Source of the DNA: Pseudonocardiales bacterium
Lineage (GTDB): Bacteria > Actinomycetota > Actinomycetes > Mycobacteriales > Pseudonocardiaceae
Reading direction: 5' to 3'
Assembly (NCBI GenBank): GCA_019241525.1
Contig: JAFAWY010000059.1
Location: forward strand, 1-56,306
DNA length: 56,306 nt
Shown here: positions 1 to 56,306 of the stretch, in pieces
Layout: every line of letters starts with the position of its first letter
How positions within the stretch are numbered: position 1 is the first letter of the stretch
The notes under the pieces: generated by a model
Told to the model about the DNA's origin: nothing
What the model saw: only the letters and a program-made list of their open reading frames with translations
Databases searched by the model: none
Position numbers and translations under genes: made by a program

Positions 1-2
1 TG

Positions 3-1841
3 CTCGCTGCCACGCTAGGCGCGCAGATCCTGCTCGCACCTGGTGCCGGGGCCGCTGGATTCGTCCCGATCAGCGGCTCCGGTTCCGGCTGGAGCTCGAA
101 TTTGTTGGATCAATGGCGGCGGGGTGTCAACAACCTTTACGGCATGATGGTGAGCTTTTCGCCGGATAACTCGACGAATGGCCGTACCGACTTCCGGGCT
201 GGTCAAGTCGACTTCACCGTCTCAGACGTGCCCTACGCCACCAGCGAGGAAGGCATTGCTGACCCACCCCCAGCACGGCCTTTCGGATACCTGCCGATCG
301 TCGCGGGCGGCACCGCGTTCATGTACAACCTCACGATCGGTGACAAGCGCGTCACCAACCTTCGACTGTCCGGCGAGACCATCGCGAAGATCTTCACCCA
401 GGCAATCACCAACTGGGCTGATCCGGCGATCAAAGCCGACAACCCCGGGCTCGCCCTTCCCGCGAGGCGCATCGTGCCCGTGGTGCGGTCAGACCCCGCG
501 GGTCCCACCGAGCAGTTCACCACCTGGTTGGCCAGCCAGTACCCGACGATCTGGAATCCCTATTGCGAACGTGCCGGCAGGCAACTCGCACACTGCGGGT
601 CGGCCTCGTCCTACCCACTGATGCCAGGCATGCAAGCCATGGCGGAATCGGCCGGGCTGACCGGGTTCGTCGCGCAGGGCTCCAACGACGGCGCGATCAC
701 CTACGTTGAGTACTCCTACGCCCGCAAGGCGGGTCTTCCCGTCGCCAAGGTGCTAAACGCTGCCAACTACTACGTCGAGCCCACCGCTGGCAATGTGGCT
801 CTGGCCTTGCTGGCGGCAAAGGTGCGACCAGACCTGACGCAGGACCTGAGCCAGGTCTACAGCGATCCCGATCCGCGCGCCTACCCGCTGTCCAGCTACA
901 GCTATATGATCGTTCCCCAAGCGCGGGCTGCCAACTTCGGCACTGACAAGGGCCGCACGCTATCTGAGTTCGCCTATTACGCAGTGTGCGACGGGCAGCA
1001 GCAGGCCGAGACGCTGGGTTACGCACCGTTACCGATCAACCTCGTCCAAGCTGCCGTCGTCCAGATCAACCAAGTTCCCGGCGCTACCCAAAAGATCAGT
1101 AGTTTTGACCTGACGAACTGCCACAACCCGACGTTGTCCGTCGATGGCGCCGATCAGCTGATCAAAAACGTGCCGCAGCCACCACCCTGTGACCTCAAGT
1201 CAGCGTTGACTCAGTGCGCCAGCGGTACCGGTGGCGCACTGGCGCCGACGGCTACCACCATCACGCTGGACATGTCTCCCGCTTCGCCGTTGGCGGCGAA
1301 CGCCGTGGAGACCCTGGCGGCGACGGTCCGGCCTTCCTCGGTATCAGGCACGGTGCAGTTCAAAGACGGGGTAAGCAGTATCGGTGGCCCGGTGGCCGTC
1401 TCCGGCGGCACCGCATCGACGACCACGACGTTGGCACCGGGGAACCACTCATTGACCGCGGTGTTCACCCCCACGGATCTGTCGGACCTGAACGCATCAA
1501 CGTCCCCGGCGATATCCGTAGTGGTCGATGCGCCGGCCGGCGCAAAGGTCACCAGGACCACGTTCACGGTGATCCCGAGCGGTCCGATCATTCAAGGCGT
1601 TCCGGTGATCCTCGTCGCGCAGGTGGCGCCCGCGAATGCCGCAGGCACGGTCCAATTCATGGACGGAGACACCCCATTGGGTGCGCCACGGCCGGTCTTC
1701 GGTGGTTTCGCCCTGATGGTCACCTCGCAGCTGACCAAGGGAACGCATTCCCTGACCGCAACGTTTACCCCCGCCAATCTGGCGACGTTCGCCCCCTCGG
1801 CGCCGCTACCGGTATCGCTCAGCGTGACCGGGCTGTCATAG
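3..1841 (+). CDS. PstS-like substrate-binding protein with C-terminal Ig-like repeats (5' truncated)
   Basis: The frame is open from the first bases of the window, so the N-terminus lies outside it. Near the start, an Ala/Gly-rich stretch that could end a signal peptide leads into ISGSGSGWSSN, which resembles the phosphate-contacting Ser/Gly loop of PstS proteins. DFRAGQVDFTVSDVP and the later KIFTQAITNWADPAI also fit the PstS/SBP fold. After about residue 415 come two roughly 100-residue Ig-like repeats of the Big_3 type, marked by GTVQFKDG and GTVQFMDG. There is no LPXTG sorting signal and the protein ends shortly after the second repeat. It is probably secreted and surface-associated. Binding of phosphate is inferred; another oxyanion is possible. 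It is separate from the complete pst operon at 15.4 kb. Confidence 0.85.
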   Translation, partial: LAATLGAQILLAPGAGAAGFVPISGSGSGWSSNLLDQWRRGVNNLYGMMVSFSPDNSTNGRTDFRAGQVDFTVSDVPYATSEEGIADPPPARPFGYLPIVAGGTAFMYNLTIGDKRVTNLRLSGETIAKIFTQAITNWADPAIKADNPGLALPARRIVPVVRSDPAGPTEQFTTWLASQYPTIWNPYCERAGRQLAHCGSASSYPLMPGMQAMAESAGLTGFVAQGSNDGAITYVEYSYARKAGLPVAKVLNAANYYVEPTAGNVALALLAAKVRPDLTQDLSQVYSDPDPRAYPLSSYSYMIVPQARAANFGTDKGRTLSEFAYYAVCDGQQQAETLGYAPLPINLVQAAVVQINQVPGATQKISSFDLTNCHNPTLSVDGADQLIKNVPQPPPCDLKSALTQCASGTGGALAPTATTITLDMSPASPLAANAVETLAATVRPSSVSGTVQFKDGVSSIGGPVAVSGGTASTTTTLAPGNHSLTAVFTPTDLSDLNASTSPAISVVVDAPAGAKVTRTTFTVIPSGPIIQGVPVILVAQVAPANAAGTVQFMDGDTPLGAPRPVFGGFALMVTSQLTKGTHSLTATFTPANLATFAPSAPLPVSLSVTGLS

Positions 1842-2045
1842 CCTGCAATCTCTTCTGCAAGTGCACTAGGTGGCCGCTTCGGCACCGTAAGTGATTCACC
1901 GTAATGGCACGACGTGTCCTAAGGGCAAACGTCGTGTACAAATGCAAGAACAGATGCAATCGCATATCCTCGCGCTGCCTCACAGGGAGTGTTGACCGCT
2001 CTGGTCGGCTGCCTGCTGGCCGGAGTTGATGGAGAGGTTCAACAG

Positions 2046-2273
2046 ATGTCGCTAGTCACCAACGGTATGCCGGTCGGGGGACTGACGTGGAGAAAGAGCA
2101 GTCGCAGCAACCCCAACGGCAACTGTGTGGAGTTGGCGGGGCTGGTACCCGGCAAGATCGCCGTACGCAACTCCCGGCATCCGGCGGGCCCGACGCAGGT
2201 CTACAGCCGTGCCGCGATGGCCGCGTTTATCGGCGCGGTGAAGGGCGATGAGTTCGCTTCCACGGCTGGGTGA
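2046..2273 (+). CDS. DUF397 domain protein
   Basis: A 75-residue protein with the DUF397 signature WRKSSRSNPNGNCVE near the N-terminus and a VRNSRHP segment, followed by a C-terminal helix (AMAAFIGAVKG). The start is ATG 2046, preceded by GGAGAGG at 2031-2037 with 8 bases of spacing; an upstream in-frame GTG at 1989 has no comparable site. DUF397 proteins are small actinomycete proteins usually encoded beside an XRE regulator with a DUF5753 domain, and such pairs have been described as Scr1-like toxin-antitoxin or developmental modules. The next gene is exactly that partner. The biochemical activity of this copy cannot be read from the sequence. Confidence 0.9.
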   Translation: MSLVTNGMPVGGLTWRKSSRSNPNGNCVELAGLVPGKIAVRNSRHPAGPTQVYSRAAMAAFIGAVKGDEFASTAG

Positions 2274-2370
2274 TCCACTACCTCAGAGCGGGGAAGCCAT
2301 AGCCGGGCTTTCCGGGCGTCTTACCGCGGTCTATGGTGAGACCATCCGTAGTGCTTCACCCGTAGGAGGA

Positions 2371-3273
2371 ATGGTGAGAGCGGCTCGGTCGGGTCACGAT
2401 CCGGCCTTAGGTCACGCTCCGGTACGACCGCAGGGGCCCACCGCGCTTCGTATCGTGTTGGGCAATCAGCTACGTCAGCTCCGAGAAGCAAGCGGAATCA
2501 CTGCTGGAGCAGCTGGCCACGCGATTCGGGCGTCCCATGCCAAGATCAGCCGCATGGAGCTCGGACGGGTCGGGTTCAAGGAGCGTGACGTGGCGGATCT
2601 GCTCACCCTCTATGGAATCACTGACGAGCAGGAGCGCGGTGCGTTTCTGGCGTTAGCACGGCGGGCCAACGTGCCCGGCTGGTGGCACCACTACAGTGAC
2701 ATCTTGCCGGCGTGGTTTGAGATGTATCTCGGCTTGGAGCAAGCGGCCTCGGTGATCCGGACCTACGAGCCGCAGCTTGTGCCTGGTCTGTTGCAAACCG
2801 AGGAGGGTTCGCGGGCTGTCTTCCAGCTTGGCCACCCGGACGCCAGCAGCGCTGATATCGAGCGCCGGGTCGCACTGCGGATGAAACGCCAGCGTGTCCT
2901 CACTCAACCGGAAGCTCCGAATTTGTGGGCTGTGATCGACGAGGCCGCGTTATGGCGCCTCGACGGGCGCGCCGCGATGCGCAACCAGATCCAGCATCTG
3001 ATCGACATGGCGGAGCTGCCCAACGTCACGCTGCAGGTGATGCCGTTCTACTCGGGGGCGCACGCAGCCGTCGGCGGTCCGTTCACGATCCTGCGATTCT
3101 CCGAGCGCGATCTGCCGGACTTGGTCTACCTCGAGCAATTGACCAGCGCGCTGTACCTGGACAAAAACGAGGACGTCCAGCACTACCTCGTGGTCATGGA
3201 TCGGCTTTGTGTGCAGGCCAAGTCTCCGACAGAGACGATCAGGTTCCTCAACAGCACCCTCAAAGAGACCTGA
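2371..3273 (+). CDS. XRE-family regulator with DUF5753 domain
   Basis: An N-terminal helix-turn-helix (LGNQLRQLREASGITAGAA to about residue 75) is followed by a long DUF5753 domain containing EPQLVPGLLQTEEGSRA and VMPFYSGAHAAVGGPFTIL. This architecture is the usual partner of DUF397 proteins in actinomycetes and probably binds DNA as a regulator or antitoxin. The open frame runs back to ATG 2248 inside the DUF397 gene, but ATG 2371 is preferred because AGGAGGA sits directly in front; GTG 2374 is also possible. It converges on the methyltransferase gene with only 13 bases between the stops. Confidence 0.85.
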   Translation: MVRAARSGHDPALGHAPVRPQGPTALRIVLGNQLRQLREASGITAGAAGHAIRASHAKISRMELGRVGFKERDVADLLTLYGITDEQERGAFLALARRANVPGWWHHYSDILPAWFEMYLGLEQAASVIRTYEPQLVPGLLQTEEGSRAVFQLGHPDASSADIERRVALRMKRQRVLTQPEAPNLWAVIDEAALWRLDGRAAMRNQIQHLIDMAELPNVTLQVMPFYSGAHAAVGGPFTILRFSERDLPDLVYLEQLTSALYLDKNEDVQHYLVVMDRLCVQAKSPTETIRFLNSTLKET

Positions 3274-3286
3274 CAAAGCAGATCGA

Positions 3287-4108
3287 TCAAGGCTTTCTGG
3301 CCAGCCCGCAATATTGGTGTACCTCGACGGGAACGCCAATTTCGCTGGTGTTCGGCCGCCACATCGAGCACGACACTACTCCCGGTTCCAGCAGCTCCAG
3401 CCCGTCGAAGAAGCTGATGACCTGTTGGCGGGTGCGGTGCCTGATCGGGGTGCCGCCGTGTTCGTTCCAATGCCGCATGGATGCGTCCACCGCTTCGCCG
3501 TGGATTTCCGCGGTGGGGTGGGAAATAGCCAGGTAACTGCCAGAAGGTAGGGCGTCTAGCAGTCGCTTGACGACGGTGTGTGCTTCGGCGTCATCGATGA
3601 TGTAGTTGACGATGCCCAGCAGCATCAGCGCAACGGGTTGGTTGAAATCCAACGTGTCCGCAGCTTCCTGCAGAATTTTGTCCGGGTCACGCACGTCGGC
3701 GTCCAGATAAGCGGTGGCGCCTTGCGGCGTACTCGTCAGCAGTGCACGGGCATGCACGAGCACCAGCGGATCGTTGTCGACGTAGACGATGCGGCACTCC
3801 GGTGCGGTCGCCTGGGCTACCTCGTGGGTGTTGTTGGCCGTTGGTAATCCGGTGCCGATGTCCAGCAGCTGGCGGATCCCGCGCTCGCCGACCAGGTACC
3901 TGACGGCCCGCAGCAGGAACCCCCGGTCTGCGCGGGCGGCGTCGCGCAGATCCGGATCAATGCGCAGGACCTGTTCCCCGACCGCGCGATCGACCGGATA
4001 GTTGTCCTTACCGCCCAGGAGGTAGTCCCAGAACCGGGCTGAATGCGGAACCGTGGTATCGATGCCCGGAGGGGGCGTCCGTCCGGCCACGGACGAGCTG
4101 TCCGTCAC
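3287..4108 (-). CDS. SAM-dependent methyltransferase (DUF574 / Methyltransf_19 type)
   Basis: The 273-residue product has the signature of the actinomycete DUF574 family: VPHSARFWDYLLGGKDNYPVDR near the N-terminus, then the SAM site RQLLDIGTGLPTANNTHEVA and the acidic strand IVYVDNDPLVL. The start is GTG 4108, chosen because AGGAG lies 7 bases upstream; the frame extends further but without a ribosome site. These methyltransferases are common beside XRE/DUF397 pairs in actinomycetes, and this one sits tail to tail with the XRE gene. The substrate is unknown. Confidence 0.85.
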   Translation of the reverse strand: MTDSSSVAGRTPPPGIDTTVPHSARFWDYLLGGKDNYPVDRAVGEQVLRIDPDLRDAARADRGFLLRAVRYLVGERGIRQLLDIGTGLPTANNTHEVAQATAPECRIVYVDNDPLVLVHARALLTSTPQGATAYLDADVRDPDKILQEAADTLDFNQPVALMLLGIVNYIIDDAEAHTVVKRLLDALPSGSYLAISHPTAEIHGEAVDASMRHWNEHGGTPIRHRTRQQVISFFDGLELLEPGVVSCSMWRPNTSEIGVPVEVHQYCGLARKP

Positions 4109-4280
4109 GTGTCGTCTCCTACTGTTTGCGCCGATTCCCGACCCGGGGGCAACTGTAGCTTCCGGGTGTCCCATCCAGCACTCTTCCGAACTGATGATCA
4201 CGTTCGCGGTCATCACGACCGCACAGGGTGATGTCGCATTTTCGCTAGCTTCGGCCTGCGGTCACGGCAATGCTGGGATC

Positions 4281-5750
4281 GTGCATGAGGACGTCGAGCG
4301 GTGCGTACGCGCGGTGCAGTCGAAGGATGCGCGATTCGACGGCTGGTTTTTCGTCGCGGTGGTCACAACCGGCATTTATTGTCGACCAAGCTGCCCGGTG
4401 GTGCCGCCCAAGCCGGCGAATATGCGCTTCTACCCCAGCGCGGCGGCGGCGCAGCTGGTCGGATTCCGAGCGTGCAAGCGGTGCCGGCCAGATGCCAGCC
4501 CCGGATCTCCGCAGTGGAACGAGCGCGCTGATCTGGTGGCTCGGGCGATGCGGTTGATCGCCGATGGAGTGGTCGACCGGGAGGGTGTTCCTGGGCTGGC
4601 CGCCCGGCTGGGATACAGCATCCGGCAGATCCAGCGGCAGTTGCTTGCCGAGTTAGGGGCTGGCCCGCTGGCGTTGGCGCGCGCCCAGCGCGCCCAGACT
4701 GCGCGGCTGCTGATTGAGACGAGTTCGTTGCCGATGAGCGACGTGGCCTTTGCAGCGGGCTTCGCCACGGTGCGGGCGTTCAACGACACCGTGCGGGAAG
4801 TCTTTGCCCTCACGCCAACCGAGCTGCGTGCTCGGGCCGCGCGCCGGCAATCGCCGGCCGCGTCTGGATCGCTGCTGCTGCGCCTGCCGTTCCGCGCGCC
4901 GCTATGCCCGGACAACCTGTTCGGGCACTTGGCAGCAACCGCTGTACCCGGTGTGGAGGAGTGGCGTGACGGGGCATACCGCCGCACTTTGCGGCTGCCG
5001 CACGGGTCCGGTGTCGCGGCGCTGCGACCGCTGCCTGATCACGTCGAGTGCCGGTTGGCCTTGATGGAACTCCGGGATCTGGCGACGGCTATCGCTCGCT
5101 GCCGGTGGCTGCTCGACCTCGATGCTGACCCGGTGGCCGTTGACGAGCTGCTGCGTAGTGACCCGGTGCTCGCTTCGCTGGTGGACAAGAATCCCGGTCG
5201 CCGGGTACCCCGCACCGTCGATGGGCCGGAATTTGCGGTGCGCGCGGTGCTGGGGCAACAGGTGTCAACCAAGGCGGCCCGCACCCACGCCAGGCGGCTG
5301 GTGGCCGCATACGGTGACCCGATGAACGATCCCGGAGGCGGCCTGACCCACCTGTTCCCCGACATCGCAGCGCTGGCCTCGCTGGACCCGGCTGCGCTCG
5401 CCGTACCGCGGGCACGCCGCACCACGCTCACCACCCTGGTCAGCGTGCTGGCCACCGGTGAGATCGACCTCAGCCCCGCGAGTGACTGGCAACAGGCCCG
5501 GGCTCAGCTTGCTCGCCTACCCGGTTTCGGTCCCTGGACCATCGAGACGATCGCGATGCGCGCGCTGGGTGATCCGGACGCTTTCGTCGCCGCCGATCTG
5601 GGGGTACGCCGCGCTGCCCGGGACCTCGGCCTTCCGGTCAGCGCCTTGGGTCTGACCCGCCACGCCGCCGGATGGCGGCCGTGGCGCGCATACGCCGTTC
5701 AGTACCTGTGGGCGTCCGGTGATCACGCCATCAATCGGTCGCCGGCATGA
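4281..5750 (+). CDS. alkA: Ada-type regulator / 3-methyladenine glycosylase fusion
   Basis: A three-part protein of about 489 residues. Residues 1-75 form the Ada zinc domain with RFDGWFFVAV, GIYCRPSCP and RACKRCRP; the zinc and methyl-phosphotriester cysteines are C34, C38, C65 and C68. Residues about 85-185 are an AraC-type double helix-turn-helix. The rest is an AlkA domain with LPGFGPWTIETIAMRALG and an Asp in FVAADLGV placed like the catalytic Asp of helix-hairpin-helix glycosylases. In this family the N-terminal half senses methylphosphotriesters and activates transcription, while AlkA excises alkylated bases. The start GTG 4281 is by family length; its ribosome site is weak. Ogt follows after 27 bases, so this is probably an adaptive alkylation-repair operon. 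Confidence 0.93.
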   Translation: MHEDVERCVRAVQSKDARFDGWFFVAVVTTGIYCRPSCPVVPPKPANMRFYPSAAAAQLVGFRACKRCRPDASPGSPQWNERADLVARAMRLIADGVVDREGVPGLAARLGYSIRQIQRQLLAELGAGPLALARAQRAQTARLLIETSSLPMSDVAFAAGFATVRAFNDTVREVFALTPTELRARAARRQSPAASGSLLLRLPFRAPLCPDNLFGHLAATAVPGVEEWRDGAYRRTLRLPHGSGVAALRPLPDHVECRLALMELRDLATAIARCRWLLDLDADPVAVDELLRSDPVLASLVDKNPGRRVPRTVDGPEFAVRAVLGQQVSTKAARTHARRLVAAYGDPMNDPGGGLTHLFPDIAALASLDPAALAVPRARRTTLTTLVSVLATGEIDLSPASDWQQARAQLARLPGFGPWTIETIAMRALGDPDAFVAADLGVRRAARDLGLPVSALGLTRHAAGWRPWRAYAVQYLWASGDHAINRSPA

Positions 5751-5777
5751 GGTTGCCGCATAAGGAGACAGATAACT

Positions 5778-6293
5778 GTGGAACATCGAGTACACACCGT
5801 GGTGGACAGCCCGGTCGGCCCGCTTACCCTGGTGGCCGTCGGTGATGTGCTCAGCGGCCTTTACATGAACCTGCAGCGGCACCGGCCGACGGAAGGGACC
5901 TTCGGTGCCCCGGATCCCACTCCGTTCACTGAGGTGATCAGGCAGCTGGGGGAATACTTCGGTGGGCAACGAACAGATTTCGACGTGCCCCTGACACTTG
6001 CCGGCACCCCGTTCCAGCGCACCGTATGGGCGGCACTGCGCGAGATTCCCTACGGACAGACGCTGGCCTACGGTCAGCTCGCCGAGCAGATCGGACGCCC
6101 CGGTGCCGCCCGCGCGGTCGGGCTGGCCAACGGGCGCAACCCGATCGGCATCATCGTGCCCTGCCATCGGGTTGTGGGCGCGACCGGCAGCCTTACCGGT
6201 TACGGTGGCGGCTTGGAACGCAAGCAGTACCTGCTCGAATTCGAATACCGCAACCTGGCTCGCAACGGCGACAGGGTGCTCCTGCATCCCTGA
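5778..6293 (+). CDS. ogt: Methylated-DNA--protein-cysteine methyltransferase
   Basis: A 171-residue suicide repair enzyme that removes methyl groups from O6-methylguanine. It contains the active-site IVPCHRVVGATGSLTGYGGG and the DNA-binding segment TPFQRTVWAALREIPYGQT with RAVGLANGRNP as the helix-turn-helix with the arginine finger. The start is GTG 5778 with AAGGAG about 10 bases before it. It follows the Ada-AlkA fusion closely and is probably co-transcribed. Because the fused upstream protein has no Ogt domain of its own, the pair together supplies the activities of E. coli Ada plus AlkA. Confidence 0.95.
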   Translation: MEHRVHTVVDSPVGPLTLVAVGDVLSGLYMNLQRHRPTEGTFGAPDPTPFTEVIRQLGEYFGGQRTDFDVPLTLAGTPFQRTVWAALREIPYGQTLAYGQLAEQIGRPGAARAVGLANGRNPIGIIVPCHRVVGATGSLTGYGGGLERKQYLLEFEYRNLARNGDRVLLHP

Positions 6294-6368
6294 CAGCCGC
6301 GCGCTGCGCCGTGGCGCCGAATCTGCAGTCTCGGGATTATGGTCAGTTGCCGGCCCCGGATGTGACAG

Positions 6369-6557
6369 ATGACCGTAGTGTGGGGCGTGGTTGTGCTCGG
6401 CGAGGGCAGCCTGCGGGCGGAACTGGCGTTCCTGATCTCCCGTGCGGCGTTGCTGGCGATCTCGTCACTGCTCGCCGCCGCCGTGATAGGACCCGTGGCC
6501 AGCTGGACCCTCTACCAGCGCCGTCATGCGAATACTGAAAAGGACGCCGGGAGATGA
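6369..6557 (+). CDS. Small single-span membrane protein coupled to P450
   Basis: A 62-residue ORF with a hydrophobic stretch at about residues 22-50 (ALLAISSLLAAAVIGPVA) and a charged C-terminal tail (YQRRHANTEKDAGR). Its TGA overlaps the P450 ATG in an ATGA arrangement, which suggests translational coupling and is the main support for it being real. No family is recognised and the ribosome site is weak. It could anchor or pair with the P450, but that is only inferred from position. Confidence 0.45.
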   Translation: MTVVWGVVVLGEGSLRAELAFLISRAALLAISSLLAAAVIGPVASWTLYQRRHANTEKDAGR

Positions 6558-7750
6558 CCGTGACTGGCGACAAGCTGCCCCGCATGCCGTTCCCGCGGTT
6601 TGGCGTACTGGATATTGCGCCGCTGTCCCGGACCTTGCAGGTTACCGCTCCGATCACCCCGGTGCGCACCCCAGCTGGTGATGTCGCGTGGCTCGTCACC
6701 GGGTATTCCGAGGTCAAGGCGTTGCTAGCTGATGCCAGGCTCGGCCGCTCGCACCCCGACCCGCAACGCGCCGCCCGATTTTCTGCTTCCGCGATCCTTG
6801 GCGGCCCGTCCGGCGACTCCACCACTGAGGCTGCCGATCACGCCATGATGCGCCGGCTGCTCACTCCGGCATTCTCCGCGCGGCGCATGCGGGTCTTGCG
6901 TGCGCATGTCACCGAGCTGGTCGAGACGCTGCTGGACCAGCTCGCTGGCCAGGGGAGCCCGGCTGATCTGCATGAGGCGCTGTCTTTCCCGCTGCCAGTA
7001 CAGGTGATCTGCGAACTGCTCGGTGTGCCCTACAGCGACCGGGACCAGTTCCGGATCTGGTCGGCCAGTGCTGGCAATCTCTCTGACCGCGAGATCGCTA
7101 CCGAGGGGCTCAAGCAGCTGGTCGACTACATGCACGAACTGATCACGCACAAGCGGTCCCATCCCGGTCAGGACGTGATCTCCGATCTGATTGCTGCCCA
7201 GGCCGCTTTCCGCTACGGCGACGAGGGCATTGCCGGATTGGCCGCCGCGCTGCTGTTTGCCGGCCACGAAACCACCGTGACCCGCATCGACTACGGCACC
7301 CTGCTGTTGCTCACCAATCCCGACCAGTACGACGCCCTCCGGCAGCAACCCGACCTGGTCGAGAGCGCGGTCGAGGAGATCTTGCGGATGGCGGCTCCCG
7401 GCGGCGGCGGCCTACCCCGCTACGCCAAGGACGACATCGACTTGGCCGGCGTGACCATCCGCGCCGGGGATGCGGTGCTGCTGAACGGTGTCGTCGCCAA
7501 CCGGGATCCCGCCACGTTCACCGACCCTGACCGTTTCGACGTCACTCGCGTCCCTAATCCGCACCTGTCTTTTGGATACGGCCCCCGATTCTGTATCGGC
7601 GCAAGCCTCGCCCGCGTCGAACTGCATGCCGTGTTCACCGCGTTACCCCGGCGTTTCCCTCATCTCCAGCTGGCCGTCCCGCTGGCGAAACTTCAACTGC
7701 GCACCGACACGTTCATCGGTGGCTTCACCGCGCTACCGGTCACGTGGTGA
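6554..7750 (+). CDS. Cytochrome P450
   Basis: A 398-residue soluble bacterial-type P450. The I-helix motif is ALLFAGHETTV, the K-helix ExxR is EEILR, and the heme loop is FGYGPRFCIGASLAR with the thiolate Cys. In the heme loop an Arg takes the place of the His often seen in actinomycete P450s. Length is normal. No ferredoxin or reductase gene is adjacent, so electron partners must be encoded elsewhere. The substrate is unknown. The gene overlaps the preceding small membrane protein by four bases. Confidence 0.95.
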   Translation: MTVTGDKLPRMPFPRFGVLDIAPLSRTLQVTAPITPVRTPAGDVAWLVTGYSEVKALLADARLGRSHPDPQRAARFSASAILGGPSGDSTTEAADHAMMRRLLTPAFSARRMRVLRAHVTELVETLLDQLAGQGSPADLHEALSFPLPVQVICELLGVPYSDRDQFRIWSASAGNLSDREIATEGLKQLVDYMHELITHKRSHPGQDVISDLIAAQAAFRYGDEGIAGLAAALLFAGHETTVTRIDYGTLLLLTNPDQYDALRQQPDLVESAVEEILRMAAPGGGGLPRYAKDDIDLAGVTIRAGDAVLLNGVVANRDPATFTDPDRFDVTRVPNPHLSFGYGPRFCIGASLARVELHAVFTALPRRFPHLQLAVPLAKLQLRTDTFIGGFTALPVTW

Positions 7751-7944
7751 GCAAGTGCCAGAAGGAGCACCCGGATATCCCCTGTTTGGAGTAACGGCTG
7801 CACACCTCGGTGATTGCATCGCCCGCCACCCGTATCAGTTTGGCCGGCAATCTGCACCGTAGGCAGCCGGGTAGGGATCTGCCGTTCACACGCAGGTAAA
7901 CCGGATGTCCTCCTCACGCAAGCCATATTGGGCACTATTCGGCT

Positions 7945-8505
7945 GTGATCAAGTCAAGAGAACAGCTCACGGAACGACACCGAACGCGTCGAGTTCCTCG
8001 AACAGGCACCTCGCTGCGCCACCAGAAAGCTGACGGGGTAGCTACGGTTCTGTGGATCATCGTTATTTCTGTGGTGTTAGCTCTCGCCGTTGGCTGTTCT
8101 CACACGGAACCGGCTTCCTCTCCCACTGTCACCGCCGGGCAGGTCGCCATCCGGCTGTCCGCGCACATTAAATCCATCGCCGCGATGGTTGACTACACGG
8201 CTGCGACCGACAACGAACACCTGCTCGGCCGTCCCGGTGGGTATCTCAGCAAGACGTTGCTGACTGACAACCGTGTCTCTGACAGCGGCAAGGCCATCAC
8301 CCCGGTTGATCGCGGCGGGATCGTCGAGGTGTTTGCAGACAGCGACGAGGCCACCGCGCGGGTCGACTCGCTGCGCAAGGCCGTAACCAACACGGGGTCC
8401 GGCGAATACGACTATCTCCATGGCGCAATAGTCCTGCGAGTCAGCAGGTTGTTGACCCCCAGTCAGGCCAGTGAATACCAGAAGGCCCTCACCGACACCG
8501 GCTGA
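7945..8505 (+). CDS. Putative lipoprotein, unknown function
   Basis: An 186-residue protein starting at GTG 7945 with a long basic N-region, one hydrophobic segment and a lipobox-like LAVGC giving Cys 51, followed by a Ser/Thr/Pro linker. It is probably exported and lipid-anchored; the n-region is longer than usual, so the true start may be further in, though no better start codon is visible. The mature part has regular alternating hydrophobic and charged segments (IVEVFADSDEATARVDSLRKAV) but I do not recognise a family. Confidence 0.65.
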   Translation: MIKSREQLTERHRTRRVPRTGTSLRHQKADGVATVLWIIVISVVLALAVGCSHTEPASSPTVTAGQVAIRLSAHIKSIAAMVDYTAATDNEHLLGRPGGYLSKTLLTDNRVSDSGKAITPVDRGGIVEVFADSDEATARVDSLRKAVTNTGSGEYDYLHGAIVLRVSRLLTPSQASEYQKALTDTG

Positions 8506-8609
8506 AGCCCTGTTCGCGGCGCCTTATCGGTCCAGCCGAGCTTCCTGGTCAGGTCATTTCGAGGCAGAGATGCGCACCGGCCGGATACAGCTACAGCGTC
8601 GGAGGATTA

Positions 8610-8945
8610 TCAAGCCTTGGGACGGATGGTGACGGCAGTTCCGTACGCTGCGACCTCGCTCATGATGTCGCCGATCTCGTTGCAGTCGAACCGCATCGCG
8701 AGGACGGCGTTGGCGCCGCGCGCGGCGGCTGCTTCCTTCAGGCGCTCGGTAGCCTGATCGCGGCTGTCCATGAGCAGCTTCGTGTAACCCCGGGCCTCGC
8801 CGCCGACAATGGTCCGCAACCCAGCACCGAGATTCGAGAATACGTTGCGGGCGCGCACGATCAGCCCGTATACCTCGCCATGCACCTGCACGACTTCGTA
8901 TCCGGGGACGTCATTTATCGTTGAAATAAGGACATCATCGCTCAT
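8610..8945 (-). CDS. YbjQ/DUF74-family protein
   Basis: A 111-residue protein matching the YbjQ (UPF0145, heavy-metal-binding domain) family: VPGYEVVQVHGEVYGLIVRARN at the start, a central GGEARGYTKLL, and GANAVLAMRFDCNE near the end. These proteins form small oligomers; their cellular role is not established. The start is ATG 8945 with AGGAAAGG upstream. It lies 16 bases downstream of the sugar porter gene on the same strand and may share its transcript. Confidence 0.88.
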   Translation of the reverse strand: MSDDVLISTINDVPGYEVVQVHGEVYGLIVRARNVFSNLGAGLRTIVGGEARGYTKLLMDSRDQATERLKEAAAARGANAVLAMRFDCNEIGDIMSEVAAYGTAVTIRPKA

Positions 8946-8961
8946 AAGCAATTAACCTTTC

Positions 8962-10362
8962 CTACGCCATGTCCTCGAGTTGCTTACCCTTTGTTTCCTG
9001 CACGAACTTCAGGACGAACAGGAATGACAGCAGCGCACAGAGTGTATAGAGGCCATAAGCCAGACCCAGACTAACGTCGGCCAGCGTGGGAAACGTCGTC
9101 GAGACGACGAAGTTACTGATCCACTGTGCGGATGCGGCGAGGCCCAGCGCTGCGGCTCGAATCCGGTTGTTGAACATCTCGCCGAGCAGTACCCAGACCG
9201 TCGGGCCCCATGAGATACCGAAGAAGACGACGAAGGCATTGGCCGCGATGAGAGCGACCGTGCCGGCTCCAGCAGTCAGCTGTGGTTGCCCGTTGACGAC
9301 GGGGGCGGCACCGAAGACGTAGGCCAAAGTCGCGAGGCTGATGAACATGCCGGCCGAGCCGATCAGCAGGAGCCTGCGCCGGCCGATCTTGTCGATCACC
9401 GCGATGGCCACCAGCGTGACCAGGATATTGGTCACCGATGTCAGGACCGTGATGATCAGTGAGTCGGCCTCGGTGAACCCCACCTGCTGCCACAATGTCG
9501 ACGAGTAATAAAAGATCACATTGATGCCGACAAACTGCTGGAAGACCGACAGCAGGATGCCCACCCAGACGATCGGTAACAGACCGAGAAACGGTCCCCG
9601 GAGGTCCCGGAAGGAAGACCGGGCGTCCTGGATGATGGTGCGGCTGATCTCGCGGATCCGGTCGTCGACTCCGCTTTTGAGTACCTGTGACAGAACGGCG
9701 CGAGCCTCGACAGCGCGCCCGCGGAACATCAGGTAGCGCGGTGACTCCGGTATCTGCAAAGCGAGGATCCCGTAGGCTAGCGCGGGTATGGCCAGGGTGA
9801 TGAACATCCACCGCCAGGCCGCTAACCCAAGCCATAGTGGCTTGGTCGCGCTTCCCGCACTGGTGGCCAGGAAATAGTCCGACAACAATGCAACGAAGAT
9901 CCCGGAGACGATGGCGAGCTGCTGCAATGAGCCAAGCCGGCCGCGTATCGATGCGGGAGCGATTTCTGCGATGTAGGCAGGGGCGATGACTGAGGCTGCA
10001 CCGACACCGAGGCCGCCAACAATGCGCCAGAAAGTCAAGTCAAACGGCGAGTAGGCGAGCCCGGATCCGATTGCACTGATGAAAAAGAGCGCGGCGGCCA
10101 ATACCATCACCCGGATACGGCCGACCTGGTCGGCCAGCCTGCCGGCAAGCCAGGCGCCCACCGCGCAGCCCAGCAGCGCAGAGGCCACCACGAAACCGGT
10201 CAGTCCCGCACCGATCCGGAAAGTTTCGCGGATGGCCAGCACTGCACCATTGATCACGGCGGTGTCGAAGCCGAACAGGAACCCGCCGAGCGCCGCAACT
10301 GCTGCCAGCAAGACAGCCCGCGCAATGTCGTAGCGCTCCGCCGCCGGCTCGATCGATGTCAT
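8962..10362 (-). CDS. Sugar porter (MFS) family transporter
   Basis: About 466 residues with twelve predicted membrane segments. It begins with ALGGFLFGFDTAVINGAVLAI, typical of the sugar porter family, and carries the mid-loop PESPRYLMFRGRAVEARAVL, FQQFVGINVIFYYSSTLW and a C-terminal QETKGK. It is probably a proton-coupled hexose or polyol symporter in the inner membrane. The frame continues upstream to 10431; ATG 10362 is favoured because alignment to the family begins near here, but ATG 10401, which lies inside the inverted repeat at 10393-10457, is possible. Confidence 0.92.
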   Translation of the reverse strand: MTSIEPAAERYDIARAVLLAAVAALGGFLFGFDTAVINGAVLAIRETFRIGAGLTGFVVASALLGCAVGAWLAGRLADQVGRIRVMVLAAALFFISAIGSGLAYSPFDLTFWRIVGGLGVGAASVIAPAYIAEIAPASIRGRLGSLQQLAIVSGIFVALLSDYFLATSAGSATKPLWLGLAAWRWMFITLAIPALAYGILALQIPESPRYLMFRGRAVEARAVLSQVLKSGVDDRIREISRTIIQDARSSFRDLRGPFLGLLPIVWVGILLSVFQQFVGINVIFYYSSTLWQQVGFTEADSLIITVLTSVTNILVTLVAIAVIDKIGRRRLLLIGSAGMFISLATLAYVFGAAPVVNGQPQLTAGAGTVALIAANAFVVFFGISWGPTVWVLLGEMFNNRIRAAALGLAASAQWISNFVVSTTFPTLADVSLGLAYGLYTLCALLSFLFVLKFVQETKGKQLEDMA

Positions 10363-10392
10363 GGCACCCCCAGCCCCACCCGAATTCTCCCA

Positions 10393-10457
10393 CCCCGACA
10401 TGGAGACATATCGGGGTTTGCGGGCCCTCAAGACTCCGGTATATCTCCATGTCGGGG
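10393..10457. repeat. Inverted repeat upstream of the sugar porter gene
   Basis: The 14-base sequence CCCCGACATGGAGA at 10393-10406 is repeated in perfect inverted orientation at 10444-10457, 37 bases apart. The left copy is also part of a near-palindrome, CCCCGAcAT...ATaTCGGGG, ending at 10415. It sits between the stop of one MFS gene and the start of the next on the minus strand. It could be paired operator half-sites for the sugar porter or a terminator/processing hairpin; no U-run follows it, so an operator seems somewhat more likely. Confidence 0.6.
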
Positions 10458-10472
10458 TTGCTGGTTGCGAGG

Positions 10473-11978
10473 TTACGAGGGTGAGCGGGTAGAGGGGTGC
10501 AGTTGTGGGCCGGTAATTCCGCAGTGGGAGCAGCGTTCTACCGGAATGCGCTCGGCAGGGGTGGCAACGGGTGCCGGGCGTGGCTCGTGCAAAAGCACGG
10601 CGGCCAGCAACGAACCCAGTGCAAGCAGCCCCGCACTGATCAACATTGCGGTGTGAAAGCCGGCTGCGAAGGACACCGGATCGGTGTAGTCAGCCGTCGC
10701 CAGGCCCGCCACCACCGGGATGACCGCGACCGCCAGCAGGCCGGCCGAACGGGCCACCGCATTGTTCACGCCCGATGCAGTGCCGGCATGGCGGGGATCG
10801 GCTGAGCTCAGCACGGTCGCGGTGAGCGGCGCCACGGTCAGCGACAGTCCCAATCCCAGCGCCACCACAGCGGGGAGCACATCGCCCAGGTAAGACGCTC
10901 CGCGGCCGATCCGTAGTGTCAGCAGGAAACCCAGGGCGGCCACCAGGGGCCCCACCGACATGGGCAGCCGGGGACCGATCCGCTCGGCCAGTGCGCCGGC
11001 TCGGGCGGACAGCAGCAGCATCAGCACAGTCACGGGAAGCAGGGCAGTGCCGGCCACCAACGGAGAGAATCCGGCGACGATCTGGAGGTGGAGCACCAGC
11101 AGGAAGAAGAAAACGCCAAGCCCGGCGTACACGACCAGCGTGACCACATTGGCCACGCTGAACCGGCGGTCAGCAAACAGCGCCAGCGGTACCAGGGGAT
11201 GCGGCGAGCACCGTTCGACCAGTACGAAGGCGACCAGCGCGACGAGCCCACCCACCCCGGCGGCGACTACCGCGGCGCCGCCGCCCACGGTGCTCCCAAG
11301 GCTGGTCAGCGCATACGTCACCCCGGCCAGCCCCGCCGCGGCGAGGGCCGAGCCGATCAGATCCAGACCCGGTGGACTTTGCGTGTCCGACGTCTCCGGC
11401 ACGTGTCGCAGCGCGGCCACCACGATGAATGCGGCGACCGGCAGATTGATCAAAAACACCGCCCGCCAACTCAGCTGTACTAGGTAGCCACCGAGGAAGG
11501 GTCCGACCGCGCCGGCAACCCCACCCAGCCCGGACCAAGCTCCCACCGCCCTGGCCCGGTCGGTGGCCGCGAATGACGAGGAGATGATGGCCAGGCTGCC
11601 CGGGGTGAGCAGAGCGCCGCCGATGCCCTGCAGGGCGCGGGCCGCGACGAGAACCTCTGCGTTTGGTGCCAGCCCACACAGCAGTGACGCGACAGCAAAC
11701 CACATCACCCCGATGATGAAGACCCGGCGCCGCCCGAAGTGATCCCCGAGCGCTCCAGCCAGCAGAATTAGGGCGGCAAGCGTGAGCGCGTAGGCGTTGA
11801 CGATCCACTGCAGCGTGCGGAATCCGGCACCGAACTCGCGCCCGATGGCGGGCAGTGCGATGTTGACCACGGTGGCGTCGAGCATGGCCATGCCCGAACC
11901 CAAGATCGTCACCAGCAACACCCACCGTCCGGTGGGCGTGCCCATCCTCGCTCCCGTCGAGGGAGGAGTCGTCACCAT
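10473..11978 (-). CDS. MFS drug-type transporter, DHA2 (EmrB/QacA) family
   Basis: A 501-residue protein with about fourteen membrane segments. The family motif MAMLDATVVNIALPAIGREF in helix 1 and the loop GDHFGRRRVFI (motif A) place it in the 14-TMS DHA2 group, with LLTPGSLAIISSSF in the motif C region. It probably exports a small hydrophobic compound using the proton gradient. An unusual hydrophilic C-terminal tail contains CSHCG. It is divergent from the MaoC gene with 95 bases between the starts; no TetR/MarR regulator is adjacent. ATG 11978 and GTG 11975 are both possible starts. Confidence 0.92.
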   Translation of the reverse strand: MVTTPPSTGARMGTPTGRWVLLVTILGSGMAMLDATVVNIALPAIGREFGAGFRTLQWIVNAYALTLAALILLAGALGDHFGRRRVFIIGVMWFAVASLLCGLAPNAEVLVAARALQGIGGALLTPGSLAIISSSFAATDRARAVGAWSGLGGVAGAVGPFLGGYLVQLSWRAVFLINLPVAAFIVVAALRHVPETSDTQSPPGLDLIGSALAAAGLAGVTYALTSLGSTVGGGAAVVAAGVGGLVALVAFVLVERCSPHPLVPLALFADRRFSVANVVTLVVYAGLGVFFFLLVLHLQIVAGFSPLVAGTALLPVTVLMLLLSARAGALAERIGPRLPMSVGPLVAALGFLLTLRIGRGASYLGDVLPAVVALGLGLSLTVAPLTATVLSSADPRHAGTASGVNNAVARSAGLLAVAVIPVVAGLATADYTDPVSFAAGFHTAMLISAGLLALGSLLAAVLLHEPRPAPVATPAERIPVERCSHCGITGPQLHPSTRSPS

Positions 11979-12073
11979 CGCCTTCTAGTGTCGCGTAGAC
12001 CCGCGGACTCCGGTAGGCAGAGATGGTGCTTGCCAACCACCGACGGCCACTGAGATCAGGGAAGTGATCGACG

Positions 12074-12526
12074 ATGAGAGTGTTCACCGGAGCTGACGAG
12101 GTGCTGGCTGCGTCCGGCGAGCAGCTGGGGACCAGCGACTGGATGGCCATCGATCAACAACGCGTTTACGCCTTCGCAGACGCGACCGAAGACCACCAGT
12201 GGATCCATGTCGACCCGCAGCGTGCTGCTGACGGTCCGTTCGGTACCACGATCGCCCACGGATTCCTTACCCTGTCCTTGCTGCCCTACCTGATATTCCA
12301 GACCTACCGCGTCGAGGGCGCCGGGATGACCATCAACTATGGTTTGAACAAGGTCCGTTTTCCCGCTCCCGTGCCGGTCGGCTCCATGGTGCGAGCCGAG
12401 GTCACCCTGGCTGAGGCCAATGAGGTGACCGGTGGCGTGCAACTGGTATTGCGCGCCACGATGCAGATCAAGGGTGAAGAAAAGCCTGGCTGCGTAGCTG
12501 ACTGGGTCACCCGGGTGTATTTCTGA
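12074..12526 (+). CDS. MaoC-like enoyl-CoA hydratase
   Basis: A 150-residue hot-dog-fold protein. The hydratase 2 motif is visible as AFADATEDHQWIHVDPQRA, with the Asp and His expected for water addition, followed by GPFGTTIAHGFLTLSLLP. These enzymes hydrate trans-2-enoyl-CoA to R-3-hydroxyacyl-CoA. The neighbours do not reveal a pathway. Its 3' end overlaps the convergent acetyltransferase gene by 20 bases. Confidence 0.92.
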   Translation: MRVFTGADEVLAASGEQLGTSDWMAIDQQRVYAFADATEDHQWIHVDPQRAADGPFGTTIAHGFLTLSLLPYLIFQTYRVEGAGMTINYGLNKVRFPAPVPVGSMVRAEVTLAEANEVTGGVQLVLRATMQIKGEEKPGCVADWVTRVYF

Positions 12527-13067
12527 CCGCGCTGGCCAGGTCGTCTGGTCGCAACCGGAACACCTGCAATGACTGTCCGTGGTACTTATCGCTTTCGCCG
12601 ACCCACTCCATGCCGATCCGCCGCGCGGTGGCAGCCGCGCGTGCGTTATCTGGTGGGACGAGCGCGAACAGTTCGACCAGGGAGTGCTCGAACGCCCAGT
12701 GCGCTAACGCCCAGGCGGCCTCGGTGATATAGCCGCGTCCCCAGTATTCCGGTGCCAGCTGGCACTCGATCTCGACATCTGCCTCGGGTACCGGCATGGG
12801 TAGCAGGCTGATGGCCCCGACGAGCGCACCCCCGTCGAGCGCGACCAGTGCCCATCGCCCCGTTCCTGGCGACATGTCACGTTGTTCGACGGCCCAGCGC
12901 TGCAGCACGTCCTGCATGACAGCGGCGTCGGAAATGCCCGAGAGGCCAGCGAACTCGGGTGCCCAGCGCTGGAGCGTTTCGTGACCGAACAGTTTCAGAG
13001 CTGCTTCGGCATCGGCGGTGGTCCAATCCCGCACGAGGAGCCGATTAGTCCGCAGCAGCTCCGCCAT
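12507..13067 (-). CDS. GNAT-family N-acetyltransferase (RimJ/RimL-like)
   Basis: An 186-residue protein of the Acetyltransf_3 type. It begins LRTNRLLVRDWTTADAEAALKLF, and the acetyl-CoA loop is YWGRGYITEAAWALAHWAFE, followed by LVPPDNARAAATARRIGMEWVG, all typical of RimJ/RimL-like proteins that acetylate protein N-termini or small amines. The substrate is unknown. The gene overlaps the 3' end of the MaoC gene on the opposite strand. Confidence 0.92.
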   Translation of the reverse strand: MAELLRTNRLLVRDWTTADAEAALKLFGHETLQRWAPEFAGLSGISDAAVMQDVLQRWAVEQRDMSPGTGRWALVALDGGALVGAISLLPMPVPEADVEIECQLAPEYWGRGYITEAAWALAHWAFEHSLVELFALVPPDNARAAATARRIGMEWVGESDKYHGQSLQVFRLRPDDLASAVRNTPG

Positions 13068-13113
13068 GAGCTGAATTTACTCCGCCTCGATGCGCAGCGG
13101 GTGGCTGGAACAG

Positions 13114-14517
13114 TCAGGGTTTTTGGAGCATGGCCGGCTTGATGTTCGGGTTCATCCGGAAGACGTTGTCCGGGTCGTAGCGTGCTTTGATCTGCGCCAG
13201 CCGCTGGTACTTAGCCGGCCCGTAGGCGGTGTGCACGCGATCTGAGTCGTCATCGGCGAGGAAGTTGAGATAGCCGCCGGTGTCGCTGCTATGCGAGACG
13301 AGTGTCTGCCACGCCGATCGCGCCCAAGCCCGGTCGGTGGCCAGTAGTTCGGCGTTCGGTGCCACCGCCACCGTATTGACCACAAACCGGGCGGCTCGGC
13401 TGCAACCAAAGGCGGTGTCGGAGTCGTTGACGGCAGCGAACGCCCCACCCAGGGGGAAAATTTGGACAAAAGACATCGGTGAGCTTTTGCGTGGTATGAG
13501 ATCGGTGAACGCGACGATGGACTCATCGCTGAGCTCACGCAAGCAGAGGCTTTTTTCGTAGGCGTGGCTGCCCCACGGCGCGGATTCGTCAAGAATCTTT
13601 TGCAGCTCGACGTAGGGTAGTGGCGTCACGAATTCGAACATCGCCGGCAGGGCCTCTCGGATAGGCGCAATCAACGCCGCATGCTCCTGCGCTGATCCGA
13701 ACCCGGCCACCAGCAGCCCGAACCCGGGTGTGCCGCGGTAGTGGGCGGGCACATAGGGTGCTGCCGGCGCGGTGAGGCCGGCGGCCAGCAGCAGCCCCGC
13801 ATCGCGAGGCAGGGATGCCGCCACCTCCCGGCCGAGACGCAGTACTTCCATACCCTGGTCTAGCCCCCAGAAGAACAGACCGAGGTAGACCAGTGGTCCC
13901 ACCTCATGCAGCCGGAACTCGAAGCCGGTCACGACGCCGAAATTGCCGCCACCGCCGCGAATTGCCCAGAACAGATCCGCGTACTCGTCGGCAGAGACGC
14001 CCAGGGTGCGCCCGTCAGCGGTGACCACTTCCGCGGCCAGCAGGTTGTCGATGGTCAGGCCGGCCTTATGGACAAGCCAGCCGAACCCACCGCCCAAGGT
14101 CAGACCGCCGACTCCGGTGTGGCTAACGGTTCCCCCGGTCACCGCCAGGCCATGGCGCTGGGTGGCGACATCAAGATCAGCGATCGTGGCACCGCCGCTG
14201 CACCAGGCTCGGTGGCTACCTGGGTCCACTGACACGCCGCGCATGTCGCTGAGGTCGATGACCAAGCCACCGTCGGGCAGCGCAGCTTCCCAGTAACCGT
14301 GCCCGCCGCCGCGCACCGAAATGCTCATTGCTCGCTCCCGACCAAAGGCAATCGCCGCCGCGACATCGGAAGGACCGGTACATCGGGCTATCACGGCCGG
14401 CTTGCGGTTGATTTCCCCATTCCAGACCGCACGTGCGGAGTCATAGTCGGTATTCGATTCGTCAATCACCCGTCCGCTGAGTTGAGCGCGGAGCGCGTCG
14501 ATTCCCGACATTCGCAT
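13114..14517 (-). CDS. FAD-binding oxidoreductase, BBE type
   Basis: A 467-residue flavoprotein of the FAD_binding_4 plus BBE family. The N-terminal half has SVRGGGHGYWEAALPDGG, whose His matches the 8-alpha-histidyl FAD attachment site, and HTGVGGLTLGGGFGWLVHKAGL. The Cys that makes a second FAD bond in bicovalent members is replaced (GGTVSHTGVGG), so a single covalent link is expected. The C-terminus has the BBE region ending RYDPDNVFRMNPNI. The start ATG 14517 is set by GGAGGT 8 bases upstream. The substrate, perhaps a sugar or secondary metabolite, is unknown. Confidence 0.93.
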   Translation of the reverse strand: MRMSGIDALRAQLSGRVIDESNTDYDSARAVWNGEINRKPAVIARCTGPSDVAAAIAFGRERAMSISVRGGGHGYWEAALPDGGLVIDLSDMRGVSVDPGSHRAWCSGGATIADLDVATQRHGLAVTGGTVSHTGVGGLTLGGGFGWLVHKAGLTIDNLLAAEVVTADGRTLGVSADEYADLFWAIRGGGGNFGVVTGFEFRLHEVGPLVYLGLFFWGLDQGMEVLRLGREVAASLPRDAGLLLAAGLTAPAAPYVPAHYRGTPGFGLLVAGFGSAQEHAALIAPIREALPAMFEFVTPLPYVELQKILDESAPWGSHAYEKSLCLRELSDESIVAFTDLIPRKSSPMSFVQIFPLGGAFAAVNDSDTAFGCSRAARFVVNTVAVAPNAELLATDRAWARSAWQTLVSHSSDTGGYLNFLADDDSDRVHTAYGPAKYQRLAQIKARYDPDNVFRMNPNIKPAMLQKP

Positions 14518-14784
14518 CGTCGCTGCACCTCCACGATAGGTGAAGTGGTGAGCGCACAGCGGAGGTGTTTTACTAAGAAAACCCGTCAACCACTTCGGAA
14601 GCACATCAGATTAGGCCGTCAGGGTGGCTTGCGCGTCAGTCTTTCGGGTGAAACGCTGGCCGCATTGATACGCCGCGTTTGTCACTGCAAGCCATCTTTG
14701 ATCGCAGGCTGTTCTCATGTCGTTGCCGCGGCATGCCCCTTATGATCGCGCACTGCCCGATCGTCGCCGGTAGACTCCTTATTC

Positions 14785-15129
14785 ATGAACCAAGAGCGAA
14801 GCCAGGCTCCGCATCCCGACAACGTTCCAGATGTTCCACACCAGGCTGAGTCGACGGCCGGTGCTCTGCGCGGCGGATTCGACGGCTGGACCCGGTGGAG
14901 CGAGGATGAGCACACCAAAACCGACATCAGAGAGTGCACAGATCAGCACTGTATGAATGTCGAGGTCAATTGCGGTTTTCAAGGGCTGATCCCTGACTCG
15001 CCGCTGTCCCAGTCTGCTGCCGTCAGTGACGAGCTCCGCGCCGCCTGGCGGGCGAAGCTGGCCAGCGAAGGCAAGGCGACCTCAGGGACTCAGAGCCTGA
15101 GAGACATCATCTTCGGCAGTAGCCGCTGA
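14785..15129 (+). CDS. Hypothetical 114-residue protein
   Basis: A polar protein beginning MNQERSQAPHPDNVPD, with three cysteines in the middle (RECTDQHCMNVEVNC) that could bind metal or pair, then an Ala-rich helical C-terminal part (SDELRAAWRAKLASEG). No family is recognised and the ribosome site is weak. A perfect hairpin terminator 53 bases after its stop supports it being a real transcription unit. Confidence 0.5.
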   Translation: MNQERSQAPHPDNVPDVPHQAESTAGALRGGFDGWTRWSEDEHTKTDIRECTDQHCMNVEVNCGFQGLIPDSPLSQSAAVSDELRAAWRAKLASEGKATSGTQSLRDIIFGSSR

Positions 15130-15181
15130 CCCTCACCGTGGTTGAAGACGCATTTCCTGTGCGCCCCACGGCAGTGCGTCT

Positions 15182-15208
15182 CCCGCAGGCGCGTAGTGCG
15201 CCTGCGGG
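15182..15208 (+). terminator. Hairpin terminator
   Basis: CCCGCAGGCGC at 15182-15192 pairs perfectly with GCGCCTGCGGG at 15198-15208 around the 5-base loop GTAGT, followed by TTGT. An 11-bp GC-rich stem of this kind is a convincing intrinsic terminator in an actinomycete, ending the 114-residue protein's transcript ahead of the pst promoter. Confidence 0.85.
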
Positions 15209-15284
15209 TTGTCGCACCGAGTGATCACGAAGAGTTGCGAGCGTTGCGCTAAATAAGCGACGCGTCTTTCCCTTGTGGGGGAAC

Positions 15285-15306
15285 GTTCATGGGTTGTTCA
15301 TCTTCT
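15285..15306 (+). promoter_or_regulatory. Predicted PHO box upstream of pstS
   Basis: Two direct repeats, GTTCATGGGTT at 15285-15295 and GTTCATCTTCT at 15296-15306, are spaced by exactly 11 bases. This is the layout of PhoP-binding direct repeat units (GTTCACC-like plus four less conserved bases) known upstream of streptomycete pstS. It lies 105 bases ahead of the pstS start. Candidate -10 elements are TACCTT at 15321 and TATAGG at 15344. Phosphate-starvation induction by PhoP is inferred. Confidence 0.7.
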
Positions 15307-15411
15307 AAATAGCCCGGGTCTACCTTAACTCCCCGCAAAATTTTATAGGTTGCGCCCGCGGCTGTTCGCTTGCGGTTGCGCTCAGGCTTAGTTCGGACAT
15401 TCGGAGGTTTC

Positions 15412-16524
15412 GTGATACGTCCACGGCAGCGGGTCGCGCTCGGCTCGCTGATTGGCGCGGGCCTGGTACTGACCGCGTGTGGCTCAGACACCGGCGGTAG
15501 CCCAAGCTCATCAACCAACCCCGGCGGCGCGGCGAGCATCACTTGCAGCTCGGGATCACTCACGGCCGCTGGATCGACCGCGCAGCAAAACGCAATGACA
15601 CAGTGGATCAAGGACTACCTCAACAAGTGTTCAGGCTCAAATATCAATTACGGCGGCGGTGGCTCAGGGCAGGGAGTGCAACAGTTCACCGACGGCAAGG
15701 TTGACTTCGCCGGTTCTGATTTCCCGCTGGCTGCAGGCGCTGAACAGCAAGGCGCTGATGCGCGCTGCAAGGCCGGCCCCGCTATCAATATTCCGATGGT
15801 CGGTGGGCCCATCGCCGTCGGTTACAACGTGCCCGGGGTCACCCAGCCACTCAATCTGTCCGCCAGTAACCTGGCCAAGATTTTTACGGGAAAGATCACT
15901 AAATGGAACGACGCAGCAATTGCGCAGGATAACCCTGGCGTTGCGTTGCCAGCACTAGGTATTCAAAGTTTCCACCGTTCCGATGGCTCTGGAACGACGT
16001 ACAACTTCACCAACTACCTTGCGCACGACGCCAAGGCGGACTGGACATTCGGGGCCGACAAGAACTGGACCGCGCCGGGTGGTCAGGGAGCCAAGGGAAG
16101 TCAAGGAGTGGCGCAGGGAGTAAAATCCACTGCGGGTGGTATCGGCTATTTCGAACTGTCATTCGCGACACAGAGCAAGATACCTTACGCGGCCGTCGGT
16201 AATGCCGAGGGTAAGTTTGTCCAGCTGACCCCGGATAACGCGGTCAAGTTCTTGTCCTACGCCAAGGCGGCCGGTACGGGCAGCGACTTGAAGCTGGACT
16301 TCGATTACGCCACTACCGACGCGACTGCGTACCCGAACCTGCTTGTCACCTACGAGATCGTGTGTTCAAAGGGCAACCCTGCGGACAAGCTCCCGTTGCT
16401 GAAGAACTTCTTGGGGTATGCCGCCAGCCCCGCAGCGCAGCAAGAACTCCCGGCTCAGGGATACATATCGTTGCCGGACAATCTGCGGCAACAGGTGCAG
16501 CAGACCGTGAGTTCACTGGGCTAG
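15412..16524 (+). CDS. pstS: Phosphate ABC transporter substrate-binding lipoprotein
   Basis: A 370-residue lipoprotein starting at GTG 15412 behind GGAGG at 15403. The lipobox LTAC gives Cys 23, followed by a Ser/Gly linker. Phosphate-site loops of PstS are present: LTAAGSTAQQNAMTQW, the YGGGGSGQGVQQF loop, DFAGSDFPL and HRSDGSGTTYNFTNYL. It captures phosphate outside the membrane and delivers it to PstCA. It is the first gene of a pstSCAB operon with a PHO box upstream. Confidence 0.97.
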   Translation: MIRPRQRVALGSLIGAGLVLTACGSDTGGSPSSSTNPGGAASITCSSGSLTAAGSTAQQNAMTQWIKDYLNKCSGSNINYGGGGSGQGVQQFTDGKVDFAGSDFPLAAGAEQQGADARCKAGPAINIPMVGGPIAVGYNVPGVTQPLNLSASNLAKIFTGKITKWNDAAIAQDNPGVALPALGIQSFHRSDGSGTTYNFTNYLAHDAKADWTFGADKNWTAPGGQGAKGSQGVAQGVKSTAGGIGYFELSFATQSKIPYAAVGNAEGKFVQLTPDNAVKFLSYAKAAGTGSDLKLDFDYATTDATAYPNLLVTYEIVCSKGNPADKLPLLKNFLGYAASPAAQQELPAQGYISLPDNLRQQVQQTVSSLG

Positions 16525-16547
16525 AATGCTAGAAATAGGGATGCAGG

Positions 16548-17597
16548 ATGGACGAACCGGAAAGCGCGAAAGTCTCGATGGCGCGCTCGTCCGAGGCGGT
16601 TCCGTCGCCTGCGAGCCAGCCGCCAAAGACGAACGGTACCCAATCGAAAGATATGCCCCAGGCAAAGGATCTGGACAGTCGGCCCCGTCGGCGGGCGGAC
16701 GCAGTTTTTCGCATGCTGGCCCAGGGTTCTGGCGTGGCGCTCCTCGTCATCATGGCGGCTATTGCGGCCTTTTTGATACTCCAGGCTATCCCCGCACTCA
16801 ACGCAGATACCACTAACTTTTTTACCACGCTGAACTGGGCGCCAGATGGCACTCCGTCATCTTTCGGTATCGCCGCGCTGGCTTTTGGTAGCCTGCTGAC
16901 GTCACTGCTCGCACTAGTGATGAGCGTGCCAGTAGCGGTAGGAGTGGCGCTGGCGATCAGTCATTATTCGCCCCGATGGCTGGCCGGGCCGCTGGCATAC
17001 GTGGTGGATTTGCTGGCTGCGGTGCCCAGTGTCGTCTTCGGATTGTGGGGACTGATCTATCTCGTGCCCGGTCTCATCGGACCCTCCAACTTCCTCAGTA
17101 CATACTTCGGGTTTATCCCACTCTTCGAAACCAATGGTACATACGGCAAGTCGATCTTTGCTGCGTCCGTGGTGCTCGCGGTGATGATTATTCCAATCAT
17201 TGCTGCAATCTCCCGAGAAGTCTTCGTGCAGACGCCGCGTGATCATATTGAGGCGGCTTGGGCGATCGGTGCGACCAAATGGGAGATGGTGCGCACGGCG
17301 ATCCTGCCCTATGGCCGATCGGGTGTCGTCAGTGCCACGGTGCTCGGCTTCGGTCGAGCGATCGGAGAGACGATTGCCGTCGCGTTGGTCCTCTCGGCAA
17401 ACTACGAGATCACTCTTCATATCCTGCAGCCTGGTGGCAACACCATTGCGGCCAATATCGCCAACCGGTACGGGGAGGCTGGCAACATCGGCCGAGGGGC
17501 GCTGATCGCGTCGGGCTTGGTGCTGTTCATCATCACGCTGATCGTGAACTTCGGAGCCCGAACCATCGTGCGGCGCGGTGAACGGGAAGGTGCCTGA
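16548..17597 (+). CDS. pstC: Phosphate ABC transporter permease PstC
   Basis: A 349-residue inner-membrane permease with a long hydrophilic N-terminal extension (about 50 residues) before the first membrane helix. The ABC permease EAA loop is visible as HIEAAWAIGATKWEMVRTAILPYGRSGV. It forms the phosphate channel with PstA. Start ATG 16548 follows GGGATGCAGG. Its stop overlaps the pstA start by one base (TGATG), consistent with coupled translation. Confidence 0.96.
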   Translation: MDEPESAKVSMARSSEAVPSPASQPPKTNGTQSKDMPQAKDLDSRPRRRADAVFRMLAQGSGVALLVIMAAIAAFLILQAIPALNADTTNFFTTLNWAPDGTPSSFGIAALAFGSLLTSLLALVMSVPVAVGVALAISHYSPRWLAGPLAYVVDLLAAVPSVVFGLWGLIYLVPGLIGPSNFLSTYFGFIPLFETNGTYGKSIFAASVVLAVMIIPIIAAISREVFVQTPRDHIEAAWAIGATKWEMVRTAILPYGRSGVVSATVLGFGRAIGETIAVALVLSANYEITLHILQPGGNTIAANIANRYGEAGNIGRGALIASGLVLFIITLIVNFGARTIVRRGEREGA

Positions 17598-18649
17598 TGG
17601 CACAGTCGGTGCATGTCACCGCCGGCAACTCACGCCTGGTTCGGACGCAGTTGTCCCGCCGTTCGCTGGTCGCCATCGCTGCAGCTGCGATTGCCGCGAC
17701 CGTTGTACTCTTCGTTGCGACACCGTTGCAGGGTCTGGTCGGCTTCGTGTTAATCGCAGCGGTGCTTTACATCTTGGCGCAAACTGTCATCTCGAACCAT
17801 GTCGAAGGCCGGCGAGCAGCGATAAATCGGCTGGTGACCACCTTGGTGGTGGCGTGCGCCTGTGCCGCTGTCCTGCCCCTGGTCGCCGTGCTGGGATTTA
17901 CGATCGTCAAGGGTTTGGCGGTACTCAACCTATCTTTTCTGACGCATACTATGCGCGGGGTTGCTGAGCAAGATCCGTATGGTGGCATCTATCACGCCAT
18001 AATCGGCACACTTGAGCAGGTGGGCTTAGCCACTTTGATGGCGGTCCCGTTCGGTCTCCTCGTGGCGATCTATCTCGTGGAATATAGCGCCGGTCGCCTG
18101 GGTCGGGTCGTAAGTTTTTTTGTTGATGTGATGACCGGCCTTCCATCGATCGTAGCCGGGCTGTTCATCTTCGCGCTGTGGATCCTGGCGTTAGGGCAAA
18201 GTTTTTCTGGCTTTGCCGGTTCGTTAGCGCTGGCGATTCTCATGTTGCCTACTGTCGTCCGGTCGGCAGAAGAGATGCTGAAGATAGTACCTGACAGTCT
18301 TCGGGAGGGCGGTTATGCACTGGGTATACCGAAATGGATCACCATACTGCGTATTGTATTACCCACCGCCCTGGCTGGAATTGTAACCGGGGTGATGCTC
18401 GCTATTGCCCGAGTCACTGGAGAGACCGCTCCGCTGCTGCTGACCGTGTTCGGTAACCCGGCCCTGAACTTTAACCCTTTTTCCGGAGCGCAGGCGTCCC
18501 TACCGCTGTTCGTGTTCGGTGAAGCGGGCCTACCGAACGAGACAGCGATCAACCGTGCCTGGGCAGCGGCATTGGTGCTGATCATGATCGTGTTGGTGTT
18601 CAACATCATAGCCCGAGTGATCGCGCGTTTCGCGGGCGTCCGTAGCTAG
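17597..18649 (+). CDS. pstA: Phosphate ABC transporter permease PstA
   Basis: A 350-residue permease with six core membrane helices plus two or three N-terminal ones. The EAA loop reads [23 protein letters not shown], and [19 protein letters not shown] is typical of PstA. It overlaps pstC by one base, and pstB follows after 20 bases. It partners PstC in the membrane and contacts the PstB ATPase. Confidence 0.96.
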
Positions 18650-18669
18650 CTGGCAATGTTGGAGCTGCC

Positions 18670-19446
18670 ATGGCGAAAAATATTCAAATGAAAAACGTTG
18701 ATATTTACTACGGCAAGTTTCACGCAGTGCAGGACGTGAACTTGTCGATACCGCCAAGGGCGGTGACCGCGTTCATCGGTCCATCGGGTTGCGGAAAGTC
18801 CACGGTGCTGCGCACGATGAATCGGATGCACGAGGTAATTCCAGGGGCCCGGGTCGAAGGCCGGGTAGAGCTTGATGGGGACGACATCTACCGGCCAGAA
18901 GTGGACCCGGTAGAGGTGCGTCGTGCCGTGGGAATGGTGTTTCAGCGGCCAAACCCGTTTCCTACCATGTCTATCCGGGACAACGTTGTTGCCGGCCTCA
19001 AACTGCAAGGGGTACGGAATAAATCACAGTTGGAGGAGGTGGCCGAACGATCATTACGTGCTGCGAACCTGTGGAATGAGGTTAAAGACCGGCTCGGTCG
19101 GCCGGGCGGCAGTCTGTCGGGCGGCCAGCAGCAACGGTTGTGTATAGCGCGGGCCATCGCGGTGCAACCAGAGGTGCTGCTGATGGATGAACCCTGCTCG
19201 GCCTTAGATCCAATCTCCACGCTGGCAATCGAGGAGCTAATTGGGGAGCTGAAGAAGCATTACACGATCGTCATCGTCACGCACAATATGCAACAGGCCG
19301 CGCGGGTGTCTGACCAGACCGGGTTCTTTAACTTGAAGGCCGCAGGTCAACCCGGAAGGCTCATTGAGCTGGACAACACGGAGAAGATCTTCTCCAATCC
19401 GACGGAAAAAGCTACCGAGGACTACATTTCAGGACGGTTTGGCTGA
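18670..19446 (+). CDS. pstB: Phosphate ABC transporter ATPase PstB
   Basis: A 258-residue ATPase with Walker [10 protein letters not shown], the Q-loop [11 protein letters not shown] signature LSGGQQQRL, Walker [14 protein letters not shown] and the switch His in [13 protein letters not shown]. The ending [14 protein letters not shown] is diagnostic of PstB. It powers phosphate import through PstCA. Its stop overlaps the start of the winged-helix gene by one base, so that regulator belongs to the same operon. Confidence 0.97.
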
Positions 19447-19844
19447 TGTCATCATCCGAGAGCTGGGGGACGACAAACACACCGGAGGCAAGCCGCTACT
19501 TGCCAGTCGATCCTCAGACTCTCGGCCGGTTGAGGATCTTGAAGATAGGGGATGTCGAGCTCCAGCTCGACGGGCACCGGCTACTTGTGCGAGGAACACC
19601 TGTACACCTGCCGCACAAGGAATTTGTCATCTTGCGGCAGCTGATGGACAACGCCGGTCGGGTGGTCTCCCGGCGAGAACTGCTGGACAACGCATGGGGT
19701 CCAGATCGGGCAGACGTCCGGAACTACCTGGAGGTGCACATCCGGCGGCTGCGCACCAAGATCGAAGATGACGTAGACAGGCCCACCCGAATCCGGACCG
19801 TCCGCGGAGTCGGTTACATCTTCGACTTACCGCAGGATAATTAG
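19446..19844 (+). CDS. Stand-alone OmpR/PhoB-type winged-helix DNA-binding protein
   Basis: A 132-residue protein that consists almost entirely of a Trans_reg_C domain: ELQLDGHRLLVRGTPVHLPHKEF, then REL..NAWGPD and VHIRRLRTKIEDD, with TVRGVGYIF in the wing. There is no receiver domain; only about 30 polar residues precede the domain. It overlaps pstB by one base, in the place where many pst operons carry phoU. It probably binds DNA without direct phosphorylation control, possibly regulating phosphate genes; that role is inferred from position. Confidence 0.85.
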   Translation: MSSSESWGTTNTPEASRYLPVDPQTLGRLRILKIGDVELQLDGHRLLVRGTPVHLPHKEFVILRQLMDNAGRVVSRRELLDNAWGPDRADVRNYLEVHIRRLRTKIEDDVDRPTRIRTVRGVGYIFDLPQDN

Positions 19845-19872
19845 CGTCTCCCAAGACTTCGGCAGACGAGAT

Positions 19873-20115
19873 CTAGCCGGCTGTCGGCCTGTCCTGGTGG
19901 TGTGGCTGCGGAGTCTCCGCCGACGGGGACGCGCTGGTCGCCGTCGACGGCAGTTGCCCAGAGTCCTTCTCGCCGGTCAGCGCTCGGGTCTCGGCTTTGA
20001 AGATCCGCATCGACTGTCCGACGGACCGAGCCATCTGTGGCAGCTTGTTAGCTCCGAACAGCAGCACAAAGACCGCTGCCACGATCAACAGATGCCACGG
20101 GCTGAACTCGCCCAT
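19873..20115 (-). CDS. tatA: Sec-independent protein translocase subunit TatA
   Basis: An 80-residue protein with one N-terminal membrane helix (HLLIVAAVFVLLFGANKLPQ), the FG hinge, and the amphipathic helix MARSVGQSMRIFKAETRAL, followed by a Ser/Pro-rich tail. This is the standard TatA layout. TatA forms the pore of the twin-arginine export system. tatC is not adjacent. It is convergent with the pst operon, 28 bases from the winged-helix gene. Confidence 0.93.
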   Translation of the reverse strand: MGEFSPWHLLIVAAVFVLLFGANKLPQMARSVGQSMRIFKAETRALTGEKDSGQLPSTATSASPSAETPQPHHQDRPTAG

Positions 20116-20278
20116 CGCCGCCTCCCTGGTCAGCCCTGCACTGCTCGCTCACGCGACACAGGAGTCAACATACTCGGACCCGGGATGGCTACGGGTAGCT
20201 CCGCGCGTCCCTCCCGGATTCCAGCCATCCAGAGGATACTGCTGCGAATCAGGCTTGCCGCCGAAGGGAATCGTCATC

Positions 20279-21913
20279 ATGGCGCGGGTGTCCGAGCACA
20301 GCGAAACATCCGGGATGCGGCCGGGGTTTCGGCGCGAGGTCGGCTTGATGGCGCTGATGTTTGTCTCGTTAGGGTCGATCATCGGGTCGGGTTGGCTGCT
20401 GGGTGCGTTGACGGCCGCGACGTCGGCTGGTGGGGCATCGCTTGTGTCATGGGTGCTCGCTGGCGTGATCATCGTCTTGCTGGCATTGGTGCACTCGGAG
20501 CTAGGTGCGGCTTACCCCCTCGCCGGCGGTACTGCCCGTTGGCCGCGCTTGGCGTTCGGGTCCCTGGGCGGGTTCACGGCGGGGTGGGTGGCCTGGCTGC
20601 AGGCAGTCACGATCGCCCCCATCGAGGTCGAGGCTGCATTGAGCTATCTCGACCACAAGTGGCACGGATTGATCAACGAGGTGGGCGCGCTGACCACCAC
20701 GGGATTGGGCGTAGCGGTTGCGTTGATGTTGCTCTTCTGCATCATCAACGTCCTCGGGGTGCGCTGGCTTGCGGAAAGTAACCGCATCGCGGTGCTGTGG
20801 AAAGTGGCGGTGCCGGTCGTCACCGTCGTCGTCTTGATCGTCGTGTCATTCCATGCCTCCAACTTCACCGCGGGCGGCGGCTTTGCTCCCTACGGGGCGC
20901 ACGGGGTCTTGGCCGCGTTACCGCTTGGTGTGGTCTTCGCGCTGCAGGGCTTCGAACAGGCGGCGCAGATGGCCGGCGAGGCTCGCGATCCGCAACGTAA
21001 CGTTCCCCGTGCTGTGATCGGCGCGGTGATCATGGGCACGATCCTGTATGTGGCGCTGGAGATTGCTTTCATCGGGGCGTTGAGTCCTGGCAACCTTGCG
21101 CATGGGTGGGCCAACCCGGTGGGCAAGGGTGACTTCGGGCCGTACGCGACGATCGCCACCACCCTAGGTTTGGCCTGGTTGGCGACCATCCTCTACATCG
21201 ATGCATTCATCTCACCGGCGGGTACCGGCTTGATCTACGTGGGCACCTCCGCGCGGTTGGCCTACGCCCTTGGCCATTCCGGCTACGTGCCCAAGACCGT
21301 CAGCCGCATCAGCAACCGTGGCGTCCCGTACACCGCGATCATCGTGTCGTTCGTCGTAGGGCTGATTTGTTTCTTGCCTTTCCCGAGCTGGCAGAGTTTG
21401 GTCGGGCTGGTCACCTCGGCAACAGTGATCATGTATGGCTTCGCGCCGGTCACCTTGCTGGCTTTGCGCAAGGTTGATCCTGACCGCAGTCGCCCGTACC
21501 GGCTGCCAGCCGCGGCGATCCTGGCACCGCTGGCGTTCATCGCGGCAAACGAGATCATTTATTGGACATCCTGGGCGACGGTGGAAAGGTTGATGCTGGC
21601 CATCGTCGCCGGCTACGTGCTGTTCGCCATTGCCTACGTGCTGGGCCGTTCACTGGAGCGGCCGCCGCTGGACCCGCGGTCGCTGGTCTGGATCGTTCCG
21701 TGGTTCACCGGCTTGGCGCTGATCTCCTACCTCGGTCAATACGGTGGAAGGCGGCTCATTCCGGAATGGATTGACCTCGGCGTGGTTGCCGTCTTCGGTC
21801 TCGTGATCTTCTACCTCGCCGTTCAGCTCAGCCTGCCCAGCCACCGAGTTGCCGCCGCAATGGCCACCGACGAGCACGAAGCAGCGGCGCAAGCCGAGCT
21901 CAGGACCGCATAA
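20279..21913 (+). CDS. APC-family amino acid permease
   Basis: A 544-residue membrane protein with about twelve helices. The first helix carries MFVSLGSIIGSGWLLGAL, the helix-1 break motif of APC transporters, and helix 6 has GVVFALQGFEQAAQMAGEARDPQRNVPRAVIGAVI, the typical APC core. It probably imports an amino acid or amine with protons. The start is ATG 20279, with AAGGGA about 9 bases upstream; the frame runs back to 19997 without support. Substrate unknown. Confidence 0.92.
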   Translation: MARVSEHSETSGMRPGFRREVGLMALMFVSLGSIIGSGWLLGALTAATSAGGASLVSWVLAGVIIVLLALVHSELGAAYPLAGGTARWPRLAFGSLGGFTAGWVAWLQAVTIAPIEVEAALSYLDHKWHGLINEVGALTTTGLGVAVALMLLFCIINVLGVRWLAESNRIAVLWKVAVPVVTVVVLIVVSFHASNFTAGGGFAPYGAHGVLAALPLGVVFALQGFEQAAQMAGEARDPQRNVPRAVIGAVIMGTILYVALEIAFIGALSPGNLAHGWANPVGKGDFGPYATIATTLGLAWLATILYIDAFISPAGTGLIYVGTSARLAYALGHSGYVPKTVSRISNRGVPYTAIIVSFVVGLICFLPFPSWQSLVGLVTSATVIMYGFAPVTLLALRKVDPDRSRPYRLPAAAILAPLAFIAANEIIYWTSWATVERLMLAIVAGYVLFAIAYVLGRSLERPPLDPRSLVWIVPWFTGLALISYLGQYGGRRLIPEWIDLGVVAVFGLVIFYLAVQLSLPSHRVAAAMATDEHEAAAQAELRTA

Positions 21914-21962
21914 CGCACTTGCGCCGCGGTTTCTGTCCTGCCCGGGTGGGTAGCTATACGGC

Positions 21963-23033
21963 ATGAGCGAAACATCGGCGACAGCCGCGCGAGTCGTGGT
22001 GCTCGGTGCGACCGGCAACGTCGGCACCAGCGTGGTAGCCGCGCTGGCCGAGGACCCGAGGGTGGCATCGATCCTGGGGGTGGCTCGGCGGTTGCCGCAG
22101 TGGTCGATGCCCCGGACCCAATGGGCCCAAGCCGACATCGGACGCGACGACCTGGTCAGCCTGTTCCGCGGCGCGGACGTGGTGATCCACCTGGCATGGC
22201 TCATCCAGCCCTCGCACAGTCCGCTGATCACCTGGCGTACCAATGTAGAAGGTTCGCTGCGGGTGTTCCGGGCCGCGGCGGAGGCCAGAGTGCCGGCGTT
22301 GGTGTACGCGTCCTCGATCGGCGCCTATTCGCCGGGACCTAAAGACACCGCGGTTGCCGAGGACTGGCCGACCGATGGCTGGCCCACCGCCAGCTATACC
22401 CGGGAAAAGGCCTACGTGGAGCGGAGCCTGGACGCCTTCGAGTGCGACCACCCCGACATCCGGGTGGTGCGGCTTCGCCCCGGCTTCATCTTCAAACGCG
22501 AGGCGGCCAGTGCCCAACGCCGCCTGTTCATCGGACCGTTGTTGCCCAACCAGCTGGTACGACCCGGCCTGGTACCCATCGTGCCCGACCTGCCGGGCTT
22601 GCGCTTCCAAGCCGTGCACACCGCTGATATCGCTGAGGCCTACCGGTTGGCTGCACTGAGCGACGCGCGCGGCGCATTCAACATCGCCGCCGACCCCGTG
22701 GTTGACGCCGGCCTGCTGGCAGACATCTTCGGTGCGCGGGTTGTGCCGCTGCCGCGCTGGCCGGTACGCGCCGCGGTGTGGCTGGCCTGGCAGCTGCATC
22801 TCGTTCCCGCCTCGCCGTACCTTTTCGACGCGTTCCTCCGGTTGCCGATCATGGACACCAGCCGGGCCCGCATCGAGCTGGGCTGGGTGCCCCGGTACAG
22901 CTCGCGAGAAGCCCTCGAGGAACTTCTGGGGGGTCTACGTGACGGCGCTGGCATGTCGACACCGCCGTTGACGGGTCGGGTGCCCGGCGGCCGCGGGCAC
23001 GAGATCCGTACCGGCGTCGGCGTCCGACCCTGA
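21963..23033 (+). CDS. NAD-dependent epimerase/dehydratase family protein
   Basis: An extended short-chain dehydrogenase of 356 residues. The Rossmann motif is VVVLGATGNVGTSVV, the active-site Ser region is LVYASSIGAYS and the YxxxK motif is YTREK. The C-terminal substrate domain is present but ends in an extra polar tail (GGRGHEIRTGVGVRP). It may act on a sugar nucleotide or a small carbonyl; no pathway is evident. It is 11 bases ahead of the GCS2-type ligase. Confidence 0.9.
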   Translation: MSETSATAARVVVLGATGNVGTSVVAALAEDPRVASILGVARRLPQWSMPRTQWAQADIGRDDLVSLFRGADVVIHLAWLIQPSHSPLITWRTNVEGSLRVFRAAAEARVPALVYASSIGAYSPGPKDTAVAEDWPTDGWPTASYTREKAYVERSLDAFECDHPDIRVVRLRPGFIFKREAASAQRRLFIGPLLPNQLVRPGLVPIVPDLPGLRFQAVHTADIAEAYRLAALSDARGAFNIAADPVVDAGLLADIFGARVVPLPRWPVRAAVWLAWQLHLVPASPYLFDAFLRLPIMDTSRARIELGWVPRYSSREALEELLGGLRDGAGMSTPPLTGRVPGGRGHEIRTGVGVRP

Positions 23034-23044
23034 GCGCCGATCAG

Positions 23045-24130
23045 ATGGACATGCGCAGTGTGGGAGTGGAAGAGGAACTGCTGCTGGTTGACTCGGACAG
23101 TGGTCAGGCGTTGGCCCTGTCCGCCGCGGTGCTCGGGTGCGTTCCGAAGTGTGACGAGGTAGCCCTCACCTCGGAGCTGACCCGCCAGCAGATCGAGACC
23201 AACACCCAACCATGCAAGTCGTTGGAGGAACTTCAGGGTGAAGTGCGGCGGTGGCGGCGTGCCGCGGCTGATGCCGCCTCCGGCCGCAATGCCTCGATCG
23301 CCGCACTGGCCACCTCACCGCTTCCAGTGGACCCGTCGATCACATCCTCGCCCCGTTACAAGCGGATGGTCGACCAGTTCGGCCTCACCGCCGAGGAGCA
23401 ACTCACCTGTGGTTGCCACGTACACGTGGAGATCGAGTCCGACGCAGAGGGGGTAGCGGTGCTCGATCGTATCCGCGGATGGCTGCCCTGCCTGCGCGCG
23501 CTCAGCGTGAACTCGCCGTTCTGGCAGGGGCAAGACAGCGGGTATGCCAGCTTCCGGTCGCAAGTCTGGGGCCGCTGGCCATCAGCAGGGCCGACCGAGC
23601 TGTTCGGCACCCCAGAGACCTACCACGCCACCATCCAGGCCATGGTTGAGTCAAAGACGCTGCTCGACGCAGGGATGGTGTATTTCGATGCCCGCTTATC
23701 GCTGGAGAATCCCACAGTCGAGATGCGGGTGGCCGACGTGTGCCTGCTTGCCGATGATGCGGTGTTGCTGGCTGCGCTGACCCGGGCACTCGTGGAAACT
23801 GCGGCACGGTCGTGGCGAGCTGGGGAGCCTCCTGAGCCGATCCGGGTCGAGCTGCTCCGCCTTTCAGGCTGGCGAGCTGGCCGCTCTGGACTCGAGGATG
23901 ATCTCGTCGGTGCCGATGGGCAGTCTGCACCGGCCTCACAGGTCCTCCGCGCGCTACTCGATCACGTCGCGCCGGTGCTGGCTGAGCACGGCGAGCTCGA
24001 CATCGTCGAGGAGCTGCTCGCCGCCGTGCTCGAGCGTGGCACTGGCGCGGCCGCGCAACGCCGGATCTATCGACAAAACGGTCAGCTGACCGATGTCGTC
24101 GCCCACGCCGTGAAGGCCACCATGTCCTAA
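23045..24130 (+). CDS. Carboxylate-amine ligase, YbdK/GCS2 family
   Basis: A 361-residue protein starting MDMRSVGVEEELLLVD, the characteristic opening of the GCS2 family, with ELTRQQIETNTQPC and GCHVHVEIES supplying metal and ATP ligands. YbdK-type enzymes have weak glutamate-cysteine ligase activity; the true product in actinomycetes, which use mycothiol, is usually unclear. It follows the epimerase closely on the same strand. Confidence 0.92.
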   Translation: MDMRSVGVEEELLLVDSDSGQALALSAAVLGCVPKCDEVALTSELTRQQIETNTQPCKSLEELQGEVRRWRRAAADAASGRNASIAALATSPLPVDPSITSSPRYKRMVDQFGLTAEEQLTCGCHVHVEIESDAEGVAVLDRIRGWLPCLRALSVNSPFWQGQDSGYASFRSQVWGRWPSAGPTELFGTPETYHATIQAMVESKTLLDAGMVYFDARLSLENPTVEMRVADVCLLADDAVLLAALTRALVETAARSWRAGEPPEPIRVELLRLSGWRAGRSGLEDDLVGADGQSAPASQVLRALLDHVAPVLAEHGELDIVEELLAAVLERGTGAAAQRRIYRQNGQLTDVVAHAVKATMS

Positions 24131-24260
24131 CGGCGGATGGGGCGCCGCGTCTGGTGTGCTTAACGTGGTGCGCAGCGGCCCGGGAAGCGGCGGCCGCTCG
24201 GCCGTGGCAGCGCTGGTGCAGCCGGTCGAATCGCGCGGCAGGCAGGACGGGAGCTCGGAG

Positions 24261-25070
24261 TTGACACCGCGATGCACCACTTTGGTGACCAACGACGACG
24301 GCATCGACTCGCCAGGCCTGACGGTACTGGCGGCCGCAGCGGTACGGGCCGGGCTTGACGTCGTGGTGGCCGCGCCGGCGCGGGAATCCAGCGGTGCCGG
24401 CGCCGGGATTATCGCCACCACCCGCGAGGGCCGACCGCTGATTGACCGGCGGCCGTTGCCCGAGCTCCCGGGTATCGAGGCCTACGCGGTGCAGGCCCAG
24501 CCCGGTTACATCGTGCGCGCTGCGGTCCGCGGATGGCTTGACCCGGCGCCTCAAGTGGTGCTGTCCGGAATCAATCACGGCGCGAACGTGGGACGGGCAG
24601 TCCTGCATTCTGGCACCGTGGGTGCAGCGCTGACGGCAGCGGTGAACGGAGTACGGGGGCTGGCGGTGTCTCTGGACGTCGGCCTGTATCCGGCACAGCC
24701 ACCACACTGGAATACCGCCGCGCACCTCTTGCCGAAGGTCGTGGAAATTTTGATCGGTGCTCCGGCGGGCACGGTGCTGTCGCTCAACGTTCCCGATCGG
24801 CCGGTGGGGGCGTTGCGCGAGTTGCGCCTGGCCACCCTCGCGGCGTTCGGCACCGTGCAGACCAGGGTCGACCGGGTGGATGACGGGCACCTGCACCTTG
24901 CTCGGGTGCAGGTGCAGGCCCCTCTGGAAGAGGGCACTGACCGGGCCCTGCTCGCTGCCGGGCACCCCACCCTGACCGCCCTGGAGCCGGTGTGTGAGGC
25001 ATCCGGGTCGGTGTTGTCGAATTGGTTGGCGTCGGAGGTGCAAACCATCGTTAAAGGAGCAACCGAGTGA
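24261..25070 (+). CDS. surE: 5'/3'-nucleotidase SurE
   Basis: The N-terminal metal motif VTNDDGIDSPGL and the later LSGINHGANVG are diagnostic of SurE, a metal-dependent phosphatase acting on nucleoside 5'- and 3'-monophosphates. The chosen start is TTG 24261, with GGGAG 7 bases upstream and 8 residues before the core strand; an in-frame GTG at 24156 would add 35 low-complexity residues. The stop overlaps the next gene's GTG by four bases. Confidence 0.9.
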   Translation: MTPRCTTLVTNDDGIDSPGLTVLAAAAVRAGLDVVVAAPARESSGAGAGIIATTREGRPLIDRRPLPELPGIEAYAVQAQPGYIVRAAVRGWLDPAPQVVLSGINHGANVGRAVLHSGTVGAALTAAVNGVRGLAVSLDVGLYPAQPPHWNTAAHLLPKVVEILIGAPAGTVLSLNVPDRPVGALRELRLATLAAFGTVQTRVDRVDDGHLHLARVQVQAPLEEGTDRALLAAGHPTLTALEPVCEASGSVLSNWLASEVQTIVKGATE

Positions 25071-25828
25071 GCGACTACCCGAAAATGATCACTCCGGTGA
25101 ATTCTGTTGAACCGGTACCTCGCCGCATTCGTGCCTTTCTGAACAATGAAGTTGTTCTCGACACCACCGCAGCGCGGTATGTCTGGGAGTGGCCGTATTA
25201 CCCGCAGTACTACGTACCCATCGCCGATGTGCGCCGAGACCTGCTGGTCGCCGAGGGCGCTCACCACAGCAGCCGCGGTCCGGTCGAGGTGTACGGCCTG
25301 CGGGTGAAGGATGTGCATCGGCCGCACGCTGCCCGGCTACTGACTGACTCGTCGGTGCATGGGTTAAGCGACACGGTGCGTTTTGAGTGGGCCGCGCTGG
25401 ACGCTTGGTTCGAAGAGGACGAGCGCGTCTTCGTCCATCCCCGAAATCCCTACGCTCGGGTGGACGCAGTGCGGTCGACGCGCAGGTTGCGCATCGAACT
25501 CGACGGGGTTGTGCTGGCTGAGTCATCCTCGCCGGTCATGGTTTTCGAGACGGGGTTGCCCACGCGCTACTACCTGAACCGCACTGAGGTCAATTTTGCC
25601 CACCTGATTTCGAGCGACACCATCACCGAATGTCCTTACAAGGGCACCACCAGCGCTTACTGGTCGGTGCGGATTGGCGAGACGGTGTATCCGGACCTGG
25701 CCTGGTGCTACGACTTTCCCACCCGGGCGCTGTCTCCCATCGCCGGTTTGGTTGCCTTCTACAACGAGAAGGTCGACATTGTCCTCGATGGCCAGCCACT
25801 GGGCCGCCCAAGCACCCACTTCGCCTGA
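25067..25828 (+). CDS. DUF427 domain protein (two repeats)
   Basis: A 253-residue protein with two copies of the DUF427 fold. The first includes RRIRAFLNNEVVLDTTAARYVWEW-like sequence near residues 20-45, and the second contains RIELDGVVLAESSSPVMVFE, followed by CPYKGTTSAYWSV and DLAWCYDFP, which are the best-conserved family motifs. The function of this family is not established. It starts in a GTGA overlap with surE, so the two are translationally coupled. Confidence 0.92.
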   Translation: MSDYPKMITPVNSVEPVPRRIRAFLNNEVVLDTTAARYVWEWPYYPQYYVPIADVRRDLLVAEGAHHSSRGPVEVYGLRVKDVHRPHAARLLTDSSVHGLSDTVRFEWAALDAWFEEDERVFVHPRNPYARVDAVRSTRRLRIELDGVVLAESSSPVMVFETGLPTRYYLNRTEVNFAHLISSDTITECPYKGTTSAYWSVRIGETVYPDLAWCYDFPTRALSPIAGLVAFYNEKVDIVLDGQPLGRPSTHFA

Positions 25829-25933
25829 TGCCCTGACAACTGCAACAGCGATTCCTTGCCGTCGAGTTCCCACATACGCGTTGATTGCGGTGTCTATCAC
25901 GACCAATTTGTCGTCAAAGACCCTAAATGGTGA

Positions 25934-26257
25934 TCATGTATCGGTAACGGTATCGCCGCACCAGGTGGCGCGACACACGATCTCCTCCACGGCTGCGCGA
26001 TCGGGCGTGGCTTGGTTTAGGTCGGCGGACCACTGGTCGACCATGGCGGTCGCCCACTCGGCCCACCGCGCCACCATGGCGTAGAACTCCGTCAAAAAGG
26101 CTCCGACGAGCATGTGCTGGGCCAGCCGGTGCTGGAACGAGCCCTCACCCGCCAGGTAGGTGCGCGCCGCGGCCAGGTTGCCCTCGTTGCGTTGCTGGGC
26201 CCAGGCACGCGCGGCGACCAGCGTCGACAGAGCGTCGGCCTTGGTGCCGTTCTCGAC
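25934..26257 (-). pseudogene. Remnant of an unidentified gene, 5' end lost
   Basis: On the minus strand an uninterrupted frame of about 108 codons ends at TGA 25936-25934. It has protein-like character: VENGTKADALSTLVAARAWA at the front, a tryptophan-rich amphipathic run (FYAMVARWAEWATAMVDQW) and an acidic ending. No ATG or GTG lies at a sensible position; the first ATG is halfway through. The protein-like sequence stops at about 26257, exactly where the methyltransferase homology on the other strand begins, so it looks like the C-terminal part of a gene cut by a rearrangement. It has some resemblance to C-terminal helices of PadR-like regulators, but I do not assign it. Confidence 0.5.
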
Positions 26258-26292
26258 GGTTCGATGCGGCGGTTGCCGGTTATGACCGTCAC

Positions 26293-27015
26293 TTGTTCGC
26301 CGCTGCGGCCATCAATACTGGTGAACAGGTGCTCGATATCGGCTGTGGCAGCGGGCGAACCACCCTCGCTGCTGCCCGCAGTGCCGCGCCTGGCTCAGCA
26401 CTGGGTGTCGATCTGTCCGCCGAGATGATCGAGGTGGCTCGCCAGGCGGCCCAGCGGGAGGGGGTGCCCAACGCGCGGTTCGTCCAGGCTGATGCGCAAA
26501 TCCATCCATTCCCTGAGCAGGCCTTCGATGTCGCCGTCAGCCGGACCGGGGCCACGTTCTTCGGCGATCCGGTGGCTGCTTTCACCAACATTGCCCGCGC
26601 GATGTGTCCGGAGGGTCGCCTGGTCATGCTCGTGTGGCAACCGTTTGACCGTAATGAGTACATCGTTGCCATCACCGCTGCGCTGGCTGCTGGGCGTGAC
26701 TTCCCGCGGCCCTCGCCCTACTCGCCGGGGCCGTTTTCCATGGCTGACCCAGCCAGGATGCGGGCCGTGCTTACTGAAGCCGGGTTCAGCACTCCGAATG
26801 TCGCCAGCTGCACCGAGCCGATGTACTTCGGCCGCGACCCGCAGCACGCCTTCCAGTTCATGACTGGCCTGGCCAGGTGGATGTTGGATGGGCTCGATGA
26901 TCGCCGCCGAGCCCGCGCTCTCGAGGCGCTGCGGACCAGCATCCAGGCCCACCTCACCGCTCGAGGAGCGGCATACGGATCAGCCGCCTGGCTCGTCACC
27001 ACCACCCGCCGCTGA
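26293..27015 (+). CDS. Class I SAM-dependent methyltransferase, N-terminally truncated
   Basis: The core SAM motif is VLDIGCGSGRTTLAAARSA with LGVDLSAEMI as the acidic loop and ARFVQADAQIHPFPEQAFDV after it; the C-terminus matches the family (GPFSMADPARMRAVLTEAGF, GSAAWLVT). Homology-like sequence continues upstream of the only available start, TTG 26293, as FDAAVAGYDRH from about 26260, but no start codon exists in that frame back to a stop at 25924. The first roughly 20-30 residues of the usual family are missing. It may be a nonfunctional or poorly expressed remnant. Confidence 0.7.
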   Translation: MFAAAAINTGEQVLDIGCGSGRTTLAAARSAAPGSALGVDLSAEMIEVARQAAQREGVPNARFVQADAQIHPFPEQAFDVAVSRTGATFFGDPVAAFTNIARAMCPEGRLVMLVWQPFDRNEYIVAITAALAAGRDFPRPSPYSPGPFSMADPARMRAVLTEAGFSTPNVASCTEPMYFGRDPQHAFQFMTGLARWMLDGLDDRRRARALEALRTSIQAHLTARGAAYGSAAWLVTTTRR

Positions 27016-27184
27016 GCCAAAGCGAGGATGCCGCGATGATTTTGATCGCTTTATGAGTGCCGCATAAAGTGGATCAAGTCGTTACCTCGATTTATCGTGA
27101 TGGTGGTTGCGTACCACACGCACGGTGGGCACGGTGGTAAGTGGACGGCATCTCCAGCACCCCGAGAACCCGGGAGCAAACAGC

Positions 27185-27553
27185 ATGTCCACTCAGATCA
27201 CCAGCAACCGATGGGGCATCGACGCCCACGATGACATCAGTGGGCAGACCCGCATCGCTGCGGACTCAACCGCCCAGCGAGCGCAAGACTCGATGGCCCA
27301 GCTCGTGCGGATGGGGCAAGACGCCTCGCTCCGGTCGCTGCAGGTGTGGGCTGACCTGGCCCGCAAATTCGGCACCAACACGCCGGACTCAGCGGCGGGG
27401 GCGACGATGTGCTCGCTTGCGCACGACCCCTTCGAAAAGTTGCTTGTGGCTCAGCGTCAGATCGTCGACGAGCTTGTCGCCACTCAACGTCAATTCACCC
27501 AACAATTCGTCGATGTCACCGACGCCGTCGACGACCCTTCCGCCTGCCGGTAG
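27185..27553 (+). CDS. Phasin-like helical protein
   Basis: A 122-residue protein starting at ATG 27185 with GGGAG about 8 bases upstream. It is made of amphipathic helices rich in Gln, Ala and Ser (AQDSMAQLVRMGQDASLRSL, then LLVAQRQIVDELVATQRQF), the composition seen in phasins that coat polyhydroxyalkanoate granules. The phasin assignment rests on pattern only; no PHA gene is nearby. Confidence 0.6.
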   Translation: MSTQITSNRWGIDAHDDISGQTRIAADSTAQRAQDSMAQLVRMGQDASLRSLQVWADLARKFGTNTPDSAAGATMCSLAHDPFEKLLVAQRQIVDELVATQRQFTQQFVDVTDAVDDPSACR

Positions 27554-27774
27554 CACGCCGTCAGGCAACGCCTAGACTCTCGCTGATTCGGCCCCGGGCA
27601 ACGGTGCTCACAAAATCCCGGCTTGCCCGTGTGGCCGGTATTTGCTGCGCGGCAAGTTAGCGCCTGCCCGCTTGGACGGGCCGTCCTCAAGCGGCTTGCA
27701 GTGACCTGCTGGGCGCTCCATGCCGGTAGCGAATAGGCGACCTCAACAACGACTACCCAGAAGGTGGTTCCGCG

Positions 27775-28041
27775 ATGAGTACCCCCTTGCAACTTGCCCA
27801 CCAGTGGTGGGAAACCCTCGATCAAGCCGACCGGCAACGGGTCTGGAACGCGCGCCACAGCTACCTCGCAGGCGACCTCGTCGAGAGCATGGCCAAAGCT
27901 GGCGTTCCGGTGGTCAGCGACGGCCGCTGGTCCTGCGTCGGGGTCGGACCGACCGGCTTCACCGTGCCAGTGGCGGTCGAACAACTTCTCAAACGGTTGT
28001 CCGAGGCGCCCGACGGTGTTGGTGTGGGTGGTTTCCCCTAG
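27775..28041 (+). CDS. Hypothetical 88-residue protein
   Basis: A short protein with a convincing ribosome site (AGAAGGTGG before ATG 27775). It starts with an amphipathic helix containing QWWETLDQADRQRVW, followed by LAGDLVESMAKAGVPVV and a glycine-rich end. No known domain is recognised. Its stop faces the aminotransferase stop across a palindromic repeat. Confidence 0.65.
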   Translation: MSTPLQLAHQWWETLDQADRQRVWNARHSYLAGDLVESMAKAGVPVVSDGRWSCVGVGPTGFTVPVAVEQLLKRLSEAPDGVGVGGFP

Positions 28042-28074
28042 CGGGACCCCGCCCGATCTCACCAGTACGGCAAT

Positions 28075-28134
28075 GCAGTCTGGATGCAGACTGGTGTTTC
28101 GGACCCGGCTTTACCCAGCCTGCATCCAGACTGC
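28075..28134. repeat. Double-hairpin palindromic repeat, copy A
   Basis: The left arm GCAGTCTGGATGCAGACTG (28075-28093) is matched by the right arm CAGCCTGCATCCAGACTGC (28116-28134) with one mismatch. Each arm also folds on itself (GCAGTCT/AGACTG around GGATGC). The spacer contains TTTCGGACCCGGCTTTACC. The same unit occurs at 34402-34473 and, more diverged, at 39459-39522. It lies between two convergent genes, 15 bases from the aminotransferase stop, and may act as a two-way terminator. Confidence 0.85.
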
Positions 28135-28149
28135 GGAGGTAGCCGGACC

Positions 28150-29343
28150 TCACCGGCAAGCCGGGAGCGCGTTGATCAGACGATCGAGCTCTTCCTCGGT
28201 GTTGTAGTAGTGGACTGAGGCGCGCACCAGTTCAGGCAGGCCCCGGCGGGGCAGATCGAAGCGGGCAGAACTGGCGTACGAGACGCTGGTGTTGATCCGC
28301 GCCTCGGCCAGGCGTTGCTGCACCTCGCGGGCGGACGTCCCGTCAACGGTGAAGGTGACGATGCCGCAGCGACGCCGGCCCTGGTCATGAACCCGCACAC
28401 CATCAACAGCGCGCAGCCGGTCACGGAGACGCCCGGCCAGTGCCGTGATCCGTGCTTCGATCGCGTCGAGCCCCCAGGACAGGGCGTAGTCAGCGGCTAC
28501 TCCCAGGCCGATCTTGGCGGCGTAATTGGTCTCCCAGCTTTCGAACCGGCGCGCGCCAGGCTGGATTTCATAGTGCTCCGGAGCGGTCCAGGTGGCGGCG
28601 TGCAAGTCGAGAAACGGCGGCTCGACGTGGTCGAGAACCGAGCTTCGCGCGTACAAGAAGCCGGTGCCACGGGGTCCGCGCAAATACTTGCGCCCGGTGG
28701 CGGAGAGGAAATCGCATCCGATGCGCTGGACGTCGAGGGGCAGTTGGCCGACCGATTGGCAAGCGTCGAGGAGGAAGAACACGCCAGCCTCGTGGGCGAG
28801 GGCACCGACCTCCTCGGCGGGATTCACCAGCCCACCCTGTGTTGGCACGTGGGTGATGGCGATGAGCTTCACCTCACCGCTCCGGGCGCCCTGGCCCTGC
28901 AGCCGCCGCCGCAGGTCGGCGATGCACAGCTGGCCGTGCTCATCGTCGTCGACCACCTCGACGACGGCGCCGGTGCGGCGTGCGACCTGCAAGAAGGCGA
29001 TGACATTACTGGCGTATTCAGCACGGCCAGTAAGGATGCGATCGCCGGGCCGCAACGGTATGGCGTAGAAAGCCATATCCCAGGCCCGCGTCGCGTTCTC
29101 GGTGACCGCGATTTCGTCCATCCGGCAACCAATCAATCTGGCTATCGCGTCGTATGTCCCCTCGATCTGCTCGGCGGCCGCTGCGGCGGCTTCGTAGCCG
29201 CCGATGGCGGCTTCCAGACGCAGGTGCGCGATCACCGTTTCGGTCACTGATGACGGCGGCAGCGCCGCCCCCGCGTTGTTCAGATGCGCTACCCGGGTCG
29301 TTCCGGGAGTTTCCCGTCGGGCGCGGGCAACGTCGAAGGCCAT
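28150..29343 (-). CDS. Aminotransferase class V family PLP enzyme
   Basis: A 397-residue fold-type I PLP enzyme of the cysteine desulfurase/isopenicillin epimerase-like group. It shows HLNNAGAALPP at the N-terminus, AVTENATRAWDMAFY, THVPTQGGLVNP, the Asp in FLLDACQSVGQLPLD that contacts the PLP ring, and the Schiff-base Lys in FLSATGRKYLRGPRGTGFLY. No SufS/IscS active-site Cys loop is evident, so sulfur transfer is not certain. Substrate unknown. The ribosome site is weak. Confidence 0.92.
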   Translation of the reverse strand: MAFDVARARRETPGTTRVAHLNNAGAALPPSSVTETVIAHLRLEAAIGGYEAAAAAAEQIEGTYDAIARLIGCRMDEIAVTENATRAWDMAFYAIPLRPGDRILTGRAEYASNVIAFLQVARRTGAVVEVVDDDEHGQLCIADLRRRLQGQGARSGEVKLIAITHVPTQGGLVNPAEEVGALAHEAGVFFLLDACQSVGQLPLDVQRIGCDFLSATGRKYLRGPRGTGFLYARSSVLDHVEPPFLDLHAATWTAPEHYEIQPGARRFESWETNYAAKIGLGVAADYALSWGLDAIEARITALAGRLRDRLRAVDGVRVHDQGRRRCGIVTFTVDGTSAREVQQRLAEARINTSVSYASSARFDLPRRGLPELVRASVHYYNTEEELDRLINALPACR

Positions 29344-29525
29344 ACCACGAACGTAATGGTCAATATCCTCGGGGGCTGGGCGATCACGGTGACGTCACTG
29401 ATTGGCCGGTGCAGCCCGCAGGACGATCGTGATCAGCAAGATACCCACTGTGCCCGGTAGCGGGCTACGCTAGCGACACACAGCTTTCCGTACATTCTCC
29501 GGCAAGTCCTAATGGCCACGCTGGT

Positions 29526-30449
29526 ATGTCCGGCGTGGCAGTGGGGGTGACCAGTCGGACGGACATGGTTTACGAAGAGAAACAGCAGCGAGCTGCGCAG
29601 CGGGATGGAGTGCCGCCGCAGCGTTCCGTGAGTCACATCCACCCGCTCCCCGGCGCGGAGCGACGTGGATGGTTGACGCCGCGCCTGATCGTGCTGACGC
29701 TGGCGATCATCCTTCTCGGTGCGGCAGCGGGTCTGGCCGGCGCACTGGTATTACCGAAGACCTACGGAGCCCGCGCGGAGATCCTGTATTCCGCCAGCCA
29801 ACCCCAGCAAGGCGGCGACCCACTGCAGCAGGACCGCCAGCTATCCACTCAGCTGGTGTTGTTGAAAAGCCGGGCCGTGCTGGGCCCGATCGCGCAGAAA
29901 CAAGGCCGCTGGTACGAAGACCTGGACAAGGACGTGACCGCGTCCATCCTGGAGAACAGCAACGTCATCCAGGTCGAGGCGCATGCCTCCACCCAGCCGG
30001 CCGCGCTGCAGACGCTGCAGGCGGTGACGAATGCTTACCTCGCAGTGGCCGGTCAACCCAGCGGCGTCGCCCGCAACCTGACTACCCAGCTTGCCGAGAC
30101 TCGCCAGAACACCGCCCAGCTTCAAACGCGGATCCCGCAGCTCGTCTCGGCTGTACTGGCCGGAACCGCCACCCAGGCTTCCCTCGACGATGCCCGGGCC
30201 CAGCTCGCCGCTTCACTGGATCGGGAGAAGGCGCTCCAGGCCCGGATCGACGAAATCAACCTCACCGGTCAGTCCGGACCACCGGCCCAGGTGCTGACGC
30301 CGCCGTACTCGCTGCCGGACCCGGTCAGCCCGCGGCCGCCCATTGCCACTGGTATCGGTGCGCTGGTCGGGGCCGTCGTGGCCGGTGCCATGCTGACAAT
30401 AGGTTCCCGCCGCGCACACACCTCCGCCGGTTCTGGCACATCGAGCTGA
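29526..30449 (+). CDS. Wzz-like chain-length / polysaccharide co-polymerase membrane protein
   Basis: A 307-residue protein with two membrane segments at about residues 55-75 and 275-295 enclosing an extracytoplasmic region rich in Gln and Ala helices. YGARAEILYSASQ after the first helix and the KSRAVLGPIAQ and LENSNVIQVEAHAS segments follow the Wzz layout. It ends shortly after helix 2, so it lacks the tyrosine kinase domain seen in fused BY-kinases. No polysaccharide genes flank it, so its substrate is unclear. The start could also be ATG 29565. Confidence 0.75.
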   Translation: MSGVAVGVTSRTDMVYEEKQQRAAQRDGVPPQRSVSHIHPLPGAERRGWLTPRLIVLTLAIILLGAAAGLAGALVLPKTYGARAEILYSASQPQQGGDPLQQDRQLSTQLVLLKSRAVLGPIAQKQGRWYEDLDKDVTASILENSNVIQVEAHASTQPAALQTLQAVTNAYLAVAGQPSGVARNLTTQLAETRQNTAQLQTRIPQLVSAVLAGTATQASLDDARAQLAASLDREKALQARIDEINLTGQSGPPAQVLTPPYSLPDPVSPRPPIATGIGALVGAVVAGAMLTIGSRRAHTSAGSGTSS

Positions 30450-30528
30450 CCTCAATGGTCTGAAAAGTCTGCGCAGCCGCTGCTGTTCGCCGGTCTCCTT
30501 GCTGCTGGTTTATCTCCTTGTAGGGTGA

Positions 30529-33500
30529 TTGCCGGCAAGCCCTATTCCTTTGCGAGCCGGGTGGACGGTGACGGTGGACCAGATCGTGAACACCGGCGAT
30601 CAGGGTGAGATTGCCTCAGCCCGGGCTGTTCTCGATTTCTGCCAGGTGGCTTGGGATGTCGAATCGGTCGAGGGCATGTACGACGCCGCGCTGACCGCGC
30701 TGCAGCGCGCCATTGGTGTGCAGCGTTCCTCCATTCTGGTGATGGACGGCCAGGGCGTGATGCGATTCGGGGCTTGGCGCGGCCTGTCTGAGCCGTACCG
30801 CAAGGCAGTCGAAGGGCACAGCCCCTGGTCAGCCGATGCGAAGGAACCTGAGCCCATCCTCGTGCCCGACGTCGCGCTCGATCCGGAGCTTGCTCCGTTC
30901 GGTCCCGTGTTCGATGCCGAGCGCATCGCTGCGCTGGCGTTCATCCCGCTGGTGCACGCGGGCCGCCTGCTGGGCAAGTTCATGCTCTACTACGACACCC
31001 CGCGGCCGTTTGACCGGGGTGAGATCCGCGTCGCATCGGCCATCGCGCGGTTCGTGGCCGGGGCGATTGACCGCAAGCGCAACGAGGTTGACCTTCGTCG
31101 CAGCCGGGAACATCTCGCCCTCGCGCTTGCAGCGAGCGCGATGGGGATCTGGGAGTGGGACACGTCGACCGGGGAAGTGATCTGCTCGCCCACGCTGGAG
31201 CGGATCTATGGGCTCGAGCCCGGGACTTTTCCCGGGACCATTGACGCGTTTCACCGCGACATCCTCCCGGAGGATCTGCCCGGCGTGCTGGCTGCGATCC
31301 GCCAGGCGGCCGAAGACGGTGCCGCCTACCAGTTGGCATACCGGATCCGTCGCCCAGACGGCGAGCTGCGGTGGATCCAGACCCAAGGAATTGTGGTTCG
31401 GGACGATGCGGGCACCCAAGACCGGATGGTTGGGGTGTGCACCGACGTCACCGAGCGGCGAGTGAGTGAGGCGGAACGGACGCGGTTGCTTGCGGCCGAG
31501 CGGGCCGCCCGCCTTGAGGCCGAGACATCGGCCGCCAGTCTCGACACCCTGCAACGCGTCACCGCGGAGCTGTCTCGCGCCGTGGTGGTGGACGACGTCG
31601 TCGCCGTGGTGCTGGGCACAGCGGTACGCGAGCTCGGCGGACAAACCGGTTCGCTGTGCTTAGTCGACGGTGATGACCTGGTGATCGCGCATGCCATGGG
31701 GTATCCCCATGAGGTCACCGAGCACTGGGGTCGGTTCCCGGTGGCGGCGGATCTACCGGCGAGCGAAGCGGTCCGAACCGGCAATGCGGTGTTCATCACC
31801 TCACCAGCGGAGCGGGATCGCCGGTATCCCATTTTCGCCAGCGCGCCACTGGTCCCGGACCAGGCATATGCGGTCGTGCCACTGGCTGACCATGATCCCA
31901 GCGGCTGTCTGGTGGTGGGTTTCGCCCAGCCACGCGATTTTTCTGCTCAGGACGAGGACTTTTTCTTCGTGCTCGCCAGTCGGTGCGGCGCCGCGCTGGA
32001 CCGCGCGCGCCTGTTCGAGGAACGCGAGCACGCTCGGGCGGCCGCCGAGGCGTCTCAAGCGGCGGTGGCGTTTCTCGCGGAGGCGTCCGCCATCCTGGTC
32101 TCCTCGCTGGACTACGAGCGCACCCTCACCCAGCTCGCGGATCTTGCCGTGCCGCGGTTGGCGGACTGGTGCGGCATCTATCTCGCGCGCGACACAGGCG
32201 AGATCGAGCCAGTCGCGATCACGCATGGTGACCTGGCCCGTGGCGACCTCGTCCGCCAGCTGCTGAAGCGGTTTCCGGTACGTTCCACCGATACCGTGGG
32301 CGTGGCAGAGGTCGTCCGAAGCGGCTGCCCGCGGGTCTATCCAAAGATCACCGATGATGTTCTGGTCGCCATGGCGCACGACGATGAGCATCTCGAGCTG
32401 CTGCGCAGCGTGGGCCTCGGTGCAGGGATGGCAGTACCGCTGCAAGCGCGGGGACGCGTGTTCGGCGCATTCACGCTTGGTAACGACCGGGGCCGCCCCC
32501 TCAACCCTGATGACGCGCTGCTGATCGAGGAGCTCGCGGCCCGAGCAGGGACTGCCATCGACAACGCGCGGTTGTTCGCCGATCGCACCTACGTTGCCCA
32601 GACATTGCAGCGCAGCCTGCTGCCGGGGCAGTTACCCGAGTTCGATCGTCTCGCGCTGGCCGCACGCTACCTGTCCGGCACGCCAGATGTGGCCGCCGGT
32701 GGTGACTGGTATGACGTGCTGGCCCTTGACGAGAACCGGGTCGCCATTGTGGCAGGCGATGTTGTCGGTCGGGGCGCCGAAGCTGCCGCGGTGATGGGGC
32801 AGCTTCGCACCGCGCTGGCCACCGCGCTGCTGCATGGGGACTCCGCAGCTGCCGCCGTAGAACACTTGGATCGGATGGCCGCGCGCATCCCCGGTGCGCT
32901 GGCTTCTACCGCCGTGGTGGTAATCCTCGATCTGGTGACCGGCGAGCTGTGCTGGTGCCGAGCCGGGCATCCACCGCCGCTGCTGGTCAACTCCGGGGAC
33001 GTCTGCTATCTCATCGACGGAGCCGGCGGTCCGCTCGGCATTCACGGCCGGCCGCCCTACCCGGAGGCCACCACTCGTATCGAGCCCGGTGCGTGCCTGC
33101 TGCTGTATACCGATGGGCTGATCGAGCGCCGTGGTCAGGTCATCGACCAAGGCTTGGACCATCTGGCCTGCACCGCGACCCAACTACGTACCGAGCCGCC
33201 CACGACGTTGCTTGACGAGCTGCTGGCCCGCGCACTGCCCGCCACGGGTCCGGCTGATGACATCGCGCTGATCGCGGCCCGCTACCTGCCCGAACCGCTG
33301 TACCAGCGGCTGCGCGCCGAGCCGGACCAACTGTCCAAAGTGCGCCGTGCGGTGCGTGGCTGGGTCCAAGCTGGCGCCTTGCCGGCCGCGCTCGGCGAAG
33401 ATCTGCAGCTCACTCTGGGGGAAGCCATCGCCAACGCCGTCGAACACGCCTATGTCAGCACCGAGCCCGGTGAGTTCACTTACCGGGTGACCCGCTGCCG

Positions 33501-34074
33501 CAGTGGCGCACTCGAGGTCGAGGTGTGCGACTTCGGCCAGTGGCGTCCTGAGCGGGCCGGCAACTACCACCGCGGGCGCGGCCTGCCGATCATCCGTGAA
33601 GTCGGTGCTGACGTCGTGGTCACCCCCAGCCCGGTCGGGACCCAGGTCCGTTTCCGCCTGCCCACCCCACCACCCGATCCGCCGCAGGGCATCCCAGCTC
33701 AGAGTGACGCAGCTCAGCGCAGTGCCGCGCCGCCGGTAGCCGCCGAGCTGCACGTCCACTCTCAACCCGACGGCGGGCGTCGCCTGGAATTGCGCGGCGA
33801 GCTAGATCTGGACTCTGCTGGCATCGTGCGTGGGCCGCTACTGGACCAGCTCCGGTCCCCAGGATCGGTCACCCTCGACCTGCGCGCGGTCGATTATCTC
33901 AGCAGCGCCGGCATTGCATTACTTATCGACGCCATTCAAAATGCCGCGAAGCACAACACTTCGTTGCAGCTCCAGCTGGCTCCGCGCAGCCTCGCGGCGA
34001 GAATCCTGGCGCTGACCGGACTAGAACCCATCGTGCCAATGGTGCCTGAGACCACCCAATCCACAGTCAGCTGA
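30529..34074 (+). CDS. GAF-PAS-GAF-GAF-PP2C(SpoIIE)-HATPase-STAS signalling protein
   Basis: An 1181-residue cytoplasmic protein. A GAF domain occupies about residues 35-165, a PAS/PAC domain about 190-315 (WEWDTSTGEVICSP, YRIRRPDGELRWIQ), and two more GAF domains about 337-500 and 524-685. A SpoIIE/PP2C phosphatase follows at 687-925, with metal-site motifs GGDWYD and GDVVGRG. Next is an RsbW-like HATPase at 930-1045 with EAIANAVEHAY and GRGLPIIREVG, and a C-terminal STAS domain at 1072-1175 with DYLSSAGIALLI, which has the Ser normally phosphorylated. All three catalytic or target parts of a sigma-factor partner switch are thus in one chain. The start may instead be GTG 30568. Confidence 0.93.
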   Translation: MPASPIPLRAGWTVTVDQIVNTGDQGEIASARAVLDFCQVAWDVESVEGMYDAALTALQRAIGVQRSSILVMDGQGVMRFGAWRGLSEPYRKAVEGHSPWSADAKEPEPILVPDVALDPELAPFGPVFDAERIAALAFIPLVHAGRLLGKFMLYYDTPRPFDRGEIRVASAIARFVAGAIDRKRNEVDLRRSREHLALALAASAMGIWEWDTSTGEVICSPTLERIYGLEPGTFPGTIDAFHRDILPEDLPGVLAAIRQAAEDGAAYQLAYRIRRPDGELRWIQTQGIVVRDDAGTQDRMVGVCTDVTERRVSEAERTRLLAAERAARLEAETSAASLDTLQRVTAELSRAVVVDDVVAVVLGTAVRELGGQTGSLCLVDGDDLVIAHAMGYPHEVTEHWGRFPVAADLPASEAVRTGNAVFITSPAERDRRYPIFASAPLVPDQAYAVVPLADHDPSGCLVVGFAQPRDFSAQDEDFFFVLASRCGAALDRARLFEEREHARAAAEASQAAVAFLAEASAILVSSLDYERTLTQLADLAVPRLADWCGIYLARDTGEIEPVAITHGDLARGDLVRQLLKRFPVRSTDTVGVAEVVRSGCPRVYPKITDDVLVAMAHDDEHLELLRSVGLGAGMAVPLQARGRVFGAFTLGNDRGRPLNPDDALLIEELAARAGTAIDNARLFADRTYVAQTLQRSLLPGQLPEFDRLALAARYLSGTPDVAAGGDWYDVLALDENRVAIVAGDVVGRGAEAAAVMGQLRTALATALLHGDSAAAAVEHLDRMAARIPGALASTAVVVILDLVTGELCWCRAGHPPPLLVNSGDVCYLIDGAGGPLGIHGRPPYPEATTRIEPGACLLLYTDGLIERRGQVIDQGLDHLACTATQLRTEPPTTLLDELLARALPATGPADDIALIAARYLPEPLYQRLRAEPDQLSKVRRAVRGWVQAGALPAALGEDLQLTLGEAIANAVEHAYVSTEPGEFTYRVTRCRSGALEVEVCDFGQWRPERAGNYHRGRGLPIIREVGADVVVTPSPVGTQVRFRLPTPPPDPPQGIPAQSDAAQRSAAPPVAAELHVHSQPDGGRRLELRGELDLDSAGIVRGPLLDQLRSPGSVTLDLRAVDYLSSAGIALLIDAIQNAAKHNTSLQLQLAPRSLAARILALTGLEPIVPMVPETTQSTVS

Positions 34075-34267
34075 TCAAGCTTCGTCAATCCTGGTTAAGT
34101 CTGAAAGACACCGCAGCGTGGTGAACCTCATCCTGCGCTGAAACGGTATACCTGCGCCCGAGCGATATCTCCAGCAGGCGAGGGGTACTGGTCAGCTGGC
34201 CTGCGGGGCCCTTGGTCGCGCGCCCATTAGCGGGAAGGCGGCACGTTGACCCGGGAAGTGGAGAGGA

Positions 34268-34381
34268 CTGGTTACGATTCGTTGGGCACTATGGTTCTCG
34301 CTGGCGCTGGTGCTGGTCTTTGCCATCACCATGGGCTACCACCTGGGCGTGCAATACGCCGAGCACTTCCTCGATCAATGA
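34268..34381 (+). CDS. Possible very small membrane protein
   Basis: The frame ending at TGA 34379-34381 encodes one hydrophobic helix (LWFSLALVLVFAITMGY) followed by HLGVQYAEHFLDQ, which looks protein-like. No ATG or GTG precedes the helix in this frame; CTG 34268 or ATT 34277 would have to start it, with GGAGAGG at 34260-34266 as ribosome site. The unusual start makes this uncertain, and an upstream frameshift is an alternative. Confidence 0.25.
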   Translation: MVTIRWALWFSLALVLVFAITMGYHLGVQYAEHFLDQ

Positions 34382-34401
34382 GCTTGTCAGCCGCCGCCTG
34401 G

Positions 34402-34473
34402 CTACCGCAGTCTGGATGCAGACTGCGGTTTTCGGACCTGGTTTTACCGCAGTCTGCATCCAGACTGCGGTAG
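34402..34473. repeat. Double-hairpin palindromic repeat, copy B
   Basis: The 28-base left arm (34402-34429) is perfectly complementary to the right arm (34446-34473); the core is GCAGTCTGGATGCAGACTGC, and each arm can also fold by itself. The spacer TTTCGGACCTGGTTTTACC matches that of copy A at 28075 with two differences, showing that the whole unit, not only the arms, is repeated. It lies between convergent transcription units, 24 bases from the stop of the minus-strand gene at 34498. Confidence 0.9.
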
Positions 34474-34497
34474 TGCCCAAACCGTCGGTGCTGGCGG

Positions 34498-35301
34498 CTA
34501 ACCGGCGTTGAGCGGGAAGAGATACCGGTCGGCAACGAGCGCGAGCACCCGTCGCGCCGACTGTGGTGACTCCACGACCGCCCGCGGCACGGTGGCCCCC
34601 ACCCGCTGATAGGCACGGCCTGCCAGTTCCTCAAGCAGCCCTGACACCGGTCCCTCGATGGTGGACAGCCGCAAGCCAGTGGCCCGTTGCAGCCGGGCGA
34701 TCTCGACTAGACCGAGCGAGTGCTCGGCGTAGTCGGGAAACACCCCGGCCAGGAACAGCGCGCCGTCGCCGATGCGTCGCCAGAGACCCGGCTGCTCGTC
34801 CACCGGCAAGACCTCTCGCAGGGCGGCCAGGCGAGGCAGATCCAGCTCATCCCACCGCTGCCGTTGCCAGCCGTGCTCGCCGTGCTGCCACACCATTCCC
34901 GACGCCAGCCGGGCATAGGAAGCCAGCAACTCGGCCAGAAAGAGGCGGTGCTTCGGCCTCGTGGCGAAGGCCGCCAGCACCGGCCCGTCGAGAAGCGGCA
35001 ACCGGGTACGCGGACTGGTGCGATCGGTGACATGCCACCTGCCTGCCAGCGCAGTGCTGGTGCGGTGCACCGCCGCCGCGAACACCAAGAAAGGGGAGAC
35101 GTGGCTGAACCGTCTCGGCTTGTCGCGGCGGGCAGCCAGAACCGCATCGGCTACCGCGGGCCGGTCGAGCAGGCCAAGAATCCGAGCGGGCTCGCGCCGC
35201 AGCACCAGCGCCTGGTCCGCCCGGCCTCCGGCGAGAACCAGCAGGTCGTGGTCGCTTAGGTGCTCGCCGTACCGCCGGCCAACCGCCTCGTAGTCGTCCA
35301 C
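34498..35301 (-). CDS. Hypothetical protein, 267 residues
   Basis: A coding frame with normal codon use. The start is placed at GTG 35301 after a GATGGTGGT stretch; the frame continues a few codons further. It has mixed helical sequence with RPKHRLFLAELLASYARLAS and LRRIGDGALFLAG-like patterns and no membrane segment. No family is recognised, though the overall look is of a cytoplasmic conserved actinomycete protein. It is divergent from the unclear segment at 35.3-35.6 kb. Confidence 0.75.
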   Translation of the reverse strand: MDDYEAVGRRYGEHLSDHDLLVLAGGRADQALVLRREPARILGLLDRPAVADAVLAARRDKPRRFSHVSPFLVFAAAVHRTSTALAGRWHVTDRTSPRTRLPLLDGPVLAAFATRPKHRLFLAELLASYARLASGMVWQHGEHGWQRQRWDELDLPRLAALREVLPVDEQPGLWRRIGDGALFLAGVFPDYAEHSLGLVEIARLQRATGLRLSTIEGPVSGLLEELAGRAYQRVGATVPRAVVESPQSARRVLALVADRYLFPLNAG

Positions 35302-35593
35302 ACCACCATCTTGCGCTTGCCGGAGCACATCGTGAATACCTCCGACATCGGGGCGGCCGATCGATCACCGTGGTCACCGCGCTTCACCCCAAATGCAACG
35401 CATTGGCAAGCGCAGACCATCAGGAACTGTTCGACCGGTGGTTGCGCGGCAGCCGGCTTGTCGCCGAGCGTCCGGACGGCACCTTTCTGAGCTGGGACGT
35501 CGCGGTCATTCATGCGCTCGGCGGGACGATCGTTCGCGGCAGGTCGGATCCGGTGCCGCAGCGCACGACGTGCCTCATCCGGGCGTCAATCAG
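35302..35593. other. Gap with an uncertain ORF
   Basis: No gene can be assigned here with confidence. A plus-strand frame from GTG 35370 reads like protein for about 60 codons (ALASADHQELFDRWLRGS, LVAERPDGTFLSWDVAVIHA) but then runs antisense through the monooxygenase gene to 35723. It could be a remnant of a gene whose 3' part was lost. No hairpin or repeat was seen. Confidence 0.3.
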
Positions 35594-35911
35594 TTACGGT
35601 GCCTCGATCGACGAGATCCGGTACTTGTGCACCTCGGCGCTCAGGATGCGCGCTTGCGTCGCAGTGTCCGGCCCGGATCCGCGAAAGTTGGCCAGCTCGG
35701 TGTCGGACTCCCACCGTTCATAGACGTTGACCCGTGCAGGATCAACCGGGTCGGCGGTCAGGGCAAAATCCAGGCAACCGGAGGCTCGCCGTGCTTGTTC
35801 GACGGCAACCGCGCAGTCAGCGACGTAACGGTCATGGTCGGCCAGGTCGACGATCAGGTGGCCAGCGATGATCAGCATGCAGTTACGACCATTGCCCGCC
35901 CCGAAACTCAT
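35594..35911 (-). CDS. Antibiotic biosynthesis monooxygenase (ABM) domain protein
   Basis: A 105-residue ferredoxin-like fold protein. IIAGHLIVDLADHDRYVADC at the start, ARRASGCLDFALTADPVDPARVNVYERWES in the middle, and the final FRGSGPDTATQARIL follow the ABM/quinol monooxygenase pattern. Such cofactor-free enzymes oxidise quinols or polyketides. The start ATG 35911 overlaps the P450 stop (ATGA), so the two are translationally coupled and probably act in the same pathway. ATG 35878 is an alternative start. Confidence 0.9.
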   Translation of the reverse strand: MSFGAGNGRNCMLIIAGHLIVDLADHDRYVADCAVAVEQARRASGCLDFALTADPVDPARVNVYERWESDTELANFRGSGPDTATQARILSAEVHKYRISSIEAP

Positions 35912-37167
35912 CGAACGACTCGGTGCCCGACAGAAGCGGTGACGGGAAGGTGATCGAGACCGCGGATGACGAATTCCGGCCGTTGTCGGGGTTGGCCGGC
36001 TAATTCGAGGGTAGGCAGGTGCTGGCAGAGGGCCAGCAGGGCATCCCGGGCTTCGATGCGGGCCAGTGGAGCCCCGAGGCAGTAATGGATACCGGCTCCA
36101 AAGCCCAGGTGCGGATTGGGAGTGCGGCTGATATCCAGGCGATCTGGTTGAAAGAAGGCGTGCGGGTCTCGTCCGGCCGCGCCGAGCAGGGCAGCGATTT
36201 TGCCTCCGGCAGGTACCGGGTGGCCGGCAATGATTACCTCAGCGATGGCGGTGCGCTCGAACAATTGCAAGGGGCTGTCGTACCGGATGAGCTCCTCCAC
36301 GGCGGATGCGGCCAGGCCTGGGTCGTCGATCAGCCGCTGCCACTGATCGCGGTGGCGCATGAGCGCCAGCACTCCGTTACCCACCACATTCACCGACGCC
36401 TCGAACCCCGCCATGAATAGCAGGACCACCGTGGCTACGAGCTCGTCTTCACTGAGCTGGGCCTTGTCGACGTCGGTGATCGCGATCAGGTCGCTGATCA
36501 GATCGTTGCCGGGCTGGCCAAACTTGCGCCGCTGGGCGAGTAGGTCGCGAAGGTAGGCGGTGAAGTCAGCTGCGGCCTGCTCGGCGTCGCGCTGGTGCGC
36601 GGGGTCGAGGTCGCTCTCATACATCTTGACGATGCTGTCGGACCACAGCCGAAGCACGGACCGATCGGCTGGGGGGATACCCAGCAGTTCGGTGATGACC
36701 TCAATCGGCAAGGGCGCCGCCAGGATGGCCAACAGATCCGCCGAGCCCTCAGTGGCAATCCGCTCAGCCAGTTGGTCGACCAGTGCCTGGGCGCGCCGGG
36801 TCACCCAGGGCCGCAGACGGTCCACGTGCCCCCGGCTAAAGGCGGCAGCAGCCAACCTGCGCAACCTGCCATGGGCGGGCGGCTCATTTTCTAACAACGA
36901 ATTCCGATGCAGCAGATTAAAAGCTGTGAACTGCTCCTCTGGACGCGCATCCGTCCATATCCGACCAAGTGATCGGTGACGCAACACGGCGGAGCAGGCC
37001 GCATGCGTCACCGCGACCGCGTATCCCAGCTGAGAATGCCAATGAACCGCCGCCTGGCGGCGCATTGCCGCGAACACCGGATACGGATCAGCCACGAAGT
37101 TCTGATCCGCAGGATCAAACGCTGGTTCCGGCGCTGACCGCAGCGGCTTGCCGACGATGTCGCTCAT
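35908..37167 (-). CDS. Cytochrome P450
   Basis: A 419-residue P450 with K-helix EELIR and heme loop FGAGIHYCLGAPLARIE. The I-helix reads LLFMAGFEASVNVVGNG: the usual AGxET/T is changed, with Ala where the oxygen-activating Thr normally sits and Ser after it. This is an unusual acid-alcohol pair and may alter oxygen activation or mark a peroxide-type or specialised enzyme. It is coupled by ATGA to the ABM monooxygenase and is divergent from the S66 peptidase with 82 bases between the starts. Confidence 0.94.
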   Translation of the reverse strand: MSDIVGKPLRSAPEPAFDPADQNFVADPYPVFAAMRRQAAVHWHSQLGYAVAVTHAACSAVLRHRSLGRIWTDARPEEQFTAFNLLHRNSLLENEPPAHGRLRRLAAAAFSRGHVDRLRPWVTRRAQALVDQLAERIATEGSADLLAILAAPLPIEVITELLGIPPADRSVLRLWSDSIVKMYESDLDPAHQRDAEQAAADFTAYLRDLLAQRRKFGQPGNDLISDLIAITDVDKAQLSEDELVATVVLLFMAGFEASVNVVGNGVLALMRHRDQWQRLIDDPGLAASAVEELIRYDSPLQLFERTAIAEVIIAGHPVPAGGKIAALLGAAGRDPHAFFQPDRLDISRTPNPHLGFGAGIHYCLGAPLARIEARDALLALCQHLPTLELAGQPRQRPEFVIRGLDHLPVTASVGHRVVR

Positions 37168-37249
37168 TGCCAGCCAACGGTACCCAGTACCCAGCGGCGG
37201 TCATGCGACTCGGCAGTGCATCGAGTGCGGAGTTTGGCAGGGTGTCGGT

Positions 37250-38290
37250 GTGAGCATTCGCTACCCCGCCCCGCTGCAACCCGGCGACCGGATTGGCGTG
37301 ACCTCACCGTCGTCTGGCGTGGGTAGCCAACTGTGGCCCCGGCTGGAGTTCTGCATCAAGTACCTGCGCGACTTGAATTACGAGGTGATTGTTGGCGACT
37401 GCATGGATGGCTCGGGCATGACGAGCGCACCTGCACCGGACCGGGCCGCTGAGCTCACCGCGATGCTCGTCGACCCGGCGATCCGTGCCGTGGTACCGCC
37501 CTGGGGTGGCGAGCTGGCCATCGACCTGCTGCCGCTGCTGGATCTCGAGGCGATTAGTGCAGCGGAACCCACGTGGCTGGTGGGTTATTCCGACCTTACG
37601 ACGGTGATGGTGCCGTTAACCCTGCGTACCGGCATCGCGACGCTGCACGGCAGCAACTTGATGGACACCCCGTGCGCAGTCCCGCAGCCACTGCTGCCCT
37701 GGCTGGTAGCTGCCAGCGCGCCGGCTGGAAGCACATTGCGGCAAGGCGCCGCCAGGGCCTATCGCAGTGGCCGGCACGAGCACTATGCATTCCACCCACA
37801 GGTGCAGAAAATGACGTTCAATACCCCGGGCCGGTGGAAGCTACTCAGCGCACCCGATGATCCCGCGGTGGCGGTGTCAGCGACGGGCCGGCTCATCGGC
37901 GGCTGCCTGGAAACAATTTCAATGCTGCCCGGCTCGCCCTACGGTGACCTGGTCGGCTTCGCGTCCCGGCATGCACCCGAGGGGCTCCTCATCTATGTGG
38001 AGGTGGCCGAGGCCGAAGCCGTCATCGTGGCGCGGATGTTGCACCACCTGCGCCTGGCCGGCTGGTTCGATCACGCCAACGCCGTGCTCGTCGGGCGCTC
38101 GGCCGGCCCGCCGTCCGGTGATTTCAGCCAACATGATGCGCTGGTGCACGCCCTTGACGATCTGCCAGTACCGGTTCTCTACGACCTCGATCTCGGGCAT
38201 ATCCCCCCACAGCTGGCCATCGTCAACGGTGCGTTGGGCACTGTCGCGCTCACACCGGCAACCGCCACCTTCGTCCAACGCCTCACCTAA
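37250..38290 (+). CDS. S66-family LD-carboxypeptidase / MccF-like peptidase
   Basis: A 346-residue serine peptidase. The nucleophile sits in LVGYSDLTTVM, the Glu in IGGCLETISM and the His in DLDLGHIPPQLAIVNG, the order of the S66 Ser-Glu-His triad. The N-terminus has PLQPGDRIGVTSPSSGV and the mid-region VPPWGGELAIDLLPLLD, both typical of the family. Members either trim peptidoglycan (LdcA) or inactivate peptide-nucleotide antibiotics (MccF). Start GTG 37250 is chosen because the family begins near here; the open frame extends to 37148. Confidence 0.92.
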   Translation: MSIRYPAPLQPGDRIGVTSPSSGVGSQLWPRLEFCIKYLRDLNYEVIVGDCMDGSGMTSAPAPDRAAELTAMLVDPAIRAVVPPWGGELAIDLLPLLDLEAISAAEPTWLVGYSDLTTVMVPLTLRTGIATLHGSNLMDTPCAVPQPLLPWLVAASAPAGSTLRQGAARAYRSGRHEHYAFHPQVQKMTFNTPGRWKLLSAPDDPAVAVSATGRLIGGCLETISMLPGSPYGDLVGFASRHAPEGLLIYVEVAEAEAVIVARMLHHLRLAGWFDHANAVLVGRSAGPPSGDFSQHDALVHALDDLPVPVLYDLDLGHIPPQLAIVNGALGTVALTPATATFVQRLT

Positions 38291-38308
38291 AGAGCACCCC
38301 AAATTCCG

Positions 38309-38396
38309 CGTGTCGCTTCCTCACGCCTCACGTGTCGGTTCCCCATGCTCCGCGTGTCGCTTTCCCATGTCCCTCGTGTTGCTGCACCGACCGCAT
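38309..38396. repeat. Degenerate 22-bp tandem repeat (four units)
   Basis: Four consecutive 22-base units begin at 38309, 38331, 38353 and 38375, with consensus around CGCGTGTCGCTTCCCCATG. Unit 3 differs from unit 1 by a handful of bases and unit 4 is the most diverged. It starts 19 bases after the S66 peptidase stop. No coding potential or hairpin explains it. Confidence 0.7.
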
Positions 38397-38588
38397 TCCG
38401 GTTTGGTGTTCGGCGTTCCGCCCGGCTTTCATAGATCATGAAGACAGCCACCTGCCGTGGGTTGGTAGCTGCGACGGGGTTGGCGGTACTTGACGAGCGA
38501 CCAACCGGTTAGCGCGACATGAGGCGGATCTTCCCGCAAGTGAGCTGCCTTCATCGCCGTTGTGCCGTCACGCCGGGCGGGGGGTGGG

Positions 38589-39010
38589 GACCTGTCGGCT
38601 GCCTACGCCAGGTTGCTGGCCGACTCTGACCCCCCGTGTGCGCGAAAGTGCTGCGGGGGCTTGGTGTGACTTGAAGGACACCCACGTTTCCTTGATGGCG
38701 ATGGACATCCCCTCCTCGGTATGGCGGACCGGCGTGCCGGATGGTCTTTGCCCGCCTGGTCACCGACTACTTGAACCATGGCTGCTTCCTGGCCGAGGCA
38801 CAGATCCTGGCCCGGTATGAAACGCCTGGCCGGCATCCCGGCAACGATGATCCACGGCCGCGATGACGTCTCCAGCCCACTGGACACCGCCTGTGCCTAC
38901 ACCGAGCCTGGCCGGGCAGCCGGCTGGTCGTCGTGGACAACGCCGGTCACGCCGGTGACAGCTTCACCAGTGAGCTCATCGCCTTGAACGCATACCCCAT
39001 CTTGGTCTGA
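38589..39010 (+). pseudogene. Prolyl aminopeptidase (alpha/beta hydrolase) pseudogene fragment
   Basis: Successive pieces of a proline iminopeptidase C-terminal half are readable in changing frames: DLSAAYARLLADSDPPVCAK from 38589, then AWCDLKDTHVSL in another frame, RYGGPACRMVFARLVTDYLN from about 38717, RLAGIPATMIHGRDDVSSPL from about 38820, and VVVDNAGHAGDS with the catalytic-His region up to TGA 39010. At least four frame changes separate them, and the N-terminal half with the nucleophile is absent. This is clearly decayed and cannot make a working enzyme. Confidence 0.8.
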
Positions 39011-39051
39011 CCGCCGGTGCTGTCGTAGACAGATGGGCAGGAGGACGCCGC

Positions 39052-39435
39052 ATGAGTCTGGTGGGTTGGCTGCGAATTTTCGGTCGACCATCTATGGCAG
39101 CGGTGGTTGCTTGTGGTTGAGTCGACCGTGGCTGCAACCGTTGCCTGGTTTTTGGACACCCGGTTCGTCGGCCATCCCCAACCTTTCTTCGCGCTTTCTT
39201 CGCGCCCGCCGCGGCGCTCATCGTGCTCGCGCAGGTGCGCGGTCAGCGGACACGGCGAGCCGTTGAGGTCATCCTCGGGGTCGCGGGCGGCGTTTTGGTC
39301 GCCGACGTGGTCATCCAGGCGCTGGGTCCGAACAACACGTGGACCATCTTCACGGTCATTTTGTTGACCCTCACCGTTGCGGTCGCGGTCCGTGCGAGTG
39401 CGGTCGCCCTCGTCCAGGCAGCGGTATCGGTGTAG
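39052..39435 (+). pseudogene. FUSC-type aromatic acid exporter-like membrane protein pseudogene
   Basis: ATG 39052 follows AGGAGG and begins MSLVGWLRIFGRPSMAAVVA, but a TGA at 39118 ends this frame. The homology goes on in the next frame as VAATVAWFLDTRFVGHPQPF and then, in a third frame, as QVRGQRTRRAVEVILGVAGG and IQALGPNNTWTIF to the TAG at 39435. The second shift is explained by a perfect 11-bp tandem duplication of CTTTCTTCGCG at 39183-39193 and 39194-39204; removing one copy gives HPQPFFAPAAALIVLAQVRG. The C-terminal part of FUSC proteins is absent. Confidence 0.75.
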
Positions 39436-39458
39436 CCGGCTTCCCAACGGTCCCGCCT

Positions 39459-39522
39459 CCGCGTTCTGGATGCAGACTGCTGTTTGGGGCCTTCAGAGCA
39501 GCGGCCTGCATCCAGAACGCGG
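39459..39522. repeat. Double-hairpin palindromic repeat, copy C (diverged)
   Basis: Left arm CCGCGTTCTGGATGCAG (39459-39475) pairs perfectly with the right arm CTGCATCCAGAACGCGG (39506-39522), and the inner part GACTGCTG/CAGCGG continues imperfectly. The TCTGGATGCAGACTG core is shared with copies A and B. It begins 24 bases after the stop of the FUSC-like pseudogene. Confidence 0.75.
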
Positions 39523-39585
39523 GCAGCAGCTGTGGCACGGACAGCCTGCGTGACAAATGGGCAGCCGGCGAGAACGATCGTCGGC

Positions 39586-39738
39586 ATGGAGGTCGACGAC
39601 ATAGCTCAGACCGCGCAAGCACTGCGGATAGTGATCGCAGCTATCGACGCTGGTGAGGTGGCCGCGAGCGAGACGCAGCGTGCGTACCTGGCAAGTGCGG
39701 TCGACGTGCTGGCTGCACTGGCTATCCAAGACACCTGA
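39586..39738 (+). CDS. Small hypothetical protein, 50 residues
   Basis: Reads MEVDDIAQTAQALRIVIAAI then DAGEVAASETQRAYLASAVD, an amphipathic two-helix protein of acidic character. Small proteins of this kind with a conserved helical pattern occur in actinomycetes, and the codon use is normal. There is no clear ribosome site, so confidence is moderate. Confidence 0.5.
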   Translation: MEVDDIAQTAQALRIVIAAIDAGEVAASETQRAYLASAVDVLAALAIQDT

Positions 39739-40425
39739 TCCGAATACAGGAACCGCTATTCAGGGCTCGCCGATGGCGAATAGATGCCAAAGGCCACAGG
39801 CCACACAGTGTCGCCGGCTCAGCCTTGCTGCCCAGCATAGAACAATCTCACACTATTGTGCTTGACAGCCGGACCAAAAGTGTATTGAACTTGGCTCACC
39901 TGGCGAAGGTGGGCGGGATCTCCTGGCTTGCGCAGAGCCAAGCCTGTTTGGTGATGAGCGCGATGGAAGAAGCCAGCAACCGTGGTCGAGGGTAGTCGCG
40001 GGGACAAATTGCGACGGACATGGTTTTATCAACATAGCGGTCGGCTCATCCCATAAAAGGATGTTAAAATGTATGTCACAGCGATTCATGAGATTTCGGA
40101 CTCAGAAAAGTCCTGGGAGGTGGCGAGGTCAGCGACCTCCGAAGGCTTCTCCGCAGGGATGACTTTGCACCACAAGCTTCTGCTCTGAGGCCGGACACCG
40201 TCTCACCGGGGAGCTCCTCGGCCAGTAGGGATGCCGGACACGACTGGTGGTGTCGGGTATCCGGTCTAGCGGGTATGTACTGAGAATGGACGAATCGGAT
40301 GCACGCTGGCGGGCCTACCGGCGTGGATATGAGGATCGTGGCCAGCTATGCGATCCTCCCCGCCGGACCGCACGGCATCCCGGGTTTCACTTCTCCCGGT
40401 GTTGTTGGCCTGGGTGGTGATCTGC
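39739..40425. other. Non-coding region upstream of the sugar locus
   Basis: No protein-coding gene is convincing here. The stretch 39840-40080 is lower in GC than its surroundings. It has a promoter-like TTGACA at 39863 with TATTGA about 15 bases on. At 40117-40140 two mutually exclusive stems can form: GAGGTC/GACCTC around AGC, or GGAGGT/ACCTCC. A tiny ORF, ATG 40159 to TGA 40188 (MTLHHKLLL), follows. A strong hairpin lies at 40229-40262. Confidence 0.4.
40229..40262 (+). promoter_or_regulatory. Leader hairpin upstream of the PfkB kinase gene
   Basis: GGATGCCGGACAC (40229-40241) pairs with GTGTCGGGTATCC (40250-40262) in 12 of 13 positions including one G-T pair, around an 8-base loop. It lies 163 bases ahead of the kinase start and has no U-run. 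It may be a terminator of a short leader transcript or part of a regulatory 5' UTR. Confidence 0.5.
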
Positions 40426-41406
40426 ATGTTTGTTGTCGTCGGGGAGGCGCTTGTCGATCTGGTGGGCCAGCGCGGAGGTCGGACATTCGTGGCGCATCCG
40501 GGCGGTAGCCCGGCCAACGTTGCCCTTGGCTTAGCGCGGCTAGGTGCTCCGGTGACGCTGATGACGCACCTCGGCCAGGACGGGCTCGGCCAGATGGTGT
40601 TAGAGCATCTTCAGGCCAGCGGCGTCCGGGTTAGCGCAGCTCCCGCCCAAGGCATGTCGACCAGCCTCGCCATTGCAACGCTTGCCGCCGGCATTGCATC
40701 GTACGACTTCCGGATCGAATGGGACATGCCCGCTCTCGCGCCGCTGCCGATTGAGACCCGCTGCCTGCACACGGGTTCGCTCGCAACGGCGCTGGCGCCC
40801 GGCAACGCGAATGTCATCGACCTGGTCGAGCGAGAGCACAAAAGGGGCCGGGTGACGATTTCTTACGACCCAAATATACGGCCAGCGCTGTTAGGTGACG
40901 CGACGCAGGCGCGCAGGGGCATCGAGCGTCTGGTTGCACTTTCCGACGTAGTCAAGGTCAGCGACGAGGACCTTCGATGGCTTTATCCCGACCAGTCCGC
41001 CGAAATCGGCGCACAGGATTGGCTGAGATTAGGACCGACCCTTGTGGTGGTGACCCGTGGTGGGATGGGGGTCTATGCAGTCTGCGCCGGCTTCGATTTG
41101 CACCGACCGGCCGTGCCGATTGACCTGGTGGACACCGTCGGCGCGGGCGATTCGTTCACCTCTGGGCTTCTGGAGGCGATGTACCGGGCCGACCTGATCG
41201 GTGGTTCGCGCCGCAAGGCGATAGTGGCGATTGACGAGTCGACCCTGGCCAGCGTCGTGGACGCGGCGGCTCTGGCCGCTGCGATCACTTGTTCCCGGCC
41301 CGGTGCCGACCCGCCGACACGGGCCGAGGTAGACGCGCTGCTCGCGGGCCGGGACTGTGCCAGCGACTCGACTGGCGCTGGACACGGCTATTTGCCGACC
41401 ATATGA
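40426..41406 (+). CDS. PfkB-family carbohydrate kinase (fructokinase-like)
   Basis: A 326-residue ribokinase-like enzyme. The N-terminal glycine motif is HPGGSPANVALGLARLG, and the catalytic signature DTVGAGDSFTSGLLEAM carries the Asp base; NIRPALLGD is also typical. It phosphorylates a sugar, most often fructose in close relatives. Start ATG 40426 is set by the family's opening VVVGEALVDLV; the frame runs back to 40348. The permease and binding protein that follow suggest import and phosphorylation of one sugar. Confidence 0.93.
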   Translation: MFVVVGEALVDLVGQRGGRTFVAHPGGSPANVALGLARLGAPVTLMTHLGQDGLGQMVLEHLQASGVRVSAAPAQGMSTSLAIATLAAGIASYDFRIEWDMPALAPLPIETRCLHTGSLATALAPGNANVIDLVEREHKRGRVTISYDPNIRPALLGDATQARRGIERLVALSDVVKVSDEDLRWLYPDQSAEIGAQDWLRLGPTLVVVTRGGMGVYAVCAGFDLHRPAVPIDLVDTVGAGDSFTSGLLEAMYRADLIGGSRRKAIVAIDESTLASVVDAAALAAAITCSRPGADPPTRAEVDALLAGRDCASDSTGAGHGYLPTI

Positions 41407-41473
41407 CGTCGACCACTGAGTCCTTCAGCGGATATGAACCTTGGTACGTCGGGGCGGCGAAGGGAGATCCGTG

Positions 41474-42817
41474 ATGAGCACAACTCCGCAGCCGGTGAGT
41501 TCCAACCGAGCGACCGCTCAGCCGTTTGTCTATACGAACATGATCGTGCTATTCGCCGTCATCATCTGCTGCTTCACCGCATGGGGAATCGCCGCGGACT
41601 TGACCGCTCCCATGGTGGCGGCCTTCAAGCGTATCTTCACGATGAGCACTTTCCAGGCTTCGCTGGTGCAGTTTGCCTACTACGGAGCCTACTTCGCGCT
41701 CGCCCTTCCGGCAGCGTTTATCAACCAGCGGTTCGGCTACAAGGCCGGGGTGTTGACCGGCCTCGGATTAGCATCGCTGGGGGCAATGTTGTTTTACCCA
41801 GCCAGTAAAATCATGACTTATTCCGTGTTCTTGGTGGCCTTGTTTGCGCTTGCCGCCGGATTGTCGATTCTTGAGACGTCGGCGAATCCTTTTGTCATCT
41901 CGATGGGACCGGAAGGCAACAGCACTCGGCGGCTAAATCTGGCGCAGGCATTCAACCCGGTCGGCACCAATATCGGGGTCTTACTCGCCACCGTCCTGGT
42001 GTTGCCCAAATTGAACTCGCCAATCGACCGTGCGTCAGTGACGCCTGAGCAGTTGCGCACCATCCAGGCCGAACAGCTGAAGGCGGTCATGGTGCCCTAC
42101 ATCGGGCTGGCCATCCTGCTGTTGGTGATCTGGGTGGCCATCGCGGTCCAGAAGGCTCCGATGATTCGGGATGAGTTTCCACCCGCAAGCCCGAGCGCAG
42201 GATCACGCGGCGAGATCATGAGGCGGCTCTGGGAAAACCGAGGCTACCGGTTCGGTGTCATCGCGCAGTTTTTCAACATCGGTGCCCAGGTGTGCACCTG
42301 GACGTTCATGATCCAGTATGTCGAGCAGGCCCTTCACGGGAGTCTGGAGCTAGGCGGTTTCGTGCTGCAAATCAGCCTGCTCGTTTTTCTCGGCTCCCGG
42401 TTCCTGATGACCTGGTTGATGGGCTATTTTCGGGGCACCGCGCTCATGGCAGTACTGGGCGCCCTGGCCGTATTGCTGTGTATCTATGCCATGACCAGCC
42501 CTAACCTCAGTGGCGTCATCGCAGTGGCCGCACTGTCGTTTTGTCTGTCACTGATGTTTCCCACTATCTACGGCGTTGCGTTGCGAGGACTGGGGCCGGC
42601 AACCAAGTTCGGCGCGGCGGGCTTGGTTATGGCAATCGTCGGTGGCGCGTTGATGCCACTGGTCCAAGGGAAGGTCATCGACGCGACGAGCCCGGCATTT
42701 TCGTTCATTGTGCCGGCCGTTTGCTATGCGGTGGTGACGGCCTACGCGCTCTACGACCTCAAGGCGATACAACCGGTCCAGCTCGGTTCGCCGCAGCCGG
42801 TGCCTGCCCATATCTGA
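41474..42817 (+). CDS. FucP-like MFS sugar permease
   Basis: A 447-residue transporter with twelve helices, of the fucose/glucose-galactose (FHS) group: CCFTAWGIAADLTAPMVAAF, QFAYYGAYFALALPAAFINQ, GLSILETSANPFV and the RLNLAQAFNPVGTNIGVLLA motif are family hallmarks. It is a proton-coupled sugar importer. Start ATG 41474 follows AGGGAGA. It is 67 bases downstream of the PfkB kinase and probably co-transcribed. Confidence 0.94.
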   Translation: MSTTPQPVSSNRATAQPFVYTNMIVLFAVIICCFTAWGIAADLTAPMVAAFKRIFTMSTFQASLVQFAYYGAYFALALPAAFINQRFGYKAGVLTGLGLASLGAMLFYPASKIMTYSVFLVALFALAAGLSILETSANPFVISMGPEGNSTRRLNLAQAFNPVGTNIGVLLATVLVLPKLNSPIDRASVTPEQLRTIQAEQLKAVMVPYIGLAILLLVIWVAIAVQKAPMIRDEFPPASPSAGSRGEIMRRLWENRGYRFGVIAQFFNIGAQVCTWTFMIQYVEQALHGSLELGGFVLQISLLVFLGSRFLMTWLMGYFRGTALMAVLGALAVLLCIYAMTSPNLSGVIAVAALSFCLSLMFPTIYGVALRGLGPATKFGAAGLVMAIVGGALMPLVQGKVIDATSPAFSFIVPAVCYAVVTAYALYDLKAIQPVQLGSPQPVPAHI

Positions 42818-42856
42818 TCTATCACAGGTTCCCTGCCGTCTCGAGGAGAATCGACC

Positions 42857-44149
42857 GTGTCTCACAATCGCCGTTCACGCCTGGCGGCCCTGGCTGCCAG
42901 CCTCGCGCTCCTGCTCGCCGGCTGCGGCGGCCCAGCGTCGACGGCGACCAGCGGGCCCACCCGGAACCTTGAGGTTCTGTCCTGGTGGACATCAGGGTCA
43001 GAACGAGCCGCGCTGAACGTACTGTTAGACGACTTCCGAACCGCTCATCCGGGCGTCGACGTCCGCAACGCAGCGGTGGCCGGTGGCGGAGGCAGCAACG
43101 CACATGTCGTGCTGGCCAACCGCCTGCTCGGCGGTGACCCACCGGATGTGTGGCAGACCCACCCCGGCGCCTCCATCAGGCAGTACATCGACGCGGGACA
43201 GCTCGCCGACGTGAGCTCGATTTACCAACGCGGCAACCTGTCCGCGGTCATCCGCCAAGACCTACGCCAAGCCGTCTCCGAGGACGGCAAGCAGTACGGC
43301 GTCTCCACCGGAGCACACCGGATCAACATGCTGTGGTTCAACAAGAGTCTGCTGGACAAAGCAGTGATCACGGTGCCGGCCGGTGGCTACACAACCGATG
43401 CCCTCCTCGCTGACCTGGCCAAGCTGAAGGCCGCCGGGGTGGTACCGCTGTGCCTGGGCGCCAAGGACCCCTTTGCCCGCGCCGAGCTTTTCGAGAACAC
43501 GCTGCTGGGTGTCCTCAGCGCCGACGGATGGGCACGGCTGACCTCCGACCGGCTGGACTGGAACGGCGCACAGGTCCACCAAGCATTGAGCCGATTCGGC
43601 ACGCTGCTGGACTATGCCGATCCAGAGGCCGGGGCCTTGACCTGGGATCAGGCGACCAGAAAACTCGCCGCTGGCGGTTGTGCCTTCGAGAGCATGAACG
43701 ACTCGGCGTACGGAGAACTTGTCGTCAATGGCGCCAAGGAAGGGACCGACTTCGGTCACGTGCCCTATCCCGGCACCGACAACCTATTCTTGACGGTCAT
43801 CGACACCTTCGTCATGGCGAAAAACGCCAAGGATCTGCAGAATGCCCAAGCATTCCTGGCAACGATTGCAACCGCCCCCACCCAGCTGGCATTCAACAAG
43901 CAGAAGGGATCCGTACCGTTACGAACCGACGTGGATGTGCGATCGTTGCCGCCCTACCAGCAGTCTGCGATACAAGCGTTCGCGCAAGACCCCATCTTGC
44001 TATCGATCACGCATGGTGAAGCTACCAGTCCACAGTTCCAGCAGGGCTTCTACGACGCAATCGCCGCGTTCGCCCAGAGCAGGGACGTCAACGTTTTCAA
44101 CCAGGCGCTCCTCGACGCCGTGAACCAGGTGGGGCCACCTCCGCACTGA
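42857..44149 (+). CDS. ABC sugar transporter substrate-binding lipoprotein (family 1)
   Basis: A 430-residue lipoprotein; GTG 42857 follows GAGGAGA, and the lipobox LAGC gives Cys 23. The family-1 solute-binding pattern is seen in LEVLSWWTSGSERAALNVLL, PDVWQTHPGASIRQYID and MLWFNKSLLDKAV. It should bind an oligosaccharide or sugar outside the cell. No permease or ATPase genes follow, which is unusual; it either uses a transporter encoded elsewhere or is a leftover. It is 39 bases after the FucP-like permease. Confidence 0.93.
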   Translation: MSHNRRSRLAALAASLALLLAGCGGPASTATSGPTRNLEVLSWWTSGSERAALNVLLDDFRTAHPGVDVRNAAVAGGGGSNAHVVLANRLLGGDPPDVWQTHPGASIRQYIDAGQLADVSSIYQRGNLSAVIRQDLRQAVSEDGKQYGVSTGAHRINMLWFNKSLLDKAVITVPAGGYTTDALLADLAKLKAAGVVPLCLGAKDPFARAELFENTLLGVLSADGWARLTSDRLDWNGAQVHQALSRFGTLLDYADPEAGALTWDQATRKLAAGGCAFESMNDSAYGELVVNGAKEGTDFGHVPYPGTDNLFLTVIDTFVMAKNAKDLQNAQAFLATIATAPTQLAFNKQKGSVPLRTDVDVRSLPPYQQSAIQAFAQDPILLSITHGEATSPQFQQGFYDAIAAFAQSRDVNVFNQALLDAVNQVGPPPH

Positions 44150-44163
44150 GCTTTTCGGCCGCC

Positions 44164-44458
44164 GTGCTCATCGTGCTGGGAGCAAAGGCGCCTCGGCCCC
44201 CGAAACTCCATAGCCGGGTCTGGCGTGATGCGACCTCGGCGCCGGGGCACGAACAGGGGCTCAGCACGTTCTACCCGGTTCTGGACTCGCTGTTAATCTT
44301 CGCTGGCATCCACTCGGGCGCTGGCTACGGTTACCGCCAATTGGCTGCGGTGGTTCGGCTGGACATTGCTGGGCAACCTTGTCGGCGGCATCAGCCTGAC
44401 CACGCTGCTCCGGTTGGTCCGAAGTTCTCAGTGGCTAGCCGAATGGCGATCCCGATAA
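44164..44458 (+). pseudogene. Formate/nitrite transporter (FNT) family pseudogene, C-terminal remnant
   Basis: The C-terminal part of an FNT-like protein is split over two frames. One frame gives FYPVLDSLLIFAGIHSGAGY, and the next gives NWLRWFGWTLLGNLVGGISL and TTLLRLVRSSQWL to TAA 44458. The GNLVGG motif in the last membrane helix is characteristic. The N-terminal helices are absent, so this is a decayed fragment between the sugar-binding protein and the stress protein. Confidence 0.6.
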
Positions 44459-44480
44459 TCTTCCATCCTGTGAGCGCACC

Positions 44481-44960
44481 ATGAGTTCTGGTCCAGTCCT
44501 CATTGGCTTCGACGGCGGCCCGGCATCTCAACGCGCGGTGCACGAGGCGGCCACCCTGTTTGCTCCGCGCCGGGCGCTGGCCGTGGTGGTGTGGGAAGCC
44601 GGACAGGCATTCGACCTCACGCTCCTGCCCACCAGAGCGTTCGATGTGCCGCTAGGCAGCCCTGATCTTCGTACTGCTGTCGAGCTCGACAAGGCAATGT
44701 ACGAAGAGGCCCAACGGCTGGCTCGGTGGGGCGTGCAGCTTGCCATCGACGGTGGGTTGGAAGCCGAGGGTCTTGTCGTCGCCGATGATCTGACCGTCGC
44801 GGACACGTTGATGCGCTTGGCCAAAGAGCGCGATGCCGCCGTAGTCGTGGTCGGGACGCACCGGCACGGCCGGCTTGCCGAGTTGCTGCTTGGCAGCACC
44901 GCAAGAAGCGTCATCGAGCGGGCACCGTGCCCAGTGCTGGTCGTCCGCGCCGGCGAGTGA
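44481..44960 (+). CDS. Universal stress protein, UspA family
   Basis: A 159-residue single Usp domain: VLIGFDGGPASQRAVHEAA at the start and the ATP-binding GTHRHGRLAELLLGSTARSV followed by CPVLVVR at the end. The glycine motif (G-2x-G-9x-GS/T) is intact, so ATP binding is expected. These proteins help survival under starvation or hypoxia. The gene stands alone. Confidence 0.94.
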   Translation: MSSGPVLIGFDGGPASQRAVHEAATLFAPRRALAVVVWEAGQAFDLTLLPTRAFDVPLGSPDLRTAVELDKAMYEEAQRLARWGVQLAIDGGLEAEGLVVADDLTVADTLMRLAKERDAAVVVVGTHRHGRLAELLLGSTARSVIERAPCPVLVVRAGE

Positions 44961-45367
44961 CCCAACGCTGACCAGGTCCAGAGTTCACCTGATTGAGGCA
45001 GGCGAGTAGGTATCTGCTGGATCGAGTTGTGCTCTTGTTCTGTGAGTTCGGCGGAGTCTGACCAGGTCGTCGTCTGCGGCTGCGGTGTCACCCCCTGTTC
45101 CCGGCAGTGGGCGTGCACTTGTGGTCTCGCCATCGTCGCCGCTGGTGGCATTCGTCAGCGTGTTTCATGGTATTTCGTGGTCTCTTTAGAAACCATGTTT
45201 GGGTAGAGATGTTGGGACCGGGCGGTGTCGCACCCGGCTGGCCTTTGTCTGGTTCGCTGGAACGTAAGGGGAACTTATATGTGAATAGTGCGATACCATT
45301 CGGTTTGTTGCGGCCGGTGAAAGGTGCAAGAGGGTTACAGGGATACGCCAGGGGGGTGAAGCTTGTT
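44961..45367. other. Intergenic region ahead of the LuxR regulator
   Basis: There is no credible gene. A palindrome, TGGTCTCTTTAGAAACCA at 45178-45195 (seven of nine pairs match), could be an operator for the regulator downstream. The base composition is less GC-rich than the coding DNA around it, as expected for a promoter region. Confidence 0.35.
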
Positions 45368-48100
45368 ATGAACACTTCCGCGTCCCGCGATCTTATGGCG
45401 GCCCCTTACCTTTTGACTGTGCCACGGGGGTGGCCGCTGACTGGGCGAGCCGACGAGCTGAGTCGAATCAGTGAGTTGACCCGTCGTCGAGATGGGCCGA
45501 TGGGCATCGTGCTGGCTGGCACGGCTGGGGTGGGCAAAACCCGGTTGGCTCGGGAGGCGCTGGTAGTGGCCGAGCGGCGCGGCGCACTGATCCGATGGGC
45601 GGTGGCGACGGCCTCGGCACGGGCTTTGCCCTTGGGTGCCTTCGCCGCCACGCTGCGCATGCTTGGCCCCGACCCTGCGCGGTTGGTGGGTCAGGCCAGC
45701 CAGGCATTGCTGGCAGGGGCATCTCGGGCCGGCGTGGTTATCGGGGTGGATAATGCTCATCTCCTGGATGAGCTGTCTGCGGTATTGATCCATCAGTTGG
45801 TCGTGCACCGGACGGCGAGTGTGGTGCTCACGTTGCGTACCGGTGAAACTGCGCCGGATGCGGTGACAGCATTATGGAAAGACGGACATTTACCCCGCTT
45901 GGAGCTGCAGGCGCTATCCCGGAGTGTGACTGCGGCGTTATTGGAGGCCAGGCTTGGCGGCCCTGTGGACAACGCGACGGCCCGCCGACTGTGGGCTATC
46001 ACCCGGGGTAATGCGCTGTATTTGCAGCAACTCGTTGATGGTGAGCTAGAAGCCGGCCGGTTACAAGAGGTTACCGGTGTATGGCGGTGGTTGGGGGAGC
46101 CGGCGTTGTCGCCGGGTCTGGTTGAACTGGTGTCGGCTCGGATCGGCCAGCTTCCGGACGCCCAGCGCGACGTTGTGGATGTGTTGGCCGTTGGTGAACC
46201 GCTGGGCATACCGCTGTTGATGGAGCTGACTGATCCGGCCGCGGTAGAGCAGGTTGAGGCACGTGGGCTTGTTGAGGTGTACCCCGATGGGCGGCGGTTG
46301 CAGGCACGGCTAGGTCACCCGTTGTACGGGGAGCTCCAACGGGCGCAGATGGGCGTATTGCACGCCCGTCGGCTACGGGGGCGTATTGCGTGCGCGTTAG
46401 CCGAGACCGGTGGGCGGCGCGCTGGTGACACCCTGCGCCGCGCGATGTTGATGCTTGATTCCGACCTGCAGGCAGATTCAGCGTTACTTACTTCGGCTGC
46501 TCGCCGGGCAACGGAACTGGGAGATTGTGCTCTGGCCGAGCGCATTGCCCGGGCGGCGGTGGCCGCAGGAGGGGGATTCGAATCGCGGCTGCTGCTGGTC
46601 AACGCACTGACGTGGTCGGGTAGGGGCAACGAGGCTGACGCTGAACTAGTCGCGCTGGGCACCTTGGCCCGCACCGATGCCCAGCGAGCTCGCACAGCGA
46701 TTCATCGCGTTAACGGCTTGGTCTGGGCGCTGGGACGTCCCGCTGAGGCTGAGGTCGTGCTGGACGAGGTCAGGGGCACCATTGCCGATGACGCCGCCGC
46801 CTTGGAGCTAGCCGCGATGCGTTCGGTTGTGGATGCCTTTCTCGGTCGGACCGTGCCAGCAGCTCAAACGGCAGCCGAGGTGCTGGCCCATCCGCGCTGT
46901 TCTTCGGTGGCTACGCAGCTGGCCAGCTGGGGACTGGCGGTGGCGTGTGGAGGGCTGGGACGCCTAGAGGCCTGTGCGTCCGTGGGGTGTCACGACGGGG
47001 TGGATGAGGTTTTGCGTCGAATCGACGACCTTGTCGAGGCGTATCAGATCGGGCTGCACCAGGCGGCGGTCAGTGTTTTCTTCTGGGTGCGGGCGCTGAT
47101 CCTGGGCGGCCTGCTGGATCGAGCCGATCAGGCGGCCCGTCGCTACCGGGAGCGTTGCCAGGACACCCCCGGGCCGGCGAACGTGGTGACCAGCTTCATG
47201 TGCGCACTGGTGGCAATCTCGCGGGGCCAGGTCCGAACAGCAGCACGGTGGTATCGCCAAGCCATTGCCGGCGTCCAAGGCGCAGATCCCGGCGGCTGGT
47301 CGTTCTTCGGGTTAGTGGGGCTTACCGCAGCTTTGGCGATGGCGGGTGAAATGACAGAGGCACGTCAGGCCTTTGCGGCGATGACGGCTGCGCGTCATCC
47401 GGTGTACGTCGTCACCGAGCCTGATGTATTGCTGGCCCAGGCGTGGGTAGCCGCTGCGGACGGAGCTGTCAGCCAAGCCGTCGCACTTACGCGCCAGGCT
47501 GCCGAGGTGGCCGCTTTGCACCCACAACCTGCGGTGGAAGCGTTCGCCCTGCATACGGCAGTTTGTTTGGGTGACCAGGCGGTAGGTGATCGGCTGGCCC
47601 AGCTGTCGACTCAAATTGATGGGCCCCGAGCAGGTGCGGCGGCGGCGCATGCGGCTGCCCTCGCTGCGGGTGATGGCGACGCGCTGTGTGCCGCCGCGGC
47701 CCGGTGGGAGACGATGGGGGCCTTGCTGTTGGCTGCTGATGCTGCGGCCCAGGCCGCGGCCGCATACAGTCGCCAGGCTCGACGCGGCTCCGCGCACGCC
47801 GCAGCCGCTTACGCCCACCGGCTGGCGCAGGCCTGCGAAGGCGCCCGCACGCCCGCGTTGACCGCTATTACCGCTCCCTTGCCGCTAACCCGCCGTGAGC
47901 GCGAGATCGTCACCCTGGCCGCAGCGGGATTGTCCAACCGCCAGATTGCCCAGCGACTGGTGGTCTCGGTCCGCACTGTCGAAAACCACCTTTACCGTGC
48001 CTGCGCCAAGTTGGGCACGACCGACCGCGCAGAACTTGCCGCGCTGCTCCGCAAGCCACCAACAGCATCTGAGTACTCACGCCAGCCCAAAGGTGAGTAA
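45368..48100 (+). CDS. Large LuxR-family ATPase regulator (LAL-like)
   Basis: A 910-residue regulator. Walker A GTAGVGKTRLAREA is at about residues 50-63 within an AAA_16-type NTPase, followed by a long TPR-like helical middle region, and a LuxR helix-turn-helix at about 839-900 (LTRREREIVTLAAAGLSNRQ, then VSVRTVENHLYRACAKLG). Such proteins are pathway-specific activators in actinomycetes. Start ATG 45368 follows AGGGGGGTG; the frame opens as early as 45107. Signal and targets are unknown. Confidence 0.92.
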   Translation: MNTSASRDLMAAPYLLTVPRGWPLTGRADELSRISELTRRRDGPMGIVLAGTAGVGKTRLAREALVVAERRGALIRWAVATASARALPLGAFAATLRMLGPDPARLVGQASQALLAGASRAGVVIGVDNAHLLDELSAVLIHQLVVHRTASVVLTLRTGETAPDAVTALWKDGHLPRLELQALSRSVTAALLEARLGGPVDNATARRLWAITRGNALYLQQLVDGELEAGRLQEVTGVWRWLGEPALSPGLVELVSARIGQLPDAQRDVVDVLAVGEPLGIPLLMELTDPAAVEQVEARGLVEVYPDGRRLQARLGHPLYGELQRAQMGVLHARRLRGRIACALAETGGRRAGDTLRRAMLMLDSDLQADSALLTSAARRATELGDCALAERIARAAVAAGGGFESRLLLVNALTWSGRGNEADAELVALGTLARTDAQRARTAIHRVNGLVWALGRPAEAEVVLDEVRGTIADDAAALELAAMRSVVDAFLGRTVPAAQTAAEVLAHPRCSSVATQLASWGLAVACGGLGRLEACASVGCHDGVDEVLRRIDDLVEAYQIGLHQAAVSVFFWVRALILGGLLDRADQAARRYRERCQDTPGPANVVTSFMCALVAISRGQVRTAARWYRQAIAGVQGADPGGWSFFGLVGLTAALAMAGEMTEARQAFAAMTAARHPVYVVTEPDVLLAQAWVAAADGAVSQAVALTRQAAEVAALHPQPAVEAFALHTAVCLGDQAVGDRLAQLSTQIDGPRAGAAAAHAAALAAGDGDALCAAAARWETMGALLLAADAAAQAAAAYSRQARRGSAHAAAAYAHRLAQACEGARTPALTAITAPLPLTRREREIVTLAAAGLSNRQIAQRLVVSVRTVENHLYRACAKLGTTDRAELAALLRKPPTASEYSRQPKGE

Positions 48101-48180
48101 CTAACTACTCAGGTCACCACGCTATCTCGCCTTCAGACTGAGCCCCAGAGAAGTAGCACCAGCTACTGGAGGGCAGCACC

Positions 48181-48249
48181 ATGACAGTGACACAAGCGGT
48201 GGTCAGGGCGGCCATATCGCCCGGAGATGTCGGTAAGCGCACCTTTTAG
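48181..48249 (+). CDS. Possible 22-residue peptide
   Basis: ATG 48181 to TAG 48249 encodes MTVTQAVVRAAIS followed by PGDVGKRTF. GGAGGG at 48168-48173, 7 bases upstream, is a good ribosome site. It lies between the LuxR regulator and the sigma factor. It may be a leader peptide or the remnant of a longer gene; the peptide shows no precursor motif. Confidence 0.3.
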   Translation: MTVTQAVVRAAISPGDVGKRTF

Positions 48250-48347
48250 AGCCGCGAAAGCTCATTAATAGTTTTCCCGTGATGTCGCGGGCGCCGTTCC
48301 AATGTGAGCGATGCAATCCTGGCTGACAAGACTTAAGAGGTGTATCG

Positions 48348-48944
48348 ATGACAACTGCTACTATCAGACGCGCACCCGCCGACTATTCCAAAGGTATGGC
48401 CGAGCTGTTAACTGCAATTGGCGAGGGCGATCCGGCGGCCTGGGATGAAATCCTTCGCCGCTACGGCGGGCTGGTGTCTGCGACGGTGCGATCATTCCGG
48501 CTCCAGGAGGCCGACGCGCTCGACGCGATACAGACGACGTGGTTGCGGTTGGCCGAGAATATAAATCGAGTCAGGGACCCTGAGCGATTGGGTGGATGGC
48601 TTGTCACTACCGCTCGCCGTGAATGTTTACACATCTTGCGCCAGGCCAAGAATAGGCCAGACCTTCTTAGCGCGGCAACGGAAGTAGTCGCCGATTCGTC
48701 GGCAAGCCCAGAGTGGCGCACGGTTAATGGTCACACGGATCGCATGTTGTGGAAACTTGTGGACGAACTATGCCCGCGGCAGCGGTCGGTGCTGCGGATG
48801 TTATTCGCGGACCGTCTCTATGCCTACGATACTGTTGCCCGTGCCATCGGAATCCCGGTCGGCGGGATCGGCCCTACTCGAACGCGGGCCTTACGGCAGC
48901 TTCGGAAAAAGTTGGAAGAACATGAAATCCTATTCGAAATCTAG
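48348..48944 (+). CDS. RNA polymerase sigma factor, sigma-70/ECF type
   Basis: A 198-residue ECF-like sigma factor. Region 2 is seen as WDEILRRYGGLVSATVRSF with ALDAIQTTWLRLAENINRV and GGWLVTTARRECLHILRQ, and region 4 as LCPRQRSVLRMLFADRLYAY followed by IGIPVGGIGPTRTRALRQLR. The ATG is preceded by AAGAGGTG. No anti-sigma gene is adjacent. Its regulon is unknown; the partner-switching protein at 30.5 kb could act on a different sigma factor. Confidence 0.93.
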   Translation: MTTATIRRAPADYSKGMAELLTAIGEGDPAAWDEILRRYGGLVSATVRSFRLQEADALDAIQTTWLRLAENINRVRDPERLGGWLVTTARRECLHILRQAKNRPDLLSAATEVVADSSASPEWRTVNGHTDRMLWKLVDELCPRQRSVLRMLFADRLYAYDTVARAIGIPVGGIGPTRTRALRQLRKKLEEHEILFEI

Positions 48945-49382
48945 GTTATCTTGCTCATCACTCGACATCTTCAGTCGTGAGATCTAGGTAACGATGGAAC
49001 CGCTAGGCCCATTGCCCTTGAGCCGATGGCAGAGCTGTCATGTTGCCCAGCAGCGCGGGTCGTGCCGCCAGCGGTGTATCGCCTCCCCCCACGGTCGGTC
49101 GACCGTGCCGTCCAGCTCTACTAATCAGGAGACCGGATGCGGATGTGAGCTCGATCAAAGCTTCTCCCACGCGATGCGGACTTTGCCCCACGCTGTGTCG
49201 GCCTCCAACAGCTCACCAGCGGTTGTGTCGGTGCGGCCACAGATGCGCCGCTGGTGGGTGCTTCGGCCTGTACCGCATCTGAGCCATGGTGAACCCGGAA
49301 GCGAAGCGATCTGAGAGTCTCCTGGGGCGGGGCTACGGGTTGCGGTCAGCAGCGCATGGCGGTAGTCGTACAGTCGAGTCTT
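48945..49382. other. Intergenic region between sigma factor and methyltransferase
   Basis: I see no convincing gene, repeat or strong hairpin. Short frames on both strands lack ribosome sites. An AT-rich segment directly follows the sigma factor stop, and the rest has ordinary GC content. Confidence 0.3.
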
Positions 49383-49979
49383 GTGAGCGAAGGCGTCACG
49401 CGCTGGTCGTCGGGCGCGCGGGGTTGGGCTTCGACCTACGACGACAGGTGGGCTCCACTGGCCGCCCACGGTGAGAACATTCACGGGGAAGCCGACTTCG
49501 TGGAGTCGTTGAACCTCGCTGAGCCGATGACCGTGCTCGACGCCGGTTGTGGTACTGGTCGGGTGGCGATCGAGCTGGCGCGGCGAGGGCTCACTGTCGT
49601 GGGGGTCGACCTCGATGCGGCGATGCTGCAGCAAGCCAAGGCCAAGGCGCCTGAGCTTGAGTGGATACACGGCGACCTGGTTGATGTGGAGCTGGGGCGG
49701 CGATTCAACGTTGTGGTACTTGCGGGGAACGTGATGATCTTCTTGGCGCCTGGCACCGAGGCTGCCGCAGTGGCGAATCTGGCCAGCCACCTCGAGCCCG
49801 GTGGCGCGCTGGTCGCCGGCTTCCAGCTAATGGCAGGCGGTCTTAACTTAGCCGATTATGATCGGTACGCGGGCGAAGCCGGTCTTGAGCTTGCCGGGCG
49901 GTGGGCAACATGGGACCGGCAGCCCTTCGTCGGTGGGTCTTATGCCGTTTCGATGCACCGCCTCGCGCCTGTTGTCTGA
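49383..49979 (+). CDS. SAM-dependent methyltransferase
   Basis: A 198-residue class I methyltransferase: VLDAGCGTGRVAIELARRG is the SAM loop, VVGVDLDAAMLQQAKAKAP the acidic loop and VVVLAGNVMIFLAPGTEA the motif after strand 4. The start GTG 49383 is chosen because the family begins with the RWSSGARGWASTYDDRW segment; ATG 49356 is also in frame. The substrate is not known and the gene is convergent with glnB. Confidence 0.9.
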   Translation: MSEGVTRWSSGARGWASTYDDRWAPLAAHGENIHGEADFVESLNLAEPMTVLDAGCGTGRVAIELARRGLTVVGVDLDAAMLQQAKAKAPELEWIHGDLVDVELGRRFNVVVLAGNVMIFLAPGTEAAAVANLASHLEPGGALVAGFQLMAGGLNLADYDRYAGEAGLELAGRWATWDRQPFVGGSYAVSMHRLAPVV

Positions 49980-50039
49980 TTCGATGCTCGTCACGGCAGT
50001 GATGCCGGGGCGACAGGAATAGCTACCACGGGGTCGGCG

Positions 50040-51682
<1,643 letters not shown>

Positions 51683-51903
51683 CTCCGGATTATCGTCGCC
51701 CGGACATGGGTGAGCTACGGCCACAATTCTGGTCCTAGCCGGCCTTCGCCATGGTGCGCCCGTATGGTCGCCCCAGCGCATCAGATTGCTCCACGGCGAT
51801 GTGCTCAACCATCAGCCTGCGGCGGGCGATGGGAACTGGCGAGCGCAGCAGGTCTGGGTCCTGCTTGTTGGCTGCCTACCAGCACATCACCGCAGATCAC
51901 ACC

Positions 51904-52770
51904 TCAGATGCGGTGTTCTGCGAGTGTTTCGGCGCTGAGTTGTTGGGCGGTGCGAGCGCGGTTGAGGTCGGAGAGGTAGACGGCGACGTAAAGCGCGTCG
52001 AAGACGGCGATGTGCGCGATTCTGCTGGTGATGGCCTCCATCCGGTAGTCGGTTTCGCGCGAGCCCGCGACCAGTGCGATGTCGGCTAGGTCGGTGAGCG
52101 GGGAATTGAAGAAGCTGGTAATGGCGATGGTGGTGGCTCCGGCCGCGCGAGCAGCAGCCATGGAACCGAGGGTTTCTCGGGTTTGACCGGTGTGGCTAAA
52201 ACACAGGCAAACCGCGTCCGGACGGAGTAGGCGCGCGGCGACATGCTGGACGTGGCTGTCGAGAGGCGCTTCGGCTGGCAAGCCTGCGGAGCGGAAGCGG
52301 TATCCGGCGTCTTGGGCCAACGGAGCTGAGGTGCCGACACCAATGCAGAGAATGTTGCGGGCCCGATGGAGGTGGGTGACGGCCTTGGTGAAGGCGTGGG
52401 GATCGACGGTATCGGCTGCGGCGGCGACGGCGGATGCGGTGTTGGCGAGGACTTTGGTGAGGATGAGCGCGGGTGAGTCCTCCGCACGGACATCTTCGTG
52501 AAGGCCACCTTCGGGAGGGATGGTTTCCGCGGCGAGCCGAATCTTGAGGTCTGCGAAGCCGCGTAGTCCGAGGTCTTGGCAGAAGCGCACGACGGTGGCC
52601 ACCGATGTGTGGGTGCGGTTGGCTAGGTCGCTAACGGTCAGGTGGATGACATCGGAGGGGTTGTCAAGGATGGTTTGGCCGATGCGTTGGCCGCGAGCTG
52701 TCAAGGCGGGCATCCGTGCGCGGATATGAGCGACTACGGAGCTGGTCGTTGAGGGTTCAGGGGCGGCCAC
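51904..52770 (-). CDS. RpiR/MurR-family regulator with SIS domain
   Basis: A 288-residue regulator: an N-terminal helix-turn-helix (LTVSDLANRTHTSVATVVRF, CQDLGLRGFADLKIRLA) followed by a SIS sugar-phosphate domain with ILCIGVGTSAPLAQDAGYRF and CFSHTGQTRETLGSMAAARA. These proteins respond to phosphosugars. Start GTG 52770 is by family length; the open frame reaches 52857. No sugar operon is adjacent on its strand, so its targets may be distant, possibly including the sugar locus at 40.4 kb. Confidence 0.92.
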   Translation of the reverse strand: MAAPEPSTTSSVVAHIRARMPALTARGQRIGQTILDNPSDVIHLTVSDLANRTHTSVATVVRFCQDLGLRGFADLKIRLAAETIPPEGGLHEDVRAEDSPALILTKVLANTASAVAAAADTVDPHAFTKAVTHLHRARNILCIGVGTSAPLAQDAGYRFRSAGLPAEAPLDSHVQHVAARLLRPDAVCLCFSHTGQTRETLGSMAAARAAGATTIAITSFFNSPLTDLADIALVAGSRETDYRMEAITSRIAHIAVFDALYVAVYLSDLNRARTAQQLSAETLAEHRI

Positions 52771-52994
52771 GGGCGAAATGATGGCACGCCTTTCTCGAGG
52801 GTGGATGGGGCAAAACGGCGGTGCGCACGCCGTGAGCTGCCCACTGATGGGGGACAAGGAGCCGCTTCCATAGATCGCCGGCCGTGAGGGCGGGTCCGAG
52901 CTGCTGAGATCCCAGGCTGCTTTGCTGGCAGATCGGCGTACCCATTGGTGGAGTGCTCACCGATTAGCGTCGATGCCCGGGGTCCGATGAGACA

Positions 52995-53021
52995 CGGCGG
53001 ATTCCAGTGATCGTCGCAACA
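52995..53021. repeat. Left inverted repeat of the IS30 element
   Basis: This 27-base sequence, with GGCGGATTCCAGTGATCG near its outer end, is perfectly complementary to 55012-55038. It marks the left end of the element, 22 bases before the transposase start. Confidence 0.92.
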
Positions 53022-53043
53022 CCGGAGGTATTCGGGAGTTGCG

Positions 53044-54312
53044 ATGGCTGGCAGGGGTCGGCCGGGTTCGGCGCCGCAGACGGAAAAGCGTGAGCAGTTC
53101 GCTCGGTTGATTGCTCAGGGTGTCAGTAGCTCGCAGGCTTGTCGGATCGTCGGGGTGAACCGGAGAACGGGGAAACGTTGGCGACACGGGCGAACAATCA
53201 CCAGTTCCACCGGCAAGCGGCGGCACTATCCGCCGGTGATCAACGTCGGGAAGCGGGAGATCTCGTCGCGGTTTCTGTCCGAGGACGAGCGGGTGCGCAT
53301 CGGGGATCTGCATCGGGCGGGCCACGGCGTGCGGGAGATCGCCGCAGAGATCGGCCGCAATGCTTCGACGATCAGTCGGGAGCTGCGCCACAACCGCGAC
53401 TTGGCCAGCGGCTCGTACCGGCCGTTTATGGCGCAGCGCATGGCGGTGGAACGTCGGGCGCGTCCTGGGCGGGGCAAGCTGATCCGGGATCCGCAGCTGC
53501 GCGGTTTTGTCGCCGAGCGGTTGACCCGGCGCTGGAGCCCGGAACAGATCGCCCACGCACTGCGCATGCAGTTCCCCGATCAACCCGAGCGCCACCTCGC
53601 CGCGGAAACGATCTACCAGGCGGTCTACCGCCCGGAGCTGGGTGGGCTAGGCCGCACGCTGCCCAAGGCGCTGCGCACCGGACGACGCCGCCGTCGGCCT
53701 CGACGCCATCCCCAGGCGCGCCGGCGCGGGGTGCTGCCCGGCATGACGATGATTGATCAGCGTCCTGACGAGGCGGCTGACCGGGAGGTACCCGGTCATT
53801 GGGAAGGCGATTTGATCACCGGCGCGCACAACCGCTCGGCTATCGTGACCGTGGTTGAACGCGCCAGCAGGTTTACCCTGCTGTGTCATCTGCCTGAGGG
53901 TCGGCACACCGCCGAAGCGGTTCGCGACGCCCTGGTCACGGCCTTTTCCGGGCTCCCGGCCCACTTGCGCTGCTCGCTGACCTGGGATCAGGGCTCCGAG
54001 ATGGCCTTGCATACCGAGATCGCCCGACTGGTGGAGATGCCGGTGTTCTTCTGCGACAAGGCCAGCCCGTGGCAACGACCCACCAACGAAAACACCAACG
54101 GACTGCTCCGCCAGTACTTTCCCAAGCACACCGACCTGCGCGAGCACGACGCCGACCGAATCGCCGAGGTCGCCGCCGAGCTCAACGCCCGACCCCGCAA
54201 GACCCTCGGCTGGGACACCCCCGCCGAGCGCCTGGCCCAAGCCAGCGCACAGACCGCCGATAGCGCTCCCTGGGTCAGGGCGCGACGTTGCCCTGCCAGG
54301 ATGGCGCGATGA
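53044..54312 (+). CDS. IS30-family transposase
   Basis: A 422-residue transposase, somewhat longer than usual. An N-terminal helix-turn-helix (GVSSSQACRIVGVNRRTGKR), a second one near residue 95 (GHGVREIAAEIGRNASTISR) and a DDE catalytic core: the Asp in GHWEGDLITGAHNRSAIVTV, the Asp in LTWDQGSEMALH and the Glu in PWQRPTNENTNGLLRQYFPK. ATG 53044 has GGGAG about 6 bases upstream. Frame and catalytic residues are intact, so the element may be active. Confidence 0.95.
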   Translation: MAGRGRPGSAPQTEKREQFARLIAQGVSSSQACRIVGVNRRTGKRWRHGRTITSSTGKRRHYPPVINVGKREISSRFLSEDERVRIGDLHRAGHGVREIAAEIGRNASTISRELRHNRDLASGSYRPFMAQRMAVERRARPGRGKLIRDPQLRGFVAERLTRRWSPEQIAHALRMQFPDQPERHLAAETIYQAVYRPELGGLGRTLPKALRTGRRRRRPRRHPQARRRGVLPGMTMIDQRPDEAADREVPGHWEGDLITGAHNRSAIVTVVERASRFTLLCHLPEGRHTAEAVRDALVTAFSGLPAHLRCSLTWDQGSEMALHTEIARLVEMPVFFCDKASPWQRPTNENTNGLLRQYFPKHTDLREHDADRIAEVAAELNARPRKTLGWDTPAERLAQASAQTADSAPWVRARRCPARMAR

Positions 54313-54974
54313 CCGACATGCGACGGCGCGCCGCGGAACCACCGGTAGGGCCGCTGGACATCCAGCTCAAGCCGGGCCTAGCCGAGGAGACCCTGCAGGA
54401 GCTGGGGCCGTTGCTGGCCGAGGAAGGTATCGACGTCGACCACATCGACGTGCCCGACCTCGAGACCCTGCAACAGGCGCTCAACCGGGCGGTCGAGCGG
54501 CACAACATGGCTCGGTTCACCCCCGTCGGAAAGCCACGCGAGCTGGCCGTCACCACGCTGCGGCTGGTCATCACGGCGATCACACAGGACAACACCGCCC
54601 TCGCGGCCCAGCTGTTAGACCAGGTCCAACCCGAGTCACCAGACAACTCCACCGCTACCGTCGCCAGCTGCATCGGTGTCGTGTTGGGTCTGCTCGACCA
54701 GTGGCTATCCACACCCGACCACCAAGCGCCGACAAGGCTGGGCGATCGGGTACGGCTGCCCGCCGGGCACTGGCAAGGCAAGCGCGCCGCCACCGACATC
54801 GTCGTGCTGGCGCGCAAGGGACGAGCCTTTCGCTCCCTGGGCACCCTGCTCATTCGCCAAGGCGGCCCGCAGGTCCTCTACGGCAGTGCCCTGGCCCTGG
54901 CCGCCACCATCCAGACCTGGTCAGCCGCCACTGACACGCCGGTCACCGAGCTGACCCACACAGCCGTGCACTGA
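54309..54974 (+). CDS. Passenger protein inside the IS30 element, unknown function
   Basis: A 221-residue protein whose ATG overlaps the transposase TGA (ATGA), showing translational coupling. It is hydrophilic, with acidic helices in the first half (LETLQQALNRAVERHNMARF) and basic segments in the second (GHWQGKRAATDIVVLARKGR, RSLGTLLIRQGGPQVLYGSA). No catalytic motif or membrane segment is recognised. Because it is confined between the terminal repeats it should move with the element; a role in target choice, regulation or host interaction is guesswork. Confidence 0.8.
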   Translation: MTDMRRRAAEPPVGPLDIQLKPGLAEETLQELGPLLAEEGIDVDHIDVPDLETLQQALNRAVERHNMARFTPVGKPRELAVTTLRLVITAITQDNTALAAQLLDQVQPESPDNSTATVASCIGVVLGLLDQWLSTPDHQAPTRLGDRVRLPAGHWQGKRAATDIVVLARKGRAFRSLGTLLIRQGGPQVLYGSALALAATIQTWSAATDTPVTELTHTAVH

Positions 54975-55011
54975 CCTCCACACGACTACGATCCGCGATC
55001 ACCACGTCACC

Positions 55012-55038
55012 TGTTGCGACGATCACTGGAATCCGCCG
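55012..55038. repeat. Right inverted repeat of the IS30 element
   Basis: This 27-base sequence is the perfect inverse of 52995-53021. Its inner edge is 37 bases from the passenger gene stop. The stop codon of the minus-strand membrane protein gene (55023-55025) lies inside it, so the element supplies the last few residues of that protein. Confidence 0.92.
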
Positions 55039-55268
55039 ACCCTGTGCTGGGCCAAACACACCTCGACTGTTATGCTTTTACCAAGATCATGAGTGACGAA
55101 TAATGCCTGAGCGGCACCGATACCCATTCCAGCCAGTGCAAGGGTGACCAGCAGATAGACCCACCACAAGCTGCGCGGACGGGGCGGATCGTAGCCATCG
55201 ATAAGACGAACGTGCCTTCCCGTCAGCGACTCTATGGATGGATGCCCGCTCACGGCTGGCTCGTTCAC
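55023..55268 (-). CDS. Small membrane protein with 3' end replaced by the IS element
   Basis: An 81-residue protein with one strong membrane segment (LWWVYLLVTLALAGMGIGAA) after a polar N-terminal part (SGHPSIESLTGRHVRLIDGY). The start GTG 55268 overlaps the preceding stop (GTGA), indicating coupling. The final residues (GGFQ and the stop) are encoded by the IS30 right repeat. Joining the flanks across the element would give AQHRVVSSDPGHRR and a stop, a plausible original ending. No family is recognised. Confidence 0.65.
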   Translation of the reverse strand: MNEPAVSGHPSIESLTGRHVRLIDGYDPPRPRSLWWVYLLVTLALAGMGIGAAQALFVTHDLGKSITVEVCLAQHRVGGFQ

Positions 55269-55771
55269 CTCTGCCGCCAAGACTCCTCCAACGTACGCCG
55301 CAACGCGCCACACACAGCATCAGCCAGAACCCTCGCCTCGATCTCGGACAAACCCAACGTCATGCCATAGACGATGCACACTGGATGGACGTCATCGATC
55401 TGATCCGCGCTAAGCGTGACCTGCGTTCGGGGCACCGACCGCAGCCTGCTGCGCCGCCATCGCCGCAACCTGGTGAGAGTAACGTCACCCAGCACTTCCG
55501 CGAACGTTCCAACAAGCAGCGGGTAAATGAACTCGCTGAGCACGGTGGGATCGATGCCAAAGTTGACTGATCCACTCATCCAATCCCAGCGTCGTCGACC
55601 CGGCACATTACCGGCCTCCCACTGAGCCGTCACCACCGCCAGCAATTCCACCTGCTCCGGCGCTTCCTTAGCGACTACGCTCCGCGCCAGGTCAGCCAGC
55701 GTAATCGTCAACCGGCCGGCCAGTGTGTCGTCTGACTCACCGCCCATCCCAAGATACGCACTATCCGCCAT
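55265..55771 (-). CDS. Hypothetical protein, first gene of a coupled pair
   Basis: A 168-residue protein that starts at ATG 55771 with GAGAGGTC just upstream. It has a Glu- and Ala-rich central region (AKEAPEQVELLAVVTAQWEA), an amphipathic stretch with basic residues (LTRLRRWRRSRLRSVPRTQV) and an acidic helical end (ADQIDDVHPVCIVYGMTLGL). No domain is recognised. It is followed by the coupled membrane protein gene, so the two may act together at the membrane. Confidence 0.7.
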   Translation of the reverse strand: MADSAYLGMGGESDDTLAGRLTITLADLARSVVAKEAPEQVELLAVVTAQWEAGNVPGRRRWDWMSGSVNFGIDPTVLSEFIYPLLVGTFAEVLGDVTLTRLRRWRRSRLRSVPRTQVTLSADQIDDVHPVCIVYGMTLGLSEIEARVLADAVCGALRRTLEESWRQR

Positions 55772-56306
55772 GTGACCTCTCGATGCCATGACCGCACGGC
55801 GACCTCTGCGTGTCGAACAGCGATCGCTAAGTTAGCAAAAGGGAAACCGTAGTCGGGCTCAGTGTAATACCACAATACTCCCTCACTATCGCGCACTTAC
55901 CGCCCGATGTTACCGATGAGCAAAATATTACCAAGTCAATCCACTAGACGAAGCAAGTAGACGGCCAGCATCGATCAGCTGCCGCACCACACCACACCGT
56001 GATCACCCATGGTGACAACTCGCAGGACCTGCACGTACCAGTTACTCACAAGGCTTCCGCCCCGAGCAGCGCTCACGTCTGATCATCGTCAGGGAGCTGG
56101 AACGGACTCGGCGCAACCAATACCCACAGACCAATACACACCGGCATATTCCCGCAGCTCAGGCGGCATGGAACGACACTGGCCGGTACACGAATGCACG
56201 GCCAATCAGCCTTCACACCCAAGAACACCCCCGATCTCGCAGGAGAACAAACCCGTGCCTCCGGCAGGCCTCGGCTTCAAAATAGACCACAGATGACCAG
56301 CGTTTG
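55772..56306. other. Region ahead of the coupled pair, no clear gene
   Basis: No convincing gene is seen up to the end of the window. The stretch 55820-55960 is relatively AT-rich and probably holds the promoter of the minus-strand pair. A plus-strand frame from 56009 lacks a ribosome site and protein-like composition. Confidence 0.35.

Follow-up and report, generated by a model that had tools for sequence, protein, structure and literature searches.

An IS30-family element carrying a passenger gene whose relatives also occur behind an IS256-family transposase

Introduction

IS elements are usually viewed as transposase-only, and those bearing passengers as one-off captures. The IS30 family is recognised by terminal inverted repeats some 20-30 bp long and a target duplication of 2-3 bp, and a transposase as sole gene is usual, though not defining, for its members. 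The transposase of IS1096 belongs to the ISL3 family, and tnpR, the second gene of this element, encodes a PRiA4_ORF3 protein. One account calls tnpR a resolvase and dispensable for transposition (PMC5681481). IS with passenger genes within their repeats are a known kind, the transporter IS (tIS), including IS481 and ISL3 elements whose passengers encode ArsR and permeases, as well as ISDsp3 (PMC6305408, PMC9330008, PMC7986276). The accessible portions of these accounts name no IS30-family tIS and no passenger common to IS30 and IS256. One IS30-family member, ISArsp15 (1,862 bp), is listed with repeats related to those described below and 0 passenger genes according to its authors (PMC6305408).

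The element analysed here lies in a window of 56,306 nucleotides, which is contig C115 of a 4.7-Mb genome (G000). Like tIS, it has a passenger gene (PAS) within its repeats and, like IS1096, a second gene, although its transposase (TNP) belongs to a different family from that of IS1096. With the IS30 family (NF033563) it has in common the transposase family, related repeats and 3-bp duplications, the latter in copies of genome G164 and of locus L038. Passenger-bearing IS being already known, what appears to be new, within the sources accessible to us, is an IS30 member with a passenger and the occurrence of PAS in both IS30 and IS256 elements. A search confined to the open literature found no IS30 member with a passenger, no paper naming the element or PAS, and no passenger common to IS30 and IS256. 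One uncharacterised protein family seems to have been taken up by two unrelated IS families in the same slot, and it is also found alone and fused. One-gene and two-gene relatives within each family are natural pairs for testing directly what a passenger does to transposition or to its host.

The element in the window

An earlier note on this DNA had described perfect 27-bp terminal repeats, an intact transposase and a 221-aa second gene, all of which were confirmed on the sequence (Table 1); the two repeats are 27 nt each and 100% complementary. The true element most likely spans 52996-55037 (2042 bp, with 26-bp repeats), because the target duplications of the G164 copies place the ends one base further in.

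Table 1. Features of the two-gene element, in window positions
Feature	Position	Strand	Remarks
Left terminal inverted repeat	52995..53021	+	element proper probably starts at 52996 (target duplications in G164)
TNP, IS30-family DDE transposase, 422 aa	53044..54312	+	single open frame; two N-terminal HTH domains, rve core
Candidate PAS translation start context	54298..54308	+	AGGA, 7 nt, then ATG
PAS, passenger gene, 221 aa from ATG	54309..54974	+	predicted all-helical; no convincing Pfam/NCBIfam/PHROG/PADLOC family
Right terminal inverted repeat	55012..55038	-	element proper probably stops at 55037 (target duplications in G164)

By its matches TNP is a member of the IS30 family: it hits the NCBIfam IS30 transposase model NF033563 at E 6.2e-84 (281.9 bits, cut-off 80), and its rve core hits PF00665 with 37.4 bits (cut-off 32.6). 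The catalytic residues, which we take to be D256, D315 and E349, were placed by the IS30 motifs WEGDLI, TWDQGSEM and NENTNG. After residue ~397, in the part reaching PAS, the C-terminus of TNP aligns with neither the G164 TNP nor that of a second copy in the same genome (contig C79). Near the right end of the window, positions 56080-56273 have matches in several genomes of the genus, frequently at two or more sites in a single genome, and might represent a widespread gene family or a dispersed repeat.

Copies of the element and evidence of movement

The earlier note had looked to several copies with both genes as support for its reading, and seven full-length ones were found in four genomes: the window copy, the C79 copy, three in G164, and one each at loci L030 and L038. 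All seven have PAS within the repeats. Target duplications are present at five of the seven. The three G164 copies are identical (2256 bp) and are each flanked by a different 3-bp duplication (GTG, CCG and TCA), while the L038 copy, from Pseudonocardia parietis, has TAC on each flank. The duplication at L030 reads AGG or GAGGC (3 or 5 bp), according to whether the element is taken to include the outermost C/G pair. The window copy has CAC on its left flank and GAC on its right, hence no duplication, and none was found at the flanks of the C79 copy. The identical two-gene copies with duplications indicate that a passenger unrelated to the transposase, lying inside the repeats, has moved with them, as in tIS; judged from these sequences, the two-gene copies move as units.

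The C79 copy is 80% identical to that of the window over the whole length, and the similarity is uneven, reaching 94-99% over the first 700 bp (52996-53700) and 52-86% beyond; this mosaic looks like the product of recombination between copies. A 3' (right-end) fragment of the element lies on contig C117 of the same genome. Further copies, which retain the two genes or parts of them, are broken or cut by contig ends (G009/L031, L032, L051/L029 and L037). PAS has an in-frame stop in L032, TNP is split across two frames in L051/L029, and L037 is an IS30 remnant that has lost the TNP end and the right end.

When the element and its flanks were searched against ten relatives of the genus, the match table held no clean empty site for the window copy. 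The same table listed 187 bp of TNP at 97% in G009:C3 and a left end of the element in G007:C8, together with TNP pieces cut by contig ends in G008 and G005 (L125, L126). In G009, PAS was found on contigs C289, C240 and C109 only. On C240 (locus L025), a PAS piece and a TNP piece (4127-4324, 4525-4710) lie close together on opposite strands at the contig end; this is a rearranged copy of the element.

The junction between TNP and PAS

In the window, the PAS ATG overlaps the TNP stop codon within the tetranucleotide ATGA at 54309-54312. The earlier note had taken the two genes to be translationally coupled. The overlap is real, but coupling is not kept across the element types, in which the spacing between the TNP stop and the PAS start measures -4 nt in the window, +32 in C79, ~+263 in G164, ~+340 in L030 and ~+70 to +91 in L038, where the start codon is uncertain. 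The 4-nt overlap is thus peculiar to the window among the five element types, and gaps ranging from -4 to ~+340 nt rule out translational coupling as a conserved trait.

The candidate start context of PAS (Table 1) was also found in C79 and L030, despite their other distances from TNP, and was not seen in G164 or L038. Since the spacing of AGGA and ATG is kept in the window, C79 and L030 while the distance to TNP varies, these sequences suggest that PAS has its own translation start.

Two element types, G164 (77 aa) and L030 (~73 aa), contain a third small ORF between TNP and PAS. The copies compared, L021:2290-2520 (+) and L030 ~1403-1630 (-), have opposite orientations and resemble each other over a stretch of ~41 residues. 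A weak relative of the L030 small ORF follows the gene of an 847-aa protein on a Pseudonocardia autotrophica plasmid, and the 847-aa protein contains a sub-threshold Phage_integrase match.

The PAS protein

Nothing convincing was found for PAS in Pfam, NCBIfam, PHROGs or PADLOC. PADLOC defence models gave no family at E<=1, PF07929 (PRiA4_ORF3) did not match at E<=1, and the best sequence match in the PDB had an E value of 0.045. An AlphaFold2 model built from 23 sequences is all-helical, with ten helices, a mean pLDDT of 86 and a low-confidence N-terminus; Foldseek of this model against the PDB and BFVD returned nothing at E<=0.001.

GC-rich DNA contains many open frames, and one copy of PAS (L032) carries an in-frame stop, so that the second frame might be thought a chance open frame or a decayed remnant. 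We hold this to be scarcely credible, and it is refuted by the homologues, which are ~40-68% identical across most of the length, by dN/dS values below 1 in 28 of 28 pairs, and by the confidence of the model. The dN/dS values, from 0.25 to 0.67, are rough, with dS up to ~1. Such values are in keeping with a functional protein, and PAS seems to evolve under purifying selection.

Entry of PAS into the IS30 family

TNPs at least 66% identical to that of the window were found to have PAS behind them wherever the sequence is readable, completely in the window, C79, G164, L030 and L038 and partly in L031, L032 and L051; short TNP pieces, such as the 187 bp in G009:C3, were left out of this tally. 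The transposase-only state usual in the family is therefore not that of the close copies, as PAS is there in 7/7 full-length ones. More distant relatives lack it. Among 200 genomes of the order there are 42 TNP places, five of which have PAS, these being the window, C79 and G164 copies. From the remaining 37, 26 were fetched; they have 44-59% identity and none carries PAS, 24 of them being fully testable; the other two stop too early for a verdict, at 32 bp (L085) and 236 bp (L084) beyond TNP. A further 13 places at E<=1e-125 (52-58% identity) in 394 genomes of the class were likewise without PAS (0/13). In total, PAS is present at 0/37 of the fully testable TNP loci below 60% identity, and the sample held no TNP between 60 and 66%.

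An inverted-repeat pair was found at 11 of the 13 class places, which makes them one-gene elements of 1281-1325 bp, and in 10 of the 11 the repeat sequence is related to that of the window. Their right repeat ends 2-65 bp past the TNP match; in the window this distance is 724 bp. Two-gene elements measure 2.03-2.40 kb, compared with ~1.3 kb in these 11 one-gene relatives. As relatives below 60% identity are mostly one-gene elements of ~1.3 kb, PAS corresponds to an insert of ~0.7 kb reaching from the TNP stop to the right repeat. All five TNPs that are complete and bear PAS fall into a single clade (100/99) of a 31-TNP tree. Because they do so, and because the sampled relatives of 44-59% identity are without PAS, the gene most likely joined this IS30 branch a single time, at the site separating the TNP stop from the right repeat.

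The PAS tree is less simple. IS30-borne PAS do not form one group; four changes are needed, at least two of them forced, when the IS30 remnant L037 is scored as 'other'. Because this tree fails to unite them, PAS may have been swapped within the IS30 branch, or gained there more than once.

The proposal of the earlier note that PAS is a fixed part of the element was upheld for this IS30 branch, given its place inside the repeats in 7/7 copies and the single TNP clade. Copies without the second gene, which that note had regarded as contrary evidence, do occur among relatives below 60% TNP identity but not among close ones.

A PAS relative in an IS256-family element

A PAS relative, 44-46% identical, was found behind an IS256-family transposase (NF033543, E 1e-86) in Tsukamurella paurometabola, on plasmid pTpau01 and on the chromosome. 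Three of the four copies compared are 2270 bp long, with 24-bp repeats matching at 19/24 positions; the fourth has 2249 bp in common with the others and seems to be interrupted close to the left end. A 9-bp duplication, GGCAAGGCC, flanks one copy, and one copy has no duplication. Two plasmid copies (L062, L063) have the 9 bp AACCTTCGC in common, which adjoin one copy on its left and the other on its right, as after recombination between the two.

PAS is present in 1/16 genomes of this genus. The two IS256 relatives examined, in Mycolicibacterium rufum and Rhodococcus qingshengii, have transposases 75% and 77% identical to that of Tsukamurella and are one-gene elements of 1.46 kb without PAS, whose right repeat ends 27-34 bp past the stop. 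Their left repeats are identical to that of the Tsukamurella PAS element at 24/24 (M. rufum) and 21/24 positions (R. qingshengii). Among the matches listed, none of the other 14 IS256 records belongs to the nine PAS-bearing plasmid records.

PAS relatives therefore occupy the same slot in IS30 and IS256 elements, namely behind the transposase, on the same strand and inside the repeats. Because a PAS relative fills this slot in Tsukamurella and is missing from the two examined relatives of 75-77% identity, we conclude from these comparisons that PAS genes have probably undergone capture on two or more occasions, each time in this slot.

PAS outside recognised elements

The PAS family is rare and patchy. 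It was found, the genome of the window included, in 3/200 relatives, 3/397 genomes of the order and 6/394 of the class, whereas among 336 genomes of the phylum only that of the window has it. Nine of 72,556 plasmid records contain PAS, and one pattern-based scan of genome contigs gave 23 loci. Phage records contained none, and 22 pattern matches among viral contigs included no relative.

Many PAS loci, in Streptomycetaceae, Nocardioides and Nanopelagicales, are stand-alone genes without a recognised transposase. A repeat scan around 21 other PAS loci gave a weak 18/20 pair in L007, L010 and L047 and none in 18. Applied to three known elements as controls, the same scan found L030 and missed L008 and L038; since it misses two of three controls, there may be unrecognised elements around PAS.

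Two stand-alone PAS genes (L035:4887-5594 and L040:4318-5088) adjoin AbiE-type toxin-antitoxin genes. The neighbour in L035 is AbiEi_4 at 25.2 bits (cut-off 25), and those in L040 are DUF6036, above its cut-off, and AbiEii, below its cut-off.

These two neighbourhoods and the nine plasmid records would agree with PAS being part of a module, for defence, counter-defence or of the toxin-antitoxin type, by which the element or a plasmid is stabilised. We regard this as improbable, as PADLOC gave no match at E<=1, the transposase is the only partner gene of PAS in the window, C79 and Tsukamurella elements, and no neighbour family besides PAS and TNP is common to more than three of the 27 loci compared.

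Possible role of PAS

We think it rather probable that the element is a tIS of the IS30 family in which PAS is a captured accessory gene, dispensable for transposition. TNP would mobilise the entire 2.04-kb unit including PAS, which would have been captured into the slot that follows the TNP stop codon and precedes the right repeat. PAS would then be an accessory gene with its own translation start, rather than a core transposition factor. Its product, a small helical protein, might act on the host or the replicon, perhaps in regulation or as an interaction module; the gene would be retained for this action, which would favour the spread of elements carrying PAS. Considering the function of PAS by itself, a host- or replicon-directed accessory role receives slightly better than even weight, modulation of transposition is judged unlikely, and a small chance is left for a function of neither kind. 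A host or replicon role is placed above one in transposition because one-gene IS30 relatives without PAS have several copies per genome, including identical pairs on the TNP tree, and because PAS persists without a recognised transposase. Both observations weaken the suggestion of the earlier note that the second gene might control transposition.

The shared slot, though, could mean that PAS acts on the circle step of transposition, as IS30 and IS256 are both named circle-forming families (PMC7986276). PAS might accordingly be a modulator for circle-forming copy-out/paste-in elements, which would bind the transposase or the joined ends and set transposition frequency, copy number or target choice. 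We judge this unlikely, even though PAS lies downstream of the transposase, on the same strand and within the repeats in both families, and every near TNP relative with a readable downstream end carries it, which would be odd for an accessory gene if easily lost. Multiple copies per genome in the absence of PAS, seen for IS30 relatives only, argue against such a modulator, as do the PAS genes found apart from any recognised transposase and the variation of the TNP-PAS gap and coupling between element types; by analogy only, so does IS1096 tnpR, which is called dispensable for transposition (PMC5681481). More doubtful still is a version in which PAS is a control protein that transposases of different families could use, a helical module acquired separately into the same slot and tuning a step common to circle-forming IS30 and IS256 elements, e.g., circle formation or target capture.

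An accessory gene acting on host or replicon remains our preferred explanation, with two further points against it: no neighbour, fold or motif points to a host target, and the PAS tree may reflect swapping or repeated gain within the IS30 branch.

PAS fusions and PRiA4_ORF3 proteins

Eight loci without a recognised transposase encode PAS fusions of ~440-630 aa, six of them in Microbacteriaceae. The C-terminal part of four Subtercola fusions matches residues 294-527 of L108 (E 2e-49), a protein whose residues 89-272 form a PRiA4_ORF3 domain (PF07929) and whose best plasmid matches, covering residues 91-503, are named pRiA4b ORF-3 family proteins. L108 is the sole strong match to the Subtercola domain among 19 PRiA4_ORF3 loci fetched, which also counts against an accessory role. 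Fusion partners of another type matched six frames weakly (E 6e-5 to 3e-3), the majority being PRiA4_ORF3 proteins. A structure model of the fusion C-terminal domain had a pLDDT of 39 and was left unused. As the C-terminal parts of the fusions match PRiA4_ORF3-bearing proteins, it seems that PAS and PRiA4_ORF3 can adjoin the same kind of partner domain. Unlike tnpR of IS1096, PAS is without a PRiA4_ORF3 domain, and it is the partner domain in the fusions that is common to the two.

A DUF1016/YhcG PDDEXK nuclease gene adjoins PAS on a Xylanimonas plasmid (L010:1235-2290), and another adjoins a pRiA4b ORF-3 gene on a Pseudarthrobacter plasmid (L146:4388-5440).
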